Shown: in pieces, positions 1-64,000 of the stretch
Layout of the letters: every line of letters starts with the position of its first letter
How positions within the stretch are numbered: the first letter of the stretch is position 1
DNA from: Cyanobacteriota bacterium
GTDB lineage: Bacteria; Cyanobacteriota; Cyanobacteriia; CACIAM-69d
Direction: 5' to 3'
DNA length: 64,000 nucleotides
Assembly: GCA_022402445.1 (NCBI GenBank)
Contig: JAKRSF010000012.1
Location: 1-64,000 of the forward strand
The notes under the pieces: model-generated
Told to the model about the DNA's origin: nothing
The model's input: only the letters and a program-made list of their open reading frames with translations
Database searches by the model: none
Position numbers and translations under genes: made by a program

Positions 1-43
1 CCACGGTTTCCAGGCTCGATGACTACAGCCTAACTTCCTTAAG

Positions 44-661
44 TTGAAGCCAGTGACCCTCAATGGCCTCACGATCGTCGTGCCCAATTCCCGCTTTTTA
101 GAAAATGAGGTGATCAACTGGAGCCACGGCAATCCCCTCTCGCGCATTGATGTGCCCGTGGGGGTGGCCTACGGCTCCGCGATCGAAACCGTGCGCCAAG
201 CCCTCCTGGAGGCGGCCCAGGACTGTCCCATGACCCTGGAAACCCCCGCCCCCCAGGTGTGGTTCCAAGCCTTTGGGGCCAGTTCCCTCGACTTTGCGCT
301 GCTGGTGTGGATTGCGGACCCGCGCCAGCAGTTCTACCTGCGCAGTGAGCTGAACTACCGCATCCATCGCTCCCTGGAGCGGCACGGCATTGAAATTCCC
401 TTCCCCCAACAGGATCTGCACCTGCGATCGCCCCACCTCGATCGCCTCGCCGATACCCTAGAGCGCTATTTAGGGGGCCATGGCCCCATCCTCGGCCCCC
501 ACCAGCCCCATCCCCAGGCCAGCCCCCAGAACGCCGCCCAAAACCCTCCGCAAAACAATCCGCAAAACAATCCGCAAAACAATCCGCAAAACACCGCCCA
601 GAATGCCCCTTCCCCCCTGGCCCCCGGCCGCCGGAACGCCAAACCGACCGAGCGCCCCTGA
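44..661 (+). CDS. MscS-family mechanosensitive channel, C-terminal part
   Basis: The protein begins inside the MscS beta domain: LNGLTIVVPNS followed by VINWS and GVAYGS matches the conserved core of small-conductance mechanosensitive channels, which let solutes out of the cell under hypo-osmotic shock. The transmembrane helices expected upstream are absent. The frame is closed by a TGA at 20-22, so the reading frame does not simply run in from outside the window; the first usable start is a TTG at 44 with no clear ribosome site. The gene is therefore either 5'-broken, frameshifted or interrupted just outside the window. The C-terminal 55 residues are a Pro/Gln/Asn tail containing repeats of QNNP. 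Family call is firm, intactness is doubtful. Confidence 0.7.
   Translation: MKPVTLNGLTIVVPNSRFLENEVINWSHGNPLSRIDVPVGVAYGSAIETVRQALLEAAQDCPMTLETPAPQVWFQAFGASSLDFALLVWIADPRQQFYLRSELNYRIHRSLERHGIEIPFPQQDLHLRSPHLDRLADTLERYLGGHGPILGPHQPHPQASPQNAAQNPPQNNPQNNPQNNPQNTAQNAPSPLAPGRRNAKPTERP
551..592 (+). repeat. 12-bp tandem repeat in the MscS C-terminal tail
   Basis: Three exact consecutive copies of CAAAACAATCCG and a partial fourth encode the QNNP repeats of the channel's C-terminal tail. The period is a multiple of three, so copy-number changes keep the frame. Confidence 0.8.
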
Positions 662-675
662 GGCGATGCGATCGC

Positions 676-825
676 CCCGGAAAAAACCGTTGCAATTCTT
701 ATCGTTTCAAAAAATGCTCCACAGGTTTTCCCCAGCCTTTCCACAGAAGTGCCGGGACTTTTCCACAGGTTTTCCCCAGAAACCCCCGGACTTTTCCACA
801 GATTTCTTTGAGTTTTCCACAGGCC
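676..825 (+). other. Candidate chromosomal replication origin (DnaA-box cluster)
   Basis: Three perfect TTTTCCACA motifs (759-767, 792-800, 813-821), one CTTTCCACA (737-745), two TTTTCCCCA (726-734, 770-778) and a TGCTCCACA (715-723) all lie in the same orientation within about 110 bp. TTTTCCACA is the DnaA box reported for cyanobacteria. An AT-rich stretch with A-runs at 679-719 directly adjoins the cluster and could serve as the unwinding element. No dnaA or dnaN gene lies in the window; cyanobacterial origins are not always next to dnaA. Inferred function: oriC, or at least a strong DnaA-binding locus. Confidence 0.7.
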
Positions 826-919
826 AGGGGCGATCGCGTCCGCCACTGCGTTGATCTGGGGATAGCGATCGCGCGATCGGCCCCCACGCCCCCGGCGGCC
901 CCCAACCGCAGGGTCTATC

Positions 920-1007
920 GTAACGATTCGTCACAATTCAACGGCTGAAACCCTGATTCCGCCGTTCATCTCCCGTCGCGGCTCCCATCTTCGTAACGGT
1001 TCGTAAC
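920..1007. promoter_or_regulatory. Pair of near-palindromic operator-like sites
   Basis: Two copies of an interrupted palindrome, GTAACGATTCGTCAC (920-934) and GTAACGGTTCGTAAC (993-1007), lie 73 bp apart. The second ends immediately before a TTGACA (1009-1014) that could be a -35 element, with CACAAT (1034-1039) as a weak -10 19 bp later. The arrangement looks like a regulator-binding pair controlling the DUF2811 gene or acting at the adjacent origin. The cognate protein is unknown. Confidence 0.4.
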
Positions 1008-1237
1008 ATTGACAAGGCCGCCCCCCCCTAGCGCACAATGATCGCGCTGCGTCATTTGGATGGCGTCCTGGGTATGGGGTTATGGCGTCAGGCGATCGCG
1101 GCGATCCCCGCCCCCCAACCCTTCGGGCAGCGGCGGGGCAACTCCAGCGGGCAAGCCCCCAAACCGGGTGGGGCAGGCGCGATCGTGGAGGCTTGAGCAG
1201 AACTGAGGTGGTTTCAGCATTGGCAGAGGTGGACGCA

Positions 1238-1462
1238 ATGGACGCAAGGGACGCAACGGTGAGCATCGTGGCCGATATTCCCGAGGAGCTTCACGGAGCC
1301 CTCCAGGACTATCTCGAAAGCCACCCGGACTGGGATCAAGATCGGGTGTTTGCGGCGGCGCTGTCCCTGTTTCTGCTCCAGAATGGCGACAGCGATCATC
1401 GGGCCTCGCGGGTTTATCTGGATACCCTGTTCCGGCATCCGGCGGAAGAACGGGCGGGCTAG
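1238..1462 (+). CDS. DUF2811 family small protein
   Basis: 74 residues. The sequence TVSIVADIPEELHGAL, then DYLESHPDWDQDRVF and AALSLFLLQNG, matches the DUF2811 family of small cyanobacterial proteins; molecular role unknown. The ATG at 1238 is chosen because similarity begins a few residues later and a GAGGTGG lies 8-10 bp upstream; the open frame extends further 5' but that part is compositionally unlike protein. It is the first gene downstream of the DnaA-box cluster and of the two palindromic sites. Confidence 0.8.
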   Translation: MDARDATVSIVADIPEELHGALQDYLESHPDWDQDRVFAAALSLFLLQNGDSDHRASRVYLDTLFRHPAEERAG

Positions 1463-1691
1463 GGGGGATCCGGCGGCGGCGGCGTCCAACTCTTTCCACA
1501 TCCCCTCGGGCAGGGGGGGTTAAGTTTCTGGCTCCCATGGGCTCCACCTAAGGTGCCGTCAGGGTTTCAGCCCAATTGATGCTAGCCCCTGGGTCGGTCA
1601 AGGGGTCAGGGGTGGGGCTGGATCCATCGGTTCTGTTGGAAAATAGTGCATTGGTGGATGCTGTTGAGTTTTTTTAGGGATTGGAGCGATC

Positions 1692-3173
1692 GTGACTGAG
1701 TTGACCGCTGGGCTGGGGCCGTCGTCGGCTGGGGTGCTCGATACGTTGGTGGTGGGGGCGGGGATTTCTGGCCTGACGGCGGCCCTGCGGCTGACCCAGC
1801 GCGATCGCTCGGTGCTGGTGCTGGAGCATCAGGAGCGGGTGGGGGGCTGCATCACGACGGCGAGTGGGGAGGGGTTCCTCTGGGAGGAGGGGCCGAATAG
1901 TTTTGCGCCGACGCCGGAGCTGTTGGAGTTGGCCGTCGAGGTGGGTCTGCGGGATGAGCTGGTGTTCGCGGATGGGAATTTGCCGCGCTATGTGTACTGG
2001 CGGGGGGAGCTGCTGCCGGTGCCGATGACGCCGGGGGCGTTCTGGCGATCGCGGCTCCTGAGCGAAGGGGGCAAGCTGCGGCTGCTGCTGGGGGCCTTTG
2101 GGTTTACGCCACCGGCGATGGGGCCAGAGTTGGCGGCGCGGGGGGGTGAGGAGACGATCCGGGAATTTTTTAGCCGCCATTTGGGATCCGAGGCGGTGGA
2201 GCGGCTGGTGTCGCCCTTTGTGTCGGGGGTGTATGCGGGGGATATTGATGCGTTGAGTGCGTCGGCGGCGTTCCGGCGGATGGCGAATATGGAGGCCCAA
2301 GGGGGCGGCCTGGTGGGGGGGGCGATGCGGGTGCTGCTGGCGCGGCGGCGCGATCGCGCGAAGGCGGCGACAAAACCCAATCCGCAAATTCCAAAACCGA
2401 AGCGGGGCCAGTTGGGGTCGTTCCGCACGGGCATTCAAGCGTTGCCGGAGGCGGTGGCGGCGAAGCTGGGCGATCGCGTAAAACTGCGCTGGCGGGTCGA
2501 AAAAATTCACCGGACCCCCTACGGCACCTATGCGGTGGATGTGGCGACGCCGGAAGGGTTGCAGCTCATCGAGGCGCGATCGCTCCTGCTGACGGTGCCG
2601 ACGCAGATTGTGGCGGATTTGCTATGGAATTTGGCTCCGGAGGCGTCCCAGGCGCTCCAGGGGATTTATTATCCGCCCGTGGCCTGCGTGATTGTGGCCT
2701 ATCCGACGGATGCCTATCGCCGCCCCCTCGATGGGTTTGGCAATCTGATTCCGCGATCGGCGGGCCTCAAAACCCTCGGGACCATTTGGGCTTCGACCCT
2801 GTTTCCGGGCCGCGCGCCGGAGGGCTGGGCCCATACGATTAACTTCATCGGCGGGGCGACCTATCCCGACATTGCCCAGATGACGCCGGATGCGATCGCG
2901 CAGCAGGTGGATGCGGATCTGCGGCAAATCTTGCTGAAGCCGGACGCGCCGGAGCCGAAGGTGTTGGCGGTGCGCCTGTGGCGGCGGGCAATTCCCCAGT
3001 ATGAAATTGGCCATCAGCGGCGGCTCGATACGGTGGCGGCGGCCCTGGAACGGTTACCCGGATTGCATCTCTACAGCAACTACATCGGCGGGGTGTCCGT
3101 GGGAGATTGCATTAAGGGCGGTGCGGCGGAGGCGGCGCGGATTGATCAATATCTGGCAGGCGGTTCACACTAG
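1692..3173 (+). CDS. hemY: Oxygen-dependent protoporphyrinogen oxidase
   Basis: 493 residues, usual length for HemY/HemG-type FAD enzymes that oxidise protoporphyrinogen IX to protoporphyrin IX, the last shared step of haem and chlorophyll synthesis. The N-terminus has the dinucleotide-binding motif VVGAGISGL (about 20-28), an acidic ribose-binding residue in VLVLEH and the RVGGCITT motif; EEGPNSF follows, as in known family members. The C-terminus carries YSNYIGGVSVGDCI, the second FAD contact. It starts with GTG preceded by GGAG at 8 bp. Expected peripherally on membranes. The gene stands alone on this strand. Several genes in the literature are called hemG or hemY for this enzyme. Confidence 0.92.
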   Translation: MTELTAGLGPSSAGVLDTLVVGAGISGLTAALRLTQRDRSVLVLEHQERVGGCITTASGEGFLWEEGPNSFAPTPELLELAVEVGLRDELVFADGNLPRYVYWRGELLPVPMTPGAFWRSRLLSEGGKLRLLLGAFGFTPPAMGPELAARGGEETIREFFSRHLGSEAVERLVSPFVSGVYAGDIDALSASAAFRRMANMEAQGGGLVGGAMRVLLARRRDRAKAATKPNPQIPKPKRGQLGSFRTGIQALPEAVAAKLGDRVKLRWRVEKIHRTPYGTYAVDVATPEGLQLIEARSLLLTVPTQIVADLLWNLAPEASQALQGIYYPPVACVIVAYPTDAYRRPLDGFGNLIPRSAGLKTLGTIWASTLFPGRAPEGWAHTINFIGGATYPDIAQMTPDAIAQQVDADLRQILLKPDAPEPKVLAVRLWRRAIPQYEIGHQRRLDTVAAALERLPGLHLYSNYIGGVSVGDCIKGGAAEAARIDQYLAGGSH

Positions 3174-3650
3174 GCCAAAAGAGTCCGCGATGGTTGGTCA
3201 CTCTCAAAATAAGTCCGCAAAACAACCAGAAAACCAGGTTCCGAGGAAATCCGGAACTTGGTGGGAGTGACCGTTTCCCATATCCTTAATTTAATCTGGA
3301 AAGACGTGCCCTATTGAAGCTCTAGGCGACTCAATTCGATCACCTTTCCTTAGCAAAACGATACGGCGCTTCCATTGGGCATTAGCTATCATTTTAGTAG
3401 AAGGAATAATCTAGGTGCTCAGGGCATCATCCTCTCATTAAAGATGCTGGGGACTGTTGCTCTGCACTTGTGCAAAACAAAACGAACTTAACACTGATCG
3501 TTCTCTGATTTTTAATCCTAGACAGTTGCTTGAAAAATTGAACTTTCATCATTTGATCGACTAGGCATCGAATATTCTTAGTATCTTTAAAGTAAAACTT
3601 TTCTTTCCAGTAGACTCAAAAACTCAATAGGCAATCGAGGGAAGGTCGCC
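3174..3650. other. AT-rich intergenic region with nested inverted repeats
   Basis: About 480 bp without a convincing gene, visibly more AT-rich than its flanks. Just after hemY, GGTCACTC (3196-3203) and GAGTGACC (3265-3272) form an inverted repeat enclosing a hairpin AGGTTCCG/CGGAACTT (3236-3243 and 3252-3259). There is no T-run, so a simple rho-independent terminator is not clear. The rest presumably carries the promoter of the following AT-rich gene; no element was confidently located. Confidence 0.4.
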
Positions 3651-4430
3651 ATGAGCAGTAACCTGTCCTTGCAAAGTCTTCAGATTTTGACTGCCATTTT
3701 GGTCTCGTTTTTCGGGGCCATCACCTCTTGGCAATCATATCGTGCCTCTGAAATTGCTCAAATCACGTCCATTCAATTGGAATCGATTGAGCAAGAAAAT
3801 CAGAGGGTTCAGGAATTTTCAAAGCGAATCCAAGATCAATTGCCCAATTTGACCGATCCGAATCCAGCGAAGGCCAAGATTGCATTGGCTAGTCTGTACT
3901 CATTGGCAAGGGAAGATTCTGACAAGTCCATTCTGTTTACGGTTGCAATCGTCAGCGATAACAACTCCCTGCGAGAAACCATGGCTGATCTGATCATGAG
4001 TGATCCTCGCGCTTCAGGGACGTTTAAAGATGACGTCAGGGCCCAGTTGCAGAAACGTCTCACGGCCCAATCAAGGGAAGCTTTGGCCCAGGATCAAACT
4101 GATTTGGCAAATCGCAATGCCACGGAAGTGAAGCTTTTGCAGAATCTGACTGCGGAGCGTCCTAAAATTAATGGGTGGCTATATTTAGGCAAGGTGCCCA
4201 CGGGTCAGAATGCGCTTGCGGGCGATAAAACCATTAAGGCAGCCACGTTGCCCCCCATTGGCACTGTTGTTGAGGCCGACACCTCGATCAACTTGCGGAA
4301 CCTCAGTAGCCGTCGAGGTGACATTATTGGCGTGATTTCAAGGAATTCCAAGCTAAAGATCCAAGAGATTCAAAGGCATCGTATTGATTCGAGGTTTGAG
4401 GCGGTTTGGGCCAAGGTTGAGCGCTATTAG
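3651..4430 (+). CDS. Unknown membrane-anchored protein with C-terminal SH3-like segment
   Basis: 259 residues, not recognised. An N-terminal hydrophobic helix (about residues 8-26, ILTAILVSFFGAITSW) is followed by a charged, probably helical region (30-160) that includes AKIALASLYSLA, reminiscent of an armadillo-like helix. The last 60 residues, with GTVVEADTSINLRNL and GDIIGVISRNSKLKI, resemble a bacterial SH3 domain, which often binds cell-wall or peptide ligands. Composition is much more AT-rich than in neighbouring genes and HIP1 sites are absent, suggesting acquisition by transfer. It lies between two unrelated flavoenzyme genes and has no operon partner. Function unknown. Confidence 0.7.
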   Translation: MSSNLSLQSLQILTAILVSFFGAITSWQSYRASEIAQITSIQLESIEQENQRVQEFSKRIQDQLPNLTDPNPAKAKIALASLYSLAREDSDKSILFTVAIVSDNNSLRETMADLIMSDPRASGTFKDDVRAQLQKRLTAQSREALAQDQTDLANRNATEVKLLQNLTAERPKINGWLYLGKVPTGQNALAGDKTIKAATLPPIGTVVEADTSINLRNLSSRRGDIIGVISRNSKLKIQEIQRHRIDSRFEAVWAKVERY

Positions 4431-4487
4431 TGCCCCATGGCTAGGGTGTGCTTGGATCGGCTGGAGGGGGCGAGGAGTGGGGGCCAG

Positions 4488-5771
4488 CTAGGGAGCTTCA
4501 GGGTTTTGGGCGGTGGGGGCGGCGGCGATCGCGTGGCCTGCAATCCAGCCAGTGGTCCAGGCGTTCTGGAAATTGAAGCCGCCGGTGATGCCGTCCACGT
4601 CTAGGATTTCGCCCGCCAGGAACAGGCCGGGGCACAGGCGACTTTCCATGGTTTTGAAGTTGACTTCCTTGAGTTCGACGCCGCCGCAGGTGACGAATTC
4701 GTCCTTAAACACGCCCTTCCCCGCGATCGCGAACTGGCTGCGGGTGAGTTGATTGGCCAGGGCGATCGCCTGGGGTTTGCTGAGATCCGCCCAGCGTCGG
4801 TCGCGATCGAGGCCCGCCCCATCCACGAGCCGTTGCCAGAGCCGCTGGGGCAAACTCCCGAGGGGGCAGTGGCTGGTGATCTGCTTGCGCGCGATCGCCC
4901 CCTTGCAGTCCAGGAGTTTTTGGCGGGCGGTTTCCGGGTTCTCGTCCGGCAGCCAGTTCACCGTTGCGATCGTCCGGTAGCCGCAGCCGTGCAGTTCCCG
5001 CGCCGCCCAGGCGGACAGTTTTAAGATGGCCGGTCCGCTCAGGCCCCAATGGGTGACCAAAATTGGCCCCGTTTGTCGCCACTGGGGCGGCAGTTTGCCC
5101 TTGGGGAGCGGCAGGTTTAGGGTGACTTCGGCCCTGGGCACCGCGAGGCCCGCCAAATCCGTCAGGCGCGGATCATCCACCTTGAAGGTGAACAGCGAGG
5201 GCACCGGCGGCACGATCGCGTGGCCCAACTCCGCCGCAAATCGATAGCCCTGGGGAACGCTGCCCGTGGCCAGCAGAAGACGGTCCGCCTCCAGCACTTC
5301 CCCCGATCGCAGGGTCACCGTAAACGGCCCCGAATCCCGCGCGATCGCCACCACCGCCGAACGCGATCGCAACTCAATGCCAAGCCGCTGGGCCGTGCGC
5401 ATCAGGGTATCCGCGATCGTTGCCGAATCATCCGTGGTGGGGAACATGCGGCCATCCGCCTCGGTTTTGAGGGCCACCCCCTCCGCCTCGAACCACGCGA
5501 TCGTGTCGCGCGGCTGGAATCGACTGAAGGGACTCCGCAGGGCCTTGCCCCCGCGCGGGTAGCCCTGGGCGAGGCGAGCCGGCTCAAAGCAAGCGTGGGT
5601 GACATTGCAGCGGCCGCCGCCGGAAATCAGCACCTTACTCAAAAACTTTGGCCCCGCCTCCAAAATCGTGACCTGCGCCGCGCGGTTGGTCCGGGCCGCC
5701 GCGATCGCGCCGAAAAAGCCCGCCGCCCCGCCACCGATCACCAAAATCCGCAGATCACTCGACATTGCCAT
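4488..5771 (-). CDS. BaiN/YhiN-family FAD-dependent oxidoreductase
   Basis: 427 residues, full length for the HI0933/YhiN flavoprotein family. Features: GGGAAG dinucleotide-binding motif at residues 13-18, the diagnostic SGGGRCNVT at about 50-58, a central insert, and the C-terminal motif GLFLAGEILDVDG followed by GGFNFQNAW, which closes the FAD site. The substrate is not predictable; members have been linked to bile-acid dehydrogenation and other reductions, and most are uncharacterised. Start could be the first Met or MSSD two codons later. No obvious operon. Confidence 0.88.
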   Translation of the reverse strand: MAMSSDLRILVIGGGAAGFFGAIAAARTNRAAQVTILEAGPKFLSKVLISGGGRCNVTHACFEPARLAQGYPRGGKALRSPFSRFQPRDTIAWFEAEGVALKTEADGRMFPTTDDSATIADTLMRTAQRLGIELRSRSAVVAIARDSGPFTVTLRSGEVLEADRLLLATGSVPQGYRFAAELGHAIVPPVPSLFTFKVDDPRLTDLAGLAVPRAEVTLNLPLPKGKLPPQWRQTGPILVTHWGLSGPAILKLSAWAARELHGCGYRTIATVNWLPDENPETARQKLLDCKGAIARKQITSHCPLGSLPQRLWQRLVDGAGLDRDRRWADLSKPQAIALANQLTRSQFAIAGKGVFKDEFVTCGGVELKEVNFKTMESRLCPGLFLAGEILDVDGITGGFNFQNAWTTGWIAGHAIAAAPTAQNPEAP

Positions 5772-5905
5772 AGCGCAAACCGTTGAACAGCCGTTGAATC
5801 ACCGCTTGAATGGAACCAAGGGGCCAGGAGGATGCTAGGTTGAGGGGCCAGTTCCCACGCGATCGCGCTCCCGCCGCCGCCCCCGCCTGCCCATCCTAAA
5901 TCCCC

Positions 5906-6259
5906 ATGGCTCGTAAACAACGGTTTCCCCACCTGCTCGGCTCCAAATGGACTGCACGGGCCAAAACCTTTGGATGGCGGCACTTTCAGGTGGTCAATCG
6001 CAAAAATCAAGGCAAATGGGTCTATGCGGAACTGGAGGCGTCCTGCGATCGCGAGGTGAGATTTTGGATCAACGCCAAAAGCCTCAAGGATCGAGAACTC
6101 TGGGAGCCGGGATGGACGCCGTTGAACGAAATGGCCCCGAGCGGTGAGGAGCCGTTGCCGGAGGTGGATGATTTTAGGGATTTGGCCCCGCTACAGGATC
6201 AACCCCTAGGGGATTTGGCGGGGGCGAATTCTCCAGAATCCTTAGAACCCTTGCCCTAG
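5906..6259 (+). CDS. TIGR02450 family tryptophan-rich protein
   Basis: 117 residues. The conserved block MARKQRFPHLLGSKWTA, GWRHFQVVN and WVYAELEASCD with WINAKSLKDRELW matches the small Trp-rich TIGR02450/DUF2389 family of cyanobacteria and some other bacteria. Function unknown. The conserved domain ends near residue 80; the remaining acidic Pro-rich tail is variable. Start ATG is fixed by family similarity from residue 1. Confidence 0.85.
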   Translation: MARKQRFPHLLGSKWTARAKTFGWRHFQVVNRKNQGKWVYAELEASCDREVRFWINAKSLKDRELWEPGWTPLNEMAPSGEEPLPEVDDFRDLAPLQDQPLGDLAGANSPESLEPLP

Positions 6260-6418
6260 GGACGGTCGATCAGTCGATCGCGGGGGTGGCACAGGGGGCG
6301 CGATCGCGCGATCGGCCTTGCATAGATTAGGGACAGCCGATGGCCGCAATCCTTTGGGGGGTGATGGTCACCGGTCATTTCTTCCTGTCGCCCTATCCAC
6401 CTCACCCCGAAACCCACC

Positions 6419-6694
6419 ATGGCCCCCATTCAAGATCGCCAAGTCCATAGCCCCGCCTGGATCGCCCAATGCTGGATTTCCTTCGCCGTTTCCATCGCCG
6501 CCACGGGCTTCGGCATTTTCTGGCTCCCGGCGGATGCGTGGCAGAAGGGTTATCTGGCCATGGGTTTAACCTTTAGCGTGGGCTCCACCATCAGCCTGAG
6601 CAAAACCATTCGGGATGTGCATGAGGCGCAAAAATTGGTCGCCAAGGTGGAGGAGGCCAAGATGGAAAAATTACTGACGACCCATCAGCTCTAG
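6419..6694 (+). CDS. YiaA/YiaB-type two-helix membrane protein
   Basis: 91 residues. Two hydrophobic helices, about residues 14-36 (AWIAQCWISFAVSIAATGFG) and 44-60, separated by WLPADAWQKGY, match the YiaA/YiaB two-TM-helix domain found in inner-membrane proteins of unknown role. A short charged C-terminal helix follows (KTIRDVHEAQKLVAKVEEAK). It converges with the next gene, whose stop lies 5 bp downstream. Confidence 0.8.
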   Translation: MAPIQDRQVHSPAWIAQCWISFAVSIAATGFGIFWLPADAWQKGYLAMGLTFSVGSTISLSKTIRDVHEAQKLVAKVEEAKMEKLLTTHQL

Positions 6695-6699
6695 GGCAT

Positions 6700-7101
6700 T
6701 CAGGGGTCGCGATCGCCTAGGGCCGCCGCACCGCGCCACACCAACCACAGGGAACCGGGCAGCCAGAAGAATAGGGCGGGCAGGAGGGCTAACCATTGGC
6801 CGTCTTGGATGGCGTCAACAATGACAAAAATTGCGCCCGCTGCCCCCCATAACCCCAAAATCCGCGCCGTTAGCCCATGGGTGGCGGGAAACCAACAGTA
6901 GGCCGCGATCGCGAGGCACAACGCCACAAACCCGCCGGTCCCTGCCCAAAAAATGGGTAGATTCTCGGGCGTTTGGCGGGCCGCCGCCTCCCGTGCTTGT
7001 GCCATTAAACTCAGGGCCGCCGCGATCGCCGCCCAGCCCAGCCAGCGATAGAGGCGCGATCGTTCACCGGTCGATGGGGGTTCCGTCATAGCGCTAGCCA
7101 T
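6700..7101 (-). CDS. Hypothetical four-helix membrane protein
   Basis: 133 residues, not recognised. Four hydrophobic segments are visible, at about 20-36, 48-68, 78-94 and 103-122, with a short charged N-terminus; the topology suggests an integral inner- or thylakoid-membrane protein. It lies 5 bp downstream of the secreted-protein gene ending at 7107 on the same strand, so the two are probably cotranscribed. No functional motif seen. Confidence 0.6.
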   Translation of the reverse strand: MASAMTEPPSTGERSRLYRWLGWAAIAAALSLMAQAREAAARQTPENLPIFWAGTGGFVALCLAIAAYCWFPATHGLTARILGLWGAAGAIFVIVDAIQDGQWLALLPALFFWLPGSLWLVWRGAAALGDRDP

Positions 7102-7106
7102 CCAAT

Positions 7107-7556
7107 CTAGGTATCAACCCCCGCCCCCAACGCCTCCGCAGCGGAGCGGGGCACCCCCATCTCCATCAGCAGATCCACATCCTCCAGGTAGTTGCCCTCC
7201 CCCACATAGACCCACGCATCGCCGCGCCGTTGGAAGAGCAACTGCCCCGAAACCCCCTCCGTATAGTCGCCCCCCGCCACCATCCAAGTGGCCAGCAGCC
7301 AATCGTAGGCCGAGATCATGGGCGCGATGATCACCTCCGTGCCCTCTAGGGTTAGGCCAGAATCCCTAGCGCCAAAATCCGCGAGCAGGTGCTCAAAAAC
7401 CGCCTGCTGCGCTCCGTAGAAAAAATCATCCCTGTCCTCGATGGGATCAAGCAGGGTTTGGGCCGGGGTGCGGTGCGGGGTGCCGACCGCGATCGCGAGG
7501 GCCAGCAAAAGACTAGGGAAAATGACTCGGGCGCAGAGGCGGCGAAGCGGGGGCAT
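7107..7556 (-). CDS. Hypothetical secreted protein
   Basis: 149 residues, not recognised. The N-terminus is a classical signal peptide: charged MPPLRRLCARVIF, a hydrophobic core FPSLLLALAIAV and a likely cleavage after TPAQ near residue 33. The mature region has VIIAPMISAYDWLLATW and GQLLFQRRGDAWVYVGEG, fitting a small periplasmic domain with beta structure; only one Cys, in the signal peptide. Probably first gene of a pair with the four-helix membrane protein at 6700-7101. Confidence 0.65.
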   Translation of the reverse strand: MPPLRRLCARVIFPSLLLALAIAVGTPHRTPAQTLLDPIEDRDDFFYGAQQAVFEHLLADFGARDSGLTLEGTEVIIAPMISAYDWLLATWMVAGGDYTEGVSGQLLFQRRGDAWVYVGEGNYLEDVDLLMEMGVPRSAAEALGAGVDT

Positions 7557-7688
7557 CGAACTAGGCCAAAAAAGATTGCCCCTAGGCTAGCCCGACGGTC
7601 CCGCGCGCCGCCAGGGGATTGGAGGGCATCGCGTCAACGGATAATGAACCCACATTGATGACGATGCTCGACGCCCCCACCGCCGCCC

Positions 7689-10600
7689 ATGGATAGTGCC
7701 ACGACCCAGAACACCACTCCCAGTTTGGAGGCGATCGCGCCTACGGTGGCCCGGTTGCGATCTCTGGTTCACCTAAGTATTCAGGATCAGTGGCGATCGC
7801 ACCTTGGGGATCTGGAGGCGGTCCCGGACGCGAATACGGCGCAAACCTGGCCCGTGGTGTCCTTAAATGATCGCGGCCACATTGCCTGGGACCGGGGCCG
7901 CAAGGTTCTGTGGCTGGCCCAGCGATTGACGGTGCCGATCGCGATCGGGGTAAAGCCCCTACCCATCGCGGAAGCCTATGGCCTTGCGGGTTGGACCATG
8001 GCCCTGGATCTGTGCTGGTGGGCGGAGGACGCGCAGATTTTTGTCAATGGCGCGCTGGCCCAGCCGGGGGATTTGTTTGATGCGTTTTGTCAGCTTCCTT
8101 TGGGGACGGCCCAACCGGGGGCGGTGCTGGATTTGGCGATTCGCCTCGAAAGTCCCGGCCACGATGATGGCGCTTTAGTGAGAAGCCAATGGCAATTCAG
8201 GGCACCGGAAACCGCGATCGCCGATCCGGGCCTGCTGGCGGCGGAATTGGTGACGATCGCCACGTACCTCGATCGCCCGCTGGATGATCCAGACCGCCCA
8301 GAACCTGAGACCTTGATGGACGCGATCGCCGCGATCGCCTGGGAAGCGCTGCCGAATCGTGAGATTTTCGATCAATCGCTCCAGGGCTGCCGCGATCGCC
8401 TGTTGGCCGCCGGTTGGGGCACGTTTTTGCGGCAGCGCACCCTGCGGCCCGTCGGCCATGCTCACCTAGATATGGCGTGGCTGTGGCCCCTGGCGGACAC
8501 CTGGACAGCGGCGGAACGCACGTTTACGTCGGTCCTCAATCTGCTCGATGAATTTCCCGAGGCGACCTTTTGCCATTCCAGTCCGGCCCTATTTGAATGG
8601 CTCGAAATCAACCGCCCGGAGTTATTTGAGCGGCTACAGGATGCGATCGCGGCAGGGCGGTTCGAGATTGCGGCGGGCCTGTGGGTGGAACCGGAGTTGA
8701 ATTACATTGGTCCGGAGGCGATCGCGCGACAAATCCTCTACGGCCAGCGCTATAGCCAAACCAAATTTAAAGACCAAGACGGCAATCCCATTGAGCAGCG
8801 CATTGCCTGGTTACCGGACACCTTCGGTTTCTGTCAGCAACTGCCCCAGTTTTTAAAATTGGGCGGCATTGATTATTTCTGTACCCAAAAGCTCCGTTGG
8901 AATGACACGACAAGCTTTCCCCATGGAGCCTTTTGGTGGGTTGCCCCCGACGGCACTCGGGTTTTGGGCCTCACCCTGCCGCCCATTGGCACGGACACGG
9001 ACGCGATCGCCATGGCGACCCACGGGGCGGACTGGGAAGCGCAAACGGGCCTGCGGGAAAGCCTTTGGCTACCGGGCATGGGGGATCACGGCGGCGGCCC
9101 CACCCGGCAAATGTTGCAAACGGCGCGCCGCTGGGCCGCTTCAGATCTCTTTCCCCGCGTGGAGTGGGGGACGGCCCTGGCCTATGGCGATCGCGTGCAG
9201 ACCTCCCCCCTAGCGGCCCAATTCCCCGAATGGCAAACGGAACTTTATCTAGAGTTCCATCGCGGTTGCTACACCACCTATGGCCGCCAAAAACTCGCCA
9301 ACCGCCACACGGAATCATTACTCTATGGGGCGGAATTGTGGATGAGTTTGAGCGCGATCGCCCAGGAATTTATTGAAACACAGTCAGAGCAAAAAGAAGC
9401 GGAGCTAAACCGCGATTGCGCCGACCTGGAAGCCGCCTGGAAAAAAGTGCTTTTAAATCAATTCCATGACATCTTGCCCGGTTCCGCCATCCCAGCGGCC
9501 TATGAGGATGCCGATCGCGACTGGGCGATCGCAACAAACCTGGGTCAAAAAGTTTTAGATCGTGCCTTGAATCGCCTAGCTAGTTTGATTGATCGCCCCA
9601 CGCCGCCCCAACCGGACGCGATCGCACACGTTCTGTTCAATGGCCTCGGACGCGATCTCCCTGCCGTCGTGGCCCTGCCGGTTCCGAAGGGTGGCCCCTG
9701 GCGAGCGGTCACTCAAGTAAAAAACGAAAATCTCCCTTGTCTGAGTCAGCCCCACCGCGATCGCGCGGGCCAGGATCATCTCCTTGTGGCGGTGCCCAAG
9801 ATTCCCGGCCTGGGCTATGGCTTGGTGTGGCTGATTCCCGAGGCGGAAACCGCAGAAATCGGCCCAAATTCCTCCGCAGTCCGCAGCCACGAGACCGAAA
9901 ACGCCTTTTATCTCGAAAATGAACACCTGCGAATTGCCATTGATCGCCAGACGGGCCATCTCATTGAACTGTGGGAATTGCCGCGCGATCGCCAAGTCCT
10001 CGCCGCCCCCAGCAACGTCCTCGAAACCTTCCGCGATCGCGGCCAATATTGGGACGCCTGGAACATTGATCCCAACTACGAACAGCATCCCCTCGCGCCG
10101 CCAAAATGCCGAGCCGTCACCTGGGGCGATCGCGGCCCCGCCCGATGTGAGGTGCGCGTTACCTATCGCTTCGGCCAGTCGGACATCGAGCAAACCTACC
10201 GCCTCGATGCCCACGGCCAGCGCCTCGACATCCACACCCGCGCCCACTGGCGGGAAACCCACGTCCTCCTCAAGGCGGCATTCCACTGGGCGGACCAGCC
10301 CGATCGCGCCACCTACGAAACCCCCGCCGGGGCGATCGCGCGGCCCACGGTGCCCCAAACCGATGCGGAACGCGCCCAGTGGGAAGTCCCCGGCCTGCGG
10401 TGGGGCGACCTATCCGGCGATCGCGGCGGCGTCAGCATCCTCGCCATCGGCAAACACGGCTACGATGCCCGCCCCGGTCGGATGCGCCTGTCCCTGCTGC
10501 GCGGCTCCGTCTGGCCCGATCCCAACGCCGATCGCGGCGACACGGAATTTATCTACGGCCTCTTCCCCCACGGCGGCGACTGGCGCACCGGCACCGTAGC

Positions 10601-10955
10601 CCAAGCCCTCGATCTGGATCAGCCCATCCGCGCGATCGCCCTCCCGACCGCTCCCAGTGCTTCCAACTCCCCCCTACCGCCCGAAGCATCTTTACTAACC
10701 ATCGCCCCCGCCAACTTGATCACCCTGGCCCTCAAACCCAGCGAAGATGCGCCCCACCGCTGGATCTGGCGCGGCCATGACGCCACCGGCCAAGGGGGCA
10801 CCCTCCAACTGGGGGGCTGGCTCGGGCAACGGCTGACCCTGGGCGATCGCCTCAATCTATTGGAAGCACCTTTGGACGCGGCCCAAGGGGATGACGGCGA
10901 TCGCGCGATCGTCCGCCCCTGGGAGATTGTGACCCGCGCCCTGGAGATGCCCTAG
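7689..10955 (+). CDS. GH38 alpha-mannosidase
   Basis: 1088 residues. The GH38 catalytic motifs are present: HLDMAWLWP (about 259-267; His and Asp are zinc ligands), LPDTFGFCQQLPQ (about 375-387; the Asp matches the catalytic nucleophile) and MGDHGGG near 465 with another zinc-ligand His. The segment up to residue 250 is a beta-rich N-terminal domain and the region after 600 is the usual beta-sandwich. Bacterial members hydrolyse alpha-mannosides, probably in the cytosol as no signal peptide is seen. The ATG at 7689 is used. A weak hairpin CCCCAA/TTGGGG follows the stop (10961-10983). No sugar transporter is nearby. Confidence 0.92.
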   Translation: MDSATTQNTTPSLEAIAPTVARLRSLVHLSIQDQWRSHLGDLEAVPDANTAQTWPVVSLNDRGHIAWDRGRKVLWLAQRLTVPIAIGVKPLPIAEAYGLAGWTMALDLCWWAEDAQIFVNGALAQPGDLFDAFCQLPLGTAQPGAVLDLAIRLESPGHDDGALVRSQWQFRAPETAIADPGLLAAELVTIATYLDRPLDDPDRPEPETLMDAIAAIAWEALPNREIFDQSLQGCRDRLLAAGWGTFLRQRTLRPVGHAHLDMAWLWPLADTWTAAERTFTSVLNLLDEFPEATFCHSSPALFEWLEINRPELFERLQDAIAAGRFEIAAGLWVEPELNYIGPEAIARQILYGQRYSQTKFKDQDGNPIEQRIAWLPDTFGFCQQLPQFLKLGGIDYFCTQKLRWNDTTSFPHGAFWWVAPDGTRVLGLTLPPIGTDTDAIAMATHGADWEAQTGLRESLWLPGMGDHGGGPTRQMLQTARRWAASDLFPRVEWGTALAYGDRVQTSPLAAQFPEWQTELYLEFHRGCYTTYGRQKLANRHTESLLYGAELWMSLSAIAQEFIETQSEQKEAELNRDCADLEAAWKKVLLNQFHDILPGSAIPAAYEDADRDWAIATNLGQKVLDRALNRLASLIDRPTPPQPDAIAHVLFNGLGRDLPAVVALPVPKGGPWRAVTQVKNENLPCLSQPHRDRAGQDHLLVAVPKIPGLGYGLVWLIPEAETAEIGPNSSAVRSHETENAFYLENEHLRIAIDRQTGHLIELWELPRDRQVLAAPSNVLETFRDRGQYWDAWNIDPNYEQHPLAPPKCRAVTWGDRGPARCEVRVTYRFGQSDIEQTYRLDAHGQRLDIHTRAHWRETHVLLKAAFHWADQPDRATYETPAGAIARPTVPQTDAERAQWEVPGLRWGDLSGDRGGVSILAIGKHGYDARPGRMRLSLLRGSVWPDPNADRGDTEFIYGLFPHGGDWRTGTVAQALDLDQPIRAIALPTAPSASNSPLPPEASLLTIAPANLITLALKPSEDAPHRWIWRGHDATGQGGTLQLGGWLGQRLTLGDRLNLLEAPLDAAQGDDGDRAIVRPWEIVTRALEMP

Positions 10956-10985
10956 GGTTACCCCAAAGAAATTTGCCTTGGGGGG

Positions 10986-11014
10986 TTGCAACTTTCCGAG
11001 GATCGCGTTATCTT
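10986..11014 (+). promoter_or_regulatory. Sigma70-type promoter of tRNA-Met(i)
   Basis: TTGCAA (10986-10991) and TATCTT (11009-11014) are separated by exactly 17 bp and end 12 bp before the tRNA 5' end, a good spacing for a housekeeping promoter driving the tRNA. Confidence 0.65.
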
Positions 11015-11026
11015 CAATAGGCGCGA

Positions 11027-11103
<77 letters not shown>

Positions 11104-11113
11104 GTTCACAGCC

Positions 11114-11139
11114 TTGACCGGTTTGTTGTGACCGGTCAA
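11114..11139 (+). other. Perfect 9-bp hairpin after tRNA-Met(i)
   Basis: TTGACCGGT (11114-11122) and ACCGGTCAA (11131-11139) pair perfectly around an 8-nt loop just 3' of the tRNA. It may be a processing or pausing structure ahead of the terminator. Confidence 0.6.
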
Positions 11140-11145
11140 ACCACG

Positions 11146-11177
11146 AAAAGCCCACTCACCCCCCGAGTGGGCTTTTT
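11146..11177 (+). terminator. Rho-independent terminator of tRNA-Met(i)
   Basis: AAAAGCCCACTC pairs with GAGTGGGCTTTT around a short C-rich loop and ends in a run of five T: a textbook intrinsic terminator. The A-tract on the other side makes it potentially usable by transcripts from dtd on the opposite strand too. Confidence 0.88.
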
Positions 11178-11213
11178 GCATGGGATTTTTTGCCTCGTTT
11201 TTCTATTGACGGG

Positions 11214-11666
11214 CTAGCGATCGCGGTCAATCACCAGGGTCACGGGGCCATCATTGACCAGTTCAACGGCCATGGACGCCCCGAAGCGCCCCGTCGCCAC
11301 CGTCAGGCCACTGCCCCGCAGGATTTCTACAAATTGGTCGTAGAGGCTTTCGGCGCGATCGCCCGGAGCGGATCCCGTAAAATCCGGCCGTCGCCCCTTG
11401 CGGCAGTCCCCATAGAGGGTGAACTGACTCACCGCCAAAATTGCGCCGCCGATCTCCGTCACCGACCGGTCAAACTGGCCCTTCGGGGTGGATTCATCGG
11501 GAAATAGCCGCAGATCCAAACATTTGCGCGCCATCCAGTCCAACTCCGCCCCCGTGTCCGTCGGCGCGATCGCAATCAGCAGCACCAGCCCCCGACCGAT
11601 CACCCCCACCGTCTCCCCCGCGATCGTCACCGACGCCGATCGCACCCGCTGCACCACCAAGCGCAT
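11214..11666 (-). CDS. dtd: D-aminoacyl-tRNA deacylase
   Basis: 150 residues, the normal DTD length. [15 protein letters not shown] at the N-terminus, SQFTLYGD in the middle and the C-terminal NDGPVTL supply the two conserved active-site loops (SQFTLx and the GPxT-type motif). The enzyme removes D-amino acids from mischarged tRNAs in the cytosol. It converges on the initiator-tRNA terminator and has no same-strand partner. Confidence 0.93.
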
Positions 11667-11821
11667 CCCCTAACCCTCCACCATCCATCAACGCCCCATC
11701 ACCTGATCGACCGACCCAAGCCATGGACCCGATCGCAGGGCCAAACTGTTCAGCATCCTCTGAGACAATGGGCAAGCCCTCCGGCCCCGTTTCCCTGCCG
11801 TTGCTGAATTGAGCCGCGCCC

Positions 11822-12787
11822 ATGAAAGTCTACCGTCCCGTCGTTCCGGCAAAAGTCAACCTCTACCTGGAAATCATTGGCGATCGCCCCGACGGTTTCC
11901 ATGAACTGGCGACGATTTTCCAAAGCATTGACCTGCACGATCGCGTCACCGTGCGATCGGCCCCGTCCGGCATCATCCGCGTCCGCTGCGACCACCCCGA
12001 CGTGCCCGAGGACGCCACCAACCTGGCCTACCGCGCCGCTGCCCTAATGGCGGAGCGATTCCCGGCGGCCTTTTCTAAATATGGCGGCGTCGATCTAGAA
12101 ATCGAAAAGCGCGTCCCCGTGGCGGCGGGCCTTGCGGGCGGTTCCGCCAATGGCGTCGCGGCCCTGGCGGGGGTGGACCTGCTCTGGGAACTGGGCCTGA
12201 CCCGGGCGGATCTGTGCGATTTGGCGGCGGAATTGGGCTCCGATCTGCCCTTCTGCGTCCTCGGGGGCACGGCGTTGGCGACGGGGCGCGGCGAACTGCT
12301 CGATCCGCTGCCGGATGTGCAGGGGGTGTGGACGGTCCTGGGGAAATATCGCAGCATTGGCGTTTCGACCCCCTGGGCCTACAAAACCTACCGCGATCGC
12401 TTCGGGGCGGACTATGCGCGCACGGCGGCGGAACTGAAGGCGCGGCGGCAGGCGGCGAAATCCGGCGAAATGGTCCAGGCGATCGCGCGGTTATCTAAAG
12501 GCGATCGCGACGCCCTGCCCGTCCTGGCCGCCCTGATGCGCAACGATTTTGAAAAGGTGGTCCTGCCGGAATATCCCGCGATCGCCACCCTGCGGGACAC
12601 CCTCGCCGAAGCCGCCCCCCTCGGAGCCATGATGTCCGGCTCCGGCCCCACGGTCTTTGCCCTCGCCCCCAGCCACGACGAAGCCGAAGCCATCCGCGAT
12701 CGCGCCCAAAGCCGCCTAGGGGATCAAGATCTCGACTTTTGGATCGCCCCCTTCCGGTGCAGCGGCATCGGCCTTGATCCCGCCTGA
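11822..12787 (+). CDS. ispE: 4-diphosphocytidyl-2-C-methyl-D-erythritol kinase
   Basis: 321 residues. GHMP-kinase signature VPVAAGLAGGSANGVAAL at about 99-116 binds ATP phosphates; PAKVNLYLEI at the N-terminus and the C-terminal GAMMSGSGPTVFAL complete the three GHMP motifs. IspE phosphorylates CDP-methylerythritol in the MEP pathway, the isoprenoid route feeding carotenoids, phytol and quinones in cyanobacteria. Start ATG at 11822 fits similarity from the first residue. Followed after 120 bp by clpP on the same strand. Confidence 0.95.
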   Translation: MKVYRPVVPAKVNLYLEIIGDRPDGFHELATIFQSIDLHDRVTVRSAPSGIIRVRCDHPDVPEDATNLAYRAAALMAERFPAAFSKYGGVDLEIEKRVPVAAGLAGGSANGVAALAGVDLLWELGLTRADLCDLAAELGSDLPFCVLGGTALATGRGELLDPLPDVQGVWTVLGKYRSIGVSTPWAYKTYRDRFGADYARTAAELKARRQAAKSGEMVQAIARLSKGDRDALPVLAALMRNDFEKVVLPEYPAIATLRDTLAEAAPLGAMMSGSGPTVFALAPSHDEAEAIRDRAQSRLGDQDLDFWIAPFRCSGIGLDPA

Positions 12788-12907
12788 ACCTAGAGGAATT
12801 CCATGGGCCGGTTCCCCGCATTGGCCCCCATCCCCAGCCATTCCCCCCACTCGCTACAATAGGGTCTACAATCACGAACCCTTGCAGGACACAGGCCAGA
12901 TAGACGC

Positions 12908-13489
12908 ATGATCCCAACGGTTATCGAGCAATCCGGTCGCGGCGAACGCGCCTTTGATATCTACTCCCGACTCCTGCGCGAGCGCATTGTCTTTCTGGGC
13001 ACCCAGGTCGATGCCGACGTGGCCAACTCGATCGTGGCGCAACTGCTGTTTCTGGACGCGGAAGACCCCGAGCAGGATATCTATCTATACATCAACTCCC
13101 CCGGCGGCTCCGTCACGGCGGGCATGGGCATCTATGACACCATGAAGCACATCCGCCCCAATGTCTGCACGATCTGTGTGGGCTTGGCGGCGAGCATGGG
13201 GGCCTTTTTGCTGAGCGCCGGGGCCAAGGGGAAGCGCATGAGCCTGCCCAACTCGCGCATTATGATCCACCAGCCCCTCGGCGGTGCCCAGGGTCAGGCG
13301 ACGGATATCGAAATCCAAGCGAAGGAAATCCTCTACCACAAGCAAAACCTTAATCGCTTGCTGGCGGAGCACACGGGCCAACCCCTCTCGAAGATTGAGG
13401 AGGATACGGAGCGTGACTTTTTCATGTCCGCCGAGGAGTCCCGCCAATATGGCTTGATTGATCAGGTGATCGAGCAGCGTCCGGCCTAG
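12908..13489 (+). CDS. clpP: ATP-dependent Clp protease proteolytic subunit
   Basis: 193 residues. The serine-protease triad is intact: Ser96 in GLAASMGAF, His121 in MIHQPLGG and Asp170 near TERDFFMS, so this is a catalytic ClpP rather than a ClpR-type inactive subunit. It forms the tetradecameric chamber that degrades substrates fed by ClpC or ClpX. Two TACAAT-like -10 sequences lie 45-60 bp upstream of the ATG. Cyanobacteria usually carry several clpP genes; which paralogue this is cannot be told from sequence alone. Confidence 0.95.
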
Positions 13490-13613
13490 GATTTTTCAGC
13501 AAATTATGGCGCGATCGGTGGGGTTCCCGCGATCGCGGTTGGGGGGGTGGTCGTTAGCGCGATCGCCCCTTTATTTTTTAAATTAATGTGGTGGTCAGCA
13601 ACCCCAACTCACC

Positions 13614-13937
13614 ATGATTTGGACCTATCGAGTTTTCCGCGATCGCCAAGGCCGTTACTCGATCCGTGAAGTATTTTGCGAAGGAGATAGCACAATTATC
13701 AACTATGACAAAACGCCCGTTTCGCTCATGGGCGCTTCCTTGGAAGAACTCATGCAACTGGTTCAATGGTTTAAGGAAGCATTTGATTTACCGGTCCTAT
13801 CCCTTGAAAGCATTGACGAGCAACTAGCTATTCATGAAGCTCAACCATCCCCAGATTACCGCGACGGTCTTTCCATCGATCAAGTTATGGCTGAACTGGC
13901 TGCTGATTCAGAAACCCTCAACCATAATCAATCTTGA
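13614..13937 (+). CDS. Hypothetical small cyanobacterial protein
   Basis: 107 residues, function not recognised. Starts MIWTYRVFRDRQGRYSIREVF, continues with the segment YDKTPVSLMGASLEELMQLV, and ends in an acidic helix-prone tail. The layout resembles short single-domain proteins common in cyanobacteria. More AT-rich than its neighbours. It lies 124 bp after clpP; the gap is HIP1- and G-rich with no clear terminator. Confidence 0.65.
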   Translation: MIWTYRVFRDRQGRYSIREVFCEGDSTIINYDKTPVSLMGASLEELMQLVQWFKEAFDLPVLSLESIDEQLAIHEAQPSPDYRDGLSIDQVMAELAADSETLNHNQS

Positions 13938-14007
13938 TTAGGTTATGCCATCGATTCATGAAAACGTGCGGGAAGCTTAGTCATTGTAGGAAAATCGAAG
14001 GCTTACG

Positions 14008-14679
14008 ATGGGAGCTTGCGTAATTTTGCCCATGAATATGTCGCTCCGCGATCGCTGGTGGAAGACCTGGCAAGCTCTGGACGTTGAGGATTCAGTCCGA
14101 GCAAACCTAGAGCAAACCTATGGGGACTTGGTGGCGCGCTACGGGGAGCCCCATCGCCACTACCACACGGGGCAGCATCTGATGGAATGTTTTGATCGCT
14201 GGGATCGGGGGCGATCGCGGGTGGCGGATCCGGGGGCGTTGGAGTTGGCCCTTTGGTTCCACGATGGCATCTATGATCCGCACCGTTCGGACAATGAAGC
14301 CCGCAGTGGGGCGTGGATGGCGGCGGTGGCGATCGCGGCGGGGGTGGAGGCGCGGCGGGTGGCGTGGGCGGTGGAGGCGATCGCGGCGACGGCCCATGGC
14401 ATGGCTGAACCGCAGGACAGGGCCGTGGGGTTACTGTTGGATTTGGATCTAGGGATTTTGGCGGCGGCGCGCGATCGCTTTGATGAATATTGCCAACAAA
14501 TTCGCCGCGAATATGACTGGGTTCCAGACGAGGTTTATCGCCCTAAACGCCGTCAAATTTTGCAGGGGTTTTTGGAGCGTCCCGCCATTTTTTGGACGCC
14601 GGAACATCGCGATCGCCATGAGGCCCAGGCGCGGGATAATTTGCAGCACGCGATCGCGGATTTGATGGGAACGTGCTAG
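14008..14679 (+). CDS. HD-superfamily predicted metal-dependent phosphohydrolase
   Basis: 223 residues. RHYHTGQHLMECF supplies the first histidines and LALWFHDGIYDP the HD doublet; ATAHGM and LLDLDLGIL follow in the order seen in the COG4339 HD-like family. These proteins are predicted metal-dependent hydrolases whose substrate is unknown; homologues are sometimes misnamed 'NMDAR2C subunit'. The ATG at 14008 has GAAGG about 8 bp upstream; a second start at 14032 is possible. The 3' end overlaps the convergent cobalamin adenosyltransferase gene by 4 bp. Confidence 0.8.
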   Translation: MGACVILPMNMSLRDRWWKTWQALDVEDSVRANLEQTYGDLVARYGEPHRHYHTGQHLMECFDRWDRGRSRVADPGALELALWFHDGIYDPHRSDNEARSGAWMAAVAIAAGVEARRVAWAVEAIAATAHGMAEPQDRAVGLLLDLDLGILAAARDRFDEYCQQIRREYDWVPDEVYRPKRRQILQGFLERPAIFWTPEHRDRHEAQARDNLQHAIADLMGTC

Positions 14680-15833
14680 AAATCTACCCCGCGCTTTAGA
14701 TCCACACCCTTTTCCGCATAGTGCTTGTGGCAAACCATCTCCGAATGGACACTCGCAAGGCCGAAATAGGCGGGGATATTGTGGCAGCGGCCCGTGATCA
14801 CCACCTCCGTATCCTTGGGTTTGCGGATCAAATCCTGAACGATCGCGTCCCCATCCAATAGCTCCAAATCCACCGTCGGGTTCAGTTCATCCAGAACGAT
14901 GGTTTTGTAGAGGCCCGACGCGATCGCGGCCCGAGCAATCTCCCAGCCCCGTTCCGCCTCGATGTAATCCAACGGCTGCTGCTGACCGCGCCACACGATC
15001 GCGTCCCGGCCACAGCGGTGATGATCCACCAAATCCGGGTAGCTCTGCTGCAACGCCGCGATCGCCGCATCCTCCGTGTAGCCGCTGCCCCCCTTGAGCC
15101 ACTGCAAAATCAAGACCCGGTGGGAGCGATCGCGGTCAATCCCCCGACCGATCGCCTGCAATGCCTTCCCCAGGGCGCTCGTGGACTTCCCCTTGCCCGC
15201 CCCCGTATAGATCTCGATGCCCGCCCCGCCAATGTCCGCCTGGGTCGCCTGGGGGCGCATCTCCGAATGGAGGTCACAAATCTCTAACAATTCCGGCGGC
15301 GCACTGCGGCCCGTCACGATCGCTTCCAGTTCCGGCGGCTTATTTTTCAGGGTTTTGACCACCTCCTCGATCGGCAGCAGCCCCAAATCCAGCACCGGAT
15401 TGAGTTCATCGAGCACCACCACGGAATAGAGGCCCGACGCGATCGCCCCCTTCGCCACATCCCAGCCCCGGCGCGCCTCCTCGCGATCGAACTTTTGAAT
15501 CTCATCCGGGCCAAAAAACTCCGCCCGCCCCGTCCGCACCTGGTCAATCAAGTGCGGAAAACCCTGTTGCAGCGCCGCGATCGCCCCATCCTCGTCATAA
15601 TCGCGCCCCGGCCCCTTCAAAAAACGCAGCAGCAGCACCCGGCTCAGGGAATTACTCTCAATCCCCAACCCAATCGATCGCAGCACCACCCCCAACGCCG
15701 CCTGGGACTTTCCTTTGCCCGCCCCGTCATAGACATGGATCTGGCCGATCGCGCGATCGTCCCGCGCCTGAGCCGTCCGAATCCCAATCCCATTCCGCGT
15801 CGCCATCCGCATGACCCAAAACCCCCGCCCCAA
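14676..15833 (-). CDS. Tandem cob(I)alamin adenosyltransferase (CobO/BtuR, two domains)
   Basis: 385 residues made of two CobO/BtuR-type P-loop domains. Domain 1 (about 30-195) has GAGKGKSQAALG, LRFLKG and VVLDELNPVLDLG; domain 2 (about 205-385) has GAGKGKSTSALG, LQWLKGG and IVLDELNPTVDLE. Single-domain CobO is about 190-200 residues and adenosylates corrinoids to give adenosylcobalamin or an intermediate of its synthesis. Both P-loops and both DELNP motifs look intact, so both halves may be active. The true start may be MRMAT or later, since the first residues are not conserved. Confidence 0.88.
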   Translation of the reverse strand: MGRGFWVMRMATRNGIGIRTAQARDDRAIGQIHVYDGAGKGKSQAALGVVLRSIGLGIESNSLSRVLLLRFLKGPGRDYDEDGAIAALQQGFPHLIDQVRTGRAEFFGPDEIQKFDREEARRGWDVAKGAIASGLYSVVVLDELNPVLDLGLLPIEEVVKTLKNKPPELEAIVTGRSAPPELLEICDLHSEMRPQATQADIGGAGIEIYTGAGKGKSTSALGKALQAIGRGIDRDRSHRVLILQWLKGGSGYTEDAAIAALQQSYPDLVDHHRCGRDAIVWRGQQQPLDYIEAERGWEIARAAIASGLYKTIVLDELNPTVDLELLDGDAIVQDLIRKPKDTEVVITGRCHNIPAYFGLASVHSEMVCHKHYAEKGVDLKRGVDF

Positions 15834-16004
15834 ACAAGCAAAACCCTAGCACCGGCGCAGCCAATGCAGGGCCGATTGTACCCGATGGCTTCGACCCCCA
15901 TGGACACCCTCGGTAAGATTAATGGGAAAGTTGATTCATCCGCCGATTCCCCTCCGTTCACGCCCACCCCACGCCATTCCCTCGGTCAATCCCGGAGTTA
16001 AACC

Positions 16005-16574
16005 GTGATTCTCCCCATCCCTACCGTTGTTTCCCAGATTCTTTTCCTGATCGTCAGCGTCGCGATCGAAGCCCAAATCTTTGTGCGGCGCGGTCGCATG
16101 GGCCACCGCCGCAGTATTGAATACGCCCTGGCCATGGAACTGCTGGTCCTGTGCCTGGGCTGGACATTTTTCTTCATTGCCCTGGATTTGATTCCCCTCG
16201 ACACCCGCCTCGCGATCGTTCAACTGATCCTGCTGGGGGTCTGGAGCGAACCGCTCAATGCCTGGACTTTTCTGGCCTTGCTCCTGTCCTTCTTCGTGGC
16301 CCTAGAGCTCAAAACCCTCTCGGTGCAGGTGCTGGACTTTTGGCTGGCGGAATCTACGACCACCGCCGCCCCGGTGGGGGATTTGGTGGACGGTAGCTCC
16401 CGGTTGATTGCTAAATTTACGGTAATTCCCGTTCAAACCTTCGTGCGGCGCTACCGCCAGGTGAAGTCCACCATTACGCGGGATGTGGTGCTCATTGCCC
16501 ATCTGCTGGCGAGCGCCCTCTGTTTGGGCCTGCTGGGGTTGCAGTCGTTGATGTTCTATTGGCCCCAGTCCTAG
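16005..16574 (+). CDS. fraC: FraC-like filament-integrity membrane protein
   Basis: 189 residues. The N-terminal segment QILFLIVSVAIEA followed by RRGRMGHRRSIEYA and a second hydrophobic block LLVLCLGWTFFFIAL resembles FraC, an integral membrane protein needed for cell-cell connection in heterocyst-forming filaments. Four hydrophobic stretches are visible. GTG start with GGAG upstream. Support comes mainly from context: a FraD-like gene and a FraE-like ABC permease follow on the same strand, the order seen in fraC-fraD-fraE. Assignment from recalled similarity, not a search. Confidence 0.72.
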   Translation: MILPIPTVVSQILFLIVSVAIEAQIFVRRGRMGHRRSIEYALAMELLVLCLGWTFFFIALDLIPLDTRLAIVQLILLGVWSEPLNAWTFLALLLSFFVALELKTLSVQVLDFWLAESTTTAAPVGDLVDGSSRLIAKFTVIPVQTFVRRYRQVKSTITRDVVLIAHLLASALCLGLLGLQSLMFYWPQS

Positions 16575-16725
16575 GGTTCGTGGGGTGTTTGGGGGCCACT
16601 TGGGGGTGGCGTGGGGCTGATTGGGGCCGCGATCGCGCATCTCCTCGATTTCCCCCTTGGCCCCCGGCAGTTCCGGTGTGGCCCCTGGCCCTTGACCGTG
16701 GTGATCAATTCAGTGGTGATCAATC

Positions 16726-17355
16726 GTGCAGCAAATTCTGACGGACTTTTGGGCCGCGATTAAACCGCCCCGCTTTTTTAGCTGGCAAAGCCTGCTGCTG
16801 GCGAGCGTGGTCATGTGGCTGGTGGCGGTGCTCGGGGGCATTTTCAATCCCGATGTGCGCCAGGGGGCAGCGACGTGGAGCTGGCTGCTGCTGACCTTGG
16901 GGGGCATTTTCTGGTCCCTCCAGAAGCGCCATGATCCGAAGGCTCCCCTGTGGCAGCAGCCGTTGATTGTGCGGGGGGTGTCCCTGAGCCCGTGGCTGGC
17001 GGGGGCGCTCACGTCGTCGTTTGTCTATCGGTTCCTGTCGAGGATTGAGGGCTATCCCCTCCAGCAGGCACTGTATTTGGCGATTTTGGTGTGGCCGCTG
17101 GTGTCGGCGCTGCTGTGGCTGGTGCCGGAATACATGGCTCCCGATCGCCTGGGATTGGAGGTGCCGCCGAAGCGCCGTCCGCAGTTGACGATTGTGCTGC
17201 TGTCCCATTTTCTGCTGTGTTTCTGGATCCGCTTTGGGTTCATGCTCTACGACTGGATTGGGCGCGATCCGGTGCTCCAGGCCCAGCTTGAGGGGCGGCA
17301 GTATCAGGTGTTTACGAACAGTATGTTTGTGGTGCCGTTGCAGCTTTTTCAATAG
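16726..17355 (+). CDS. fraD: FraD-like protein lacking the periplasmic C-terminal domain
   Basis: 209 residues. PPRFFSWQSLLLAS, LAILVWPLVSALLWLVPEYM and IVLLSHFLLCFWIRFGFMLY match the N-terminal membrane half of FraD (DUF5357), with about five transmembrane segments. Anabaena FraD is much longer (about 340 residues) and has a coiled-coil and periplasmic part that plugs septal junctions; here the protein stops soon after the last membrane helix. The 120 bp after the stop do not encode a recognisable continuation. GTG start at 16726. Probably cotranscribed with the flanking fraC- and fraE-like genes. Confidence 0.7.
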   Translation: MQQILTDFWAAIKPPRFFSWQSLLLASVVMWLVAVLGGIFNPDVRQGAATWSWLLLTLGGIFWSLQKRHDPKAPLWQQPLIVRGVSLSPWLAGALTSSFVYRFLSRIEGYPLQQALYLAILVWPLVSALLWLVPEYMAPDRLGLEVPPKRRPQLTIVLLSHFLLCFWIRFGFMLYDWIGRDPVLQAQLEGRQYQVFTNSMFVVPLQLFQ

Positions 17356-17479
17356 CTTTTTCAAGGGAAAGAATGGCGCGATGGTTGATGGGGTTAGGGA
17401 GTATCGTCATTTCCGTCGAGGACGGGACAATAAGGGCTTCAGGTCATTTTGACGACATCCCCTAGGGAGGTGAGGCGTG

Positions 17480-18307
17480 ATGGAACGGTTGGGGCACCTT
17501 TGGGGCCAGTGGTGGCGACAGGAGGGGGTGGATCTGCGGCGCGTGTGGGCGGTGGGTCGCAATGGCTTTCGGGAGTTGATCCGGGCGCGGGTGCTGTACT
17601 TGCTGCTGGTGTATGGGGCGATCGCGCTGCTGGCGATTGTGTTGCTGCCCCAGGTGGCGGCGGCGAATACGGCGGGCAAGATCATGCTGGATTTTGGGCT
17701 GGCGGGGACGATTATTGTGGGCCTGCTGACGATCGCCTTTGTGGGGACGCGATCGCTGGAGCGGGAGATGGAGCGGCGGACGATTTTGCTGATGATCTCA
17801 AAACCCCTGAGCCGGACGGAGTTGATCCTCGGGAAGCAGGTGGGGTTGATGGGGGTGTCGGCGGTGCTGGTGGCGGCGACGATGGCGATTAATGCCCTGG
17901 CGGTGGTGGCGATGGGCTATGGGGCGCAGGAGTGGGGGGCGATCGCGCTGGCGGGGCTGTTTTCGTTTGTGGAACTGTCGCTGCTGGCCGCGATCGCGCT
18001 GCTGTTTGGGGCCTTTAGCAGTTCGCTGCTGGCGGCGGTGCTGACCCTGGCGACCTTTGGGGTGGGGCACCTGAGCCGGGATCTGCTGACGATCGGCCAG
18101 CAGCTCAATTCCCCGACGATGCAAACCCTGACGGAGCGGCTGTATTTGGTGCTGCCGGATCTGGAGCGGCTGAATTTAAGAAATTTGGCGGTCTATGGCA
18201 TGGTGCCGGATGGGGAGACCCTGTGGGCGAACGGTCTCTATGGCGTTCTCTACGCGATCGTGGTGCTGGGCTTGGCGGTTTGGGCGTTTTCGCGCCGGGA
18301 GTTTTGA
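17480..18307 (+). CDS. fraE: FraE-like ABC-2 type transporter permease
   Basis: About 275 residues. ABC-2 permease architecture: a cytoplasmic N-terminus with RNGFRELIRARVLYLLLVYG, then about six hydrophobic helices, with the characteristic EREMERRTILLMISKPLSR loop near residue 100. FraE is the permease-like third member of the fraCDE operon. No ATPase gene is adjacent. ATG at 17480 (9 bp after GGGAGG) is chosen; a GTG directly before it is also possible. Its TGA is immediately followed by the ATG of the next gene, so the two are translationally adjacent. Confidence 0.78.
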   Translation: MERLGHLWGQWWRQEGVDLRRVWAVGRNGFRELIRARVLYLLLVYGAIALLAIVLLPQVAAANTAGKIMLDFGLAGTIIVGLLTIAFVGTRSLEREMERRTILLMISKPLSRTELILGKQVGLMGVSAVLVAATMAINALAVVAMGYGAQEWGAIALAGLFSFVELSLLAAIALLFGAFSSSLLAAVLTLATFGVGHLSRDLLTIGQQLNSPTMQTLTERLYLVLPDLERLNLRNLAVYGMVPDGETLWANGLYGVLYAIVVLGLAVWAFSRREF

Positions 18308-19450
18308 ATGGTGGATTGCGTGGTGGTGGGGGCTGGGCCGGCGGGGGCGGCGGCGGCCTGGGCTCTGGCGAAGGCGGGGCGGCGGGTGGTGGTGATTGAG
18401 GGGGCTCCGTGGCCGCGATCGCGGGCCTGCGGCGGCGGCATTGCGCCGGTGGTGGCCCAGTGGTTTGACCTGGATCTCACACCGGCGCGGGTGGGCACGG
18501 TGCAGCAGTTGCAGCTCACTTGGAAGTTGGGGGATCCGGTGGATCTGACCCTGGATCCGCGCGCGTCCCTGTGGGCCATCGATCGCAGCAAATTTGATGA
18601 TTGTTTGATCCAGGCGGCGATCGCGTTGGGGGCCAGCTTTCAGCCGGAAACCCGCGCCACGGCGGCCACCTGGGACGGCACCCACTGGACCGTCACCACC
18701 GCCAGCGGCACCCACACGGCCCCCTATCTGATCGTGGCGGACGGCCCCCAGGGTGATGGGGCGGCTTGGTTAAATTTGGATCCGCCCCCGGCGCGATCGG
18801 GTCTGATTATCGAGGCGAGCGACCCGAACCCCAGCGCCACGCCCACCGCCCGCTTTGACTTTGGCACGGTCAAAAATGGTGCCCTCTGGAGCATTCCCCT
18901 GCCCGATCGCGCCCAGCACATCATCTGCGCCGCCCGGTTCCGAGGATCCCGCGATCGCCCGGAGCAGCTCGAAGCCGCCGCCCGATCCATGGCCGATCAT
19001 TTGGGCTTGAAGGTGTTGGGATCACCGCGTCCCCTGGCCGTGCGCCTCTGGGATGGCGATCGCCCCCTCCATGCCCATCAGGCCGTCCTCGCGGGCGATG
19101 CGGCGGGGGTTGCCGATCCCTTCAGTGGCGAGGGGGTGCGCCCTGCCCTCTGGACCGGGTTGCGGGCGGCGGAGGCCATTGATGCGGCCTTGGGGGGGGA
19201 TGGGGCCGCGATCGCGCGCTACAGCCAAACCGTCGCCGACGGCCTCGGGCGGGATATGGCCTGGGCCAAACGGCTTTCAACCCTCTTCAATAGCGTCCCC
19301 AAGCTCGCCTACAAAATCGGCACCCGTCGCCCCTCCGTCAAGGGCTACATCGGCAAAATGATCTGCGGCGAATTGCAATACACCTATGTCGCCGATCGCG
19401 CCATCAAACGGCTCACCAGTATGCTCGGCGGCAACCTGTTCAAAGCCTAG
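18308..19450 (+). CDS. Geranylgeranyl-reductase-family FAD oxidoreductase
   Basis: 380 residues. VVVGAGPAGAAAAWAL at the N-terminus is the FAD-binding motif, ACGGGIAP and WAIDRSKFDDCLIQAA follow as in geranylgeranyl-reductase-like flavoproteins, and VLAGDAAGVADPFSGEG is the GD motif contacting FAD ribose. Such enzymes reduce isoprenoid chains or hydroxylate aromatic substrates. It is not ChlP itself as far as can be judged. It begins with no gap after the fraE-like stop, implying one operon with the fra-like genes; whether this reflects shared function is unclear. Confidence 0.82.
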   Translation: MVDCVVVGAGPAGAAAAWALAKAGRRVVVIEGAPWPRSRACGGGIAPVVAQWFDLDLTPARVGTVQQLQLTWKLGDPVDLTLDPRASLWAIDRSKFDDCLIQAAIALGASFQPETRATAATWDGTHWTVTTASGTHTAPYLIVADGPQGDGAAWLNLDPPPARSGLIIEASDPNPSATPTARFDFGTVKNGALWSIPLPDRAQHIICAARFRGSRDRPEQLEAAARSMADHLGLKVLGSPRPLAVRLWDGDRPLHAHQAVLAGDAAGVADPFSGEGVRPALWTGLRAAEAIDAALGGDGAAIARYSQTVADGLGRDMAWAKRLSTLFNSVPKLAYKIGTRRPSVKGYIGKMICGELQYTYVADRAIKRLTSMLGGNLFKA

Positions 19451-19565
19451 GCGGCCTCCTCCAGACGGGCAGCCCCCGCTTGGCCATGGCCCTCAAGCTG
19501 CTCAATTGCTCACTTGATCGATGGGGCGATGGTTTCGGCTGGGATGGGGAGGATGACGATCAAGG

Positions 19566-20249
19566 TTAGGGCTTGACGCGATCGCCCGTGCGTTTTCGGG
19601 CAAGGGTCAGGCCATCGGCGATGGGAATGAGGCTCAGATCGATGCGCTGATCCTGGGCGAGGTGTTGATTGAAGGCACGAATGGCGATCGCGCGTTTATC
19701 GAGATCATTCGAGTCCGCCGCTTGACCGTGCCAGAGGACGTTATCGATCGCGATCGCGCCATTGGGCCGCACGAGGGGCAGGGCCTTTTCGTAGTAGTTG
19801 AGGTAATTGCCCTTATCCGCATCAATGAACACGAAATCAAAATAATCGTCGCCCACCTCCTGCCGTAGCCGATCGAGGGTGGCGATCGCGGGGCCGAGCC
19901 GCAGTTCAATCCGCTGATCCAGGCCCGCCCGTGCCCAATGGTCCTGGGCGATCGCCGTGGCCTTGGCATCAAGATCGCAGGTAATGAGATGACCCTCCGG
20001 CGGCAGGGCGATCGCCATGGCCAGGGCGCTGTAACCCGTAAAGGTGCCAATTTCCAACACCCGCTGCGCCCCCATCAATTGCAGCAGCAGGGCCATGAAT
20101 TGCCCCTGTTCCGGCGCAATTTGCATTTGTGATCCTGGTAAGCCTGCCGTCTCTTGGCGCAACTGGCTGAGAATCTCCGGCTCCCGCAAAGAAACCGATA
20201 GTAAATATTCATACAGGCGATCGCCAAGGCCAAGGGTGCGGTTTGACAT
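19566..20249 (-). CDS. Class I SAM-dependent O-methyltransferase
   Basis: 227 residues. Motif I VLEIGTFTGYSALAMA (about 65-80), LITCDLDAKA (acidic residue for SAM ribose), FDFVFIDADKGNYLNYYE (metal-binding Asp) and NGAIAIDNVLWHG define the cation-dependent catechol/caffeoyl-CoA O-methyltransferase family. Substrate not predictable. The C-terminus IPIADGLTLARK is typical. It lies 14 bp after the stop of the next same-strand membrane-protein gene, so the two may be cotranscribed. Confidence 0.88.
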   Translation of the reverse strand: MSNRTLGLGDRLYEYLLSVSLREPEILSQLRQETAGLPGSQMQIAPEQGQFMALLLQLMGAQRVLEIGTFTGYSALAMAIALPPEGHLITCDLDAKATAIAQDHWARAGLDQRIELRLGPAIATLDRLRQEVGDDYFDFVFIDADKGNYLNYYEKALPLVRPNGAIAIDNVLWHGQAADSNDLDKRAIAIRAFNQHLAQDQRIDLSLIPIADGLTLARKRTGDRVKP

Positions 20250-20262
20250 GGGACGTGGGGGC

Positions 20263-20703
20263 CTATCCCCGGAAAAAACTGCTGATGAGGGTCACGGCGA
20301 TCGCCAGCATCACAAACGCGAGGGCGAGAATCAACAGCCAATACTGAACGCCATAGAGTTTCCGCAATTCCCCCAGGGCCATCATCAGATTTTCGATATC
20401 GCGCCCGGAGGTTTTCGCCACCAGCTTGAACGATCGCGCGGCGCTATTGGTCCAAAAGCCAAACCCAATAATCGCAATGCCAATAATCGCCGTCGCCGCC
20501 CCCGGCAGATGTCGGCTCGGCAGCGATCGCAGACCCGACGCCGCATTGAGCAGGCCCATAATGATCAAAAACTTACCCACGAAGCTCATCTTCAGGCCCA
20601 GATCGTGGATCAACGCCTCCTGGGTGGCATCAAATTCGTAGGGCGGCGGCGGCGGCGGTTCATCGGATCCGGCATGGGCCGAGATAAGGGGTGGGGGCTC
20701 CAT
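20263..20703 (-). CDS. Hypothetical membrane protein
   Basis: 146 residues starting MEPPPLISAHAG; this ATG has AGGAG at 7 bp and is preferred over an in-frame start 14 codons upstream. A Pro-rich N-terminus (PPPPPPYEF) is followed by helices at about 40-56, 70-86 and a strong C-terminal membrane segment (YWLLILALAFVMLAIAVTLI). Function not recognised. Sits directly upstream of the O-methyltransferase gene and divergently from miaB. Confidence 0.65.
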   Translation of the reverse strand: MEPPPLISAHAGSDEPPPPPPYEFDATQEALIHDLGLKMSFVGKFLIIMGLLNAASGLRSLPSRHLPGAATAIIGIAIIGFGFWTNSAARSFKLVAKTSGRDIENLMMALGELRKLYGVQYWLLILALAFVMLAIAVTLISSFFRG

Positions 20704-20922
20704 AAAACGCTCCTGACGCTGGCGGATTGGCCCCCAGTTCAGCAACCGCGATGGGGACAGGCGATCGCTCCAATCCTAGCGAGATTTGGCCCTCCCCCCA
20801 TCAGCCATGCCGCGCCGCCGCGATCGCGCCCAACGGGCCATTCAACCTAGCCGTTCAACATCCGCTAAAATTGAGAGTCCGCGTAAAATCAATTCAACCA
20901 TTTGTCAAGTCACCCCGCCGCC

Positions 20923-22278
20923 ATGTCCGCACCTCGCCGCTACCACGTCGTCACCTTCGGCTGCCAGATGAACAAGGCCGACTCTGAACGGATGGCCGGC
21001 ATCCTAGACGATCTGGGCATGGTCGCCGTCGAAGAACCGGACGAGGCGGACCTGATCCTCTACAACACCTGCACCATCCGCGACAACGCCGAACAGAAGG
21101 TGTATTCCTACCTGGGCAAACAGGCCAAGCGCAAACAGCAGCAGCCGGACCTCACCTTAGTTGTAGCGGGCTGCGTCGCCCAGCAGGAGGGGGAACAGTT
21201 GCTGCGGCGGGTGCCCGAGGTGGATCTGATCATGGGTCCCCAGCACGCCAACCGCCTCGGGGAACTGCTGGAACAGGTGTTTAACGGCAGCCAGGTGGTG
21301 GCGACGGAGCCGGTCCATATCCTCGAAGATATTACGAAACCGCGCCGGGAAAGTGAGATCACCGCCTGGGTGAATGTGATCTACGGCTGCAATGAGCGCT
21401 GCACCTACTGCGTCGTGCCGAACGTGCGCGGCGTCGAGCAGTCCCGCTATCCCCAGGACATCCGCCGGGAAATGGAGGAACTGGGCCGCCAGGGCTACCG
21501 GGAAATTACGCTCCTGGGCCAGAATATCGACGCCTATGGCCGGGATTTGCCCGGTTCCACGGCGGATGGTCGCCATTTGCACACGTTCACGGATTTGCTG
21601 CGCTATGTCCATGATGTGGAGGGCATTGAGCGGCTGCGGTTCGCCACCAGCCACCCGCGCTATTTCACGGAGCGCCTGATCCACACCTGCGCGGAGCTGC
21701 CAAAGGTTTGTGAGCATTTCCATATTCCGTTCCAGTCGGGGGATAACGAGCTGCTGAAGGCCATGGGGCGCGGCTACACGCGGGAGAAATACCTGCGGAT
21801 TATTGACACGATTCGGTCGGTGATGCCGGATGCGTCCCTGAGTGCGGATGCGATCGTTGGCTTTCCGGGGGAGACGGAGGCGCAGTTCGAGCAAACGCTG
21901 GATTTGGTCGATCGCGTGGGCTTTGATCAGCTCAATACGGCGGCCTATTCCCCTCGGCCGGGGACGCCTGCGGCCCTTTGGGAAAATCAATTGGATGAGG
22001 AGACGAAGGGCGATCGCCTGCAACGGCTGAATCATTTGGTGGCCCAGAAGGCGGCGGAGCGATCGCAGCGGTACCTGGGGCGGACGGAGCTGGTGCTGGT
22101 GGAGGCGCAGAATCCGAAGAATGCAGCCCAGGTGATGGGGCGCACCGAGGGCAATCGCCTGACCTTTTTCGAGGGGGATTTTGAGGCGCTGCGGGGCCAG
22201 ATTATGCCGGTCAAAATTACGGAAACTCGCGCCTTTTCCTTGACCGGTGAACGACTGGTGCCCGCCGCGATCGCGTAA
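20923..22278 (+). CDS. miaB: tRNA-2-methylthio-N6-dimethylallyladenosine synthase
   Basis: 451 residues. The MTTase N-terminal domain has its three cluster cysteines in [22 protein letters not shown] and [10 protein letters not shown]; the radical-SAM motif is [11 protein letters not shown]; a TRAM domain ends the protein. MiaB adds the methylthio group at position 37 of tRNAs reading UNN codons. MSAPRRYH is preferred as start over an in-frame upstream ATG. The TAA lies 4 bp before the left repeat of the DUF29 element. Confidence 0.95.
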
Positions 22279-22281
22279 TCC

Positions 22282-22342
22282 GGTAGGGTGCGTTCGGTAA
22301 TTTCTAGCTCGACGCGATCGCCCGTCTATCCCGAACGCACCG
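22282..22342 (+). repeat. Left ~61-bp inverted repeat of DUF29 element
   Basis: This segment starts GGTAGGGTGCGTTCGGTAAT and matches the reverse complement of 22943-23003 at about 56 of 61 positions. It is itself a hairpin: GGTGCGTTCGG (22287-22297) pairs with CCGAACGCACC (22331-22341). GTAGGGTGCGTT-type palindromes are a widespread repeat in cyanobacteria. Confidence 0.85.
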
Positions 22343-22425
22343 ACCCCTTTTCAGCCTCGCCGATCTGGTTTGCTAGGAACCGCGATCGCGCAATCCTTTC
22401 AGATCGCTCCAGGGGGAAATTCCCA

Positions 22426-22887
22426 ATGTCCCAAGGCATCTCCCAAAATCCAGAGTTAGCGGCCCTCTACGAGCAGGACATCGTTCGCTGGTCCGAGGCC
22501 ACCGTCGCCAAGCTGCGGGCGCGGGACTTTGACCATTTGGATTTGGATCATCTGATCGAGGAGGTGGAGGCGTTGGGAATCTCCCAAAAAAAGGAGTTGA
22601 TCAGCCGTTTAATTGTTTTGCTGGAGCATTTGCTGAAGCGTTTGTACGTCAACTTACCCGACGATTTCAACGGGTGGGAGCGCACAATTCGGACCCAGCG
22701 GGGGGAGCTAGAAATTTTATTGGATGCTGCCCCCAGCCTCCGGGGACGCTGGGAGATGAGCTTTGATAAGGCTTGGCAAATTGCCCTAAAAAATGTGCGG
22801 AAAGAATATCCAAAGGTTGCCTTTCCGGCGGAGTGGGATCGCGATCGCGCCATCGATCCCCTACTGAACGACGATTTTTGGCAATGA
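22426..22887 (+). CDS. DUF29 domain protein
   Basis: 153 residues. LYEQDIVRWSEATVAKLRA, then HLDLDHLIEEVEALG and LLEHLLKRLY is the DUF29 signature, a helical family greatly expanded in cyanobacteria with no established function. The ATG at 22426 has AGGGGGA at a good distance; the open frame extends upstream only through repeat sequence. The gene is the only cargo between two inverted repeats that separate miaB from yebC, and is more AT-rich than both, suggesting it moved in with the repeats. Confidence 0.85.
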   Translation: MSQGISQNPELAALYEQDIVRWSEATVAKLRARDFDHLDLDHLIEEVEALGISQKKELISRLIVLLEHLLKRLYVNLPDDFNGWERTIRTQRGELEILLDAAPSLRGRWEMSFDKAWQIALKNVRKEYPKVAFPAEWDRDRAIDPLLNDDFWQ

Positions 22888-22942
22888 ATCCACAGGGTCG
22901 ATGCGTTCGGGAAAGGCGCGATCGCGTTGATTGAACCTGGTG

Positions 22943-23003
22943 CGATGCGTTCGGAATAGGGGGGCGATCGCGTCGAGCTAAAAATTACCGAACGCACCCT
23001 ACC
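22943..23003 (-). repeat. Right ~61-bp inverted repeat of DUF29 element
   Basis: Mirror copy of 22282-22342 with about five mismatches. Its outer tip CCCTACC (22997-23003) contains the stop codon of yebC (TAG on the minus strand, 22999-23001). A further partial copy of the inner arm lies at 22896-22911 (GGTCGATGCGTTCGGG). Confidence 0.85.
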
Positions 23004-23778
23004 CGAGGGTTGCGGCCATGAGTTCGTCGGTCATTTCAAAATTCGCCGTCACACTCTGCACATCATCCAAATCCTCGATCGCATCCATCATCCGCAGTAA
23101 ATATTTGGCATGGTCCGGGTCCGTCACCTCCAGGGTATTGGTGGGCACCCACCGCAACTCCGATCGCCACACCCGAAACCCATGGCCCCGGAGGGCATTT
23201 TCCAGCCCCTCCAGGGCATCCGGCGCGGACTTCACCTCAAAGCCCGCAATCTCAAACCCCTTATCGTCCTCCCCCTCAAACGCCTCATAGCCCTCCCCAT
23301 CCCCCTCTAGGGACGCCTCCAGGAGCGCCTCCTCATCGATCGCATCGCCAATCACCGTCACCACCCCCTGCTGCTCGAACATCCAGCCCACGCAGCCCGT
23401 CTCCCCCAAATTGCCGCCATTCTTGCTCAGGGCCGCCCGCAGATCCGCCGCCGTGCGGTTGCGATTATCCGTCAGCGCCTCGATCAGCACCGCCACCCCA
23501 CCGGGACCGTAGCCCTCATAGCGGATCGCTTCGAGGGGATCATCGCCGCTGAAGGTGCCCGAACCCTTGGCGATCGCGCGATCAATATTGGCACTGGGCA
23601 TCCCCGCCGCCTTCGCCTTTTCCACCGCCGTGCGCAACTGGAAATTCCCCGCCGGATCGCTGCCACTGCGGGCCGCCACGATGAGTTCCCGCGAAATTTT
23701 GGCGAATACCTTGCCGCGTACCGCATCCACCCGCGCCTTCTGGCGTTTGATATTGGCCCATTTGCTATGTCCCGCCAT
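22999..23778 (-). CDS. yebC: YebC/PmpR-family regulator
   Basis: 259 residues. MAGHSKWANIKRQKARVDAV, then GMPSANIDRAIAKGSG and YEGYGPGGVAVLIEALTDNR are the diagnostic YebC/TACO1 blocks. Family members are described as transcriptional regulators, and some act in translation of proline-rich or difficult sequences. Length is normal. The C-terminal stop codon lies inside the right repeat of the neighbouring DUF29 element, so the last few residues may have been altered by it. Confidence 0.93.
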   Translation of the reverse strand: MAGHSKWANIKRQKARVDAVRGKVFAKISRELIVAARSGSDPAGNFQLRTAVEKAKAAGMPSANIDRAIAKGSGTFSGDDPLEAIRYEGYGPGGVAVLIEALTDNRNRTAADLRAALSKNGGNLGETGCVGWMFEQQGVVTVIGDAIDEEALLEASLEGDGEGYEAFEGEDDKGFEIAGFEVKSAPDALEGLENALRGHGFRVWRSELRWVPTNTLEVTDPDHAKYLLRMMDAIEDLDDVQSVTANFEMTDELMAATLG

Positions 23779-24139
23779 GGTTTGCCCGCGTTCTGTTGTG
23801 AAGGTCTAGGTTAATTGAGGGCTTGTTTCTGCGCCTATCTCTATTTACTATTGATCGCCCATCCGTGGAACCGCGATCGCCCAAAACGCCCCAAACCCAC
23901 CTCCCCCAAGACGTCAAGATTTGGTGCAATTTCCCCATCGCGCCTATGCACCCTCCGCGATCGCCTGTAACAATCGGTAAAGACGACTACGATTCCTCCC
24001 CGACACGCCCCCTAGGTTAAGGGCAGATGCCCACCGGATTAAGGGGCATTGCTTGAAAGATCCAGGATTCACCGACGGCCTGTGCCGCTCGCCGTTCCCG
24101 CCGCCCCGCTTCATTCCTCCGTTTCCCCGACGCTCCCCC
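23779..24139. other. Intergenic region between yebC and cobA
   Basis: About 360 bp between divergent genes. An in-frame TTG at 24053 could extend cobA, but the extra residues do not look conserved. No hairpin, riboswitch or repeat was identified; promoters of both genes are presumed here. Confidence 0.35.
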
Positions 24140-25024
24140 ATGCACGACGACGCTTCGACCGTTGCTTCCTTGACCGCCGCGATCGGGGCAAAGCCCCCAC
24201 TCATCGCGCCCCGCTCCGCCCCCGTTGGCAAGGTGTATCTCGTGGGGGCGGGGCCTGGGGATCCGGGCCTGCTGACCGTCAAGGCCAAGGGGCTCCTGGA
24301 GGTGGCGGATGTGGTGGTCTATGACGCTTTGGTGAGCCCGGAAATTTTGGCGAGCATTTCCCCCCACGCGGAGCGGATCAATGCGGGCAAGCGCCGGGGC
24401 CGCCATTCCCTGCCCCAGGAGGAAACCACCCAAATCCTGATCGCCAAGGCCCAGGACCACGCGATCGTCGTGCGGCTGAAGGGGGGCGATCCGTTCATCT
24501 TTGGGCGCGGCGGCGAGGAATTGCAGGATCTGGTGGCGGCGGGGGTGCCGGTGGAGGTGGTGCCGGGGATTACGTCGGGCATTGCGGCCCCGGCCTATGC
24601 GGGCATTCCCCTGACCCATCGAGATTATAGTTCGTCGGTTACGTTTGTGACGGGCCATGAGCGGGTTGGCAAATATCGCCCCCAGGTGGATTGGGACGCG
24701 ATCGCCCATGGGGCGGAAACGATTGTGATTTATATGGGGGTGCAGACCCTGCCGACGGCGGTGGAGCGGCTGATGGGGGCGGGGCGATCGCCGGACACCC
24801 CGGTGGCTCTGATCCGCTGGGGGACGCGGCCCGATTCAGAGGAGCTCTTTGGCACCCTGGGGACGATCGTGGATCAGGTGAATGCGGTTGGGTTCCAGGC
24901 CCCCGCGATCGCGGTGATCGGGTCGGTGGTGGACTTTCGCCATGCGCTGGCGGGGATCATGCCGCCGAGGGTGGTGCCCCACTGGCCCGAGGCCGCCGAT
25001 GCCTCTGCCGATGCCCCGATCTAA
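24140..25024 (+). CDS. cobA: Uroporphyrinogen-III C-methyltransferase
   Basis: 294 residues from the ATG at 24140. VYLVGAGPGDPGLLTVKA is the SUMT N-terminal motif, then VVYDALVSPEIL, RLKGGDPFIFGRGGEE, VVPGITSGIAAPAYAGIPLT and TFVTGHE, all diagnostic. The enzyme methylates uroporphyrinogen III twice to precorrin-2, the branch point to sirohaem and cobalamin. The first 25 residues are variable. It is CobA-like only; the CysG dehydrogenase/chelatase domain is absent. A HEAT-repeat gene follows 61 bp downstream. Confidence 0.93.
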   Translation: MHDDASTVASLTAAIGAKPPLIAPRSAPVGKVYLVGAGPGDPGLLTVKAKGLLEVADVVVYDALVSPEILASISPHAERINAGKRRGRHSLPQEETTQILIAKAQDHAIVVRLKGGDPFIFGRGGEELQDLVAAGVPVEVVPGITSGIAAPAYAGIPLTHRDYSSSVTFVTGHERVGKYRPQVDWDAIAHGAETIVIYMGVQTLPTAVERLMGAGRSPDTPVALIRWGTRPDSEELFGTLGTIVDQVNAVGFQAPAIAVIGSVVDFRHALAGIMPPRVVPHWPEAADASADAPI

Positions 25025-25085
25025 TCCCTTTCATTTCATCCGCCCCATTGGCCCGCCATCCCCGTCCCCCAGTGATAGTGAAGTG

Positions 25086-26360
25086 ATGATGTCCCAAGAG
25101 TCGCACCGGTCTGCCCTGGTTCCCGCCGGGGGGTTGGCCCTGGATTTTCCCCTGGAGGCGGCGATCACGGCGGCCACCGAGGGGAATTGGCCCAGGGTGG
25201 TGGAGCATCTGGAACCGCTGGCGGCGTGGCCGGGGGACCAGTGGCCCGCGATCGCGGTGGATCTGGCGATCGCGGCGGCCACCGGGGGCGATGGGGCGGC
25301 GCGACGGGCGGCGACGGCTTGGTTGCCGGCCCTGGGCCATCAAGCCCTCGATCGCCTGGGGGAAATCATCGCCGATCCGCTGGCGGCCTTCGAGCAGCGG
25401 TGGCAGGCGGGGCGGCTGCTGGGGCAACTGCCCGGTGCGGCGGCGCAACTGACGGCCCTGCTCACGGACGGCGAAGATGAGGAATTGACGGGCATTTTGG
25501 CCGGGGCGGTGGCCAGTGCGGGGGCCGGGGCGATCGCGGGTTTGGCGGCGGCCCTGGAACGGAAGGAAACGCGATCGGCGGCGGCGGCGGCCCTGGCGAA
25601 GATTTGCCATCCCGCGATCGTGGCACCGCTCCTGACCGTGACGACGGACACCGATCCCCAGGTGCGGGCGATCGCCATTGAAGCGCTGGCGAATTTTGTG
25701 GGCGATCGCGATGGGGCGCGTTCAGGGCCAATCATTGCGGCCCTTGAGGCGGCCCTGACGGATCCGGCCACGGTGGTGCGGCGGGCGGCGGTGGACGGGC
25801 TGGCCACCCAGGGGGCGCGGGATGCCTTTGGGGGGGAGGCGCTGCTGATGGTCCTGCGGCCCCGTTTGGATGATCTCGATTTTGTGACCTGCGAACGGGC
25901 GGCGGCGGCGATCGCGCGGCTGAAAACCCCCGAGGCGGCCCAGGCGATCGCGGCGGTGCTCCATCGACCCACGACGCCCCCGCCGTTGCAACTGGCCCTG
26001 GTGCCCTGTCTGCTCTGGACGGAAACCCCCGAGGCGATCGCGGCGGTGGAGCCATGGTTATCCAATCCCGTGGCCCCGGATCTGCGCCTGACAGTCGTGC
26101 GGCATCTGGGCCGGATCCAAACGCCCGCCCTCCGACGGATCGCCGCGATCGCGATGATGCGCCACTGCGATCCCCTCCCCAACGACGATCTAGACCTCAA
26201 ACAGGCGATCGCCACCGCCGCCGGTCAGTTAGGCGATCCAAGCCTGCGGCCGATGCTCGAACAGCTCGGGCGCGATCGCGATCGGCGGGTGTCCCTCCAG
26301 GCGATCGCGTCTCTCCAGGCCCTCACGAAAGCCACGCAGGACTTTCAACAAAATCCCTAA
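25086..26360 (+). CDS. HEAT-repeat protein
   Basis: 424 residues built almost entirely of PBS-lyase/HEAT-type helical repeats: AAAALAKICHPAIVAPLL, AIAIEALANFVGD, VVRRAAVDGLATQGA, CERAAAAIARLK, LRLTVVRHLGRI and others at roughly 30-residue spacing. Such solenoids bind proteins; in cyanobacteria related repeats occur in phycobilin lyases such as CpcE, but nothing here marks it as a lyase and no phycobiliprotein genes are nearby. ATG at 25086 chosen by the point where protein-like sequence begins. No signal peptide, so cytosolic. Confidence 0.8.
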   Translation: MMSQESHRSALVPAGGLALDFPLEAAITAATEGNWPRVVEHLEPLAAWPGDQWPAIAVDLAIAAATGGDGAARRAATAWLPALGHQALDRLGEIIADPLAAFEQRWQAGRLLGQLPGAAAQLTALLTDGEDEELTGILAGAVASAGAGAIAGLAAALERKETRSAAAAALAKICHPAIVAPLLTVTTDTDPQVRAIAIEALANFVGDRDGARSGPIIAALEAALTDPATVVRRAAVDGLATQGARDAFGGEALLMVLRPRLDDLDFVTCERAAAAIARLKTPEAAQAIAAVLHRPTTPPPLQLALVPCLLWTETPEAIAAVEPWLSNPVAPDLRLTVVRHLGRIQTPALRRIAAIAMMRHCDPLPNDDLDLKQAIATAAGQLGDPSLRPMLEQLGRDRDRRVSLQAIASLQALTKATQDFQQNP

Positions 26361-26740
26361 TCCGGGGGCAGTTCCGGCGGCGACGGGCGATCTTCCCCAT
26401 CGATCAAACTATGTTTGGATTGCCGCAGGGTTTTCCACAGTTGTTTGATGCGATCGTAGGCTTGGCCCGGTGGAATTTTACCCCCCGTTTCCAGGGCACA
26501 AATCACCCCCACCTGCTGGGCAAATTCCTGCAAATTGGCATTGAAGGCCAAATGTTCCGGCGAAAATTCACCGTAATAGCGGCTTTGGGGCTCTAGGAAA
26601 TTCGTTGGATTGGGGGTTGGAGTTGGGGTCGGAGGATTTTGGCTCACGGTACGGGCTTGCCTCAATAACTGAACGGAGATCGAACGGGAATCCCTCGCGG
26701 GGGCTGGGGCGATCGCAACGCTCGCGGCGCTCCCGATCAA
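26357..26740 (-). CDS. Conserved cyanobacterial small protein
   Basis: 127 residues from the first Met, or about 96 from a GTG at 26647 (SQNPPTPTP), which may be the true start because the upstream part is not protein-like. The conserved core is FSPEHLAFNANLQEFAQQVG, ICALETGGK, then AYDRIKQLWKTLRQSKHSL. Homologues seem common in cyanobacteria but have no known role. Its 3' end overlaps the convergent HEAT-repeat gene by 4 bp. Confidence 0.7.
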   Translation of the reverse strand: MIGSAASVAIAPAPARDSRSISVQLLRQARTVSQNPPTPTPTPNPTNFLEPQSRYYGEFSPEHLAFNANLQEFAQQVGVICALETGGKIPPGQAYDRIKQLWKTLRQSKHSLIDGEDRPSPPELPPD

Positions 26741-26832
26741 CCTTCAGGATCAACACGAGGGTCGAGACCACATTTCCCTACCATAGCTTGCACCGCCTAG
26801 GCCCACGGTCAACCGACGGCCTACCCCCGCAC

Positions 26833-27267
26833 CTACCCCAACGGGGCACGGCCTTCCGTCAGCCACCGCTGCAAAATCACCGCCGCCGCCACCTGGTCGA
26901 TCGCGGCCTTGTTTTCCGACGGACGGACGCCGCGATCGCGCAGGGCCGCCTCCGCCTCCATCGAACTGAGCTGTTCATCCACCCAGACCAGCGGCAGATC
27001 GAGGGCTTCTGCGAACCGCTGCCCCCACTTCTTGCAATAGCGCATCTGCTTCTCACTTTGTCCCGGCCCCACCAGCGGCACCCCCACGATCAGGACCGTG
27101 GCCCCCCGCTCCGTCGCGATCGCCCGCAGTTGCGCCACTTCCTCCTCAAAGGTCGATCGCGTAATCGTCGTCAGGGGAATCGCCCCCAGCCCCAGGCGAT
27201 CGCACCCCGCCACCCCAATCCGCCGCCGCCCCACATCCAGCGCGATCGCCGTTACCACCCGTCCCAT
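26833..27267 (-). CDS. ruvX: RuvX/YqgF-family Holliday junction resolvase-like protein
   Basis: 144 residues from MGRVVTAIALD (an in-frame ATG 12 codons upstream is less likely). AIALDVGRRRIGVAGCD carries the first catalytic Asp of the RNase H-like fold, VLIVGVPLVGPG the second motif, VWVDEQLSSMEAE the third acidic residue and IDQVAAAVILQRWL the C-terminal one. YqgF proteins act on branched DNA or mature 16S rRNA 5' ends. Downstream of serA on the same strand with an 80-bp gap. Confidence 0.9.
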   Translation of the reverse strand: MGRVVTAIALDVGRRRIGVAGCDRLGLGAIPLTTITRSTFEEEVAQLRAIATERGATVLIVGVPLVGPGQSEKQMRYCKKWGQRFAEALDLPLVWVDEQLSSMEAEAALRDRGVRPSENKAAIDQVAAAVILQRWLTEGRAPLG

Positions 27268-27347
27268 TTGCCCCCCAAAAAACGAAGACAAGGGATTGAT
27301 CAAAACCCCTTGCCCCAGAACTGTACCTAGATTGAACGCGCGATCGC

Positions 27348-28928
27348 CTACAGCACCACCGTGAACGCCTCGCGGATCCCCGGAGCCTTATTAATCTCCT
27401 CCAGGATCCCCTCCGGCAGCGGGTCATCAATGCTCAGCACCATCACCGCATCACCGCGCACAATCTTGCGGCCCACCTGCATACTGGCAATATTCACATT
27501 GAAACTGCCCAGCAGCGAGCCAATCTTGCCAATAATCCCCGGCATATCCCGGTGCAGCGTCAGCAGCATATAGCGCGTCGGCGTCACGTTAATGGGGAAC
27601 TCATCAATGCTGGTGATGTGAATATCCCCATCGCTCAACAGCGTCCCCGTAGCCGAATGCTCCCCGAGGGAACCATTGGCCGTCAGGTGGATCGAGTCGG
27701 TGTAGTCCCGCACGGACGCATCGCGGGTTTCCACCACCCGAATGCCCCGCTCCTTCGCCTCGATGCTGGCGTTGACATAGTTCACCCGCTCCCGCAGGGC
27801 CTGGGTCAGGAGACCTTTCAGGGCCGCCACGGTGATCGGTTTGCTGTCCTGTTCCGCCAGTTCCCCCTGGAGGCGCACCGTGAGGGAATCGACGCGGCCC
27901 CCGGCCAACTGGCTCACCAGGGTGCCCAGGGTTTCCGCCAGCTTGAGGTAGGGGCGCAGTTTTTCGAGCACTTCGGGGTACAGGCCCGGAATGTTCACCG
28001 CCGATCGCGCGGGCAGGCCCAGGAGCACATCGCGGATCTGTTCCGCCACATCGATCGCCACATTAATCTGCGCCTCTTCCGTCGAAGCCCCCAGGTGCGG
28101 CGTCAGGACCACTTCTTTACCCAGCTCCCGCAGTTGCGACTCCCCCAGGGGTTCCGAGTCGAACACATCCAGGGCCGCCCCGGCGATTTCCTGATCCCGC
28201 AGGGCTTCGTAGAGGGCCACCTCGTCGATGATACCGCCCCTAGCGCAGTTGATGATGCGGGCCGTCGGCTTCATTTTTTTGAAGGCTTCGGCGTTGATCA
28301 TGTTGGCCGTTTCCGGCGTTTTGGGCATGTGCAGGGTCACAAAATCCGATTCCCGCAGCAGCAAATCTAGATCCACCAGCCGCGCCCCGATCTGCTCGGC
28401 GCGATCGCTGGAGATGAACGGATCATAGGCCAGGAGTTTCATGCCCATGGCCTTGGCGCATTTGGCCACATGGGAGCCGATTTTACCCAGGCCCACGACG
28501 CCGAGGGTTTTCTTATAGACCTCGACGCCCGTGTAGCTCTTGCGGTCCCAGGCCCCGCCCTTGAGGGAGGCGTTGGCCGCCGGGATGTGGCGCGCCATGG
28601 ACAGCATCATCGCCAGGGCATGTTCCGCCGCCGCGATCGTATTGCCCTCGGGGGAGTTGACCACCACGATGCCCTTGCGGGTGGCGGCGGGCACATCCAC
28701 GTTATCGACGCCGACGCCGGCGCGGCCAATGATTTTGAGGTTTTGGCCCGCTTCGATCACCGCTTCGGTGACCCGCGACCCGGAGCGAATCATCAGGGCG
28801 TCATAGTCACCGATGATTTCGGCGAGTTGCTCGGGGGCGAGGCCGGTGCGGACATCTACCTGGGCGACCTGGGAGAGGATGTCAAGACCGGCTTGGTCGA
28901 TGGGGTCGGAGACGAGAACCTTGGGCAT
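27348..28928 (-). CDS. serA: D-3-phosphoglycerate dehydrogenase
   Basis: 526 residues, the long SerA form. NAD-binding motif LGVVGLGKIGSHVA at about 140-153, NCARGGIIDE with the substrate-site residues, LTPHLGASTEEAQ with the catalytic His, then an intervening domain and a C-terminal ACT domain (MLLTLHRDMPGIIGKIGSLL, about 455 onwards) for serine feedback. Catalyses the first step of serine synthesis from 3-phosphoglycerate. Start MPKVLVSDPID is unambiguous. Confidence 0.96.
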   Translation of the reverse strand: MPKVLVSDPIDQAGLDILSQVAQVDVRTGLAPEQLAEIIGDYDALMIRSGSRVTEAVIEAGQNLKIIGRAGVGVDNVDVPAATRKGIVVVNSPEGNTIAAAEHALAMMLSMARHIPAANASLKGGAWDRKSYTGVEVYKKTLGVVGLGKIGSHVAKCAKAMGMKLLAYDPFISSDRAEQIGARLVDLDLLLRESDFVTLHMPKTPETANMINAEAFKKMKPTARIINCARGGIIDEVALYEALRDQEIAGAALDVFDSEPLGESQLRELGKEVVLTPHLGASTEEAQINVAIDVAEQIRDVLLGLPARSAVNIPGLYPEVLEKLRPYLKLAETLGTLVSQLAGGRVDSLTVRLQGELAEQDSKPITVAALKGLLTQALRERVNYVNASIEAKERGIRVVETRDASVRDYTDSIHLTANGSLGEHSATGTLLSDGDIHITSIDEFPINVTPTRYMLLTLHRDMPGIIGKIGSLLGSFNVNIASMQVGRKIVRGDAVMVLSIDDPLPEGILEEINKAPGIREAFTVVL

Positions 28929-29152
28929 GGTGATCGGGCGGGTAACGAAAACGACAATTGGGAACGGGGAACGGGGCGGTGGGGTGCGTTGGGGGCACCG
29001 TGACGTTGCATTCTCAAGCCTTTCATTCTATCGAGGGGGGGGACGGTTGCCTAGGGGTGCCGGTGCCGGTGGTGGGGGGTGCTGGGGATGCGGGGCGATC
29101 GCGGCTTTTCGGGCATTCTGGGGGTGTTGGTTTTGGGAGGGTTGGGGGCGAG

Positions 29153-30064
29153 ATGGCGATCGCGAAGCTATGGCTAGGGCTGGTGCTGAAGGGGTTGGGG
29201 TTGGGGCTGCTGGGGTTGGGGCTGGCCTATGGGGCGATTTGCGGCTGGCTGTGGTGGCGGCAGCCGCAGTTGGTGTTTGCGCCGTTGCGATCGCTGACGG
29301 AGAATCCGGCGGACTTTGGCCTGAGTTATGAAGATCTCTGGATTCCGGTGGGGGGCGATCGCCTGCACGGGTGGCGGCTGTGGCAACCGTCCGCTGGACC
29401 GGCGCGGGGAACGATCCTTTATTTCCACGGCAATGCGGAGCATGTGGGCAGCAATCTGCGGCGGCTGGCGACTTTAACGTCCTGGGGCTATGAGGTGGTG
29501 GCGGTGGACTACCGGGGCTATGGCCGCAGCGGCGGGCCGTTCCCCAATGAGGCGCGGGTGTACGAAGATGCGCGGGCGATCTGGCGCTATGGCATGGACA
29601 CCCTGGGGCTCGATCCGCGCCGCACCATTTTCTGGGGCCATTCCCTCGGCGGCGCGATCGCGATCGACCTCTTGAGCCACCAGGGGGACGATCACCCTCG
29701 GGATCGGCGGCCCTTGGGGGGGCTGGTGGTGGAGGCGTCCTTCACCGCGATCGCGGATCTCGCCAAGGAAAACCCGCGCTACGGCCTCTTTCCGATCGAC
29801 TGGCTAGTGCATCAGCGGTTCGCCTCCATCGAAAAGGTACACCGCCTGACGGTGCCCACCCTCTACATCCACGGCACCGACGATGAACTGATCCCCCCGG
29901 CCATGAGCGATCGCCTCGCCGCCGCCACCCCCGGAGCCGTGGAAGTTTTACGGATCCCCGGAGCCGACCACAACAACGCCCTTCAGCAAGGGGGCGATCG
30001 CCTGCGGGACGCCCTCGCGAACCTGCCCCAAACCCCCTCGATCTCCTCCACTGGAACGCCCTAG
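29153..30064 (+). CDS. Alpha/beta hydrolase, membrane-anchored
   Basis: 303 residues. One N-terminal transmembrane helix (about 9-35) precedes an alpha/beta hydrolase fold with TILYFHGNAEHVGSNL, the nucleophile elbow FWGHSLGGAIAI (Ser), the acid in HGTDDELIP and the His in PGADHNN; all three catalytic residues are present. Resembles the COG1073/S33-like group; substrate unknown. ATG at 29153 selected; the open frame upstream is Gly-rich and not protein-like. The gene converges with potC, with a hairpin repeat between them. Confidence 0.82.
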   Translation: MAIAKLWLGLVLKGLGLGLLGLGLAYGAICGWLWWRQPQLVFAPLRSLTENPADFGLSYEDLWIPVGGDRLHGWRLWQPSAGPARGTILYFHGNAEHVGSNLRRLATLTSWGYEVVAVDYRGYGRSGGPFPNEARVYEDARAIWRYGMDTLGLDPRRTIFWGHSLGGAIAIDLLSHQGDDHPRDRRPLGGLVVEASFTAIADLAKENPRYGLFPIDWLVHQRFASIEKVHRLTVPTLYIHGTDDELIPPAMSDRLAAATPGAVEVLRIPGADHNNALQQGGDRLRDALANLPQTPSISSTGTP

Positions 30065-30142
30065 ACCGCCCAGCCCCCGCCCGGATCCCACGATCTTGGG
30101 TATTGCCAAGGTTTAACGGTTTTGGATTGATCGGTTGGGCGA

Positions 30143-30161
30143 GGGTTGGGGAACCCAACCC
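30143..30161. repeat. GTAGGG-type palindromic hairpin between convergent genes
   Basis: GGGTTGGG (30143-30150), a GAA loop and CCCAACCC (30154-30161), followed by CCTACGG. The same design with a different stem occurs at 38381-38400. Likely a cyanobacterial dispersed palindromic repeat that may also end transcription from both sides. Confidence 0.65.
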
Positions 30162-30195
30162 CTACGGTGGCGGGAATGGCGACACCCCCGATGCC

Positions 30196-31041
30196 TCAAT
30201 TCACCTTCTTCCGTTCACTGCGATAGCGGAAATACTCACTGCTCAGGGCGATCGCAGCGGAGAACGAAATCAGCAGCGCACTGAGGGCATTCACATCCGG
30301 CTTCACCCCCGTGCGGATGCGGCTAAAAATCTCCATCGGCAGCGTCGTCGCCCCATTGCCCGCCGTGAAACTCGCAATCAAAAAATCATCCAAACTCAGC
30401 ACAAACGCCAGCAAACACCCCGACAAAATCCCCGGAGCCAACTGGGGCAACAGCACCTGAAAAAACGACTGCAACGGCGTCGCCCCCAGATCCAGCGCCG
30501 CCTCCTCTAAATGCGGATCCAAATCCCCCAGCCGCGTGGACACCACGATCGCCACATAGGCCAAACAAAACACCACATGGGCCGCCACGATCGTCCACAC
30601 ACTCAGGGGAATCGCCAACGCCGCCAAAAACACCAGCGTCGCCACCGCGATCGCAATATCCGGCACAATCGTCGGCAGATAGGACATGCCCAAATAGAGC
30701 CGCTTGCCCCAGAACTGATAGCGCGCCAGCCCCACCGCCACCATCGTCCCCAGCACCGCCGCCACCGCCACCGCCACCAGGGCCACCAGCAAACTAGTCC
30801 GCAGCGCCTCCAGAATCCGATAGTCCGAAAACAGCTTCGCGTACCACGTCAGCGTAAACCCCTTCCAACCCGCGCTGTAGGGCGACTCATTAAAGCTATA
30901 GACCGTCAGCACCAAAATCGGCAGGTACATCAGGAAATACATCACCCCACTGAACACCCCCTGCCAGCTCAGTTGTGGCTTCAGTCGCTTAGCCATAGGG
31001 TCCGTCGGATCCTCCGGTGGAGTGGGCAAAATCGTAGTCAT
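30196..31041 (-). CDS. potC: Spermidine/putrescine ABC transporter permease PotC
   Basis: 281 residues, six hydrophobic helices. The type I ABC importer coupling motif is EEAALDLGATPLQSFFQVLLP at about 180-200 (EAA loop), and SPYSAGWKGFTLTWY is typical of PotC. Last gene of the minus-strand pot operon, it forms the membrane channel together with PotB. The start may be the first Met or MAKRLKPQL 15 codons later. Confidence 0.92.
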   Translation of the reverse strand: MTTILPTPPEDPTDPMAKRLKPQLSWQGVFSGVMYFLMYLPILVLTVYSFNESPYSAGWKGFTLTWYAKLFSDYRILEALRTSLLVALVAVAVAAVLGTMVAVGLARYQFWGKRLYLGMSYLPTIVPDIAIAVATLVFLAALAIPLSVWTIVAAHVVFCLAYVAIVVSTRLGDLDPHLEEAALDLGATPLQSFFQVLLPQLAPGILSGCLLAFVLSLDDFLIASFTAGNGATTLPMEIFSRIRTGVKPDVNALSALLISFSAAIALSSEYFRYRSERKKVN

Positions 31042-31114
31042 GGAGTAGCGAGCGGGGGTACATGGGGCACGGGATCAGGGCGGAAAACGGTCCCTCCCTA
31101 TCGGTCGGTCTGAC

Positions 31115-32023
31115 CTAGGTCTTCGGCGTCGCGTCACCGTAGCGGATCAGCAGCGCGATCGCGGCACTCACCGCCAAAATTATCACCATACTCAAGGACG
31201 ACCCAAAGCCCCAATTCTGCGTCGCCCCCAGAAACTGGTTATAGATCAACCGCGACGCCGTCATACTCGACGCCCCCCCCAACAGTTCCGGATTAATAAA
31301 ATCCCCCAAACTGCTGATGAACACCAGCAGCGACCCCGCCGCAATGCCCTGAATACTTTGGGGCACCGTCACCTGCCAAAACGCCTGCACCGGCGTCGCC
31401 CCCAGATCCGACGCCGCCTCCAGCAGCCGCCGATCCAGCTTCTCCAGGGACGAATAGAGAATCAGCACCATATAGGGCAAAAAGCTATAGCTCATGCCAA
31501 TGAGCACCGCCGCATTTTGATTGAGCAAATCCAACTGGGGAATGCCAAAGGTCGCCAAAAAGGAATTCAGGACACCCGTAGGCCGCAAAATCGTAATCCA
31601 GGCGTAGGACCGCAGCAGCGAGGAGGTCCACAAAGGCAGCACAAAGGCCACCACCAGGGCATTGCGCCACCGCCTCGGCGACATCAGGGCGATCCAATAG
31701 GCCACCGGAAACCCCAACAGCAGACAAATGGCCGTGGACGCCCCCGCAAACCCCACCGTCCGCAGGATCACCCGCAGGTAGATGGGCTTGAGGATTTCCA
31801 CATAGTTATCGAGCCCCGAAGGGTTGACCAAATCCCCAGGGCGAATGCCGGGAACGAGGCTCAGCTCAAAAATCACCAGGACGGGCAACACCAGCAGCAG
31901 CAGCAGCCACAGGCCCGGTGGCCCCAACAAAATCCAAGGGCCGAGCCCCTGGGTGCGCGATCGCCGCTCCTCCGGCTCCGGGGTGGCGGGAGTGGGCGGG
32001 ACGGGGGAAACGGATTCAGTCAT
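31115..32023 (-). CDS. potB: Spermidine/putrescine ABC transporter permease PotB
   Basis: 302 residues starting MTESVSPVPP, a Pro-rich cytoplasmic tail before six membrane helices. PGLWLLLLLVLPVLVIFELSL opens the membrane domain and LLEAASDLGATPVQAFWQVT is the EAA coupling loop. Partner of PotC in polyamine uptake. The in-frame sequence upstream of this start overlaps potD and is not protein-like. Confidence 0.92.
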   Translation of the reverse strand: MTESVSPVPPTPATPEPEERRSRTQGLGPWILLGPPGLWLLLLLVLPVLVIFELSLVPGIRPGDLVNPSGLDNYVEILKPIYLRVILRTVGFAGASTAICLLLGFPVAYWIALMSPRRWRNALVVAFVLPLWTSSLLRSYAWITILRPTGVLNSFLATFGIPQLDLLNQNAAVLIGMSYSFLPYMVLILYSSLEKLDRRLLEAASDLGATPVQAFWQVTVPQSIQGIAAGSLLVFISSLGDFINPELLGGASSMTASRLIYNQFLGATQNWGFGSSLSMVIILAVSAAIALLIRYGDATPKT

Positions 32024-32093
32024 CGACGCATTCCTCGCAAATTCCTGGCAAACTCCCGATGGGGACGCGGTGCTAGCCCAAAGGGGCCACCGC

Positions 32094-33191
32094 CTAGGCG
32101 CTGGTGAGCAGGGTCCAGTAGCGATTGTAAAAGGCAGTCGCCTCGCCCACGGGGGAGATACTTTCACATTTGGCCAAAATCTCCTCCGAGGGGAAGAGGC
32201 TGGGGTTTTCCGCTAGGTCCGGCGGCAACTGTTCATAGGCGACGCGGTTGGGGGTGGCGAAGGCGAGGGTTTCGGTGACGGAGGCGGCCACGTCTGGCTT
32301 GAGCAAAAAGTTCAGCCACGCATAGGCCCCGTCGGGGTTGGGGGCGGTGATGGGGATGGCCATGGTGTCGGTCCACAGGGAGGTGCCGCTGCGGGGAATG
32401 GCGTAGCGCAGGTCTGGGTTTTCTTCTTCGACGCCGACGGCATCGGCGGAGTAGCTCATGGCGGCGAAGAGATCTCCGGCTACCATGCGATCGCGCCATG
32501 CGTCGGTGGTGAAGGACGCGATCGCGGGGCGCAACTCCCGCAGGGCCTCATAGGCGCGGCGAATCTCCTCCGGGTCCGTGGCATTGTAGGAATAGCCCAA
32601 CCGGCGCAGGGCGGCCCCCATGGTCTCGCGCGGGTCATTGAGCATGGTCAGGCGGCGCGCGAGGCGGCTGCGGTTATCCCAGAGGTAGTCCCAGTCCACG
32701 GGGTCGCTGCCCAGGCGCGCTTGGTTATACACCAGCCCCGTGGTGCCCCAGGAGATGGGAATGCTGTACTGATTTTCTGGATCATAGGCGGGATTTTGGT
32801 AGGGCTCAAAGAGGCGATCAAGCCCGTCGAGGCGATCGTGATCCAAGGGAACCAGCAGCCCCAGGTCCCGCATCCGCCGAACCATATAGTCCGATGGATA
32901 AATAATGCTATACACCCCGCCGCCGCCGGACTGGAGCTTCGCCAGCATCACCTCATTCGAGTCAAAGACATCCGCCACCACCTCGATGCCCGTTTCCTGG
33001 GTGAACCGTTGCAGCAGGGCGCGATCGGTATAGCCCGCCCAGGTGTAGAGATAGAGCTTATTGCTGTCGCCGCTGGGGGCCACGGGCCGCACATCCGCCA
33101 GCCGCCACCCACACCCCGACAGGGCCAGACCCGAAGCGGCAGCAACCGATTGTTGAAGGAACAGGCGGCGCGAGTAGGGGTTACGGGGCAT
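32094..33191 (-). CDS. potD: Polyamine-binding periplasmic lipoprotein PotD
   Basis: 365 residues. The N-terminus has a twin-arginine-like motif (SRRLFLQQS) and a lipobox LALSGC (cleavage before Cys27), so the protein is probably an exported lipoprotein. LYLYTWAGYTDRALLQRF, FDSNEVMLAKLQSGG, YSIIYPSDYMV and NDPRETMGAAL are typical of PotD/PotF. It delivers spermidine or putrescine to PotBC. Located between potA and potB, an order seen in several cyanobacteria. Confidence 0.92.
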   Translation of the reverse strand: MPRNPYSRRLFLQQSVAAASGLALSGCGWRLADVRPVAPSGDSNKLYLYTWAGYTDRALLQRFTQETGIEVVADVFDSNEVMLAKLQSGGGGVYSIIYPSDYMVRRMRDLGLLVPLDHDRLDGLDRLFEPYQNPAYDPENQYSIPISWGTTGLVYNQARLGSDPVDWDYLWDNRSRLARRLTMLNDPRETMGAALRRLGYSYNATDPEEIRRAYEALRELRPAIASFTTDAWRDRMVAGDLFAAMSYSADAVGVEEENPDLRYAIPRSGTSLWTDTMAIPITAPNPDGAYAWLNFLLKPDVAASVTETLAFATPNRVAYEQLPPDLAENPSLFPSEEILAKCESISPVGEATAFYNRYWTLLTSA

Positions 33192-33349
33192 GGGGCTCAG
33201 GCAATCAAGGGCTCAGGGGCGCACTCAGGGACTGGTGATCGATCGGTCGAAACCGATGCAACGGTCAAGGGAAGGCGGGGTGGTGCTGGTGGATGGGGGC
33301 CTGTCCACGCGACGGATCGGCCCGATGCCGTAGCTAGAATTGCTCTTCC

Positions 33350-34483
33350 CTAGGCCGCGAGGGCAAGGCAATCGACCGGGGACCAATGGACATAAACGGG
33401 CACATGGAGCTTGGGCCGCTCGCCCCCCGTATTCACCTGCATGACGGTGACGCGATCGCCCGATCGCAGTTCTACCACGTAATGGACGTGGGTACCCAAA
33501 TACATGATGTTCCGCAAATCCCCCTCGAAACAGTTGGCCGCCACCTCGGGTTTATAGAGGCTCACGTGGACCTTTTCCGGGCGCACGCTCACCACCACAT
33601 CGCCGCCGCCGCCGCCGCCACCGGCCCAGGGCTCCTGGGATTTCACGGCCAACTGTAACCCTGCGTCGGTCACCACGGTCAGGCCGTCGCGATCGTGCTG
33701 GGTGAGCCGCCCGCGAAAGAGGTTCGTCTCGCCGATGAAGTCCGCCACGAAGGGGGTCCGGGGCCGTTCATAGATTTCGCTGGGGCTGCCAATTTGCTCG
33801 ACGCGCCCTTCGTTCATCACGGCGATGCGATCGGACATGCTCAGGGCCTCCTCCTGGTCGTGGGTGACCATCACGAAGGTCATGCCCAACTCCTGCTGGA
33901 GGCTGGTGAGTTCCACCTGCATTTCCTTGCGCAGTTTGAGGTCCAGGGCTCCGAGGGGTTCATCGAGCAGCAGGACGGCGGGGCGATTGACCAGGGCGCG
34001 GGCCAGGGCCACCCGCTGCTGCTGGCCGCCGGAGAGTTGGGCGGGGTAGCGGTGGGCGAAGCTGGTCATTTTCACCAGTTCGAGGGCTTCGCGGACGCGA
34101 TCTTGCAGTTCGGCTTTGGTTTTGCCCTTGAGTTTGAGGCTGAAGGCTACGTTGTCCCAGATGGTCATGTGGCCGAAGAGGGCGTAGCTCTGGAAGACGG
34201 TGTTGACGGGGCGCTGGTAGGGGGGCACCGTCAGCATGGATTGGCCCCGCACGAGCACTTCGCCCGCCGAGGGGGTTTCAAAGCCGGCCACGAGGCGGAG
34301 GGTGGTGGTTTTGCCGCAGCCGGAGGGGCCGAGAATGCTAAAAAATTCGCCGCTGCGGATCTGGAGATCGACGCCGCGCACGGCGGTTTCGCCGTTGTAG
34401 ACCTTAAAGACTTTCCGCAGTTCGACATCGTAGGCCGTGTCGGTTTTGGACGGGCGTTGGGTCGAAACCGCAGTTTGGGACAT
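33350..34483 (-). CDS. potA: Spermidine/putrescine ABC transporter ATP-binding protein PotA
   Basis: 377 residues. Walker A LGPSGCGKTTTL (about 52-63), Q-loop VFQSYALFGHM, signature LSGGQQQRVALARAL, Walker B VLLLDEPLGALD and switch His in VMVTHDQEEAL are all intact; a C-terminal TOBE-like regulatory domain follows (from about 270). First gene of the potA-potD-potB-potC operon; divergent from the PBP2-like gene across a 190-bp promoter region. Energises polyamine import at the inner membrane. Confidence 0.94.
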   Translation of the reverse strand: MSQTAVSTQRPSKTDTAYDVELRKVFKVYNGETAVRGVDLQIRSGEFFSILGPSGCGKTTTLRLVAGFETPSAGEVLVRGQSMLTVPPYQRPVNTVFQSYALFGHMTIWDNVAFSLKLKGKTKAELQDRVREALELVKMTSFAHRYPAQLSGGQQQRVALARALVNRPAVLLLDEPLGALDLKLRKEMQVELTSLQQELGMTFVMVTHDQEEALSMSDRIAVMNEGRVEQIGSPSEIYERPRTPFVADFIGETNLFRGRLTQHDRDGLTVVTDAGLQLAVKSQEPWAGGGGGGGDVVVSVRPEKVHVSLYKPEVAANCFEGDLRNIMYLGTHVHYVVELRSGDRVTVMQVNTGGERPKLHVPVYVHWSPVDCLALAA

Positions 34484-34671
34484 GGGACCGGGGGTGTTTC
34501 AGGGACTAACGGATGGGGGCGGGCAAGGGGCGATCGCGGGGCGGAAATCTTGCCCTATTCTAGGCGGTTGCTTTGGTGTTTTGGCAGGGGCGAGCGCGGG
34601 GGTTAAAGCACGGGGCCAGCGATTGTGGCAATCTGTGGGTATGGTACGGTTTGGGTTCCTGCGGGGCTCCT

Positions 34672-36495
34672 ATGGCGTCATCCCAACAACCGACGGTTAA
34701 GCAGCCGCCCGCCCGGACGGTGGGCCAACGCTATCAGCCTTTGGCGCTGGTGGTGGGGGCGACGCTGTGCGTGTTGGGGGGCATGGGGGGCCGTCTGGCC
34801 TACCTTCAGATTTTGCAGGGCAATCAAAACCGCGAGTTGGCGGCGGCGAATCGGGTGCAGTTGATGCCCCTCGCTTCGGCTAGGGGGCGGCTGTGGGATG
34901 CCCGGGGGCGGCTGCTGGTGGATAGCCGTCCGGCCTATTCGGTGTTTATTTGTCCGGTGACGCGCGATCGCCGCGCCTGGCAGCCGGTGATTGATCAGTT
35001 GGCCATGGCGTTGGGGGTCAGTGCGGGGGAAATTCGCGGGCGCATTGAACGGGTGGGCTATCGATCGCCCCAGTGGGTCCGGGTCGCCAGTCAGCTACCG
35101 CCGGAACGCCTCACCGCGATCGCGGAACTGAGCCACAGCATCGGCGGCATCCAAATCGAAGCGGAAACCGGGCGCGACTACCCCTACGGCCCCGTCGCCC
35201 TACCGGTTTTGGGCACCGTCAGCGAACGCACCACCGCCGACCTGGGCACCCGCCTGCCGCCGCCGACCCCCGCCCTCGACAGCCCCAACGGCCTCGACTT
35301 CGACGACTTTGGGGAACTGGTGGGCCGTTCAGGACTCGAAGCCGCCCTTGATGACCGCCTACGCGGTGCCGCCGGAGCCCGCCGGGTAGAAATTGACGGC
35401 CAGGGCCAACAGTTGCGCGTCCTGGCCGAGCGGCCCGCCGTCCCCGGCGAAGATCTCACCCTCACCCTGGATGTGGAATTGCAGCAGGCGGCGGAGGTGG
35501 CCCTGGGGGAATATGTGGGCACGTTGGTGGCCCTGGATCCCCACAGTGGCGGCGTCCTGGCCATGGCGAACAGTGGCGGCCGCGATGCCCTCTCGGTGGC
35601 CGGGGGCGATCGCTTCCCCCCCCCGGCCAATGGGGCCATCAAGGCAACGATCCCCGGCCCCTGGATGCGGCTGGTGGTGGCCCTAGCGGGGCTCGAGTCC
35701 AAGCGCTACGGCCTCCATGAACGGCTTTGGGTGTCACCGCTCCAGCGCACCGGCGGCATCGCCTACGATCGCTTCATCACCACCTCCCCCCTCAGCGGAG
35801 CCACCCTAGGGTTTGCCGAAGCCCTCGCGGCCCCGGCGGAGGCGGCCAGTGAAGCCTTCTTTGAGCGGGTGGCGCGGGATGTGGGGGTTGCGGAGGTGCT
35901 GCGGTGGGGCCGTCGCCTGGGCCTGGGGCAGCAAACGGGTATTGAACTGGTGGCGGAGGAGGAGACGGGCACGAGTCTAGAGACCCTCTGGACCCAGGAG
36001 TCGTGGCAGGGGCGCTGGTATGTGGGGGAGGGGATGAATGCGGTGATGGGCCGGGGGGGGCTGACGGCGACGCCGCTGCAAATGGCGGTGGTGATGGCGG
36101 CGGTGGCCAATGGGGGCTATCGGGTGTTGCCGCACCTGTTGCAGGGGCAAGCTTCGCGCAGTGGCCGCGAGTTTTTGGGCTTTGATCTTAAGAAGTTGGA
36201 CCATGTGCGATCGGGGCTCCAGCGGCCGGAGCGCCAGGGCGATCGCGAAACGGTGCCCCTGTTGCCCATGGCGGCGATCGGGGGGGTGGCGCGGGTGTCG
36301 GGCGATCGCACCTTGGCCTGGTATGGGGGGTTTGCGCCGCCGGAGAATCCCCAGGTGGTGGTGGTGGGCTGGGTCGAGGGGCGCGGCCAGCAGGGGCTAG
36401 AGGCGGCGGAACGGGCGGTGCGGCTGACGGCGGCGTCTCACCTCAGCGCGGCCCAGGGTTCTCTCCGCCGAGGGGGAGTGTCCGCCGTTGACTGA
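34672..36495 (+). CDS. PBP2-like class B penicillin-binding protein, transpeptidase motifs lost
   Basis: 607 residues. One N-terminal transmembrane helix (LALVVGATLCVLGGMGGRLA), a PBP dimerisation domain (ARGRLWDARGRLLVDSRPAY, then the GLD...VGRSGLEAALDDRLRG linker) and a transpeptidase fold of normal length follow PBP2/MrdA. All three catalytic motifs are replaced: the SxxK site reads IPGPWMRL instead of PGSTFK, the SxN site reads AASEAFF, and KTGT reads AIGGVAR. The surrounding fold is conserved (LVVALAGLE, GLGQQTGIELVAEE, TATPLQMAVVMAAVANGG, WYGGFAPPENPQVVVVGW). So it is probably a non-catalytic, structural or regulatory divisome/elongasome protein. ATG at 34672 chosen over an upstream in-frame start. 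Confidence 0.85.
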   Translation: MASSQQPTVKQPPARTVGQRYQPLALVVGATLCVLGGMGGRLAYLQILQGNQNRELAAANRVQLMPLASARGRLWDARGRLLVDSRPAYSVFICPVTRDRRAWQPVIDQLAMALGVSAGEIRGRIERVGYRSPQWVRVASQLPPERLTAIAELSHSIGGIQIEAETGRDYPYGPVALPVLGTVSERTTADLGTRLPPPTPALDSPNGLDFDDFGELVGRSGLEAALDDRLRGAAGARRVEIDGQGQQLRVLAERPAVPGEDLTLTLDVELQQAAEVALGEYVGTLVALDPHSGGVLAMANSGGRDALSVAGGDRFPPPANGAIKATIPGPWMRLVVALAGLESKRYGLHERLWVSPLQRTGGIAYDRFITTSPLSGATLGFAEALAAPAEAASEAFFERVARDVGVAEVLRWGRRLGLGQQTGIELVAEEETGTSLETLWTQESWQGRWYVGEGMNAVMGRGGLTATPLQMAVVMAAVANGGYRVLPHLLQGQASRSGREFLGFDLKKLDHVRSGLQRPERQGDRETVPLLPMAAIGGVARVSGDRTLAWYGGFAPPENPQVVVVGWVEGRGQQGLEAAERAVRLTAASHLSAAQGSLRRGGVSAVD

Positions 36496-36644
36496 TTCGA
36501 GTGATTGATCCGATGGATTGCTCGAATGGATTGATTCCAAATTGATGGCCGAATTCCCCTCAACACAATCCTCAGGATCCGGGCATTGGTCGGGTTAGGC
36601 TGATTGGGTTTGTTGATTCCATTTGTAAGGGTTGACTCGGGTCT

Positions 36645-38351
36645 ATGGGCGCACCTCAGGCCGATCCCATTGGTGTGGTGTCCGTGGGGGCAGATGCGAT
36701 GCGATCGCCGATCCCCGAAAGTCTGTGGCGGCCGGTGTGCGATCGCCCGTTGGACCGGGAGGTTTATGGGCATTTGGGGGATTGGCTCTTTGGGCAGGGG
36801 CGCTGGGCGGCGGCGATCGTGGCCTACCTGCGGCGGTTCGATCCCGGCGGCAAGTCCCTGATGGCCTACCGGCGCTTTAGCCAAACGGTGCCCCAGGATG
36901 AGGCGGATCGGGAACTGGGGATAGATTTTCTGCGGGCCGGGGAGGCGGTCACGGCGATCGCCTGCGGGCGGCGGGCGGTGATGTTGCAACCGAATCAACC
37001 CAAAAATTGGGTGCTGCTGGGGGATGCGTGGCGGATTCTGGGGGATGAATGTGAGGGATCGGAGTTAGGGGATTTAGCAGAGCGCGATCGCCAGGTGGTG
37101 ACGGCCTATCTGGAGGCGCTGTACCGGGATCCGTCCCTGCGGGAAGCTTACATGGGCCTGTCGTTCTGGGGCCGCAAGCGCGATCGCGAGGATGCCCTGC
37201 AATGTGGCCGCAAATGGCTGTCCCCGTCCCTGCTGCGGGAGTTTGCCCCCGAGGCCACCTGGCAAGAACGGCCCATCGCGGCGGCGATCGCGGCGGGCAC
37301 GGTGACGATGAAACCCCTGCGGCCTGCGGATCCGACCTATGAACTGGCGGCGTCGCGATCGCCCTTTGGGGATGCGCCCTATCACACGTTTGAAACCACC
37401 CCCTGGCCGCGCCCGTCGGAACAGGCGATCGCGGTGCCCGATGCCCGCCTCTGGTGCGACCACTACACCCACGCCCTCTTTGACCGGGACGGCTACCTCC
37501 TGCGGGGCGATCTGGATCTGGGGGGCACGGAACTGATCGCCGCGTCGCCCCATTTGCCCCCGGCGGATCGGCTACCGGGGCGATCGGCGGTGCTGGCCAT
37601 GGCGGGCTGTTCCATGTATTGCCATTGGATCTTGAATATGTTACCTCGCCTGGGGCTACTGGAACAGGCGGGTGAATCCATCGAAAATCTGGACTGGATT
37701 TTAGTGAATGGGGATGAGCTGAGCTTTCAGCACCACAGCCTAGAGATGCTGGGCATTCCCAAATCAAAAATCGTGCCGGTGAATCCCCACTGGCGACATC
37801 TGCGCCTGGAGACGGCGATCGTCCCGTCGCGCATCGAACGGCTGCGGCCCTGGGTGGTGGATTTCCTACGCGATCGCTTCTGGCCCCATGCCCAGCCCTG
37901 TGCGGAGGTGCGATCAAAGCGGTTATATATCAGCCGTCGGCAGGCGGACTACCGGCGCTTGATTGACGAGGATGACCTGATCGTAAAACTCTACCAGCGG
38001 GGATTTCAGGGGGTGTGCCTCGAAACGTTCCCCCTGACCCAGCAGATTGCCATGATGGCCCAGGCGGAGGTGATTGTGGCTCCCCACGGGGCGGGCCTGA
38101 CGAATATTGCCTTTTGTCGTCCGGGTACAATTGTACTGGAGATATGTTCGCCGGTTTATGCGCCCCATTACTTTTGGGAGTTGGCGGCCTGTGCCCAGGT
38201 GCGCCACTATCACCTCATTGGCCGCGATCTGGACGAACATCCGGATCCGGAGGCGGTGAAGAAGGAGCGCTATGTGGATCCGGCGGCGGAGGGCATTTGG
38301 ATTGACCCCGATCGCGTGGTGGCGGCCCTGGATGCGTTGGGGATCACCTAG
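36645..38351 (+). CDS. GT61-family glycosyltransferase with helical N-terminal region
   Basis: 568 residues. The C-terminal half is a DUF563/GT61 domain: SMYCHWILNMLPRLGLLE, SKRLYISRRQADYRRL, VCLETFPLTQQIAMMAQAEV and the hallmark VIVAPHGAGLTNIAFCRPGT, ending LEICSPVY. The N-terminal 230 residues look like TPR/Sel1-type helices (WLFGQGRWAAAIVAYLRRF, VMLQPNQPKNWVLLGDAW). Such fusions are usual in cyanobacteria and probably build surface polysaccharide; acceptor unknown. No signal peptide. Confidence 0.85.
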   Translation: MGAPQADPIGVVSVGADAMRSPIPESLWRPVCDRPLDREVYGHLGDWLFGQGRWAAAIVAYLRRFDPGGKSLMAYRRFSQTVPQDEADRELGIDFLRAGEAVTAIACGRRAVMLQPNQPKNWVLLGDAWRILGDECEGSELGDLAERDRQVVTAYLEALYRDPSLREAYMGLSFWGRKRDREDALQCGRKWLSPSLLREFAPEATWQERPIAAAIAAGTVTMKPLRPADPTYELAASRSPFGDAPYHTFETTPWPRPSEQAIAVPDARLWCDHYTHALFDRDGYLLRGDLDLGGTELIAASPHLPPADRLPGRSAVLAMAGCSMYCHWILNMLPRLGLLEQAGESIENLDWILVNGDELSFQHHSLEMLGIPKSKIVPVNPHWRHLRLETAIVPSRIERLRPWVVDFLRDRFWPHAQPCAEVRSKRLYISRRQADYRRLIDEDDLIVKLYQRGFQGVCLETFPLTQQIAMMAQAEVIVAPHGAGLTNIAFCRPGTIVLEICSPVYAPHYFWELAACAQVRHYHLIGRDLDEHPDPEAVKKERYVDPAAEGIWIDPDRVVAALDALGIT

Positions 38352-38380
38352 GGACGAGGCGTGGGGTGGCCGGTGGGAGC

Positions 38381-38400
38381 GGGCGGGGAAACCCCGCCCC
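38381..38400. repeat. GTAGGG-type palindromic hairpin supplying a stop codon
   Basis: GGGCGGGG (38381-38388), an AAA loop and CCCCGCCCC (38392-38400), followed by TACGG. The stop codon of the next gene (minus strand, 38400-38402) lies at its edge. Same architecture as the hairpin at 30143-30161. Confidence 0.65.
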
Positions 38401-39371
38401 TACGGGGTTTTGGGCGGTTGGGCTTCGGGGGTGGCGGTCCAGGGATCGTCCCCTTCGGTGGGGGCTGGTTGGGCGGGGTCTTCGGGGCTCTGGGCGGCCA
38501 CGTCGATGGTGGTGGTGGCGGGGGGCAGGGCTTCGGCGGCGGCGGGGTTGAAGTCCTCCCCTGCGGCGCGATCGCCTGCACTTCCTTCGAGGCGATCGCG
38601 GGCCTTTTCCGCCAGCACTTCGGCGCGATCGCGGGCATGGCGGGCCAGTTCTCGGGCGCGATCGCGGGCATGGCGGGCCTTTTCCGCGAGGGTTTCAGCG
38701 CGATCGCCCAGCCGATCTTTTGCTAAATCCGCCAAATTTTCCGCCTGCCCCTGCACCCGTTCCTGGAGCTGTTTCGCCGCCGAGCCCGCCCGCGATCGCA
38801 ACGTTTCCCAGTCCGGCAGGGGCAAATCGGGGCGATCAGCGGGCCGTTCATCCGCGATCGCCTCCCGCGCCAGGGCCTCGCGCACCACCAGCCGTTTCGA
38901 GCCGCCGCTGAGGGCCGCAGCGGCGGGCAGCCAATAGATCCCCGTATCTTCAAAACCACCCCAGCCATTGCCCGAAAAGCCGTAGCGATCGACGCGGCCA
39001 TCGGCCCGGAAAAAGGCCAGATCTATCAACAGGCCAATACGATTGCCGCCGTCGGTCCAGACCTCGTGGCCGTGGAGATCGTAGGCCCCCGTGGGCTGCA
39101 CAAATTCACTCCCCTCTGGCCCCAGATCCGCCGCGATCGCCACCACGATCGCATCCTCCCCGATCGCCTGCACCTGCGACCAGGCAAAAGCGCGGCGCTT
39201 CTGGCCCAAAAATCCCCCCTTGCACACCAGACCCACCACCCGCCCCGCCTTCGGGTCCACCCAGAGGCCATCGAGGCGGCCCAGGGATTCTGTCGTGGCC
39301 AGATCAAGGATGGGGCGATCGCGCAGAACCTGAAAGGAAATCGGATCCGTAGAATCGGGGGAAGCGCTCAT
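38400..39371 (-). CDS. PRC-barrel protein with 11-residue-repeat helical tail
   Basis: 323 residues from MSASPDS. Two PRC-barrel-like domains occupy residues about 10-85 (GRLDGLWVDPKAGRVVGLV) and 90-170 (DLHGHEVWTDGGNRIGLLID). A long charged alpha-helical segment (about 190-285) follows, with hendecad-like units such as RELARHARDRA and EVLAEKARDRL, then a Pro/Ala-rich acidic tail. PRC barrels bind proteins or RNA; cyanobacterial members of this type are uncharacterised. Cytosolic. Five HIP1 octamers, all in one frame, encode the ARDRA-type units of the helix. Confidence 0.82.
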   Translation of the reverse strand: MSASPDSTDPISFQVLRDRPILDLATTESLGRLDGLWVDPKAGRVVGLVCKGGFLGQKRRAFAWSQVQAIGEDAIVVAIAADLGPEGSEFVQPTGAYDLHGHEVWTDGGNRIGLLIDLAFFRADGRVDRYGFSGNGWGGFEDTGIYWLPAAAALSGGSKRLVVREALAREAIADERPADRPDLPLPDWETLRSRAGSAAKQLQERVQGQAENLADLAKDRLGDRAETLAEKARHARDRARELARHARDRAEVLAEKARDRLEGSAGDRAAGEDFNPAAAEALPPATTTIDVAAQSPEDPAQPAPTEGDDPWTATPEAQPPKTP

Positions 39372-39683
39372 GGGGCAGGCGGTTTCGCGAGACAAACGTC
39401 GCCCCTATCCTAGCGAGCCCACCGCCGTCCGCCATCGGGGTTTCCTGGGGGTTTGGCCGGATCGCCCCTCGGGCACCGTCGGCGCAACCTCAGCCATTCA
39501 CCCGAGCGATTGGCCCTGACGGGGATAGCATAGATTGAAGCGATTAATCCGATCCGTTAATCTATAGAACCCCGAGCTAAACCCCCGAGCCCCGGATCCG
39601 CCATTAGTCGCCCGCCCACCGCGATCGCCCCGACCCAGGCGGATGCCCGCGATCGCCCCAGTCTCGACGAAGGAGCAAGTGTC
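39372..39683. other. Intergenic region upstream of FIST gene
   Basis: About 310 bp between divergent genes. GATTAA (39542-39547) and TTAATC (39557-39562) form a short inverted repeat that could be an operator. AGGAG at 39671-39675 is the ribosome site of the FIST gene. Nothing else recognised. Confidence 0.4.
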
Positions 39684-40919
39684 TTGGTCAATTCCATGCA
39701 ATGGGTCAATGCCTTGTCCACCCAAGCGTCCCTAGAGGCGGCGGTTCGGGAGGTGGTGGAACGGGCGACGGCCCAGCTTGATGGCGCGCCGGATTTGGCG
39801 ATTTTGTTCATTTCCGCCGCCTTTGGCAGTGAATATTCGCGCCTGATGACCCTGGTGCGCGATCGCCTGTGGGTACCGGCCCTGGTGGGCTGTGGCGGCG
39901 GCGGCATCATTGGCCAGGGGGCCGATGGGCGCATCCAGGAACTCGAAGACGTGCCGGCCCTGTCCCTGACCCTAGCGAAGTTGCCCACCGGGGCCACCGT
40001 GCGCGCGTTCCATGTGCCGGGCGATCGGATGCCGGATCTCGACGCGCCCCCCGATGCCTGGGTGGATTTAGTTGGGGTTGCGCCGGAGCAGCGGCCAAAT
40101 TTTATTCTTTTGGCGGATCCGGCCCTGCGGGAAATTAATGATCTGGTGCAGGGGCTCGATTTTGCCTATCCGGGGTCGATCACCGTCGGCGGCCTCGCCA
40201 GCGGTGGCCCTATGCCCACGGCCCGCACGGTGTTTCATAATTACAGCCGCCACCAGGAGGGCACCGTGGGGCTGGCCCTGGCGGGGAATGTCACAATTGA
40301 GCCGATCGTTGCCCAGGGCTGCCGCCCCATTGGGGAACCGTTCCGGGTGCTGGAGAGCGATCGCAATGTGATGATCGCGATCGCGGATGCGGACGGCCAG
40401 GGGCGCGACAAACCCCTCTTTGCCCTCCGTAAGTTGGTGGATACCCTCGATGAGGGCGATCGCGAACTGGCCCAATCGGCCCTATTTGTGGGCATTGCGC
40501 GCGATGAATTTCGCACCACGTTACGTCCCGGCGATTTTCTAATTCGCAATCTCATGGGCTATGACCCGGAGTCGGGGGCCTTGGCCGTGGGCGATCGCAT
40601 CCGTCCCGGCCAGCGCATCCAATTCCACCTGCGGGATGCCCAAGCTTCTGCCCAAGATCTCACGGCTCTCCTGGAGCAGTATTGCCACGAACAGGATCCC
40701 TGCAAACCGGCCCCCGTTGGTGCGCTGCTGTTCGCCTGTTTAGGACGCGGCGAAAATCTCTATGAAGAGGCCCATTTCGACTCACGACTCTTCCAAAAAT
40801 ATGTGGGCGATATTCCCGTCAGCGGCTTTTTCTGCAATGGGGAATTGGGACCAGTGGGGGGTTCTACGTTCGTCCACGGCTATACGTCGGTGTTTGGCAT
40901 CATCCGTGAGCGAGATTGA
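39684..40919 (+). CDS. FIST-domain sensor protein
   Basis: 411 residues. FIST_N (about 25-215: ILFISAAFGSEY, VGCGGGGIIG, ITVGGLASGG) and FIST_C (about 225-390: GDFLIRNLMGYDPESGAL, ALLFACLGRGENLYEE, VSGFFCNGELGPVGG) are both complete. FIST modules are predicted small-ligand sensors, possibly for amino acids; standalone forms are common in cyanobacteria. The TTG start at 39684 is supported by AGGAG 8 bp upstream; an ATG four codons later is the alternative. A Uma2 gene follows after 35 bp. Confidence 0.88.
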   Translation: MVNSMQWVNALSTQASLEAAVREVVERATAQLDGAPDLAILFISAAFGSEYSRLMTLVRDRLWVPALVGCGGGGIIGQGADGRIQELEDVPALSLTLAKLPTGATVRAFHVPGDRMPDLDAPPDAWVDLVGVAPEQRPNFILLADPALREINDLVQGLDFAYPGSITVGGLASGGPMPTARTVFHNYSRHQEGTVGLALAGNVTIEPIVAQGCRPIGEPFRVLESDRNVMIAIADADGQGRDKPLFALRKLVDTLDEGDRELAQSALFVGIARDEFRTTLRPGDFLIRNLMGYDPESGALAVGDRIRPGQRIQFHLRDAQASAQDLTALLEQYCHEQDPCKPAPVGALLFACLGRGENLYEEAHFDSRLFQKYVGDIPVSGFFCNGELGPVGGSTFVHGYTSVFGIIRERD

Positions 40920-40954
40920 AACCACGATGCTTTAAAGTCATTCCATAGGCAGCC

Positions 40955-41551
40955 ATGATTGCGGTCAAAGTCAATGAACCCATTAGTCCAGAAGTCTATC
41001 TAGCATCAGAGCGCCAGAGTCCGATCAAGCGTGAATATTTGGACGGCCAGGTTTATGCCATGGCCGGAACCAGCAAAATCCATAACCTAATCAGCGGTAA
41101 TCTTTATCTGCTGATTCGTAATGGTTTGCGCGGATCATCCTGCCAAACGTTCATTGCCGATATCAAGGTCAGAATTGAGCAGGGAAAACGATTTTTCTAT
41201 CCGGATTTACTAGTGACCTGTGATTCGAGGGATGATTCTGATCTGACCTATGTCGATCATCCCACGGTGATTATTGAGGTGCTTTCGGAATCGACGGAAT
41301 CCTTTGATCGCGGCAAAAAGTTCCAATGCTATCGCATGATTCCCCAGCTTCAAGATTATGTGCTGGTCAGTTCTCAAGAATATTTGGTAGAAGTGCTCCA
41401 TCGTGTCGAGGGCGATCGCTGGCTTCTGAGTCTCTATGAAGGGGTGGACGCGATCGCCGCGATCGACGGCCTCAATCTGGAGCTTTCCCTCGCCGAGATC
41501 TACGCTGGCCTTGATTTGAACTCAAGCCTTGAAGCCAGAGAAAATCCCTGA
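40955..41551 (+). CDS. Uma2-family (DUF820) predicted endonuclease
   Basis: 198 residues. YLDGQVYAMAGTSKIHNLIS with the catalytic-core segment FFYPDLLVTCD and PTVIIEVLSESTESFDRGKK matches the Uma2/DUF820 PD-(D/E)XK-like family, hugely expanded in cyanobacteria. Asp in YPDLL and Glu in IEVLS are the predicted metal ligands. Biological role unknown; the family often sits near mobile DNA. AT-richer than the upstream FIST gene. Confidence 0.88.
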   Translation: MIAVKVNEPISPEVYLASERQSPIKREYLDGQVYAMAGTSKIHNLISGNLYLLIRNGLRGSSCQTFIADIKVRIEQGKRFFYPDLLVTCDSRDDSDLTYVDHPTVIIEVLSESTESFDRGKKFQCYRMIPQLQDYVLVSSQEYLVEVLHRVEGDRWLLSLYEGVDAIAAIDGLNLELSLAEIYAGLDLNSSLEARENP

Positions 41552-41620
41552 ATCAAGATTAAACGACATCTCTCTCACAAATTATATTGTATCCTGTAAG
41601 GAAAGAGATTTTGCAAGAAC

Positions 41621-41938
41621 ATGGAACCTGAATCCTTAGAAAAAGAAGATGTGATCCGAGTTGAAGAAGGCTTAAATGGTATGGGAGTTACATTTTTAGC
41701 TGAAGACCTTGATACCTTTCTCTATCGACATACGCCATCAGGTTTTAATAAACTATTTGTCGAAGGCGTGAATTGTAGAGTACTCCGACCTGGTTCTCCG
41801 AATTGGCGTTCAGGAACAATTTACTTTCAAGTGCGGTTTCTCGAAGATGAGCCGGAATCTTCTCCTGAAATTGAAGAGACGGCAGAACCATCGCCTTTGG
41901 ATGATATCCGCCGCCTAGAAATGGGTCCAGAAGGCTAG
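41621..41938 (+). CDS. KGK-domain small protein
   Basis: 105 residues. NWRSGTIYFQVRFLEDEPE followed by an acidic linker and SPLDDIRRLE matches the KGK domain family of small cyanobacterial proteins. The first half (EDVIRVEEGLNGMGVTFL) is the usual N-terminal part. No function known. AT-rich like the preceding Uma2 gene. A strong hairpin lies 20 bp after the stop. Confidence 0.7.
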   Translation: MEPESLEKEDVIRVEEGLNGMGVTFLAEDLDTFLYRHTPSGFNKLFVEGVNCRVLRPGSPNWRSGTIYFQVRFLEDEPESSPEIEETAEPSPLDDIRRLEMGPEG

Positions 41939-41957
41939 TTGTTTCCCTCACACCCGG

Positions 41958-41982
41958 CCCCTCTCCCAGGACAGGAGAGGGG
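41958..41982. terminator. Hairpin between convergent KGK and OYE genes
   Basis: CCCCTCTCC (41958-41966) and GGAGAGGGG (41974-41982) pair perfectly around a 7-nt loop. No T-run follows, so it may be a dispersed palindromic repeat used as a bidirectional barrier rather than a canonical terminator. Confidence 0.55.
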
Positions 41983-42025
41983 AGATGGTTTTAAAGCAAT
42001 ACGCTACTGGGGGCGCGATCGCGGC

Positions 42026-43135
42026 CTAGGCCACCGAAGCCCCTTCGCGGTAGGCGGGAAAATCCGTATAGCCCTTGCTCAGATCATCGCCATTGCCATT
42101 CCAGACCTTCGGATCCGCATCGGGGGCCAGGGGCCAACCATTGGCGAAACGCTCCACCAGGTCCGGATTGGCGATGAACGGACGGCCGATCGCGATCATA
42201 TCCGCCTGCCCCTCCGCGATCGCGGCCTCCGCCGTTTCTTGGGTATAGCCACAGTTACCCATCAGCGGCCCGGAAAACACCGCCCGAAATTCGTTGAGGG
42301 TCATCGGTTCCCCCAATTCATGGAACCCAAAGGCGAGGCCATCCATCACATGCAAATAGGCCAAACCATAGGCATTCAACCGTTCGGCATAGTAGGTAAA
42401 CGCCTCGCGGTAGTCCGGCGAACCCATGTCATTGAAAACGCCGTTGGGGGCCAAACGAACGCCGACGCGATTGGCGGGCCAAACCGTCAAAATCGCCTCC
42501 GTAATTTCCTGCAAAAAGCGGAACCGATTGTCTAAACTGCCGCCATAGGCGTCGTCCCGGTGGTTGGTTTTCGATTGCAGAAATTCGTCAATCAAATAAC
42601 CATTGGCCGCATGGATTTCAATGCCATCAAACCCCGCCGCCTTGGCCCGGATCGCCGCCTGTTTGTAGTCCTCAACGGTAGCGGCAATTTCCTCCACCGT
42701 CAGGGCGCGGGGCACTTGATAGGGTTCCTTGCCGTTGGGGGTGTGGATCGTGTCGCCGTTGATGGCGATCGCGGACGGAGCCACCGGCAGCCCCAGATCC
42801 GGGTGGAAGGAGCTATGGGAGGCGCGGCCACAGTGCCAAAGTTGCACAAAGGCGAGACTGCCCCCTTCATGAATGGCCTCGACCACCGGCTTCCAACCCT
42901 CCGCCTGGGCATCGTTATAGAGACCGGGGGTATCGCGCCAGCCAATGCCAACCTCAGAAACGACCGTTGCTTCTGTGATAATCAACCCCGCCCCCGATCG
43001 CTGACGGTAATAGTCCGCCATCAGGGCCGTGGGGACGCGATCGCTCCCCGTGCGGGCGCGGGTCATGGGGGCGAGGACAACGCGATTTTTGAGGGACAGA
43101 TCCCCCATCTGGAACGGATCGAGTAAGGACGGCAT
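42026..43135 (-). CDS. Old-yellow-enzyme-family alkene reductase
   Basis: 369 residues. LKNRVVLAPMTRARTG (FMN site), FVQLWHCGRASH, FDGIEIHAANGYLIDEFLQ (His/Asn pair binding substrate oxygen), NRFRFLQEITEAIL and ADMIAIGRPFIANPDL define OYE/NemA-type NADPH:alkene oxidoreductases, which reduce activated C=C bonds with FMN. Start MPSLLDPFQMG matches family members. Physiological substrate unknown. Confidence 0.93.
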   Translation of the reverse strand: MPSLLDPFQMGDLSLKNRVVLAPMTRARTGSDRVPTALMADYYRQRSGAGLIITEATVVSEVGIGWRDTPGLYNDAQAEGWKPVVEAIHEGGSLAFVQLWHCGRASHSSFHPDLGLPVAPSAIAINGDTIHTPNGKEPYQVPRALTVEEIAATVEDYKQAAIRAKAAGFDGIEIHAANGYLIDEFLQSKTNHRDDAYGGSLDNRFRFLQEITEAILTVWPANRVGVRLAPNGVFNDMGSPDYREAFTYYAERLNAYGLAYLHVMDGLAFGFHELGEPMTLNEFRAVFSGPLMGNCGYTQETAEAAIAEGQADMIAIGRPFIANPDLVERFANGWPLAPDADPKVWNGNGDDLSKGYTDFPAYREGASVA

Positions 43136-43414
43136 AGCGGGTCAAATCCTAGATTAGGTGAGCAAAATTCGAGTCTCGAAGGGGCCAGAATCTGGGCCGG
43201 GTCCACGCGATCGCCCCTGGGGAGGGGGACGCCTGGGGGTTAGCCCAAAACTCATACTTAGTCTGAGATCATACTGATTCTGACAAAACCCTGGGGCCAT
43301 TGTAGCGAATGGGGGCGAAGGCGCGGCGGGTCGGGGGCGATCGCGGCGATGCCGGGGCTCCAAGGGCGAGGGGGCAACTGCCATAATTCGGCTGTGATCC
43401 TGTCCTGCATTTGG

Positions 43415-44353
43415 ATGTTCCCTTTGAAAGTGCCCCCCCTGCCCCCTCGGATCCAGGCCGCCATTCAGCGACTCAAGCCGCACCTGCGCTGGCTCGGGGT
43501 GGGGGCTGCGATCTTTTTTCTGCTGGCGACCCTGCGCGATCGCGCGGCGGAGGTGGCCCAGTTGCGCTTGGCGGCCTCCGGGTGGCAGTGGCTCGCGGCG
43601 GGGACCGGCCTAACGGCGGCGGCGCACCTGTGGGCGGGGTGGGTGTGGGGCTGGCTGCTGGGGGAATTTGGGCGGCCGGCCCCCGTGGCGTGGGTGTTTC
43701 GCACCTATCTCCAGACCAACATCGCCAAATATTTGCCGGGGAATGTGTGGCATTTCTACGGGCGCATCGAGGCGGCGCGATCGCGGGGCTATCCCTGGGG
43801 CATTGCGGCCCTGAGCGTCCTGCTCGAACCGTTGCTGATGGCGGCGGGGGCGCTGCTGCTGGGGTTGACGGCGGGCCTGGGCGATCGCGGCTGGCTCCAG
43901 GGGGCGATCGCGATCGCGGTGCTGGCGTCGGTCCACCCAAAAATCCTCAATCCCGTCATCCAGCGCCTCGGCCGCTCCAAATTGCGCACCGAGGAAGAAC
44001 ACCCCTTTGCGATCGCCCGCTATCCCTGGCGACCCTTTCTGGGGGAATGCGGCTTTTTGCTGTTGCGCGGGGCCGGATTTGTGGCTTGCCTAGCGTCCCT
44101 CAGCGCGATCGCACCGGGCCAGATTTTGCCCATCCTCAGCGCCTTTGGTCTGGCATGGCTTGCGGGCCTCGTGGTGCCCGGTGCCCCCGGCGGCCTCGGC
44201 ATCTTTGAAGCCACCGCGATCGCCCTCCTCGATGGCCAAGTGTCCGCCGCCGTTCTCCTGGGCACCGTTGTGATCTATCGCTTCATTAGCATCCTCGTCG
44301 AAGCCAGCCTCGCCGCGATCGCCTGGTTCAGCGCCCGCTCAAACCAACCTTAA
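43415..44353 (+). CDS. Lysylphosphatidylglycerol synthase-like transmembrane (flippase-type) protein
   Basis: 313 residues from MFPLKVPPLPP. Seven to eight hydrophobic helices with YLQTNIAKYLPGNVWHFYGR (a hallmark of the UPF0104/LPG_synthase_TM family), then GLAWLAGLVVPGAPGGLGIFEA near the C-terminus. Family members include the membrane half of MprF; here no synthetase domain is attached. Likely involved in lipid or glycolipid transfer, substrate unknown. The upstream open frame is not protein-like. Confidence 0.82.
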   Translation: MFPLKVPPLPPRIQAAIQRLKPHLRWLGVGAAIFFLLATLRDRAAEVAQLRLAASGWQWLAAGTGLTAAAHLWAGWVWGWLLGEFGRPAPVAWVFRTYLQTNIAKYLPGNVWHFYGRIEAARSRGYPWGIAALSVLLEPLLMAAGALLLGLTAGLGDRGWLQGAIAIAVLASVHPKILNPVIQRLGRSKLRTEEEHPFAIARYPWRPFLGECGFLLLRGAGFVACLASLSAIAPGQILPILSAFGLAWLAGLVVPGAPGGLGIFEATAIALLDGQVSAAVLLGTVVIYRFISILVEASLAAIAWFSARSNQP

Positions 44354-44475
44354 AGCACCCAAAACCGCGATCGTTCACAGCCCCCTAACTCCATCCTTGA
44401 AGACCGTATAAAAAAACTAAAAACAGCGCACAATACAAATAGAAAAACAACCAATACAGACACACTCTAGTCCCC

Positions 44476-45483
44476 ATGGACACCGCTCCCACCCTCGATC
44501 TAGTCAGCCCACAAGAGAGTACTAGTGAGCCCACAATTGTCGCCGCCAATGAACTATCCAAAACCCTAAACACCGCTTGGATTGAAGGCTTTCAAGTTAG
44601 CGAAGGGGACTTTGAAATCGACCTACGGGAAGTCATTCTCCCCGAAGTCACCGTTCGCTACTTCTACTCCAAATACAAATTCATGGACTGCTACACCGTC
44701 CCAGCAGACCTCACCATGATTGCCTTCATGATGCTCGTCTCCCATCCTGCCATTTCCTGGTGCCACCACATCGAACCGACCGCCAACTTCATGGCCGTCC
44801 AGCGCAGCACCGTTGAATACACCTCCTCCCTGCCCCCCGGCTGGCTCGGCGTAGACGTCATCATCAGCAACGAACTCCTCGATCGCTGCGACCTCCTGCC
44901 CCATCGCTTCTGGGAACGCCTCAGTGATAAATGCGGCGGCGCAGCGATCCAACTGCCCCCCAAGGCGATCGCCAAATTCCGTCGTTTTCTATTAGGTTGG
45001 CGTCGGGAAATTGAATTTCTCTACGGTCAAGGACAACTGGATACGGCCTGCGCCCATCAAATGCGGGATGAACTGCTCGACCGGCTCCACCTCCTCTTTG
45101 ATGAAACCTTCACCGACCTCAGCAACTGGGAATATATTCGCCCCAAAATCTCTCGCCGCTACTGGATCTATCACCAGGCCCGAGAAATCATCGAAGCCGA
45201 TCTATTTCATCCCCACACCTCCATGGAAATCTGCCAAACCATTCAGGTTTCCCGCCGCGCCCTAGAATACGCCTTCCAGCAAATCGCCGGATGTAGCCCT
45301 AATGACTACATTCGATCGCGCAAACTTACCGCCATTCGCCAGGAATTAAAACAAGCCAAACCAGGCTTTGTGAGGGTAAGCGAAGTGGCCAGCCGCTACA
45401 GCTTTCGTCACTTTGGTCGATTCTCCAGCCAGTTCCGCGCCCTATTTGGAGAATTGCCTTCTGAAACCCTAGCCAATTACTAA
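44476..45483 (+). CDS. AraC-family transcriptional regulator
   Basis: 335 residues. The C-terminal 100 residues contain the two helix-turn-helix units (MEICQTIQVSRRALEYAF and VSEVASRYSFRHFGRFSSQF) followed by RALFGELPSE, the AraC end signature. The N-terminal domain (DFEIDLREVILPEVTVRYF, MIAFMMLV) resembles cupin-like sensor regions of cyanobacterial AraC regulators; ligand unknown. An AT-rich upstream stretch with a TATAAA about 70 bp before the ATG probably holds the promoter. No adjacent target operon on the same strand is obvious. Confidence 0.85.
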   Translation: MDTAPTLDLVSPQESTSEPTIVAANELSKTLNTAWIEGFQVSEGDFEIDLREVILPEVTVRYFYSKYKFMDCYTVPADLTMIAFMMLVSHPAISWCHHIEPTANFMAVQRSTVEYTSSLPPGWLGVDVIISNELLDRCDLLPHRFWERLSDKCGGAAIQLPPKAIAKFRRFLLGWRREIEFLYGQGQLDTACAHQMRDELLDRLHLLFDETFTDLSNWEYIRPKISRRYWIYHQAREIIEADLFHPHTSMEICQTIQVSRRALEYAFQQIAGCSPNDYIRSRKLTAIRQELKQAKPGFVRVSEVASRYSFRHFGRFSSQFRALFGELPSETLANY

Positions 45484-46186
45484 TCTTCGTTAATCAATTA
45501 TTAGCAGAACAAATTTATTCAAGGATTTTATCTGGCGACGGGGGTTCTATTTGCGCTTCCGGTTGCGATTTTTGGAATGCAGACGTCTTCTCCTCCACCA
45601 CACCAGTGCGTTCTGTAATTTTATGAATTTACGATGCCTATTGACATCAGGCCACGGGTCCTTGCCCTATCCCCTGGGGAATCTTTGGCGAGGGGGCGGT
45701 GGGCTCCAGAGCACCACGGTGCCGGGTGCCTTGGCCGTCCAAGCTTTCAGTGTTTTGCTGGCGGAACCCGTCCATGGGGTTGGGGTCGTCAAAACTTGCG
45801 CAAAACGGATAGACGACGCTGGAGCGGAAGTGCTTTGATTGGCTCATCGGTAGACACACCTCTCCTGCAACGCGTCGTCGTTTCGTTACGTCCTACTTCA
45901 CACGCACCTTACTTCTGTCATAGATCACTAAAGCCCATGGCAGTTTAGGTGCGGTGGTAGGACGCCCCACGACGGGGTAGTTGGCTTCTGCCTGTTGCCG
46001 CTGACCAAAGCTCCAGGTTGCTTGCTGCTGCCTCCGGCGATCGCTGGCTCATCTCCCCTCTCCCCCCTTCCTAGGAAGGGTTTCCAAGGGAATTCGAGGA
46101 TGGCAAAACACCCGTGGTATATCCAGGTAGCACCCGTTCGATACCCATCTGGTTGCATCACCCTCGGTTTCCTGTAGCTATTCCCT
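45484..46186. other. 700-bp region without a recognised gene
   Basis: No convincing protein gene. On the minus strand two short open frames lie one after another, about 45928-46200 (with GATWIYHGCFAILEF) and 45647-45844 (with YPFCASFDDPNPMDGF); neither is recognised. Structure-forming elements include a perfect 16-bp palindrome CCCTTCCTAGGAAGGG (46065-46080) and CCCC/GGGG pairing near 45965. It could be a decayed gene or a structured noncoding element; neither is demonstrated. Confidence 0.35.
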
Positions 46187-47632
46187 ATGGATCTCACCCC
46201 TGACCCGCTCCCCGCCATTGCCGAAGAGCTCGATCGGCGTCTCCATCATCTCCATCTTCAACTCGATCACTTTGCCCAAGGATCAACCACGGCCACGGAA
46301 CGGGATGAACTGGCCCTGGATATTCTGTGCGATCGCGACACCCTGCAATCCCTTCTCAAGGATCTCGCGAAAAACCAGCAGCTAGAGGCCGCCGCCGTTG
46401 CCCAGGTGGATGCCCTAGATCGCCGTTTGGCCCAGCTCGATTCCCAATTTCTCAGCATCAGTGCTCTGCCGCGCTGGCGGGCTACCTTTGATCCGAGCCC
46501 TAGCGCCTGGTGGTGGTTCCCGGAAACGGAGGCCGCTAAACCCCAACTGGCGGTCCGGAAGCGCGAGCTGTTTTGGCGGGGGGTGTCTGTGATCTCCCTG
46601 TTGGCGACCGCCAGTGCGGCCAGTACGATGCTGCCGGTATTTTCCATTGGTGGTTTTGGCTTTGGGGAAGCCTTAGCCAGTGCGGGCCAGGTGACCGGTT
46701 TGGCGGTGCTCGGGCGCGGTGTTCTCACGCCGGAGGGCACTAAGGTTCTTAAGCGATTCTGCGCTCGCTTTTCTATCCCTGGCAATTGGTACAGCGAGGC
46801 GATCGCGGCCCTATCCATCACCCTTGGGCTAACTTCCTGGTGGCTGGCGCAGGACGGCTTACCCAAGTGGTTCAACCATCGGGCTGGGATCCAGTATGAG
46901 CAAGGCAATCTGCGCGCCGCCCAGGATAGCTATAAACAAACCCTCACCCTGGATTCATCAAATGAACAGGCCATTCTGGGGCTGGGCCTCGTCTTTGAGT
47001 CCCTGGATCAGCTGAAGCAGGCGGGGGAAACCTATCGTCAGGCGGCGGATCAAGGGAATCCCATTGCCCTCAGTCGCCTCGCGCGGGTGCAGTTTGAGCA
47101 GCTCCTCAAGACCGCTCGTCCGGAAAAGCTCACCCGCAATGCCCAGACCGCTGAGGTGGAGGGGCTCCTCAAGATGGCGCTGCACCGTTTACCGAAGCGA
47201 CAGTTGCCGCCGGTGGAGTTGGCGAATCAGACCTATCAGATTTATCGCAACCTGGGCTGGCTGCGCTGGTGGCAGCGGGACTATACCGGGGCGGAGGGGA
47301 TACTGCGTCTGGCGATCGCGGAGGATGCGTCGTTCCCCCAGGAGCAACTCGGTACGGGTCTGTCCCACTGTTTGCTGGCCCAGATTCAGCGGGAGCGGGG
47401 TCTGGAGGCGGCGGCCCAGGAGTTGTATAGGATCTGTCTCCAGAAGGCGCGCCCGGAAACCTTGCCGGAGTATCAGTGGTTTTTCCAGGTGGGGCAGGGG
47501 CGCATGGCGACGTGCATTGATACTAGCGCCGTGATGCAGGGGACGGATCGCACCACGATCGCGCAACTGCCCCTCTGCGAGCGTGTGGAAGTTGATCGAG
47601 CGACGCCGGTGGCCCCGGATCCGACGCCATAG
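46187..47632 (+). CDS. TPR-repeat membrane protein
   Basis: 481 residues. The first 120 residues are helical and charged, probably coiled coil (LDRRLHHLHLQLDHFAQ, QVDALDRRLAQLDSQFL). Hydrophobic segments at about 125-150 and 205-222 suggest membrane insertion. From about 230 TPR-type units follow: HRAGIQYEQGNLRAAQDSYK, AILGLGLVFESLDQLKQAGE, RNLGWLRWWQRDYTGAEGIL, LLAQIQRERGLEAAAQELY. Presumably a scaffold; partners unknown. No enzymatic motif. Confidence 0.72.
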   Translation: MDLTPDPLPAIAEELDRRLHHLHLQLDHFAQGSTTATERDELALDILCDRDTLQSLLKDLAKNQQLEAAAVAQVDALDRRLAQLDSQFLSISALPRWRATFDPSPSAWWWFPETEAAKPQLAVRKRELFWRGVSVISLLATASAASTMLPVFSIGGFGFGEALASAGQVTGLAVLGRGVLTPEGTKVLKRFCARFSIPGNWYSEAIAALSITLGLTSWWLAQDGLPKWFNHRAGIQYEQGNLRAAQDSYKQTLTLDSSNEQAILGLGLVFESLDQLKQAGETYRQAADQGNPIALSRLARVQFEQLLKTARPEKLTRNAQTAEVEGLLKMALHRLPKRQLPPVELANQTYQIYRNLGWLRWWQRDYTGAEGILRLAIAEDASFPQEQLGTGLSHCLLAQIQRERGLEAAAQELYRICLQKARPETLPEYQWFFQVGQGRMATCIDTSAVMQGTDRTTIAQLPLCERVEVDRATPVAPDPTP

Positions 47633-47805
47633 GTGGGCTCTACCCATTGAGCTCCGCCGCGATCGCAACCCTAGCCCCCGGGTTTGGTGCATCAACCGAT
47701 GAGGACATCTACTGAGGATTGAGAACTGGGAGAAATGCTCCCAGCGCTCCGATCCTCCAACGTTTCACTTCATGGATTCCCTACCACTACGGACGCACAA
47801 ACCCC

Positions 47806-49455
47806 ATGCCATCCTCTGTACCAGAAGTTTTGTTCCTGCAAACTCCCCCGACGTTGACACTGGAGGAAGGCGATGCCGCCGCCAACGCATTTGCCGTTTT
47901 CTCAAATGCACCCAGTGGGAATGTGGCGATCGCCCTTAGCTCCGATGAGGCGGCCCCCGGTAATTCCCTGATTTTGGATAGTATTTCCTTACCGGCCTTG
48001 GGTCTTGGTACTCCTTCTCCGGGGGATCTACGGGGGCGGGAAGATGCTTTGGCTCAGGGAAACCGCACGTTCAATGTGACCGTGACGGCTTCCACCCCAA
48101 CAGCTCTGACGACACCCTCTGTGACGATCGCGGTGACGGTGCTCGATGACGACACGGCCTACGCGGTCCAAGGAACTGGCTCAGGCCCAGAGGGCAACAG
48201 CGGCACCCGAACGGTGACCTTTACCGTGACCCGCAGCGGCGATCTGCGCTCGTCAACCACGGTCGAGTTCACCCTGGGGGGCACCGCGATCGCGGGGACG
48301 GACTACCTAGCCGCCGGGGGTACCGCAGGCACGATCACCTTCGCACCGACGGAAACGGAACGGACGGTAACCGTCGAGATTGTGGGAGATACACAGGTTG
48401 AGGCTGACGAAACCATCACCCTGACCCTGAACCATCCCACGGCAAAGGACTCGGCCCTGCTCCTGACGCCGACGGCAACGATCACCATCGCGAATGATGA
48501 CGTCACGCCAGCGCCGACGCCACCTTTACCCACACCGACGCCGACGCCCGCACCCGTGCCCCAACTGCGCGGCACGACGGACGACTCTGGGACGGCGACG
48601 GGAATCGTGGTGCCGGATGGCGCGCCCGAACCACTACCCTTGGCGGCCCTGGGCGGTCAGGCGGCAACGCAAACGGTGCGCATCGCCAATTCGGGGGACG
48701 GTCCCCTGACGATCGCGGCTCCCCAACTGCGGACGATCGGGTCTCTGCCGCCGGGGATTGATCCGGCCAATGTGTTTGAAGTGTTCCTCTCCTCGGATCG
48801 GGTCGCGCCGGGGGGCAGCGGAGAGTTGGTGATTCGCCTGCGGGGGGATTTGCCGCCCGGTGACTATCGGAGCATCCTGACGGTCCAGACGAATGTGCCG
48901 GGGATGGAGATCTATAACTTCACGGTGGCGGGCCAGGTGACTTTGCCCAGGGCGGTGGATGTGGCCCCCGCGATCGCGGCGAAGCTGATGGAGCCGCTGC
49001 CGGAAACGGGTGGAGATGATCGCATCTTTGGCGGTGCGGGCAACCAGTGGATCAATGGCTCCTTTGGCGACGATCTGATCAATGGCAACGGCGGCCAGGA
49101 TGTGCTCACCGGCGGCCCCGGCGCGGACAGTCTCTACGGCGGTCGGGGGGACGATTTCCTGCGGGGCGGTCTTGGGGATGATTGGCTGTCGGGGGATTTG
49201 GGGAGCGATACCCTGCTGGGGGGTCAGGGGGTAGACCGCTTTGCGATCGGTGCTGAGGACGGCGGCGACTTCATCTTGGACTACGAGCCGGGGGTGGATC
49301 GTTTCCTGCTGAAAGCGCCCCTGACGGCGGATCAGGTGCAGTTGACGGCCCTGGGCAATTCGACCCAAGTTTTTGCGGGCGATCGCCTCATGGCAACGGT
49401 GGTGGGGATTCCGGCGACCCTGCTGTCGGCGGCGGATTTTTCGCCGATCACCTAG
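47806..49455 (+). CDS. Calx-beta and RTX-repeat calcium-binding secreted protein
   Basis: 549 residues from MPSSVPEV. A Calx-beta-like segment (about 10-115) and a clear Calx-beta domain (about 120-230: STTVEFTLGGTAIAGTDY, ITFAPTETERTVTVEIVGD) are followed by a Pro/Thr linker (PAPTPPLPTPTPTPAPVP), an Ig-like choice-of-anchor domain and RTX nonapeptides (GGPGADSLYGGRGDDFLRGG, about 430-480). RTX repeats fold on calcium after type I secretion; no N-terminal signal peptide is visible, consistent with that. No type I exporter genes in the window. Probably an extracellular surface protein. Confidence 0.85.
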   Translation: MPSSVPEVLFLQTPPTLTLEEGDAAANAFAVFSNAPSGNVAIALSSDEAAPGNSLILDSISLPALGLGTPSPGDLRGREDALAQGNRTFNVTVTASTPTALTTPSVTIAVTVLDDDTAYAVQGTGSGPEGNSGTRTVTFTVTRSGDLRSSTTVEFTLGGTAIAGTDYLAAGGTAGTITFAPTETERTVTVEIVGDTQVEADETITLTLNHPTAKDSALLLTPTATITIANDDVTPAPTPPLPTPTPTPAPVPQLRGTTDDSGTATGIVVPDGAPEPLPLAALGGQAATQTVRIANSGDGPLTIAAPQLRTIGSLPPGIDPANVFEVFLSSDRVAPGGSGELVIRLRGDLPPGDYRSILTVQTNVPGMEIYNFTVAGQVTLPRAVDVAPAIAAKLMEPLPETGGDDRIFGGAGNQWINGSFGDDLINGNGGQDVLTGGPGADSLYGGRGDDFLRGGLGDDWLSGDLGSDTLLGGQGVDRFAIGAEDGGDFILDYEPGVDRFLLKAPLTADQVQLTALGNSTQVFAGDRLMATVVGIPATLLSAADFSPIT

Positions 49456-49495
49456 GGAAATCCGAAGGCGATTCTGGCGGGATTCTTAGGATTCG

Positions 49496-50218
49496 TTATT
49501 CGTTTCTATTGAGTTCCGCCGCGATCGCCGCCCAGGCCGCCACGGGATCGGGAGCCGCCGTCACCGGTCGGCCCATCACCAAATAATCTGCCCCCGCCTG
49601 GAATGCTTGGGTCGGCGTCAGGGTGCGCTGCTGATCCCCCGTGGCCGTTCCGGCGGGCCGCACCCCCGGACACACCAGCAAAAAGTCTGGCCCCACGCAC
49701 CGCCGCAGGTCCGCCGCCTCCAGGGGGGAGCAGACGGCCCCGGCCAAACCGGCTTCCTGGGCCAGCAGGGCCATTTGGAGGGCATAGTCGCCCAATTCCA
49801 GGGAAATTTTTAGTTCTAGGGCCAGTTGACGCGGCGTGAGGCTGGTGAGGGCGGTCACGGCGATGGGATTGGGGGCGGGCATCCCGGTTTCGGCAGCACC
49901 GGCGGCGGCGGCTTCGGCCACGGCCCGCAGGGCATCGCTACCGGCGGAAGCATGGACGGTGAATAGGTCTACGCCAAAGCGTCCGGCTACCCGCGCGACA
50001 CCGGCCATGGTGTTGGGAATGTCGTGGAATTTTAGGTCGAGAAAGATGCGTTTATTGCGATCCTTGAGGGTTTTGAGGATGGCGGGACCGGTGCTCACAA
50101 ATAGCTCTAGGCCCACTTTCCAAAAGCTGACCTCGGGCAGTTGATCCACTAGGGCGATCGCGCCGTCGTAGATGGGTACATCCAGGGCAACAATGACGCG
50201 ATCGCTCAGCTTAGCCAT
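49496..50218 (-). CDS. pyrF: Orotidine 5'-phosphate decarboxylase
   Basis: 240 residues from [40 protein letters not shown], the catalytic [11 protein letters not shown] (Asp-x-Lys-x-x-x-Asp array), [16 protein letters not shown] and [14 protein letters not shown] are all present. Final step of UMP synthesis. Just downstream of tyrS on the same strand (63-bp gap), so possibly cotranscribed. Confidence 0.95.
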
Positions 50219-50280
50219 AACACTCAAGAATGAAGTCGATAAATTTAACGGTTTAGGGTTAGGAATGGAAGGGTCGATCC

Positions 50281-51537
50281 TTAAGTGCCCGTGGGGGCCA
50301 CCAGGCGCACAAATTTCTTTTTACCCAGTTGCAAAATCCGCCCGTCCAATTGATCGACTGACCCAAAGGATTGGTTAGGATCACTCACCTTTTCGCCGTC
50401 GAGTTTGACGCCGCCCCCTTGAATTTGTCGCCGCGCTTCACCACTAGATTTGCACAGGCCCGTGGCGCTGACCAGGAAGAAAATCGGCACCGGAAAATCC
50501 AGGTTTTCCAATACAAATTCCGGCACATTTTCCGCGATCGCGGTGGCCCCCCCCACCAGATTCTGGGCATCGATCTGGGCCTGCTGGGCCGCCTCCGCCC
50601 CATGGAACTGGGCCGTCACCGTCAAGGCAAGCAACTTCTGGCGATCGCGGGGATTTTCTGGCAACTGATCCAAAGGCAAGGCCGTGAGCAATTCAAAATA
50701 GGTGCCAAGCTGAGAATCCGGCGTCTTTTCTAGCTTGGAGTACATCGTCAGGGCATCTTCCGCCAAACCCACATAGTTGCCCAGGGATTTGGACATTTTT
50801 TGGACCCCATCGGTGCCGATCAAAATCGGCGTCAGCAGGCCAAATTGTGGCTCCTGACCAAACAGCCGTTGCAGATCGCGGCCCACCGCCAAATTAAACT
50901 TTTGGTCGGTGCCCCCCAACTCCACATCCGCCCGCACCGCCACCGAATCATAGCCCTGCATCAGGGGATATAAAAACTCGTGGAGATAGATGGGATTTTC
51001 CTGGGCAAATCGCTCCGCAAAGCCTTCTTTTGCCAACATTTGCCCCACGGTCATGGAGGCCAAAAGCTCTAGAATTTTGCTCAGATCTAGCTGGGACAGC
51101 CACTCGGAGTTGTAGCGAACCTCTAGGCGTCCCGGCGTTTCAAAATCTAGGACCGGCCGCAGTTGATCCAGATAGCTTTGGGCATTGTGGCGCACCTGCT
51201 CTTCGGTGAGTTGGCGGCGCACTTCCGACTTGCCCGTCGGGTCACCGATGCGCGCGGTGAAATCCCCCACGATCAGCACCGCCGTGTGGCCCGCGTCCTG
51301 AAACGCCCGCAGTTTCCGCATGGGGATGCTGTGGCCCAGGTGAATGTCGGTGCCCGTCGGGTCAATGCCCAATTTCACCCGCAGGGGGCGATCGCCGGTG
51401 GCCAGCTTACGGGGCAGCGACTGGCTCGGGTCCGTGGAATCCGGCTGGTGGGGGAAAATTTCCGTCGTACCGCGATGGAGCCACCCGAGGGCGGCATCAG
51501 GGGACGGATCGGGATGGCTGGCGCGTCCGGGCAACAT
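50281..51537 (-). CDS. tyrS: Tyrosyl-tRNA synthetase
   Basis: 418 residues from [10 protein letters not shown]. Class I signatures: HLGH (about 66-69, HIGH motif) within [11 protein letters not shown] and KMSKS in [25 protein letters not shown] for tyrosine/tRNA recognition; C-terminal S4 domain ([20 protein letters not shown]). The first 30 residues may not be conserved and an internal start is possible. In-frame sequence upstream is Pro/Arg-rich and unlikely to be translated. Confidence 0.94.
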
Positions 51538-51885
51538 GGGGCGTGGCGGGGAAGTGAAACGAAACGGCGGCGGGGCGAGGGAGCGGTGGCCCGTTGCCCA
51601 ACGTACTATACAACCCATGGGTGCTTCTACGGAGGTTGCGATGGATGGCCCCCACGGCTGCGTCCCCCTTGCCCCTTGCCCAGGGCCGATCAAGGTTGCT
51701 TCACGCTGATGGCCTTCGATCTGCGCCGGTCTCGCCTGTCCCAGATCCGTTGGGGGGCCGATCCGGGGCGATCGCGGTTTTCTCACCAAGCGGTTTCGTT
51801 TACCGACCGGGGGGGCTAGGGTGGGGCAAGTTTCGGACCTGGCTTAGATTTGTCGTCGCCCTTGGCTAGCACCCCACCCACCCCC

Positions 51886-52332
51886 ATGACCCTCCGAGAT
51901 AACGCGATCGCGAAGCTCAACGCCCTGCCCGAGGAACTTGTGGGCGAGGTGGATCAATTTATAGATTTCCTCAACTTTCGCCATGGCCGCCTGTCGGGGG
52001 GCAACTGCGGCATTTTGCGGCCCCCTGGCGAGGAAAATTTGGGTATGCCCCTGGAGGACTACCACCGCACGATCGCCATCCGCGCTAGGGTCTATGAGGT
52101 CGCGATCGCCTACACCAGCCAAACCGAAGATGGCCGCAGCACCGCGCGGGAACTCTACGCCGTCTATGTGCGCTGCATGGCCGGCACCCTGCTGGATCTG
52201 CGCGGGTTTTACGACATTTTGATAGAACTGTCATCCCCCTTCGTGCGCTACCTCGGCCGCGACGACACCGGCGACTGGGAATATGACCGCTTTTGGGTCC
52301 TACGCCCCTGGGATCAGCGCCCCGGCCCCTGA
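51886..52332 (+). CDS. Hypothetical protein with DUF2281-like N-terminus
   Basis: 148 residues from ATG 51886. The N-terminal KLNALPEELVGEVDQFIDFLNF resembles DUF2281/antitoxin-like helices; the rest (GMPLEDYHRTIAIRARVYEV, LLDLRGFYDILIELSSPFVR) is unfamiliar. No toxin partner follows, so a toxin-antitoxin role is not supported. Lies between tyrS (divergent) and the class A PBP gene. Confidence 0.55.
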   Translation: MTLRDNAIAKLNALPEELVGEVDQFIDFLNFRHGRLSGGNCGILRPPGEENLGMPLEDYHRTIAIRARVYEVAIAYTSQTEDGRSTARELYAVYVRCMAGTLLDLRGFYDILIELSSPFVRYLGRDDTGDWEYDRFWVLRPWDQRPGP

Positions 52333-52443
52333 TCCCCTGATTCGGGGCAGCCGTGCGCTAGCATACGAGCTAGCCCATCCCTTGCGCCCACCCCCTCAGC
52401 CTTTCCCCCGCGCCAAGCGAGTCGCCGTCGAGGTCTGCGTCCC

Positions 52444-54423
52444 TTGTCTAAATTGCCTGCCCCGCGCCCCGTGCCCCGCCAGCCTAAGGCCGTCCGGCGA
52501 TCGCGGCCCCACCCCGCCACCGCCGCCGCCCCCCCGATCCCCCTCGGGGAACCCTCCGAACTGGGCCACTTCCTGGGCAACGTGGGCCGCACCGTCGGAG
52601 CCACCCTCCTGGCGGGCACCATGATCGGCAGCGCCACCCTCGCGGGCACCCTCGTCGGCCTCGCCGTCAGCTTCCGCAACCTGCCCGATGTCCGCATCCT
52701 GCAAAGCTACAGCCCCAGCGAAACCAGCTATATCTACGACGTGCGGGGCCGCCTCCTCAGCAGCCTCCACGACGAAGCCAACCGCGAAGTCGTCGTCCTC
52801 GATCGCGTCTCCCCCCACCTCAAACGGGCCATCCTCGCGATCGAAGACAGCTCCTTCTACCAACACCCCGGCATCAACATCGGCAGCATCCTGCGGGCCA
52901 TCACCACCAACTTTGAAACCGGCCGCGCCGCCGAAGGGGGCTCCACCATCACCATGCAATTGGTGAAAAACCTCTTCCTCACCCCCCAAAAACGCATCAG
53001 CCGCAAGGTGGCCGAAGCGGTCCTGTCCCTGCGCTTAGAACAGATCTTCTCCAAGGACGAAATCCTGGAGATGTACCTCAACCAGGTCTACTGGGGCCAC
53101 AACAACTACGGCGTAGAAACCGCCGCCCAAAGCTACTTCAATAAGTCCGCCGCCGATCTCACCCTCGCCGAAGCGGCCCTCATGGCGGGCATGATCCAAG
53201 CCCCCGAGGACTACAGCCCCTTCAATAATTACAAACTCGCCAAGCAGCGCCAATCCCTCGTCCTCAGCCGGATGCGCCAACTGGGCTGGATCACGGAAGC
53301 AGAGGAGCGCACCGCCCGCCAGCAGCCCCTCTATGTGGGCCGGGTCACCTCCTTCCGCACCAGCAAATTACCCTATGTCACCAATGCCACGATCCAGGAG
53401 CTAGAAAAGCGCTTTGGCCGTGATGCGCTCCTGAAGGGGGGCATGCGCGTCCAAACAACGGTGGATTTTTATTATCAAAAGATGGCGGAACAGACCGTCA
53501 AGGAGGCTTACGCTCGCCTGCGATCGCGCGGAGCCCGCATTGATCAAATGGCCCTAGTGGCCGTGGATCCGCGCACCCATTTCGTGAAGGCCATGGTCGG
53601 CGGCGTGGACTACGAACGGAGCCAGTTTAACCGCGCCATTCAAGCCTTGCGGCAGCCCGGATCCTCCTTCAAACCATTGGTGTACTACGCCGCCTTCGCC
53701 ACAGGGCGCTACACACCGGACTCGATCGTTCAAGACACCCCCGTGAGCTACCCCGACGGCAATCGGGTCTATCGACCCCGGAACTACGGCGGCGGCTTTT
53801 CGGGAAGTGTGTCCATCCGCCGCGCCCTGGAGATATCCCTCAATATTCCGGCGGTGCGTTTGGGTAAGGAAGTGGGCCTCAATCGGGTGATTGAAACCTG
53901 CCGCATCCTCGGGTTCCATAGCCCCCTAGAGCCCGTATCATCCCTGCCACTGGGTTCAGCGGACGTGACGCCCATGGAGATGGCTGGGGCCTTTGCGACG
54001 TTCGCAAGCGGCGGCTGGCACTCGGATACGACCTTTATCGTTCAGGTGACCGACAGTTCCGGCAAGGTGATGCTGGACAATACGCCGAAGCCGCAGTTGG
54101 TCTTGGATCCGTGGGCGGTGGCGTCGCTGAATTCGGCCCTGAAGGGGGTGATCGAGCGGGGGACAGCCACTTCGGCGCGGCTGGGGCGTCCGGCGGCGGG
54201 CAAGACGGGGACGACGGATTCGGAGCGGGATCTGTGGTTTGTGGGCTATGTGCCGCAGCTATCGGTGGCGGTGTGGGCGGGGAATGATAATTACGCACCG
54301 ATCGGTTATGGGGCGACGGGGGGGACCTATGTGGCTCCGGTGTGGCGATCGTTCATGGAGCGGGCGCTGCGGGGGGTGCCGCCGAAGGATTTCGCGCCGC
54401 CGAGTCAGTTTCCAAAACCCTAG
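52444..54423 (+). CDS. Class A penicillin-binding protein (PBP1A-type)
   Basis: 659 residues with one N-terminal transmembrane helix (about 45-75). The GT51 transglycosylase has AIEDSSFYQHPGINIGSI and GGSTITMQLVKNLFLT with the catalytic Glu, and ILEMYLNQVYWGHNNYGVE. The transpeptidase has all three motifs: GSSFKP (about 405), SLN in EISLNIPAVR, and KTGTT. So, unlike the PBP2-like protein at 34.7 kb, it should be active in peptidoglycan synthesis. Starts probably at TTG 52444; a GTG 27 bp on is an alternative. Confidence 0.92.
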   Translation: MSKLPAPRPVPRQPKAVRRSRPHPATAAAPPIPLGEPSELGHFLGNVGRTVGATLLAGTMIGSATLAGTLVGLAVSFRNLPDVRILQSYSPSETSYIYDVRGRLLSSLHDEANREVVVLDRVSPHLKRAILAIEDSSFYQHPGINIGSILRAITTNFETGRAAEGGSTITMQLVKNLFLTPQKRISRKVAEAVLSLRLEQIFSKDEILEMYLNQVYWGHNNYGVETAAQSYFNKSAADLTLAEAALMAGMIQAPEDYSPFNNYKLAKQRQSLVLSRMRQLGWITEAEERTARQQPLYVGRVTSFRTSKLPYVTNATIQELEKRFGRDALLKGGMRVQTTVDFYYQKMAEQTVKEAYARLRSRGARIDQMALVAVDPRTHFVKAMVGGVDYERSQFNRAIQALRQPGSSFKPLVYYAAFATGRYTPDSIVQDTPVSYPDGNRVYRPRNYGGGFSGSVSIRRALEISLNIPAVRLGKEVGLNRVIETCRILGFHSPLEPVSSLPLGSADVTPMEMAGAFATFASGGWHSDTTFIVQVTDSSGKVMLDNTPKPQLVLDPWAVASLNSALKGVIERGTATSARLGRPAAGKTGTTDSERDLWFVGYVPQLSVAVWAGNDNYAPIGYGATGGTYVAPVWRSFMERALRGVPPKDFAPPSQFPKP

Positions 54424-54513
54424 AGACCCTGCACTCCTAGCGGAAGAGAATACGTTAGAACGACTGAGGGCGCTAGTGCTCCGCGACGAGTCCCGCGAGA
54501 AGCAGGGTTAGCT

Positions 54514-54741
54514 GAAGAAACCTGGGTTGGATGGGACTATTCCGGTCCCAAGCTCTATCAGGAGGTCAAGCAAATCCGTGGTCCACCGGTGGAAGTGGAA
54601 ATTGTGAAGCACTAGAACAAGGAATTCAAGATATTACCGCAACGTTGAATTGTGGAGCGCACCTTTGGTTGGCTGAATCGACTTCATCGGCTGAGCCAGG
54701 ACTATGAGCTTCATGCCCACCGTAGACGAAGAGATAATTGA
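54514..54741 (+). pseudogene. Decayed IS5-family transposase C-terminal fragment
   Basis: Reading from 54514: WVGWDYSGPKLYQEVKQI, VEVEIVKH, stop, NKEFKILPQR, stop, IVERTFGWLNRLHRLSQDYE. The block (V)VERTFGWLNRxRRLSxDYE is the C-terminal signature of IS5-type DDE transposases. In-frame TAG (54613-54615) and TGA (54646-54648) and loss of the N-terminal two thirds show it is dead. A perfect 10-bp inverted repeat ATGAAGTCCT (54741-54750)/AGGACTTCAT (54776-54785) follows. It marks the left edge of an AT-rich accessory region. Confidence 0.85.
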
Positions 54742-54943
54742 TGAAGTCCTGTTGAAGGTAATATCGAAGCGCCCAAGGACTTCATGATTCCTTTAAAGAT
54801 CAACTTTTAAGTGGCACGTCAACGAAATTTAGCGCTTGGCTTTTTTATCCTGGCGTCCCCGCCCTGCAATTGATAAATTGATAGCAAGTCAAACCGCTAG
54901 ACCGTACAGTAGTGTCCCTTGCTGGCAAAGAGGAAAATTAGCC

Positions 54944-56023
54944 ATGAACTACCACATTATTCTCCACCAAGAAACAGATTTGCAGCTTCAAGCGGAGCAG
55001 GCAAAACATGGCAAAAGTCCTCGGCACTGCATGTTTCAACTGGCCCAGGCACTCGGCGCAAGCATTCATGTTCCCCATAGCCGTCTCAAGATTCGTAAAA
55101 GGGATCGCGTGCGGAGCAAACTCCTCGGGGCTCCAGAAAACTGGGCGCTAGCGCGGGAAATCGTAGAAACGACGGGACCGGAAGATGTCATTTTCTGCAA
55201 CAGCGAAACCTCTGGTTTACCCATTGCAGCCCTTTGTCGAGGTAGACAAGATCGCCCCAAGATCGCTGTTTTTATCCACAACATCAATCGTCCACGGGCA
55301 CGCATCGCCCTGCGTTTGCTCCAGGCAACCTCCCATGTGGATTGGTTTTTGGCCTGTTCACAAGCCCAGTCTAACTTCATTCAGGAATATCTCAATCTAC
55401 CTGAAGAAAAGGCAACATTCGTTTGGGACCAAACCGACCTAAATTTCTTTTCGCCGGGACCAGTCTCTCCCCAGAAAAAAAGACCCCTCATTATGAGTGT
55501 GGGGCTGGAGAAGCGAGACTATAGAACCTTGGCTGCGGCCACGACTGATCTGCCTGTGGATGTGAAGATCAGCGGATTCTCGCGGGATGCTCGCGTGCTT
55601 GCCAAGGCGTTTCCTGAGGTGTTGCCCGACAACATGAGTCAACAATTTTATGAGTGGGCGGATCTGCTTCAGCTCTATCGCGATGCGGATGTTGTTGTGG
55701 TTTCAACTTTCCCAAATCGTTACGCGGCTGGTGTGCAGGCCATGATGGAATCCATGGCTTGTGGACGACCGACGGTTGTGACCTGTACAGAGGGTCTTCA
55801 ACACTATTTATCCGATAACGATGGGGTTATCCAGGTTCCCCCTGGTGATCCTGCGGCAATGCGTCAGGCCATTGTACGGCTGTTAGAACATCCGGAAGAG
55901 GCGGCTCATTTATCCCAACGGGCATCTCTGCTTGTCAAGGAGCGCCATGACAGTGATGTTTTTGTGGAAAAGATGAAGAAAGGTCTGGAGGCTCTGGGGG
56001 CTGGGCTTAGCACTAAGATCTAA
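54944..56023 (+). CDS. GT4-family glycosyltransferase
   Basis: 359 residues from MNYHIILHQE. C-terminal Rossmann domain with PLIMSVGLEKRDYRTL, LYRDADVVVVSTFPNRYAAG, then VQAMMESMACGRPTVVT and GVIQVPPGDPAAMRQAI, the nucleotide-sugar binding pattern of GT-B family 4 enzymes. The N-terminal part (ENWALAREIVETTGPEDVIF, FIHNINRPRARIA) is the acceptor domain. AT-richer than core genes; downstream of an IS remnant. Sugar and acceptor unknown. Confidence 0.82.
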   Translation: MNYHIILHQETDLQLQAEQAKHGKSPRHCMFQLAQALGASIHVPHSRLKIRKRDRVRSKLLGAPENWALAREIVETTGPEDVIFCNSETSGLPIAALCRGRQDRPKIAVFIHNINRPRARIALRLLQATSHVDWFLACSQAQSNFIQEYLNLPEEKATFVWDQTDLNFFSPGPVSPQKKRPLIMSVGLEKRDYRTLAAATTDLPVDVKISGFSRDARVLAKAFPEVLPDNMSQQFYEWADLLQLYRDADVVVVSTFPNRYAAGVQAMMESMACGRPTVVTCTEGLQHYLSDNDGVIQVPPGDPAAMRQAIVRLLEHPEEAAHLSQRASLLVKERHDSDVFVEKMKKGLEALGAGLSTKI

Positions 56024-56213
56024 GGAATTCCTGAAAGGGTGAAGGTTGCCCCATGATGGTCCCTTCTTAATTTAAAAAATAGGGGCCTTAAGCTGCTTAA
56101 TTTCACGGGAGACCATGGGTAAATCAGGTGCTGAAAAGTACCTTCCAGCTATATCTCTATGGAGGGGTAGAGGGGAGTGATGTGTGCTCAGCAATGCAAT
56201 GATTCAACCTTAA

Positions 56214-58532
56214 TCAAGGGTGGCCCGCGATCGCGCCCTCCCGTTCCCGCAGAAGCTGAATCACCTCATCACTAACCGTATGATCCTTCGTATCCGCCGC
56301 GTGTTGGATCAACAGTTCTCGCAGACACTTTGCATCTTCTAGATCTAAAAAACTCGCCAACATGAAATAAACCCCACGAAATCTCGGATCACTGAGGTGC
56401 TGCTTCTGGCGATCAGGATGGGAAATCAGCGCTTGCAGGATGAAAAACTCTGCAATCTTATCGTGGCGGAAATACCACTTCTGCTTTGCCTCCCCATTGC
56501 CATTCGTCACCTCACGGGGAACCATCATGCGGTGCTGTGCGAGGCAGGAAATTTCATCCCGAAACTCCTCTTCCGTCATACCCGCCTTATCATTCAGCCG
56601 CATTTGATACACCACCTCTGAAAAAGCTTCCAGGGGGAATGGGCACAAATGTTGCTCCTCATAGACCTTTGCCATCAAGCCGTAAAGCTGTTTTTGCAAG
56701 CCAAAGGGATGGGGCCATTCACCCGCCGCTAGCATCAGCGCGATCATTGATAGATCCATCGGATTCGACAAAATCCGCTGCATCGCCTCAAGCTCCGGCT
56801 TCGGCTGCCCCAGCATATCCGCCAAATACTGAATGCAAGCCTTTTCGTAATCCTTGCCCGTTAATTTCGAATTGTGGGGCAACGTCGCCACCCGAGACAG
56901 CAGAAAGGCTTGGATCTGATCTCGATCTAGGGGCTGCATCACATATTTTTGGGCTGTCGTTGGCGATCGCCAATCCATCGGCTGCGTCGAGAGGATGATA
57001 TCTCCCTTAAAGTAATTTTCCGCAAACTCAACTATTTTGGCTCGCGTATCTGCATTAACCTCATTCAAGCCATCAATGCAAATCGCTACTGCCCCACTGT
57101 AAATCAAATGTCTCAGGAAATTAGGATCTTTAATTTCCTCCCCATGCAATTTCTTCTGAATCGCTTCAATCACCCCATCCTGACAGCGCCTTGCCAACAG
57201 GTAAACCACAATCTGCTTCGATTCCTTGCAAAGATGGCGAAGGAACATGGTTTTTCCCAAGCCTGATCCCCCTTCCAGGATAATTTGTCCCTTAAACTGA
57301 GGAATCGCCACCGGCAAAGGCTTCAACTCCCCTTTCCCTGAACTGATGACCTTCAAGCTTGGAAAGTAGGCTTGGTCATTAAAACTTGATAGATCCGCAT
57401 CCGCCAATAAAGAATCACGGAATGGCTCAAACAACTTCTTGCGAAGAAATGGTACAAACACCAAGACAGGACCAACGTAACCCGCACCAAAGAAACGTCG
57501 CATCCATGGATTCCAAAAGAAAAAACCTTGAATCTTGGGAAATCTAGGATAGAGAAAAACAAGAGCCATCCAGACTCCAACATGCAAAACCAAAACACCC
57601 TTAAAGTTTTTAGAATATTGGAGAACTTTTTCCTCAATCAGACTTTGTCTTCTGCTCTTTAATGATATCAATACGTTGGCTGCTGATTTGCTTAGTCCTT
57701 CATGATTTTCAAGGTTTTTCAGAGAAGAGTGTATGCTTTTCTCAACATTTTCCATTATATTGATTGACTGATTGATTTCATTTGGTGTCTTAGGTTGATA
57801 ATTGATAACATTAAAAAGACTCTTCAATGCTTCTATCGAAACTCGTCGAATTGTGACATTGTCACTCTGATTCTGGAGTAGAGCTATAATGGAATTCAAA
57901 ATAGGCTGAATTTCAACAGGATCCAGCTTTTCTCCCCACTCTTCTAAAGCTCTCAGAGTGCGAGCTTGAACGTCATCGTCTTTATTTTTTAAGATTTTAA
58001 TTAGCGCGGGAATTGTAGCCTCTTTGTCACTGCCAATAGAGCCTAAAGCATATGCGGCACCTGCTTTGACTTTATTATCCTCAGCTTCATTCATGAGCAC
58101 ATCAATCAATATCGGCACTGAGGTATGAGCTTCTTTGCCGATATTTCCAAGAGCATATACGATACTTTCGCGAATTACAATGCTTTTTTTTGCCTGTTTT
58201 AATCTTTGAGAGAGGCTGTCAACAATTTCTTGTTCTCTTCCTAATATCTTTTTCTCGACACCAAGAGCTCCCAATGCATAGGCTGATTTTGCAGATATTG
58301 TTTCATTGTCATCGTCAAGATTTTTCAACAGGGGATTGATTGACGCAGCTCCACAATCAATTACAAGACGTATTTTTGACTTGTCAACCAGAGTTTCCTG
58401 CATCAATTTGTCGATGTCACTGTCATTACACGCTGCAACAACTGCCTCGCCATTTAAAAAACATGTGCAGGAGACGAGAGCCAAGAACTTTAACGAGAGG
58501 GCAAGGTTTTTTCTCATTATCTTACTCATCAT
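56214..58532 (-). CDS. Membrane-associated HEAT-repeat NACHT-like NTPase
   Basis: 772 residues. Order: signal peptide or N-terminal anchor (1-35, LALSLKFLALVSCTCFL); HEAT repeats (about 60-245: AKSAYALGALG, RESIVYALGNIG, KAGAAYALGSIG, RTLRALEEWG); hydrophobic segments at about 312-328 and 350-362; then a P-loop NTPase with Walker A GGSGLGKT (421-428) and Walker B AICIDGLNEV (483-492), and a helical tail with FPLEAFSEVVYQM and WYFRHDKIAEFFILQAL, as in STAND/NACHT proteins. If the signal is real, the repeats face the periplasm and the NTPase the cytosol. The ATG overlaps the upstream stop by 4 nt. AT-rich and island-located. Confidence 0.8.
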   Translation of the reverse strand: MMSKIMRKNLALSLKFLALVSCTCFLNGEAVVAACNDSDIDKLMQETLVDKSKIRLVIDCGAASINPLLKNLDDDNETISAKSAYALGALGVEKKILGREQEIVDSLSQRLKQAKKSIVIRESIVYALGNIGKEAHTSVPILIDVLMNEAEDNKVKAGAAYALGSIGSDKEATIPALIKILKNKDDDVQARTLRALEEWGEKLDPVEIQPILNSIIALLQNQSDNVTIRRVSIEALKSLFNVINYQPKTPNEINQSINIMENVEKSIHSSLKNLENHEGLSKSAANVLISLKSRRQSLIEEKVLQYSKNFKGVLVLHVGVWMALVFLYPRFPKIQGFFFWNPWMRRFFGAGYVGPVLVFVPFLRKKLFEPFRDSLLADADLSSFNDQAYFPSLKVISSGKGELKPLPVAIPQFKGQIILEGGSGLGKTMFLRHLCKESKQIVVYLLARRCQDGVIEAIQKKLHGEEIKDPNFLRHLIYSGAVAICIDGLNEVNADTRAKIVEFAENYFKGDIILSTQPMDWRSPTTAQKYVMQPLDRDQIQAFLLSRVATLPHNSKLTGKDYEKACIQYLADMLGQPKPELEAMQRILSNPMDLSMIALMLAAGEWPHPFGLQKQLYGLMAKVYEEQHLCPFPLEAFSEVVYQMRLNDKAGMTEEEFRDEISCLAQHRMMVPREVTNGNGEAKQKWYFRHDKIAEFFILQALISHPDRQKQHLSDPRFRGVYFMLASFLDLEDAKCLRELLIQHAADTKDHTVSDEVIQLLREREGAIAGHP

Positions 58533-59254
58533 CTATGTATACTACAAGGTCTTTGATAGTCGGGCTCCTTTTTTCCGTTTACCGTTGTAAATACATAGCG
58601 TCCTCCTGAAAACTCAGCGCACTCGTTTATTTGATGATCTATCAAATTTGATGAAACCGTGTGCAAAAGATAGGCGATGTCATCTCCTTCTGCTGCCAAA
58701 GCTGGACGACCGATTAATGCGTGCCAAATACGGCCAAACAGCGGATATGTTCTGGGAACTGATCTTTCATTACTTGAAACTCTGGGTAGAGCCAGCATAG
58801 CCTCTAAGGATATAGATATATCAATATCTGGCTCTTCATGAAAACCAACCTGTGGCTTTAATACTTCATAAATGCGATTTGCAAGTGAATTTAGATTTGA
58901 AGTGATTTCGGCGAATTCAGGAAACTGACTTAATGCTGAATTTTCAGCACTAAAAGCTTGATCATAGGACAATTCAGAAGTCCATTCAATACTGTGGATT
59001 TTCAGAACTTTAGACTCACAGTTAATTTCTTTAGATGGTTTCAGAAAATTGCAATTTAAGCGTAGTCTTGCTAGCTTAATTACAGAGTTTCTTGCAATTG
59101 CTTGAGTTTGAAGAGACCACTCAGCAACAGACAGTAATCGATCCAATGCCGATCGCGGGAAAGAGTCTTCAGGGGACGACTGAAGAAACTCAGCAACTTC
59201 TGGCTGCTCTAGGAAAGGTTGATCGAGACGGACGATTCCCCTAAATTCATTCAT
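58529..59254 (-). CDS. Unknown protein, first gene of the HEAT-NACHT operon
   Basis: 241 residues, no family recognised. No signal peptide or membrane helix seen. Helix-rich N-terminus (LEQPEVAEFLQSSPEDSF, AEWSLQTQAIARNSVIKLAR) and a C-terminal part with RIWHALIGRPALAAEGDDIA, YLLHTVSSNLIDHQINE and GGRYVFTTVNGKKEPD. Its TGA overlaps the ATG of the NACHT-like gene (ATGA), so translation is likely coupled and the two products probably work together. AT-rich composition shared with that gene. Could be a regulator or effector of the NTPase; nothing in the sequence decides. Confidence 0.7.
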   Translation of the reverse strand: MNEFRGIVRLDQPFLEQPEVAEFLQSSPEDSFPRSALDRLLSVAEWSLQTQAIARNSVIKLARLRLNCNFLKPSKEINCESKVLKIHSIEWTSELSYDQAFSAENSALSQFPEFAEITSNLNSLANRIYEVLKPQVGFHEEPDIDISISLEAMLALPRVSSNERSVPRTYPLFGRIWHALIGRPALAAEGDDIAYLLHTVSSNLIDHQINECAEFSGGRYVFTTVNGKKEPDYQRPCSIHR

Positions 59255-59744
59255 GACAGTTCACTTCAATCCGTAGAAACAGCAAGGGTTCAGAAGCATT
59301 GAACCAGGATTGCAATTTGTGAGGCGATGCATGAATGGGGCTGCATGATGATCAGCAGCCTCAAGTCCCTAGCAATTATTTCTAGGGCGATTTAGTCGCA
59401 GATTGATTCAGGTTCCCGTTTGCCGCATTGATGAGGGAAAGACTGAATGCCTGCGCACGAAATGTAGCGATGTCAGTGCTTTGGGTGATGCCCTGACCTG
59501 AAACAAAAGCTTGAATTATTTTTTACCGCTGATGTCATTATATGCAGCGGCCCATGTGCTGATAGTTACCAAGGGGTCTTTTAATATATTTCTTTACCCA
59601 TATTGTGCAGGGGGGCTGGAACTGCGATCGCGGTTTTTCAGCGCCACTTTTTGCAACTTTTGCAGGCAAAAAATAGTTAAAAAACAGGTCAGGCGACTGA
59701 TCCAGTACTTGAATAGTCGCCTGAGGTATTTTTCTGAAGTTGAA
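59255..59744. other. Intergenic region between NACHT operon and tRNA-Ala
   Basis: About 490 bp of AT-rich DNA without a gene. It contains a short hairpin CCCTAG/CTAGGG near 59374-59394 and the tRNA terminator. It presumably holds the promoter of the two-gene minus-strand operon. No second copy of the tRNA-Ala 3' end, which would mark an attachment site, was found. Confidence 0.4.
59678..59723 (-). terminator. Terminator of tRNA-Ala
   Basis: CAGGCGACT (59690-59698) pairs with AGTCGCCTG (59715-59723); read on the minus strand the hairpin is followed a few bases later by a T-run (A-run at 59679-59684 on the plus strand), fitting an intrinsic terminator for the tRNA. Confidence 0.7.
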
Positions 59745-59817
59745 TGGAGACAAGGAGACTCGAACTCCTGACGTCCTGCTTGCAAAGCAGGCGCTCTACC
59801 AACTGAGCTATGTCCCC
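59745..59817 (-). tRNA. tRNA-Ala (UGC)
   Basis: 73-nt cloverleaf on the minus strand: GGGGACA pairs with TGTCTCC apart from a G-T or two, anticodon loop TTTGCAA with TGC (complement at 59782-59784), T-loop TTCGAGT. CCA is not encoded. Its 3' end faces the AT-rich island, the usual orientation for tRNA-targeted integration. Confidence 0.95.
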
Positions 59818-59938
59818 GAGGAGTGGAGAAGGATCATCGGTGCGATTCGTCTCCGGAATCATAGTATTACAGAGAAGGAAGGGGAATGCAACCCTTTTTT
59901 TCGTCCTTTCCTGAACTTGCCCCCTGATTGCTCCTGCC

Positions 59939-60769
59939 ATGGCCGTTACTGTTGCTACGCTCTACCGTTTCGCGGATCTGCCCGACTGCGATCGCCTGCG
60001 GGAACCGCTGCTGACCCTGGGCCGATCGCGGGGAATCAAGGGCACGCTCATCCTGGCACCGGAGGGCATCAACGGCACGATCGCGGGGGAACCGTCGGCT
60101 GTGGCGGCGCTGCTGGATTGGCTGCGGGCGGATGGGCGGCTGCGGGATCTGCGGGTGCGGGAATCCACGGCGATCGCGGCCCCTTTCCAGCGGTTCAAGG
60201 TCAAACTGAAGCGGGAAATCGTCACCTTTGGCGTCGAAGCGATCGCCCCCCACCGCCGCACCGGCGAGCATGTGCCGCCCGATCGCTGGAATGAACTGGT
60301 CCAGGATCCGGAGGTGGTGGTGGTGGATACGCGCAACCAGTTCGAGGTGGCCGTGGGAAGTTTTGCGGATGCCCTCGATCCGGCGACGGACTCCTTCCGC
60401 GATTTTCCTGCGGCGATCGCCCAGCGCCTCGATCCCCAGCGCCATCGGCGGGTGGCCCTGTTCTGCACGGGCGGCATCCGCTGCGAAAAGGCGTCGGCAT
60501 ACCTGTTAGATCAGGGCTTTGAGGCGGTTTATCAGCTCGATGGGGGCATTTTGAGCTATCTCGCCCAAATTCCGCCGGAGGAGAGCCTCTGGCGCGGAGA
60601 ATGTTTTGTCTTCGATGATCGGGTGTCGGTGACCCACGGCCTCGCGCCGGGAACCTATGGCCTGTGCCAAGCCTGCGGTCAGCCCCTGTCGCCGGAGGAG
60701 CTGCGATCGCCGCTTTATGTGCCCGATCGCGCCTGTCCCCACTGCGCGGAACCGGCCGGGGGGAGTTGA
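59939..60769 (+). CDS. trhO: tRNA uridine(34) hydroxylase, rhodanese domain
   Basis: 276 residues. The N-terminal domain has GIKGTLILAPEGINGTIAG, diagnostic of YceA/TrhO; a rhodanese domain follows (about 105-230) with the active-site loop FCTGGIRCEKASAYLL; the Cys-rich C-terminus (LCQACGQPLSPEEL, ACPHCAEP) is typical of bacterial members. TrhO hydroxylates U34 of certain tRNAs, oxygen-dependently. The 3' end lies 27 bp before the TPR-sulfotransferase start. Confidence 0.92.
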   Translation: MAVTVATLYRFADLPDCDRLREPLLTLGRSRGIKGTLILAPEGINGTIAGEPSAVAALLDWLRADGRLRDLRVRESTAIAAPFQRFKVKLKREIVTFGVEAIAPHRRTGEHVPPDRWNELVQDPEVVVVDTRNQFEVAVGSFADALDPATDSFRDFPAAIAQRLDPQRHRRVALFCTGGIRCEKASAYLLDQGFEAVYQLDGGILSYLAQIPPEESLWRGECFVFDDRVSVTHGLAPGTYGLCQACGQPLSPEELRSPLYVPDRACPHCAEPAGGS

Positions 60770-60795
60770 ATGGGGATGGCGTTGTTGTTGGGTGG

Positions 60796-62466
60796 ATGGG
60801 TGGGGCTGCTGTGGTTTCTATGGGATTAGGTCACGAGGCAACGGAGCCCCTGCATGGGCTGGATCGGCGGTTGGGGCGTTTGGTGGCAGCGCGGCTGGGG
60901 ATCTGGCGATCGCTGCCAACTTGGGTGTTGCTGGGAATTTTGACGGCGATCGCGGCGCGGCGGGGGCCGGAACGGGCGATCGTCTGGGGGGAGCGGTGGG
61001 CGATCGCGCGGCCCCAGGATCCTCGACTGGCGGCGCGGCTGGCGAGCCTATGGGATCGGGTGAACTGTCCAGTTCCGGCGCGATACGGGTGGCTGCGGGC
61101 ATCGGTGGGCTTGGCGGGGCGGACGGGCGATCGCTTTGCCCTGACGGCGGCGGATTTGGCCGATGTTCCCCGCTGGCGACCGGGGCGGCTGGCGATGCCC
61201 CCGGATCTGCTGGCGGCGCTGGATGATTTGGGGCACGACGGGCCGATGGACTGGCGGTTGGCGGGTCGCCATTGGGCGGCGGCGGGCCGGTGGCTGGTGG
61301 CGACGGAGGCCCTCAAACGGGCGATCGCGGCGGATCCCCACGATCCCATCCCCCAGGAATATCTCGGCTGGCTGCATCAGGAGCGGCGGGACTGGGCGGC
61401 GGCGGCGGCGTGCTATGGCCGTGCGATCGCCCTGGATCCAAAGCGGCAGTACGCCTATAAACCCCTGGTTTTTTTGCCCGCGATCGCCCCAGCGCAGCTT
61501 GAGAGCGCGATCGCGGCGGCCCTCCCCCACATGGACGATCCCAGCTTTCCCCTGGGGCGGCGGTTTGTGGAGGCGGCGGAACTGCGGCTAGGCCAAATGG
61601 ACACGACGATCGCGCGGAATCAGGGGGATTTGCGGGCACTCCTGGCACGGAAACGGCCCCAATTCGCTGCCGCTTGGGAGGATGACGCCCCGCGATCGCC
61701 CCAATTCGTCATCCTCGGAGCCCAAAAGGCCGGCACCACTTCCCTCCGTAAATACCTGCACCAGCATCCCCAGATCCTGCCGACGCCGATTAAGGAAATT
61801 CAGTACTTCTTTCCCCTCCTTGATGCCTTTGGGGCTTGGCCTGGGGCGGATCCGGCGCGATCGCGGGAGTGGTACTGCGCCCACTTTCCCCCCATTCCAC
61901 CGGGCAGCGGTTGGGTGGTGGGGGAAGCCTCGCCGGAATATCTCCCCCATCCCCAGACCCCAGGGCGGTTTGCGGCCACGTTACCCCATGCCCGCGCGAT
62001 CGTCCTGCTGCGCGACCCCGTGGCCCGGTTCATTTCCCACTATCACCACTGGGTGCGGGCCTCGCGGGAGTTGCGATCGCTCGATCAGGTCATCCGCGAC
62101 GAACTGGCGACGGTGGCGGCCTATGGGGATTTGGACACCTACCTCACGCGGGAGTGGGATTCCTATCTGGCGCGGGGGATCTATGGCCCCCAGGTGGACC
62201 GCTGGATCCGGGCGATCGGCCGCGATCGCCTGCTGCTGCTAGACACCGCCACCCTCGATCGCCAGCCCCAAGCCTGCTTAGATCAAGTGTGTGATTTTCT
62301 GGACCTGCCGCGCCATGGCTTCGACTGCCAAAAGCGCTACAACGTCGGCAGCTACGGGGGCAGCGATGGGGGACCCGAGGGCGATCGCGCCGCCGACCCA
62401 GCCCTGATCGACCAACTGCGCAAATTCTACGCCGCCCACACCCGGCCCGATTTTCCCCTATCCTAG
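60796..62466 (+). CDS. TPR-linked sulfotransferase
   Basis: About 557 residues; start uncertain (60796 or 60820). The N-terminal half has TPR-like helices (ATEALKRAIAADPHDPIPQE, YLGWLHQERRDWAAAAACYG). The C-terminal half is a heparan-sulfate-type sulfotransferase domain: the PAPS 5'-phosphosulfate loop FVILGAQKAGTTSLRKYL (about 300) and the 3'-phosphate loop LLRDPVARFISHYHHWVR (about 403), plus GEASPEYL. Such enzymes sulfate polysaccharides or other acceptors from PAPS. Acceptor unknown. Possibly cotranscribed with trhO. Confidence 0.85.
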   Translation: MGGAAVVSMGLGHEATEPLHGLDRRLGRLVAARLGIWRSLPTWVLLGILTAIAARRGPERAIVWGERWAIARPQDPRLAARLASLWDRVNCPVPARYGWLRASVGLAGRTGDRFALTAADLADVPRWRPGRLAMPPDLLAALDDLGHDGPMDWRLAGRHWAAAGRWLVATEALKRAIAADPHDPIPQEYLGWLHQERRDWAAAAACYGRAIALDPKRQYAYKPLVFLPAIAPAQLESAIAAALPHMDDPSFPLGRRFVEAAELRLGQMDTTIARNQGDLRALLARKRPQFAAAWEDDAPRSPQFVILGAQKAGTTSLRKYLHQHPQILPTPIKEIQYFFPLLDAFGAWPGADPARSREWYCAHFPPIPPGSGWVVGEASPEYLPHPQTPGRFAATLPHARAIVLLRDPVARFISHYHHWVRASRELRSLDQVIRDELATVAAYGDLDTYLTREWDSYLARGIYGPQVDRWIRAIGRDRLLLLDTATLDRQPQACLDQVCDFLDLPRHGFDCQKRYNVGSYGGSDGGPEGDRAADPALIDQLRKFYAAHTRPDFPLS

Positions 62467-62502
62467 CCCTCGCCCCCTGCCGTTCATCCCCTGGCCGCCC
62501 CG

Positions 62503-63291
62503 ATGCAAGTCGCCACCTGGAATGTCAACTCCGTCCGATCGCGCCTCGACCACATCCTCACCTGGCTCGACGGCCAGCCCCACCTCGATGCCCTCTGCCT
62601 CCAGGAAACCAAGGTAGAGGATGGATCCTTTCCCCTGGCGGCCTTCCGCGATCGCGGCTATCAGATCGAAATTTCTGGTCAAAAAAGCTACAACGGCGTC
62701 GCCATCATCACCCGCACGCCCCTGGAGCAGGTTTGCAGGGGATTCGCGCCGATCCTGGGGGAAACCGTCGCCCCCTGGGATGAGCAAAAGCGGGTGATTG
62801 CTGGTGTACTCAACGGCGTGCGGATCGTGAATTTTTATGTGCCCAACGGCTCCGCCCTCGACAGCGAGAAGTATCCCTACAAGCTCGGTTGGCTAGGGAC
62901 GGCGCGGGATTATCTGGCGGCGCTGCTGACGGAAACGCCGGATTTGTGCGTCTGCGGTGACTTTAATATTGCCCTAGAAAATCGCGATATCTGGACGGAC
63001 CGCGATCGCGATCGCCACATCATGGCCAGTCCTCCAGAGCGGGAGGCGCTGCGATCGCTGTTGGCCTTGGGCTTGCAAGATGGCTTTCGTAAATTTACGG
63101 AGGACGGCGGCCATTTTAGCTGGTGGGACTACCGCTCCGGCGGATTCGCACGCAATCGCGGCTGGCGCATCGATCACCTTTATGTGACGGAAAAACTTTA
63201 CGATCGCGCGATCGCCTGCACCATCGACCCCACCCCGCGCGGCTGGGACAAACCCAGCGATCACGCCCCCGTTCTGTTGGAATGGAAGTAG
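62503..63291 (+). CDS. xthA: Exodeoxyribonuclease III
   Basis: 262 residues. MQVATWNVNSVRSRLDHIL, LCLQETKVED (catalytic Glu), VCGDFNIALENRDI (Asp/Asn), and RIDHLYVTEKL, then DKPSDHAPVLLEW (Asp-His) are the complete exonuclease-endonuclease-phosphatase motifs of ExoIII/AP endonucleases, which act in base excision repair. Start fixed by family similarity. Confidence 0.95.
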   Translation: MQVATWNVNSVRSRLDHILTWLDGQPHLDALCLQETKVEDGSFPLAAFRDRGYQIEISGQKSYNGVAIITRTPLEQVCRGFAPILGETVAPWDEQKRVIAGVLNGVRIVNFYVPNGSALDSEKYPYKLGWLGTARDYLAALLTETPDLCVCGDFNIALENRDIWTDRDRDRHIMASPPEREALRSLLALGLQDGFRKFTEDGGHFSWWDYRSGGFARNRGWRIDHLYVTEKLYDRAIACTIDPTPRGWDKPSDHAPVLLEWK

Positions 63292-63374
63292 GGGAATTGG
63301 GGAACTAATGAAGGAAACTGGGGCCGCGATCGCGCGATCGCCCCACATCCAGGGTTAATCCACGGAGGTTTTCG

Positions 63375-63599
63375 ATGAAAGCAATCAAAGGCTACTTTCC
63401 CCTCATCGCCATCCTCGCCATCGTCTTCATCGGCTTTGGGGACAAATTTCTGCCGGAACCCCTCAAGGGGGCCAGCACCACCAGCCGCACCGCCGTCAAC
63501 AATTTCGTCATTGGCCTGATTCCCAACCGCCAGCCCAAAACCAACCCCTACCAGCGGACGGAGGATGCCATCCAGCGGCAGGAGGAGGGGGCGCGGTAG
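63375..63599 (+). CDS. Small single-pass membrane protein
   Basis: 74 residues, not assigned to a named family. MKAIKGYFPLIAILAIVFIG is one N-terminal membrane helix; FGDKFLPEPLKGAS and a polar tail follow. The ATG has GGAGG at 8 bp (CACGGAGGTTTTCG). Similar short proteins occur in cyanobacteria; possibly thylakoid-associated, not shown. Confidence 0.65.
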   Translation: MKAIKGYFPLIAILAIVFIGFGDKFLPEPLKGASTTSRTAVNNFVIGLIPNRQPKTNPYQRTEDAIQRQEEGAR

Positions 63600-63798
63600 G
63601 GGCAGCGAATCGCCCAGGATGGCCGGAGCAGGGCAACAATCCGCAGTAGAATACTCACCGCGCAAGGCGCTAATTTTTGCGAGTTGAGGGGACGGTTCCG
63701 AGGGGATGGCCTGCCCTGGGAATTTGCCCCGGCATCCCCCTGGCCTTGCCCCCGCTGAGATCTCCGTTGCCCACCCTTCGTTGCGATTCCCCCATCCC

Positions 63799-64000
63799 TT
63801 GACTAACCCCACTGCCGTTACCGCGATCGTCCCGGCCACGACGGCCAATCTGGGCCCTGGGTTTGACTGCCTGGGGGTTGCCCTCGCCCTCTACAACCAG
63901 GTGCGCTTTACGCGGCTGGATCCGCAGGGGGGGACGGCCCTGGCGATCGCCGTGGCGGGGGAGGAGGCCGATCGCGTACCTCGGGATGGATCAAATCTGG
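63799..64000 (+). CDS. thrB: Homoserine kinase, 5' part
   Basis: Runs off the window end. [20 protein letters not shown] at residues 8-27 is the first GHMP motif of ThrB, followed by [13 protein letters not shown]. Homoserine kinase makes O-phosphohomoserine for threonine synthesis. A TTG at 63799 is the best visible start; no ATG is near. Confidence 0.88.

Follow-up and report, generated by a model that had tools for sequence, protein, structure and literature searches.

A PBP2-type protein without its three catalytic motifs is maintained in a cyanobacterial family and may be a non-catalytic partner of RodA

Engineered point mutants have served to ask if a SEDS pair needs its class B PBP mainly for allosteric partnership or for enzymatic activity. 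A gene in the window (the whole stretch of 64,000 nucleotides analyzed here) raises this question for a natural protein, a PBP2-like sequence with an open frame and none of the catalytic motifs: is it a gene in decay or a maintained pseudoenzyme, and if maintained, for which role? The literature searched, the coverage of which was incomplete, held no description of a comparable natural dead class B PBP.

Domain layout and catalytic motifs of the window protein

The frame at 34672-36495 on the forward strand was intact, as the preliminary description had reported, and encoded a class B PBP of the PBP2/MrdA type, 607 amino acids long. With an alternative TTG start at 34573 the protein would be 33 amino acids longer, while the N-termini of the orthologs agreed better with the ATG at 34672. 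Nothing was found in a promoter scan. The features of the gene were as follows.

34672..36495, +, pseudo-PBP2 gene, 607 amino acids and stop
34705..34869, +, residues 12-66: RTVG..YQ cytoplasmic motif, transmembrane (TM) helix and start of the membrane-proximal pedestal (GGMGGRLAYLQ...NRVQLMP)
34873..35421, +, PBP_dimer domain (pedestal and head), residues 68-250, from Pfam
35518..36420, +, transpeptidase (TP) domain without catalytic residues, residues 283-583, from Pfam
35659..35670, +, PWMR (P330-R333, inside IPGPWMRL) at the SxxK position, from the alignment
35833..35853, +, PAEAASE, with ASE (A392-E394) at the SxN position and, just 5' of it, a 4-residue insert common to the family orthologs
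36277..36288, +, IGGV (I536-V539) at the KTG(T/S) position, from the alignment

The fold was assigned from profile matches; an AlphaFold model (two sequences) had a pLDDT of 36, was uninformative and was left unused. Both Pfam domains exceeded their curated cut-offs, PBP_dimer (PF03717) with 95.2 bits and Transpeptidase (PF00905) with 78.9 bits, the latter covering positions 1 to 294 of the 299 in the profile, in agreement with the earlier claim of a transpeptidase fold kept over its whole length. The hydrophobic N-terminal segment was conserved in the alignment, and the order of TM segment, PBP_dimer and transpeptidase was that of a class B PBP. The best PDB matches were MrdA chains. The nearest NCBIfam model was the MrdA equivalog TIGR03423, for which the protein scored 291.9 bits against a cut-off of 455 and thus was not assigned as an equivalog.

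Motif columns were located in alignments of 82 and 116 PBP2-like sequences, and they landed on the very stretches (IPGPWMRL, AASEAFF and AIGGVAR) that the preliminary description had named as replacements. All three motifs of an active DD-transpeptidase (SxxK, SxN/SxD and KTG(T/S)) were missing. A shift of the motifs to other positions, the finding that would have counted against that description, was ruled out by a scan of the whole protein, in which S..K was absent throughout and K[TS]G and SxN were absent from plausible places. Judging from its motifs, the protein is probably catalytically inactive. The loss was confirmed to be beyond chance, the motifs being intact in the sampled full-length cyanobacterial PBP2-like proteins outside the family, with a single exception in another family (genome G055).

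Orthologs, locus and paralogs in the family

A single ortholog was found in each of the examined genomes of the window's taxonomic family (6 of 6, from three genera), always with a full-length frame free of stops, with all three motifs broken and with the 4-residue insert before the SxN position. At the SxxK, SxN and KTG positions these orthologs read as follows.

PWMR/ASE/IGGV, window genome (G000)
PLFQ/DSE/ISSS, G005
ALFK/DSD/THSL, G002 and G004
SLFE/LSE/RSST, G001 and G003

The serine of the nucleophile position was retained in G001 and G003, and the lysine of SxxK in G002 and G004. Since the serine survives in one genus and the lysine in part of another, SxN and KTG may have been the first to go, in the common ancestor, with SxxK eroded later in each lineage. 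In the G001 and G003 orthologs (L043:5537-7654 and L044:2769-4886), a serine-rich, acidic stretch was also inserted immediately ahead of SxxK, and the C-terminal tail was longer.

The dead orthologs formed one clade (support 100/100, and 100/99 without active-site columns), nested within the intact cyanobacterial type A PBP2 proteins (97/99), hence in a PBP2 and not an FtsI grouping. The G055 copy (L055:5745-7559, i.e., G055:C36:17745-19556, also in L016) lies at the pot locus and is a PBP2 with less erosion, reading SPFK/NSD/QGGT at the motif positions. Its loss was read at first as independent, a reading undercut by its grouping with the dead clade at 97/88 without active-site columns; placement within its own family was not rejected (p-AU 0.089). 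The motif loss in the family clade and in G055 may have one or two origins. The G055 genome contained a further PBP2 fragment, ending at a contig end (L059). Scans for further homologs returned none from viral contigs and, from genome contigs, a Desulfobacteraceae MrdA as the sole match.

The position of the gene bears on its descent. Its divergent neighbours in the window were the following.

33350..34483, -, potA-like ABC ATPase (ABC_tran and TOBE_2), a marker of the ancestral PBP2 locus
30196..33191, -, remainder of a potABCD-like operon: solute-binding protein and two permeases

The dead gene was divergent to this operon in the window, G002, G004 and G005, and the same potA-adjacent place held an intact type A gene in G010 and G011 and the less eroded copy in G055. 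The orthologs of G001 and G003 had other neighbours and no longer adjoined potA. By its locus, the dead protein is the positional ortholog of the ordinary cyanobacterial PBP2; as it shares the pot-operon locus with intact cyanobacterial PBP2, it was the ancestral copy that died. The active type B copy of the family was located away from the pot locus. The dead copy and type B may or may not be in-family duplicates (p-AU 0.166 and 0.48). Directly 3' of the dead gene, the window encoded a glycosyltransferase 61 family protein (36645-38351, +), which was not a neighbour in the relatives inspected, and 17 kb downstream a class A PBP transpeptidase domain (53548-54360, +) with intact SSFK/SLN/KTGT.

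The preliminary description had proposed a search for a second, active mrdA. Each of the six family genomes encoded two PBP2-type paralogs, types B and C, with intact motifs; those of the window genome were located as follows.

G000:C7:505728, type B, STFK/SSN/KSGT
G000:C5:101914, type C, STFK/SSN/KTGT

Types B and C were far apart in this genome and adjacent in genus g3 (L053, G002:C4:173843-178135; L054, G004:C80:40692-44985; L052, G005:C63:3660-7632). The window genome also encoded FtsI (STFK/SSN/KTGT) and three class A PBPs. One RodA and one FtsW were found in it and in most relatives searched (the incomplete G003 showed one SEDS protein), and MreB and MreC were present in all family genomes.

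Constraint along the protein and its proposed role

Retention of ancestral residues was measured over 330 columns conserved at 80% or more among the intact type A proteins (n = 32). Of these columns, the dead orthologs kept 82-88% in the cytoplasmic and TM part (type B, 76-88%) and were about equal to active type B in the pedestal and head. Around SxxK they kept 25-38% against 69-86% in type B, and in the KTG region 35-39% against 76-82%; the GxGxxTATPLQ helix was among the parts of the TP domain still conserved. In a scan of all 30-column segments, the excess of ancestral sequence over type B was largest at residues 35-64 (0.76 against 0.46, with 0.48 in type C), comprising the transmembrane end and the membrane-proximal pedestal, followed by residues 123-152 in the head.

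Residues 35-64 are tied to RodA through homology with E. coli and Thermus. L64 of the window protein aligned with L61 of E. coli PBP2, in the membrane-proximal pedestal, and was kept in the six dead orthologs and the G055 copy and nearly invariant in type A, being serine or threonine in type B and glycine or arginine in the type C of the family. In E. coli PBP2, the pedestal and position 61 control polymerisation by RodA (PMC6207328, PMC8078798), and L61R increases it in vivo and in vitro (PMC6207328). An interpretation of L61R as a loss of activation was ruled out, given that this change activates RodA (PMC6207328), and the substitution at the L64 position could leave type B either weaker or more active.

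The dead protein thus has the conserved RodA-facing TM and pedestal segment of a SEDS partner. The combination of a dead TP domain with a RodA-facing segment that is better conserved than in the active copies points towards a RodA partner with no catalytic role, and we lean towards a maintained pseudoenzyme that is a partner or modulator of RodA while its paralogs crosslink. Its ancestor is the elongation PBP2 that cyanobacteria carry next to the pot operon, and its TM helix and pedestal are still those of the ancestral RodA partner. It would most likely bind the single RodA and set or modulate glycan polymerisation, whether by activating RodA allosterically or by competing with the active PBP2 without crosslinking itself, and cross-linking would be left to the intact-motif paralogs (types B and C) and the class A PBPs. 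We infer the binding to RodA, the direction of the effect and the division of labour from these comparisons. More tentatively, and with rather less confidence, the two functions of PBP2 might have been split in nature across the family, the dead protein being a dedicated activator or brake of RodA and the cross-linking falling to a paralog whose RodA-facing segment has diverged.

Several observations stand against a RodA partner. The dead orthologs were highly diverged overall (37-41% identity between genera), and the active paralogs also keep the TM helix and pedestal and could themselves partner RodA. As an altered residue at the L61 position can activate (L61R in E. coli), the pseudoenzyme might be an inhibitor instead of an activator. 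A non-crosslinking partner could also be toxic unless another protein couples cross-linking in. It is possible, if rather unlikely, that the main partner of the pseudoenzyme is not RodA, the protein being a part of the elongasome or divisome (with MreC, RodZ, a class A PBP or a septal protein) or a sensor of uncrosslinked stem peptides or glycan in a remodelled cleft. The maintained frame, the constraint on head residues 123-152 besides the TM segment and the conserved TP-domain portions such as the GxGxxTATPLQ helix agree with such a role. The strongest ancestral retention nevertheless fell on the RodA-facing TM and membrane-proximal segment, and the cleft regions differed freely between genera, contrary to what a conserved ligand site would display.

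Selection was estimated among the six family genomes as dN/dS, by a simple pairwise counting method. The dead gene gave 0.118 (G001/G003), 0.084 (G004/G002) and 0.210 (G004/G005); types B and C of the same genomes ranged from 0.04 to 0.09. The G000/G005 pair (0.39 for the dead gene, 0.23-0.26 for types B and C) was near saturation and was left out of this range. In the N-terminal half, the dead gene and type B were close (0.071 against 0.055, and 0.132 against 0.117), while in the TP half the dead gene was about threefold higher (0.143 against 0.049, and 0.233 against 0.072), with non-overlapping bootstrap intervals. The N-terminal half is under constraint equal to that of the active paralogs, and relaxation is confined to the transpeptidase half; for the window's own copy, in which dS is near-saturated, the N-terminal half seems as diverged as the TP half.

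A redundant pseudogene in slow decay would account for the relaxed TP half, the lineage-specific erosion of the motifs and the long branches, and yet it is improbable, as all usable pairs had a dN/dS (0.08-0.21) much lower than 1, the N-terminal half was constrained like that of active genes and full-length frames persisted in six genomes of three genera. The maintained pseudoenzyme of the preliminary description, which had suggested dN/dS as a check, was thereby supported, and its idea of a scaffold is compatible with the same frame, dN/dS values and N-terminal constraint. Continued catalysis through other residues, or a new chemistry, could be read from the serine of G001 and G003 and the lysine of G002 and G004; it is very improbable, given that the orthologs share no nucleophile at the motif positions, that the KTG region is lost in all of them and that the window protein has no SxxK at all. 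The decoy (or sensor) for beta-lactams that had also been suggested draws on homology to penicillin targets and hardly deserves retention, being neither mechanistically likely, with the nucleophile and the other lactam-binding, activating and acylating residues all gone, nor needed in a genome that has a class D beta-lactamase-like protein. The latter (L004, G000:C10:102740-103417) displayed STFK, YGN and KTGW.

Comparison with known systems

If the dead PBP2 is a partner of RodA, it would represent a natural separation-of-function class B PBP, with its motifs gone in three genera and selection acting on the RodA-facing part, and a component of the elongation machinery insensitive to beta-lactam. 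It resembles E. coli PBP2/MrdA of the Rod system (8TJ3, TIGR03423) in its layout, which runs from the TM helix through pedestal/PBP_dimer to the TP domain, and in a membrane-proximal NRxxL segment that includes the equivalent of L61, and differs from it in the three missing motifs and in its TIGR03423 score (292 against 455). With the intact cyanobacterial type A PBP2 of G010 and G011 it shares the potABCD locus, the N-terminal segment and 36-42% identity, whereas these proteins carry STFK, SSD or SSN, and K(S/T)GT.

Class B PBPs that can work without catalysis, which is wholly or partly dispensable in them, are known from B. subtilis PBP2B (PMC8078798) and from C. difficile SpoVD and PBP3 (PMC12713402). 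Like the proposed role of the dead PBP2, these are needed as proteins or SEDS activators while another PBP crosslinks, or act non-catalytically; they are, however, intact enzymes probed by point mutants, while the loss in the family is natural and fixed. H. pylori Csd1/Csd2 also pairs a cell-wall enzyme with a non-enzymatic homolog (PMC5053510, PMC9507126), so that a dead homolog is kept alongside the active enzyme as in the family studied here. Unlike PBPs, Csd1 and Csd2 are M23 peptidases, and Csd2 works through heterodimerisation.

What the first reader, a model, noticed from the sequence alone, without database searches (positions are those of the whole stretch)
56214..59254. Two-gene operon: membrane HEAT-repeat NACHT-like NTPase plus unknown partner
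The 772-aa protein joins an export signal, HEAT repeats, two hydrophobic segments and a NACHT/STAND-like NTPase (Walker A 421-428, Walker B 483-492). In most bacterial NACHT proteins the sensor is C-terminal and cytosolic; here the repeat sensor comes first and may be periplasmic. An unknown 241-aa gene overlaps it by 4 nt. The pair is AT-rich, sits beside tRNA-Ala and is near an IS remnant, all typical of transferable defence or stress systems. A defence role is inferred, not shown.
Basis: partly seen in the sequence, partly recalled or inferred. Interest (0 to 1): 0.75.

Follow-up and report, generated by a model that had tools for sequence, protein, structure and literature searches.

The report
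Transmembrane NLR-like receptor with exported HEAT array
A cyanobacterial gene encodes what looks like an inside-out relative of our intracellular immune sensors: its repeat "antenna" is predicted to sit outside the cell membrane and its NACHT ATP switch inside, and well over a hundred relatives occur in filamentous cyanobacteria, many with antenna repeats evolving as a variable binding surface; what it defends against, if anything, is not shown.

Summary
P0001 (56214-58532, -, 772 aa) has an export signal, HEAT repeats, one convincing membrane helix and a NACHT ATPase; P0002 (241 aa) overlaps it by 4 nt. The pair is AT-rich, beside tRNA-Ala, 1.4 kb from an IS remnant.

NACHT membership is supported by profile-profile alignment (320 columns through the winged helix, probability 98%; an AAA control aligns only the P-loop), though single-sequence Pfam scores stay below cut-off. 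AlphaFold makes one 50-residue helix (278-327) and short helices instead of a second membrane span, so HEAT outside and NACHT inside is the best reading.

It belongs to an apparently unnamed family: at least 176 relatives, nearly all in filamentous cyanobacteria, with distant ones in rhizobial plasmids, sharing the order signal-solenoid-TM-NACHT. In 56 of 83 genes inspected the HEAT array is a DNA tandem repeat; differences between repeats concentrate on the five positions that engineers randomise in alphaRep binders (pN/pS 1.8 versus 0.65 elsewhere). The window's own array is diverged, not of this type.

P0002 is a rare partner (3 genomes, each directly upstream). No defence-island or phage association was found. 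Best reading: a transmembrane NLR-type receptor for an extracytosolic ligand. Immunity or allorecognition is inferred; the effector is unknown.

The parts
56214..58532 (-). 772-aa signal peptide - HEAT - TM - NACHT protein (P0001)
58529..59254 (-). 241-aa partner P0002 of unknown fold, no signal peptide, 4-nt overlap with P0001
58431..58532 (-). export signal of P0001, residues 1-34
   Evidence: hydropathy 1.73; equivalent signals in relatives
58353..58430 (-). stretch bounded by Cys35 and Cys60, the conserved cysteine pair just after the signal
   Evidence: such a pair in the 14 compared members of the window-type subgroup
57798..58352 (-). HEAT repeat solenoid, residues 61-245
   Evidence: Pfam HEAT_2; AF2 helical pairs with pLDDT mostly 80-96
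57549..57608 (-). transmembrane helix, residues 309-328, end of a continuous helix 278-327
   Evidence: hydropathy 1.86; AF2
57408..57539 (-). juxtamembrane short helices, residues 332-375, strongly conserved
56418..57296 (-). NACHT NTPase plus winged-helix module, residues 413-705
   Evidence: hhalign Prob 98.1 over 320 columns; NOD2 among Foldseek matches
57249..57272 (-). Walker A GGSGLGKT, residues 421-428
   Evidence: invariant core positions
57057..57086 (-). Walker B AICIDGLNEV, residues 483-492
   Evidence: near-invariant
56442..56471 (-). winged-helix motif FRHDKIAEFF, residues 688-697
   Evidence: aligns with FxHxxFqEY of NACHT proteins
59745..59817 (-). tRNA-Ala(TGC) flanking the segment
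54438..54809 (+). IS remnant at the other flank
   Evidence: 75% identical to an IS transposase region in the same genome

Best explanation
P0001 is a single-pass transmembrane NLR-type (STAND) receptor. After export, the HEAT solenoid (residues 61-245, probably closed by a Cys35-Cys60 disulfide) sits in the periplasm or thylakoid lumen and binds a protein ligand. Binding is passed through one long helix (278-327) across the membrane to the cytosolic NACHT/winged-helix switch (413-705), which exchanges ADP for ATP and oligomerises. Output is then given by the conserved juxtamembrane helices (332-375, possible membrane disruption) or by a cytosolic partner such as P0002. Shown here: the domains, their order, the family and its conservation. 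Predicted: topology. Inferred: ligand, oligomerisation, output, and use in immunity or allorecognition.
For: The same order signal-solenoid-TM-NACHT recurs in relatives across filamentous cyanobacteria and, with an unrelated-looking alpha-solenoid, in rhizobial plasmids at 33-35% identity. NACHT: hhalign Prob 98.1, E 7e-14 over 320 columns; AAA_22 control aligns 24 columns only; NOD2 among Foldseek hits, E 2.5e-4. Topology: signal-like N-termini, Cys pair after the signal in the window-type subgroup, net charge about +3 just after the TM against about 0 before it, one long helix rather than two spans. Sensor: tandem-repeat HEAT arrays in 56/83 genes; repeat differences concentrate at alphaRep binding positions 18,19,22,23,26, pN/pS 1.82 against 0.65.
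Against: No experiment. No effector domain recognised. The window's own HEAT array is not of the tandem hypervariable type. TM hydropathy is only moderate in many relatives (mean 1.5). Whole-model pTM is 0.49, so domain arrangement is uncertain. No defence-island signal. Individual Pfam NACHT scores are below the gathering cut-off (18.6 against 26.7).
Confidence: 0.5

Rival explanations
1. The same receptor serves envelope, stress or developmental signalling (for example cell-cell contact in filaments) rather than immunity: HEAT reads an endogenous periplasmic protein and NACHT sets a non-lethal response.
For: No defence-island or phage association. Relatives are concentrated in filamentous, differentiating cyanobacteria. 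In two genomes the upstream neighbour overlaps the relative by 4-17 nt and, where complete, is an exported SLH protein; rhizobial relatives have a small secreted partner.
Against: Patchy distribution (41 of 380 class genomes matched at all), many decayed copies, plasmid carriage and diversifying binding positions fit conflict better than housekeeping.
Confidence: 0.27
2. An ordinary cytosolic bacterial NACHT antiphage protein: the N-terminal hydrophobic stretch is spurious and HEAT plus NACHT both lie in the cytosol, with the hairpin 310-368 as membrane effector.
For: Two hydrophobic segments can be drawn as a hairpin; bacterial NACHT proteins of the usual kind are common in these genomes.
Against: Hydrophobic signal-like N-termini recur in 53 of 76 scored sequences, several of the rest being truncated at contig ends, and also in the rhizobial branch, where one annotated start had skipped it; Cys pair; the second segment is not modelled as a span.
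Confidence: 0.15
3. A bilin-lyase or phycobilisome-related HEAT protein (NblB/CpcE-like) with a fused ATPase.
For: HEAT part scores weakly to NblB (E 6e-7).
Against: Far below the family cut-off (29 against 300 bits), covers generic HEAT repeats only, and relatives occur in non-photosynthetic rhizobia.
Confidence: 0.03

Closest known systems
Bacterial NACHT antiphage proteins (bNACHT; PMC12169576)
   Same: NACHT module with DGxxE Walker B and FxHxxxxEF winged helix
   Different: bNACHT order is N-effector, NACHT, C-sensor; here the repeat sensor is N-terminal, exported and separated by a TM, with little after the winged helix and no recognised effector
Fungal NLRs with high internal repeat conservation (PMC4986451)
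   Same: Repeat arrays with near-identical units and diversifying binding positions in other family members
   Different: Fungal repeats are WD/ANK/TPR, C-terminal and intracellular; the window's own array is diverged
DGR-diversified NACHT/STAND sensors of multicellular bacteria (PMC10907252)
   Same: Putative sensors attached to NACHT, one predicted periplasmic; multicellular hosts
   Different: Those use C-type lectin domains mutated by retroelements; here HEAT repeats with tandem-array turnover; DGRs were not searched for
KAP NTPases (own knowledge)
   Same: Membrane-associated STAND-like P-loop NTPases
   Different: KAP transmembrane segments lie inside the NTPase domain; here the TM precedes Walker A by about 90 residues

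Membership tests
NACHT clade of STAND NTPases | Walker A and hhhhDGxDE Walker B | tested here: met
   GGSGLGKT and ICIDGLNEV, near-invariant; N replaces the D of DGxDE
NACHT clade of STAND NTPases | Homology through NACHT helical and winged-helix regions, not just the P-loop | tested here: met
   hhalign 320 columns, Prob 98.1, against 24 columns for the AAA_22 control
NACHT clade of STAND NTPases | Pfam PF05729 above gathering score | tested here: not met
   18.6 bits against 26.7; 15 of 16 relatives match weakly. Treated as a sensitivity limit because the profile test above is met; the cut-off is a detection threshold rather than a biological feature
NACHT clade of STAND NTPases | Nucleotide-dependent oligomerisation | not testable with these tools
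   needs biochemistry
bNACHT antiphage proteins | N-effector / NACHT / C-terminal sensor order | tested here: not met
   Signal, HEAT and TM precede NACHT; only about 75 residues follow the winged-helix motif
bNACHT antiphage proteins | Antiphage activity | not testable with these tools
   needs phage challenge of a strain carrying the gene
KAP NTPases | TM segments within the P-loop domain | tested here: not met
   TM 309-328, Walker A 421
NLRs with high internal repeat conservation | Near-identical tandem repeat units | tested here: not met
   P0001 has no tandem array; 56 of 83 genes in the set do
Known PADLOC defence systems | Match to a system profile | tested here: not met
   P0001 only Nhi E 0.0018 over residues 414-537; P0002 none

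The most novel reading that the evidence does not exclude
A widespread class of transmembrane NLR-like receptors in multicellular cyanobacteria that read extracytosolic proteins through rapidly diversifying HEAT arrays and signal through a cytosolic NACHT switch, i.e. a bacterial surface immune or allorecognition receptor built on an NLR core; the window gene is a deep-branching two-gene variant with a cytosolic partner.
Probability: 0.4. Interest if true: 0.85.

Novelty: new variant of a known kind. Interest (0 to 1): 0.62.

Why it matters
NLR and NACHT receptors are understood as intracellular sensors with the sensor at the C-terminus. A family that keeps the NACHT switch inside but places the sensor N-terminally and outside would link NLR logic to surface sensing, and would make testable whether filamentous cyanobacteria recognise phage, predators or non-self cells with a diversifying repeat receptor.

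Tried and rejected
Single-protein scan of genome contigs found nothing; the alignment-based scan found 176. P0002 structure prediction failed (pLDDT 41.5); no Pfam, NCBIfam or PADLOC match for P0002. Remote P0002 homology in L051 is not seen by hhalign (3%), but Smith-Waterman against shuffles gives 0/500 for both comparisons; one search is circular for L051, because that sequence was in the query alignment. Rhizobial C-terminal extension (about 190 aa) suspected to be PD-(D/E)XK-like from memory; no PDB match even at E 10, so not claimed. attL/attR-like repeat of the tRNA 3' end: none. No plasmid DNA homologue of the segment. Insertion beside tRNA-Ala is consistent but unproven: in relative G064 the rhodanese-tRNA-Ala pair is kept, but the next genes resemble carotenoid-synthesis genes (reading by eye) and the NACHT pair lies elsewhere. 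A search for the neighbouring glycosyltransferase in five family relatives was empty but lacked a positive control. Defence-gene enrichment among neighbours was checked on 83 proteins without a matched control set; only scattered generic hits.

Full report
OBSERVATION. The two genes are as described: P0001 (56214-58532, minus, 772 aa) and P0002 (58529-59254, minus, 241 aa), overlapping by 4 nt. GC is 44% and 40.5% in a window near 61%. tRNA-Ala lies at 59745-59817. A fragment of an IS transposase lies at 54438-54809, 75% identical to a region of the same genome that holds transposase ORFs (the transposase reading is by eye). Other neighbours are housekeeping genes: tyrosyl-tRNA synthetase, glycosyltransferase, sulfotransferase, and by eye a rhodanese, a penicillin-binding protein and an orotidine decarboxylase. 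The host is a cyanobacterium, inferred from the organism names of near relatives.

DOMAINS OF P0001. HEAT repeats are significant. NACHT is weak by single-sequence HMM (E 0.0017, below cut-off). Profile-profile comparison of the family C-terminal region with NACHT proteins of related genomes aligns 320 columns from the P-loop through the winged-helix motif (Prob 98.1, E 7e-14), while an AAA_22 control aligns only 24 P-loop columns. AlphaFold2 (25 sequences, mean pLDDT 80, pTM 0.49) gives the solenoid, one long helix 278-327, short helices 332-375, and the NTPase fold. Foldseek finds rabbit NOD2 among many solenoid matches.

TOPOLOGY. Signal-like N-termini recur across the family and in rhizobial relatives, one of which is annotated with a start that skips it. 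In the window-type subgroup two cysteines follow the signal (Cys35 and Cys60 here), which would suit a disulfide outside the cytosol. The net charge just after the TM is about +3 and before it about 0. A second full span would put the NTPase outside, away from ATP; the model instead shows short helices there. The best reading is a single pass with HEAT outside and NACHT inside. It is a prediction; periplasm and thylakoid lumen cannot be told apart.

FAMILY. In 380 class genomes 41 have a match to the NACHT half at E 1e-5; a little over half of these are strong (E below 1e-50), the weakest may be unrelated P-loop proteins. An alignment-based scan confirmed 176 relatives, 80 kept, nearly all filamentous cyanobacteria, with MAG strays labelled Competibacteraceae and Planctomycetota that may be binning errors. 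One IMG/VR contig of high GC carries a member. Rhizobium and Mesorhizobium plasmids carry distant members (33-35% identity over residues 312-772) with a different solenoid, an extra C-terminal region and a 4-nt-overlapping gene for a small secreted protein. In the tree P0001 pairs with the G064 protein (L054) as a deep branch; cysteine-type members are scattered near the base and tandem-repeat members form the large derived group of mostly heterocystous lineages.

REPEATS. 56 of 83 genes have the HEAT array as a DNA tandem repeat, usually 105 or 93 nt, up to 14.5 copies at 72-99% match. Among 275 units in 38 genes, differences between repeats of one gene concentrate at the five positions flanking and following the VR pair; these map to positions 18, 19, 22, 23 and 26 of alphaRep, which are randomised to make protein binders (PMC3754942). 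The mapping of numbering is mine. pN/pS there is 1.82, against 0.65 at other unconstrained positions and 0.41 in the framework. Units were found with a motif that fixes the framework positions, so only the comparison with unconstrained positions is fair; none of 20,000 permutations reached the observed value. Pairs are not independent and gene conversion can distort pN/pS. P0001 itself has no such array.

PARTNER. P0002 has no known domain and no convincing model. Its relatives are in G064 (E 9e-16) and, remotely, in G325 (0/500 shuffles); all three lie directly upstream of a family member on the same strand. Most family members lack such a gene. It is a real but rare accessory, probably cytosolic because it has no signal.

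FUNCTION. The anatomy says receptor. Conflict use is suggested by patchiness, decay of many copies (stops and insertions), plasmid carriage and diversifying repeats; it is not supported by defence-island context (83 neighbour proteins, no recurrent system), phage records or known-system profiles (the PADLOC matches of relatives are mostly to HEAT-bearing models). The effector is unknown.

LITERATURE. Searches of the held open-access library found no description of this family. The closest ideas are bacterial NACHT defence (PMC12169576), fungal high-internal-conservation NLRs (PMC4986451) and DGR-diversified NACHT sensors, one predicted periplasmic (PMC10907252). Subscription literature was not searchable, so 'unnamed' is provisional.

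Noticed in passing
window 54438-54809; L207 1033-1850: IS remnant 75% identical to part of a transposase region elsewhere in the same genome.
   Followed up: yes
L130 7437-9491; L131 3-854: Two relatives have an upstream gene overlapping by 4-17 nt; in L130 it encodes an exported protein with S-layer homology domains.
   Followed up: partly
L134 9007-9507, L135 9016-9522, L137 9013-9513: Rhizobial relatives carry a 4-nt-overlapping downstream gene for a secreted protein of about 166 aa without a Pfam match, and an extra 190-aa C-terminal region on the NACHT protein.
   Followed up: partly
L135 987-3101: Trypsin-like peptidase fused to an endonuclease/exonuclease/phosphatase domain, two genes upstream of the Mesorhizobium relative.
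   Followed up: no
L039 12179-12481, L067 8111-8422, L087 9174-9488, L105 9100-9444: Short-period tandem repeats (low-complexity ORFs) lie directly upstream of several tandem-HEAT members in Nostocales.
   Followed up: no
L053 7853-13948: A family gene split into pieces with other ORFs, apparently insertion sequences, lying between them.
   Followed up: no
L043 8339-12181 and 7259-8332 (same contig as L076): A relative with a C-terminal extension of about 530 aa followed by an AAA_35 ATPase gene.
   Followed up: partly
L034 3639-8999: A large nSTAND1-WD40 protein lies upstream of the partner-NACHT pair in G064.
   Followed up: partly
window 47719-49455: Protein with Calx-beta and RTX calcium-binding repeats.
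   Followed up: no
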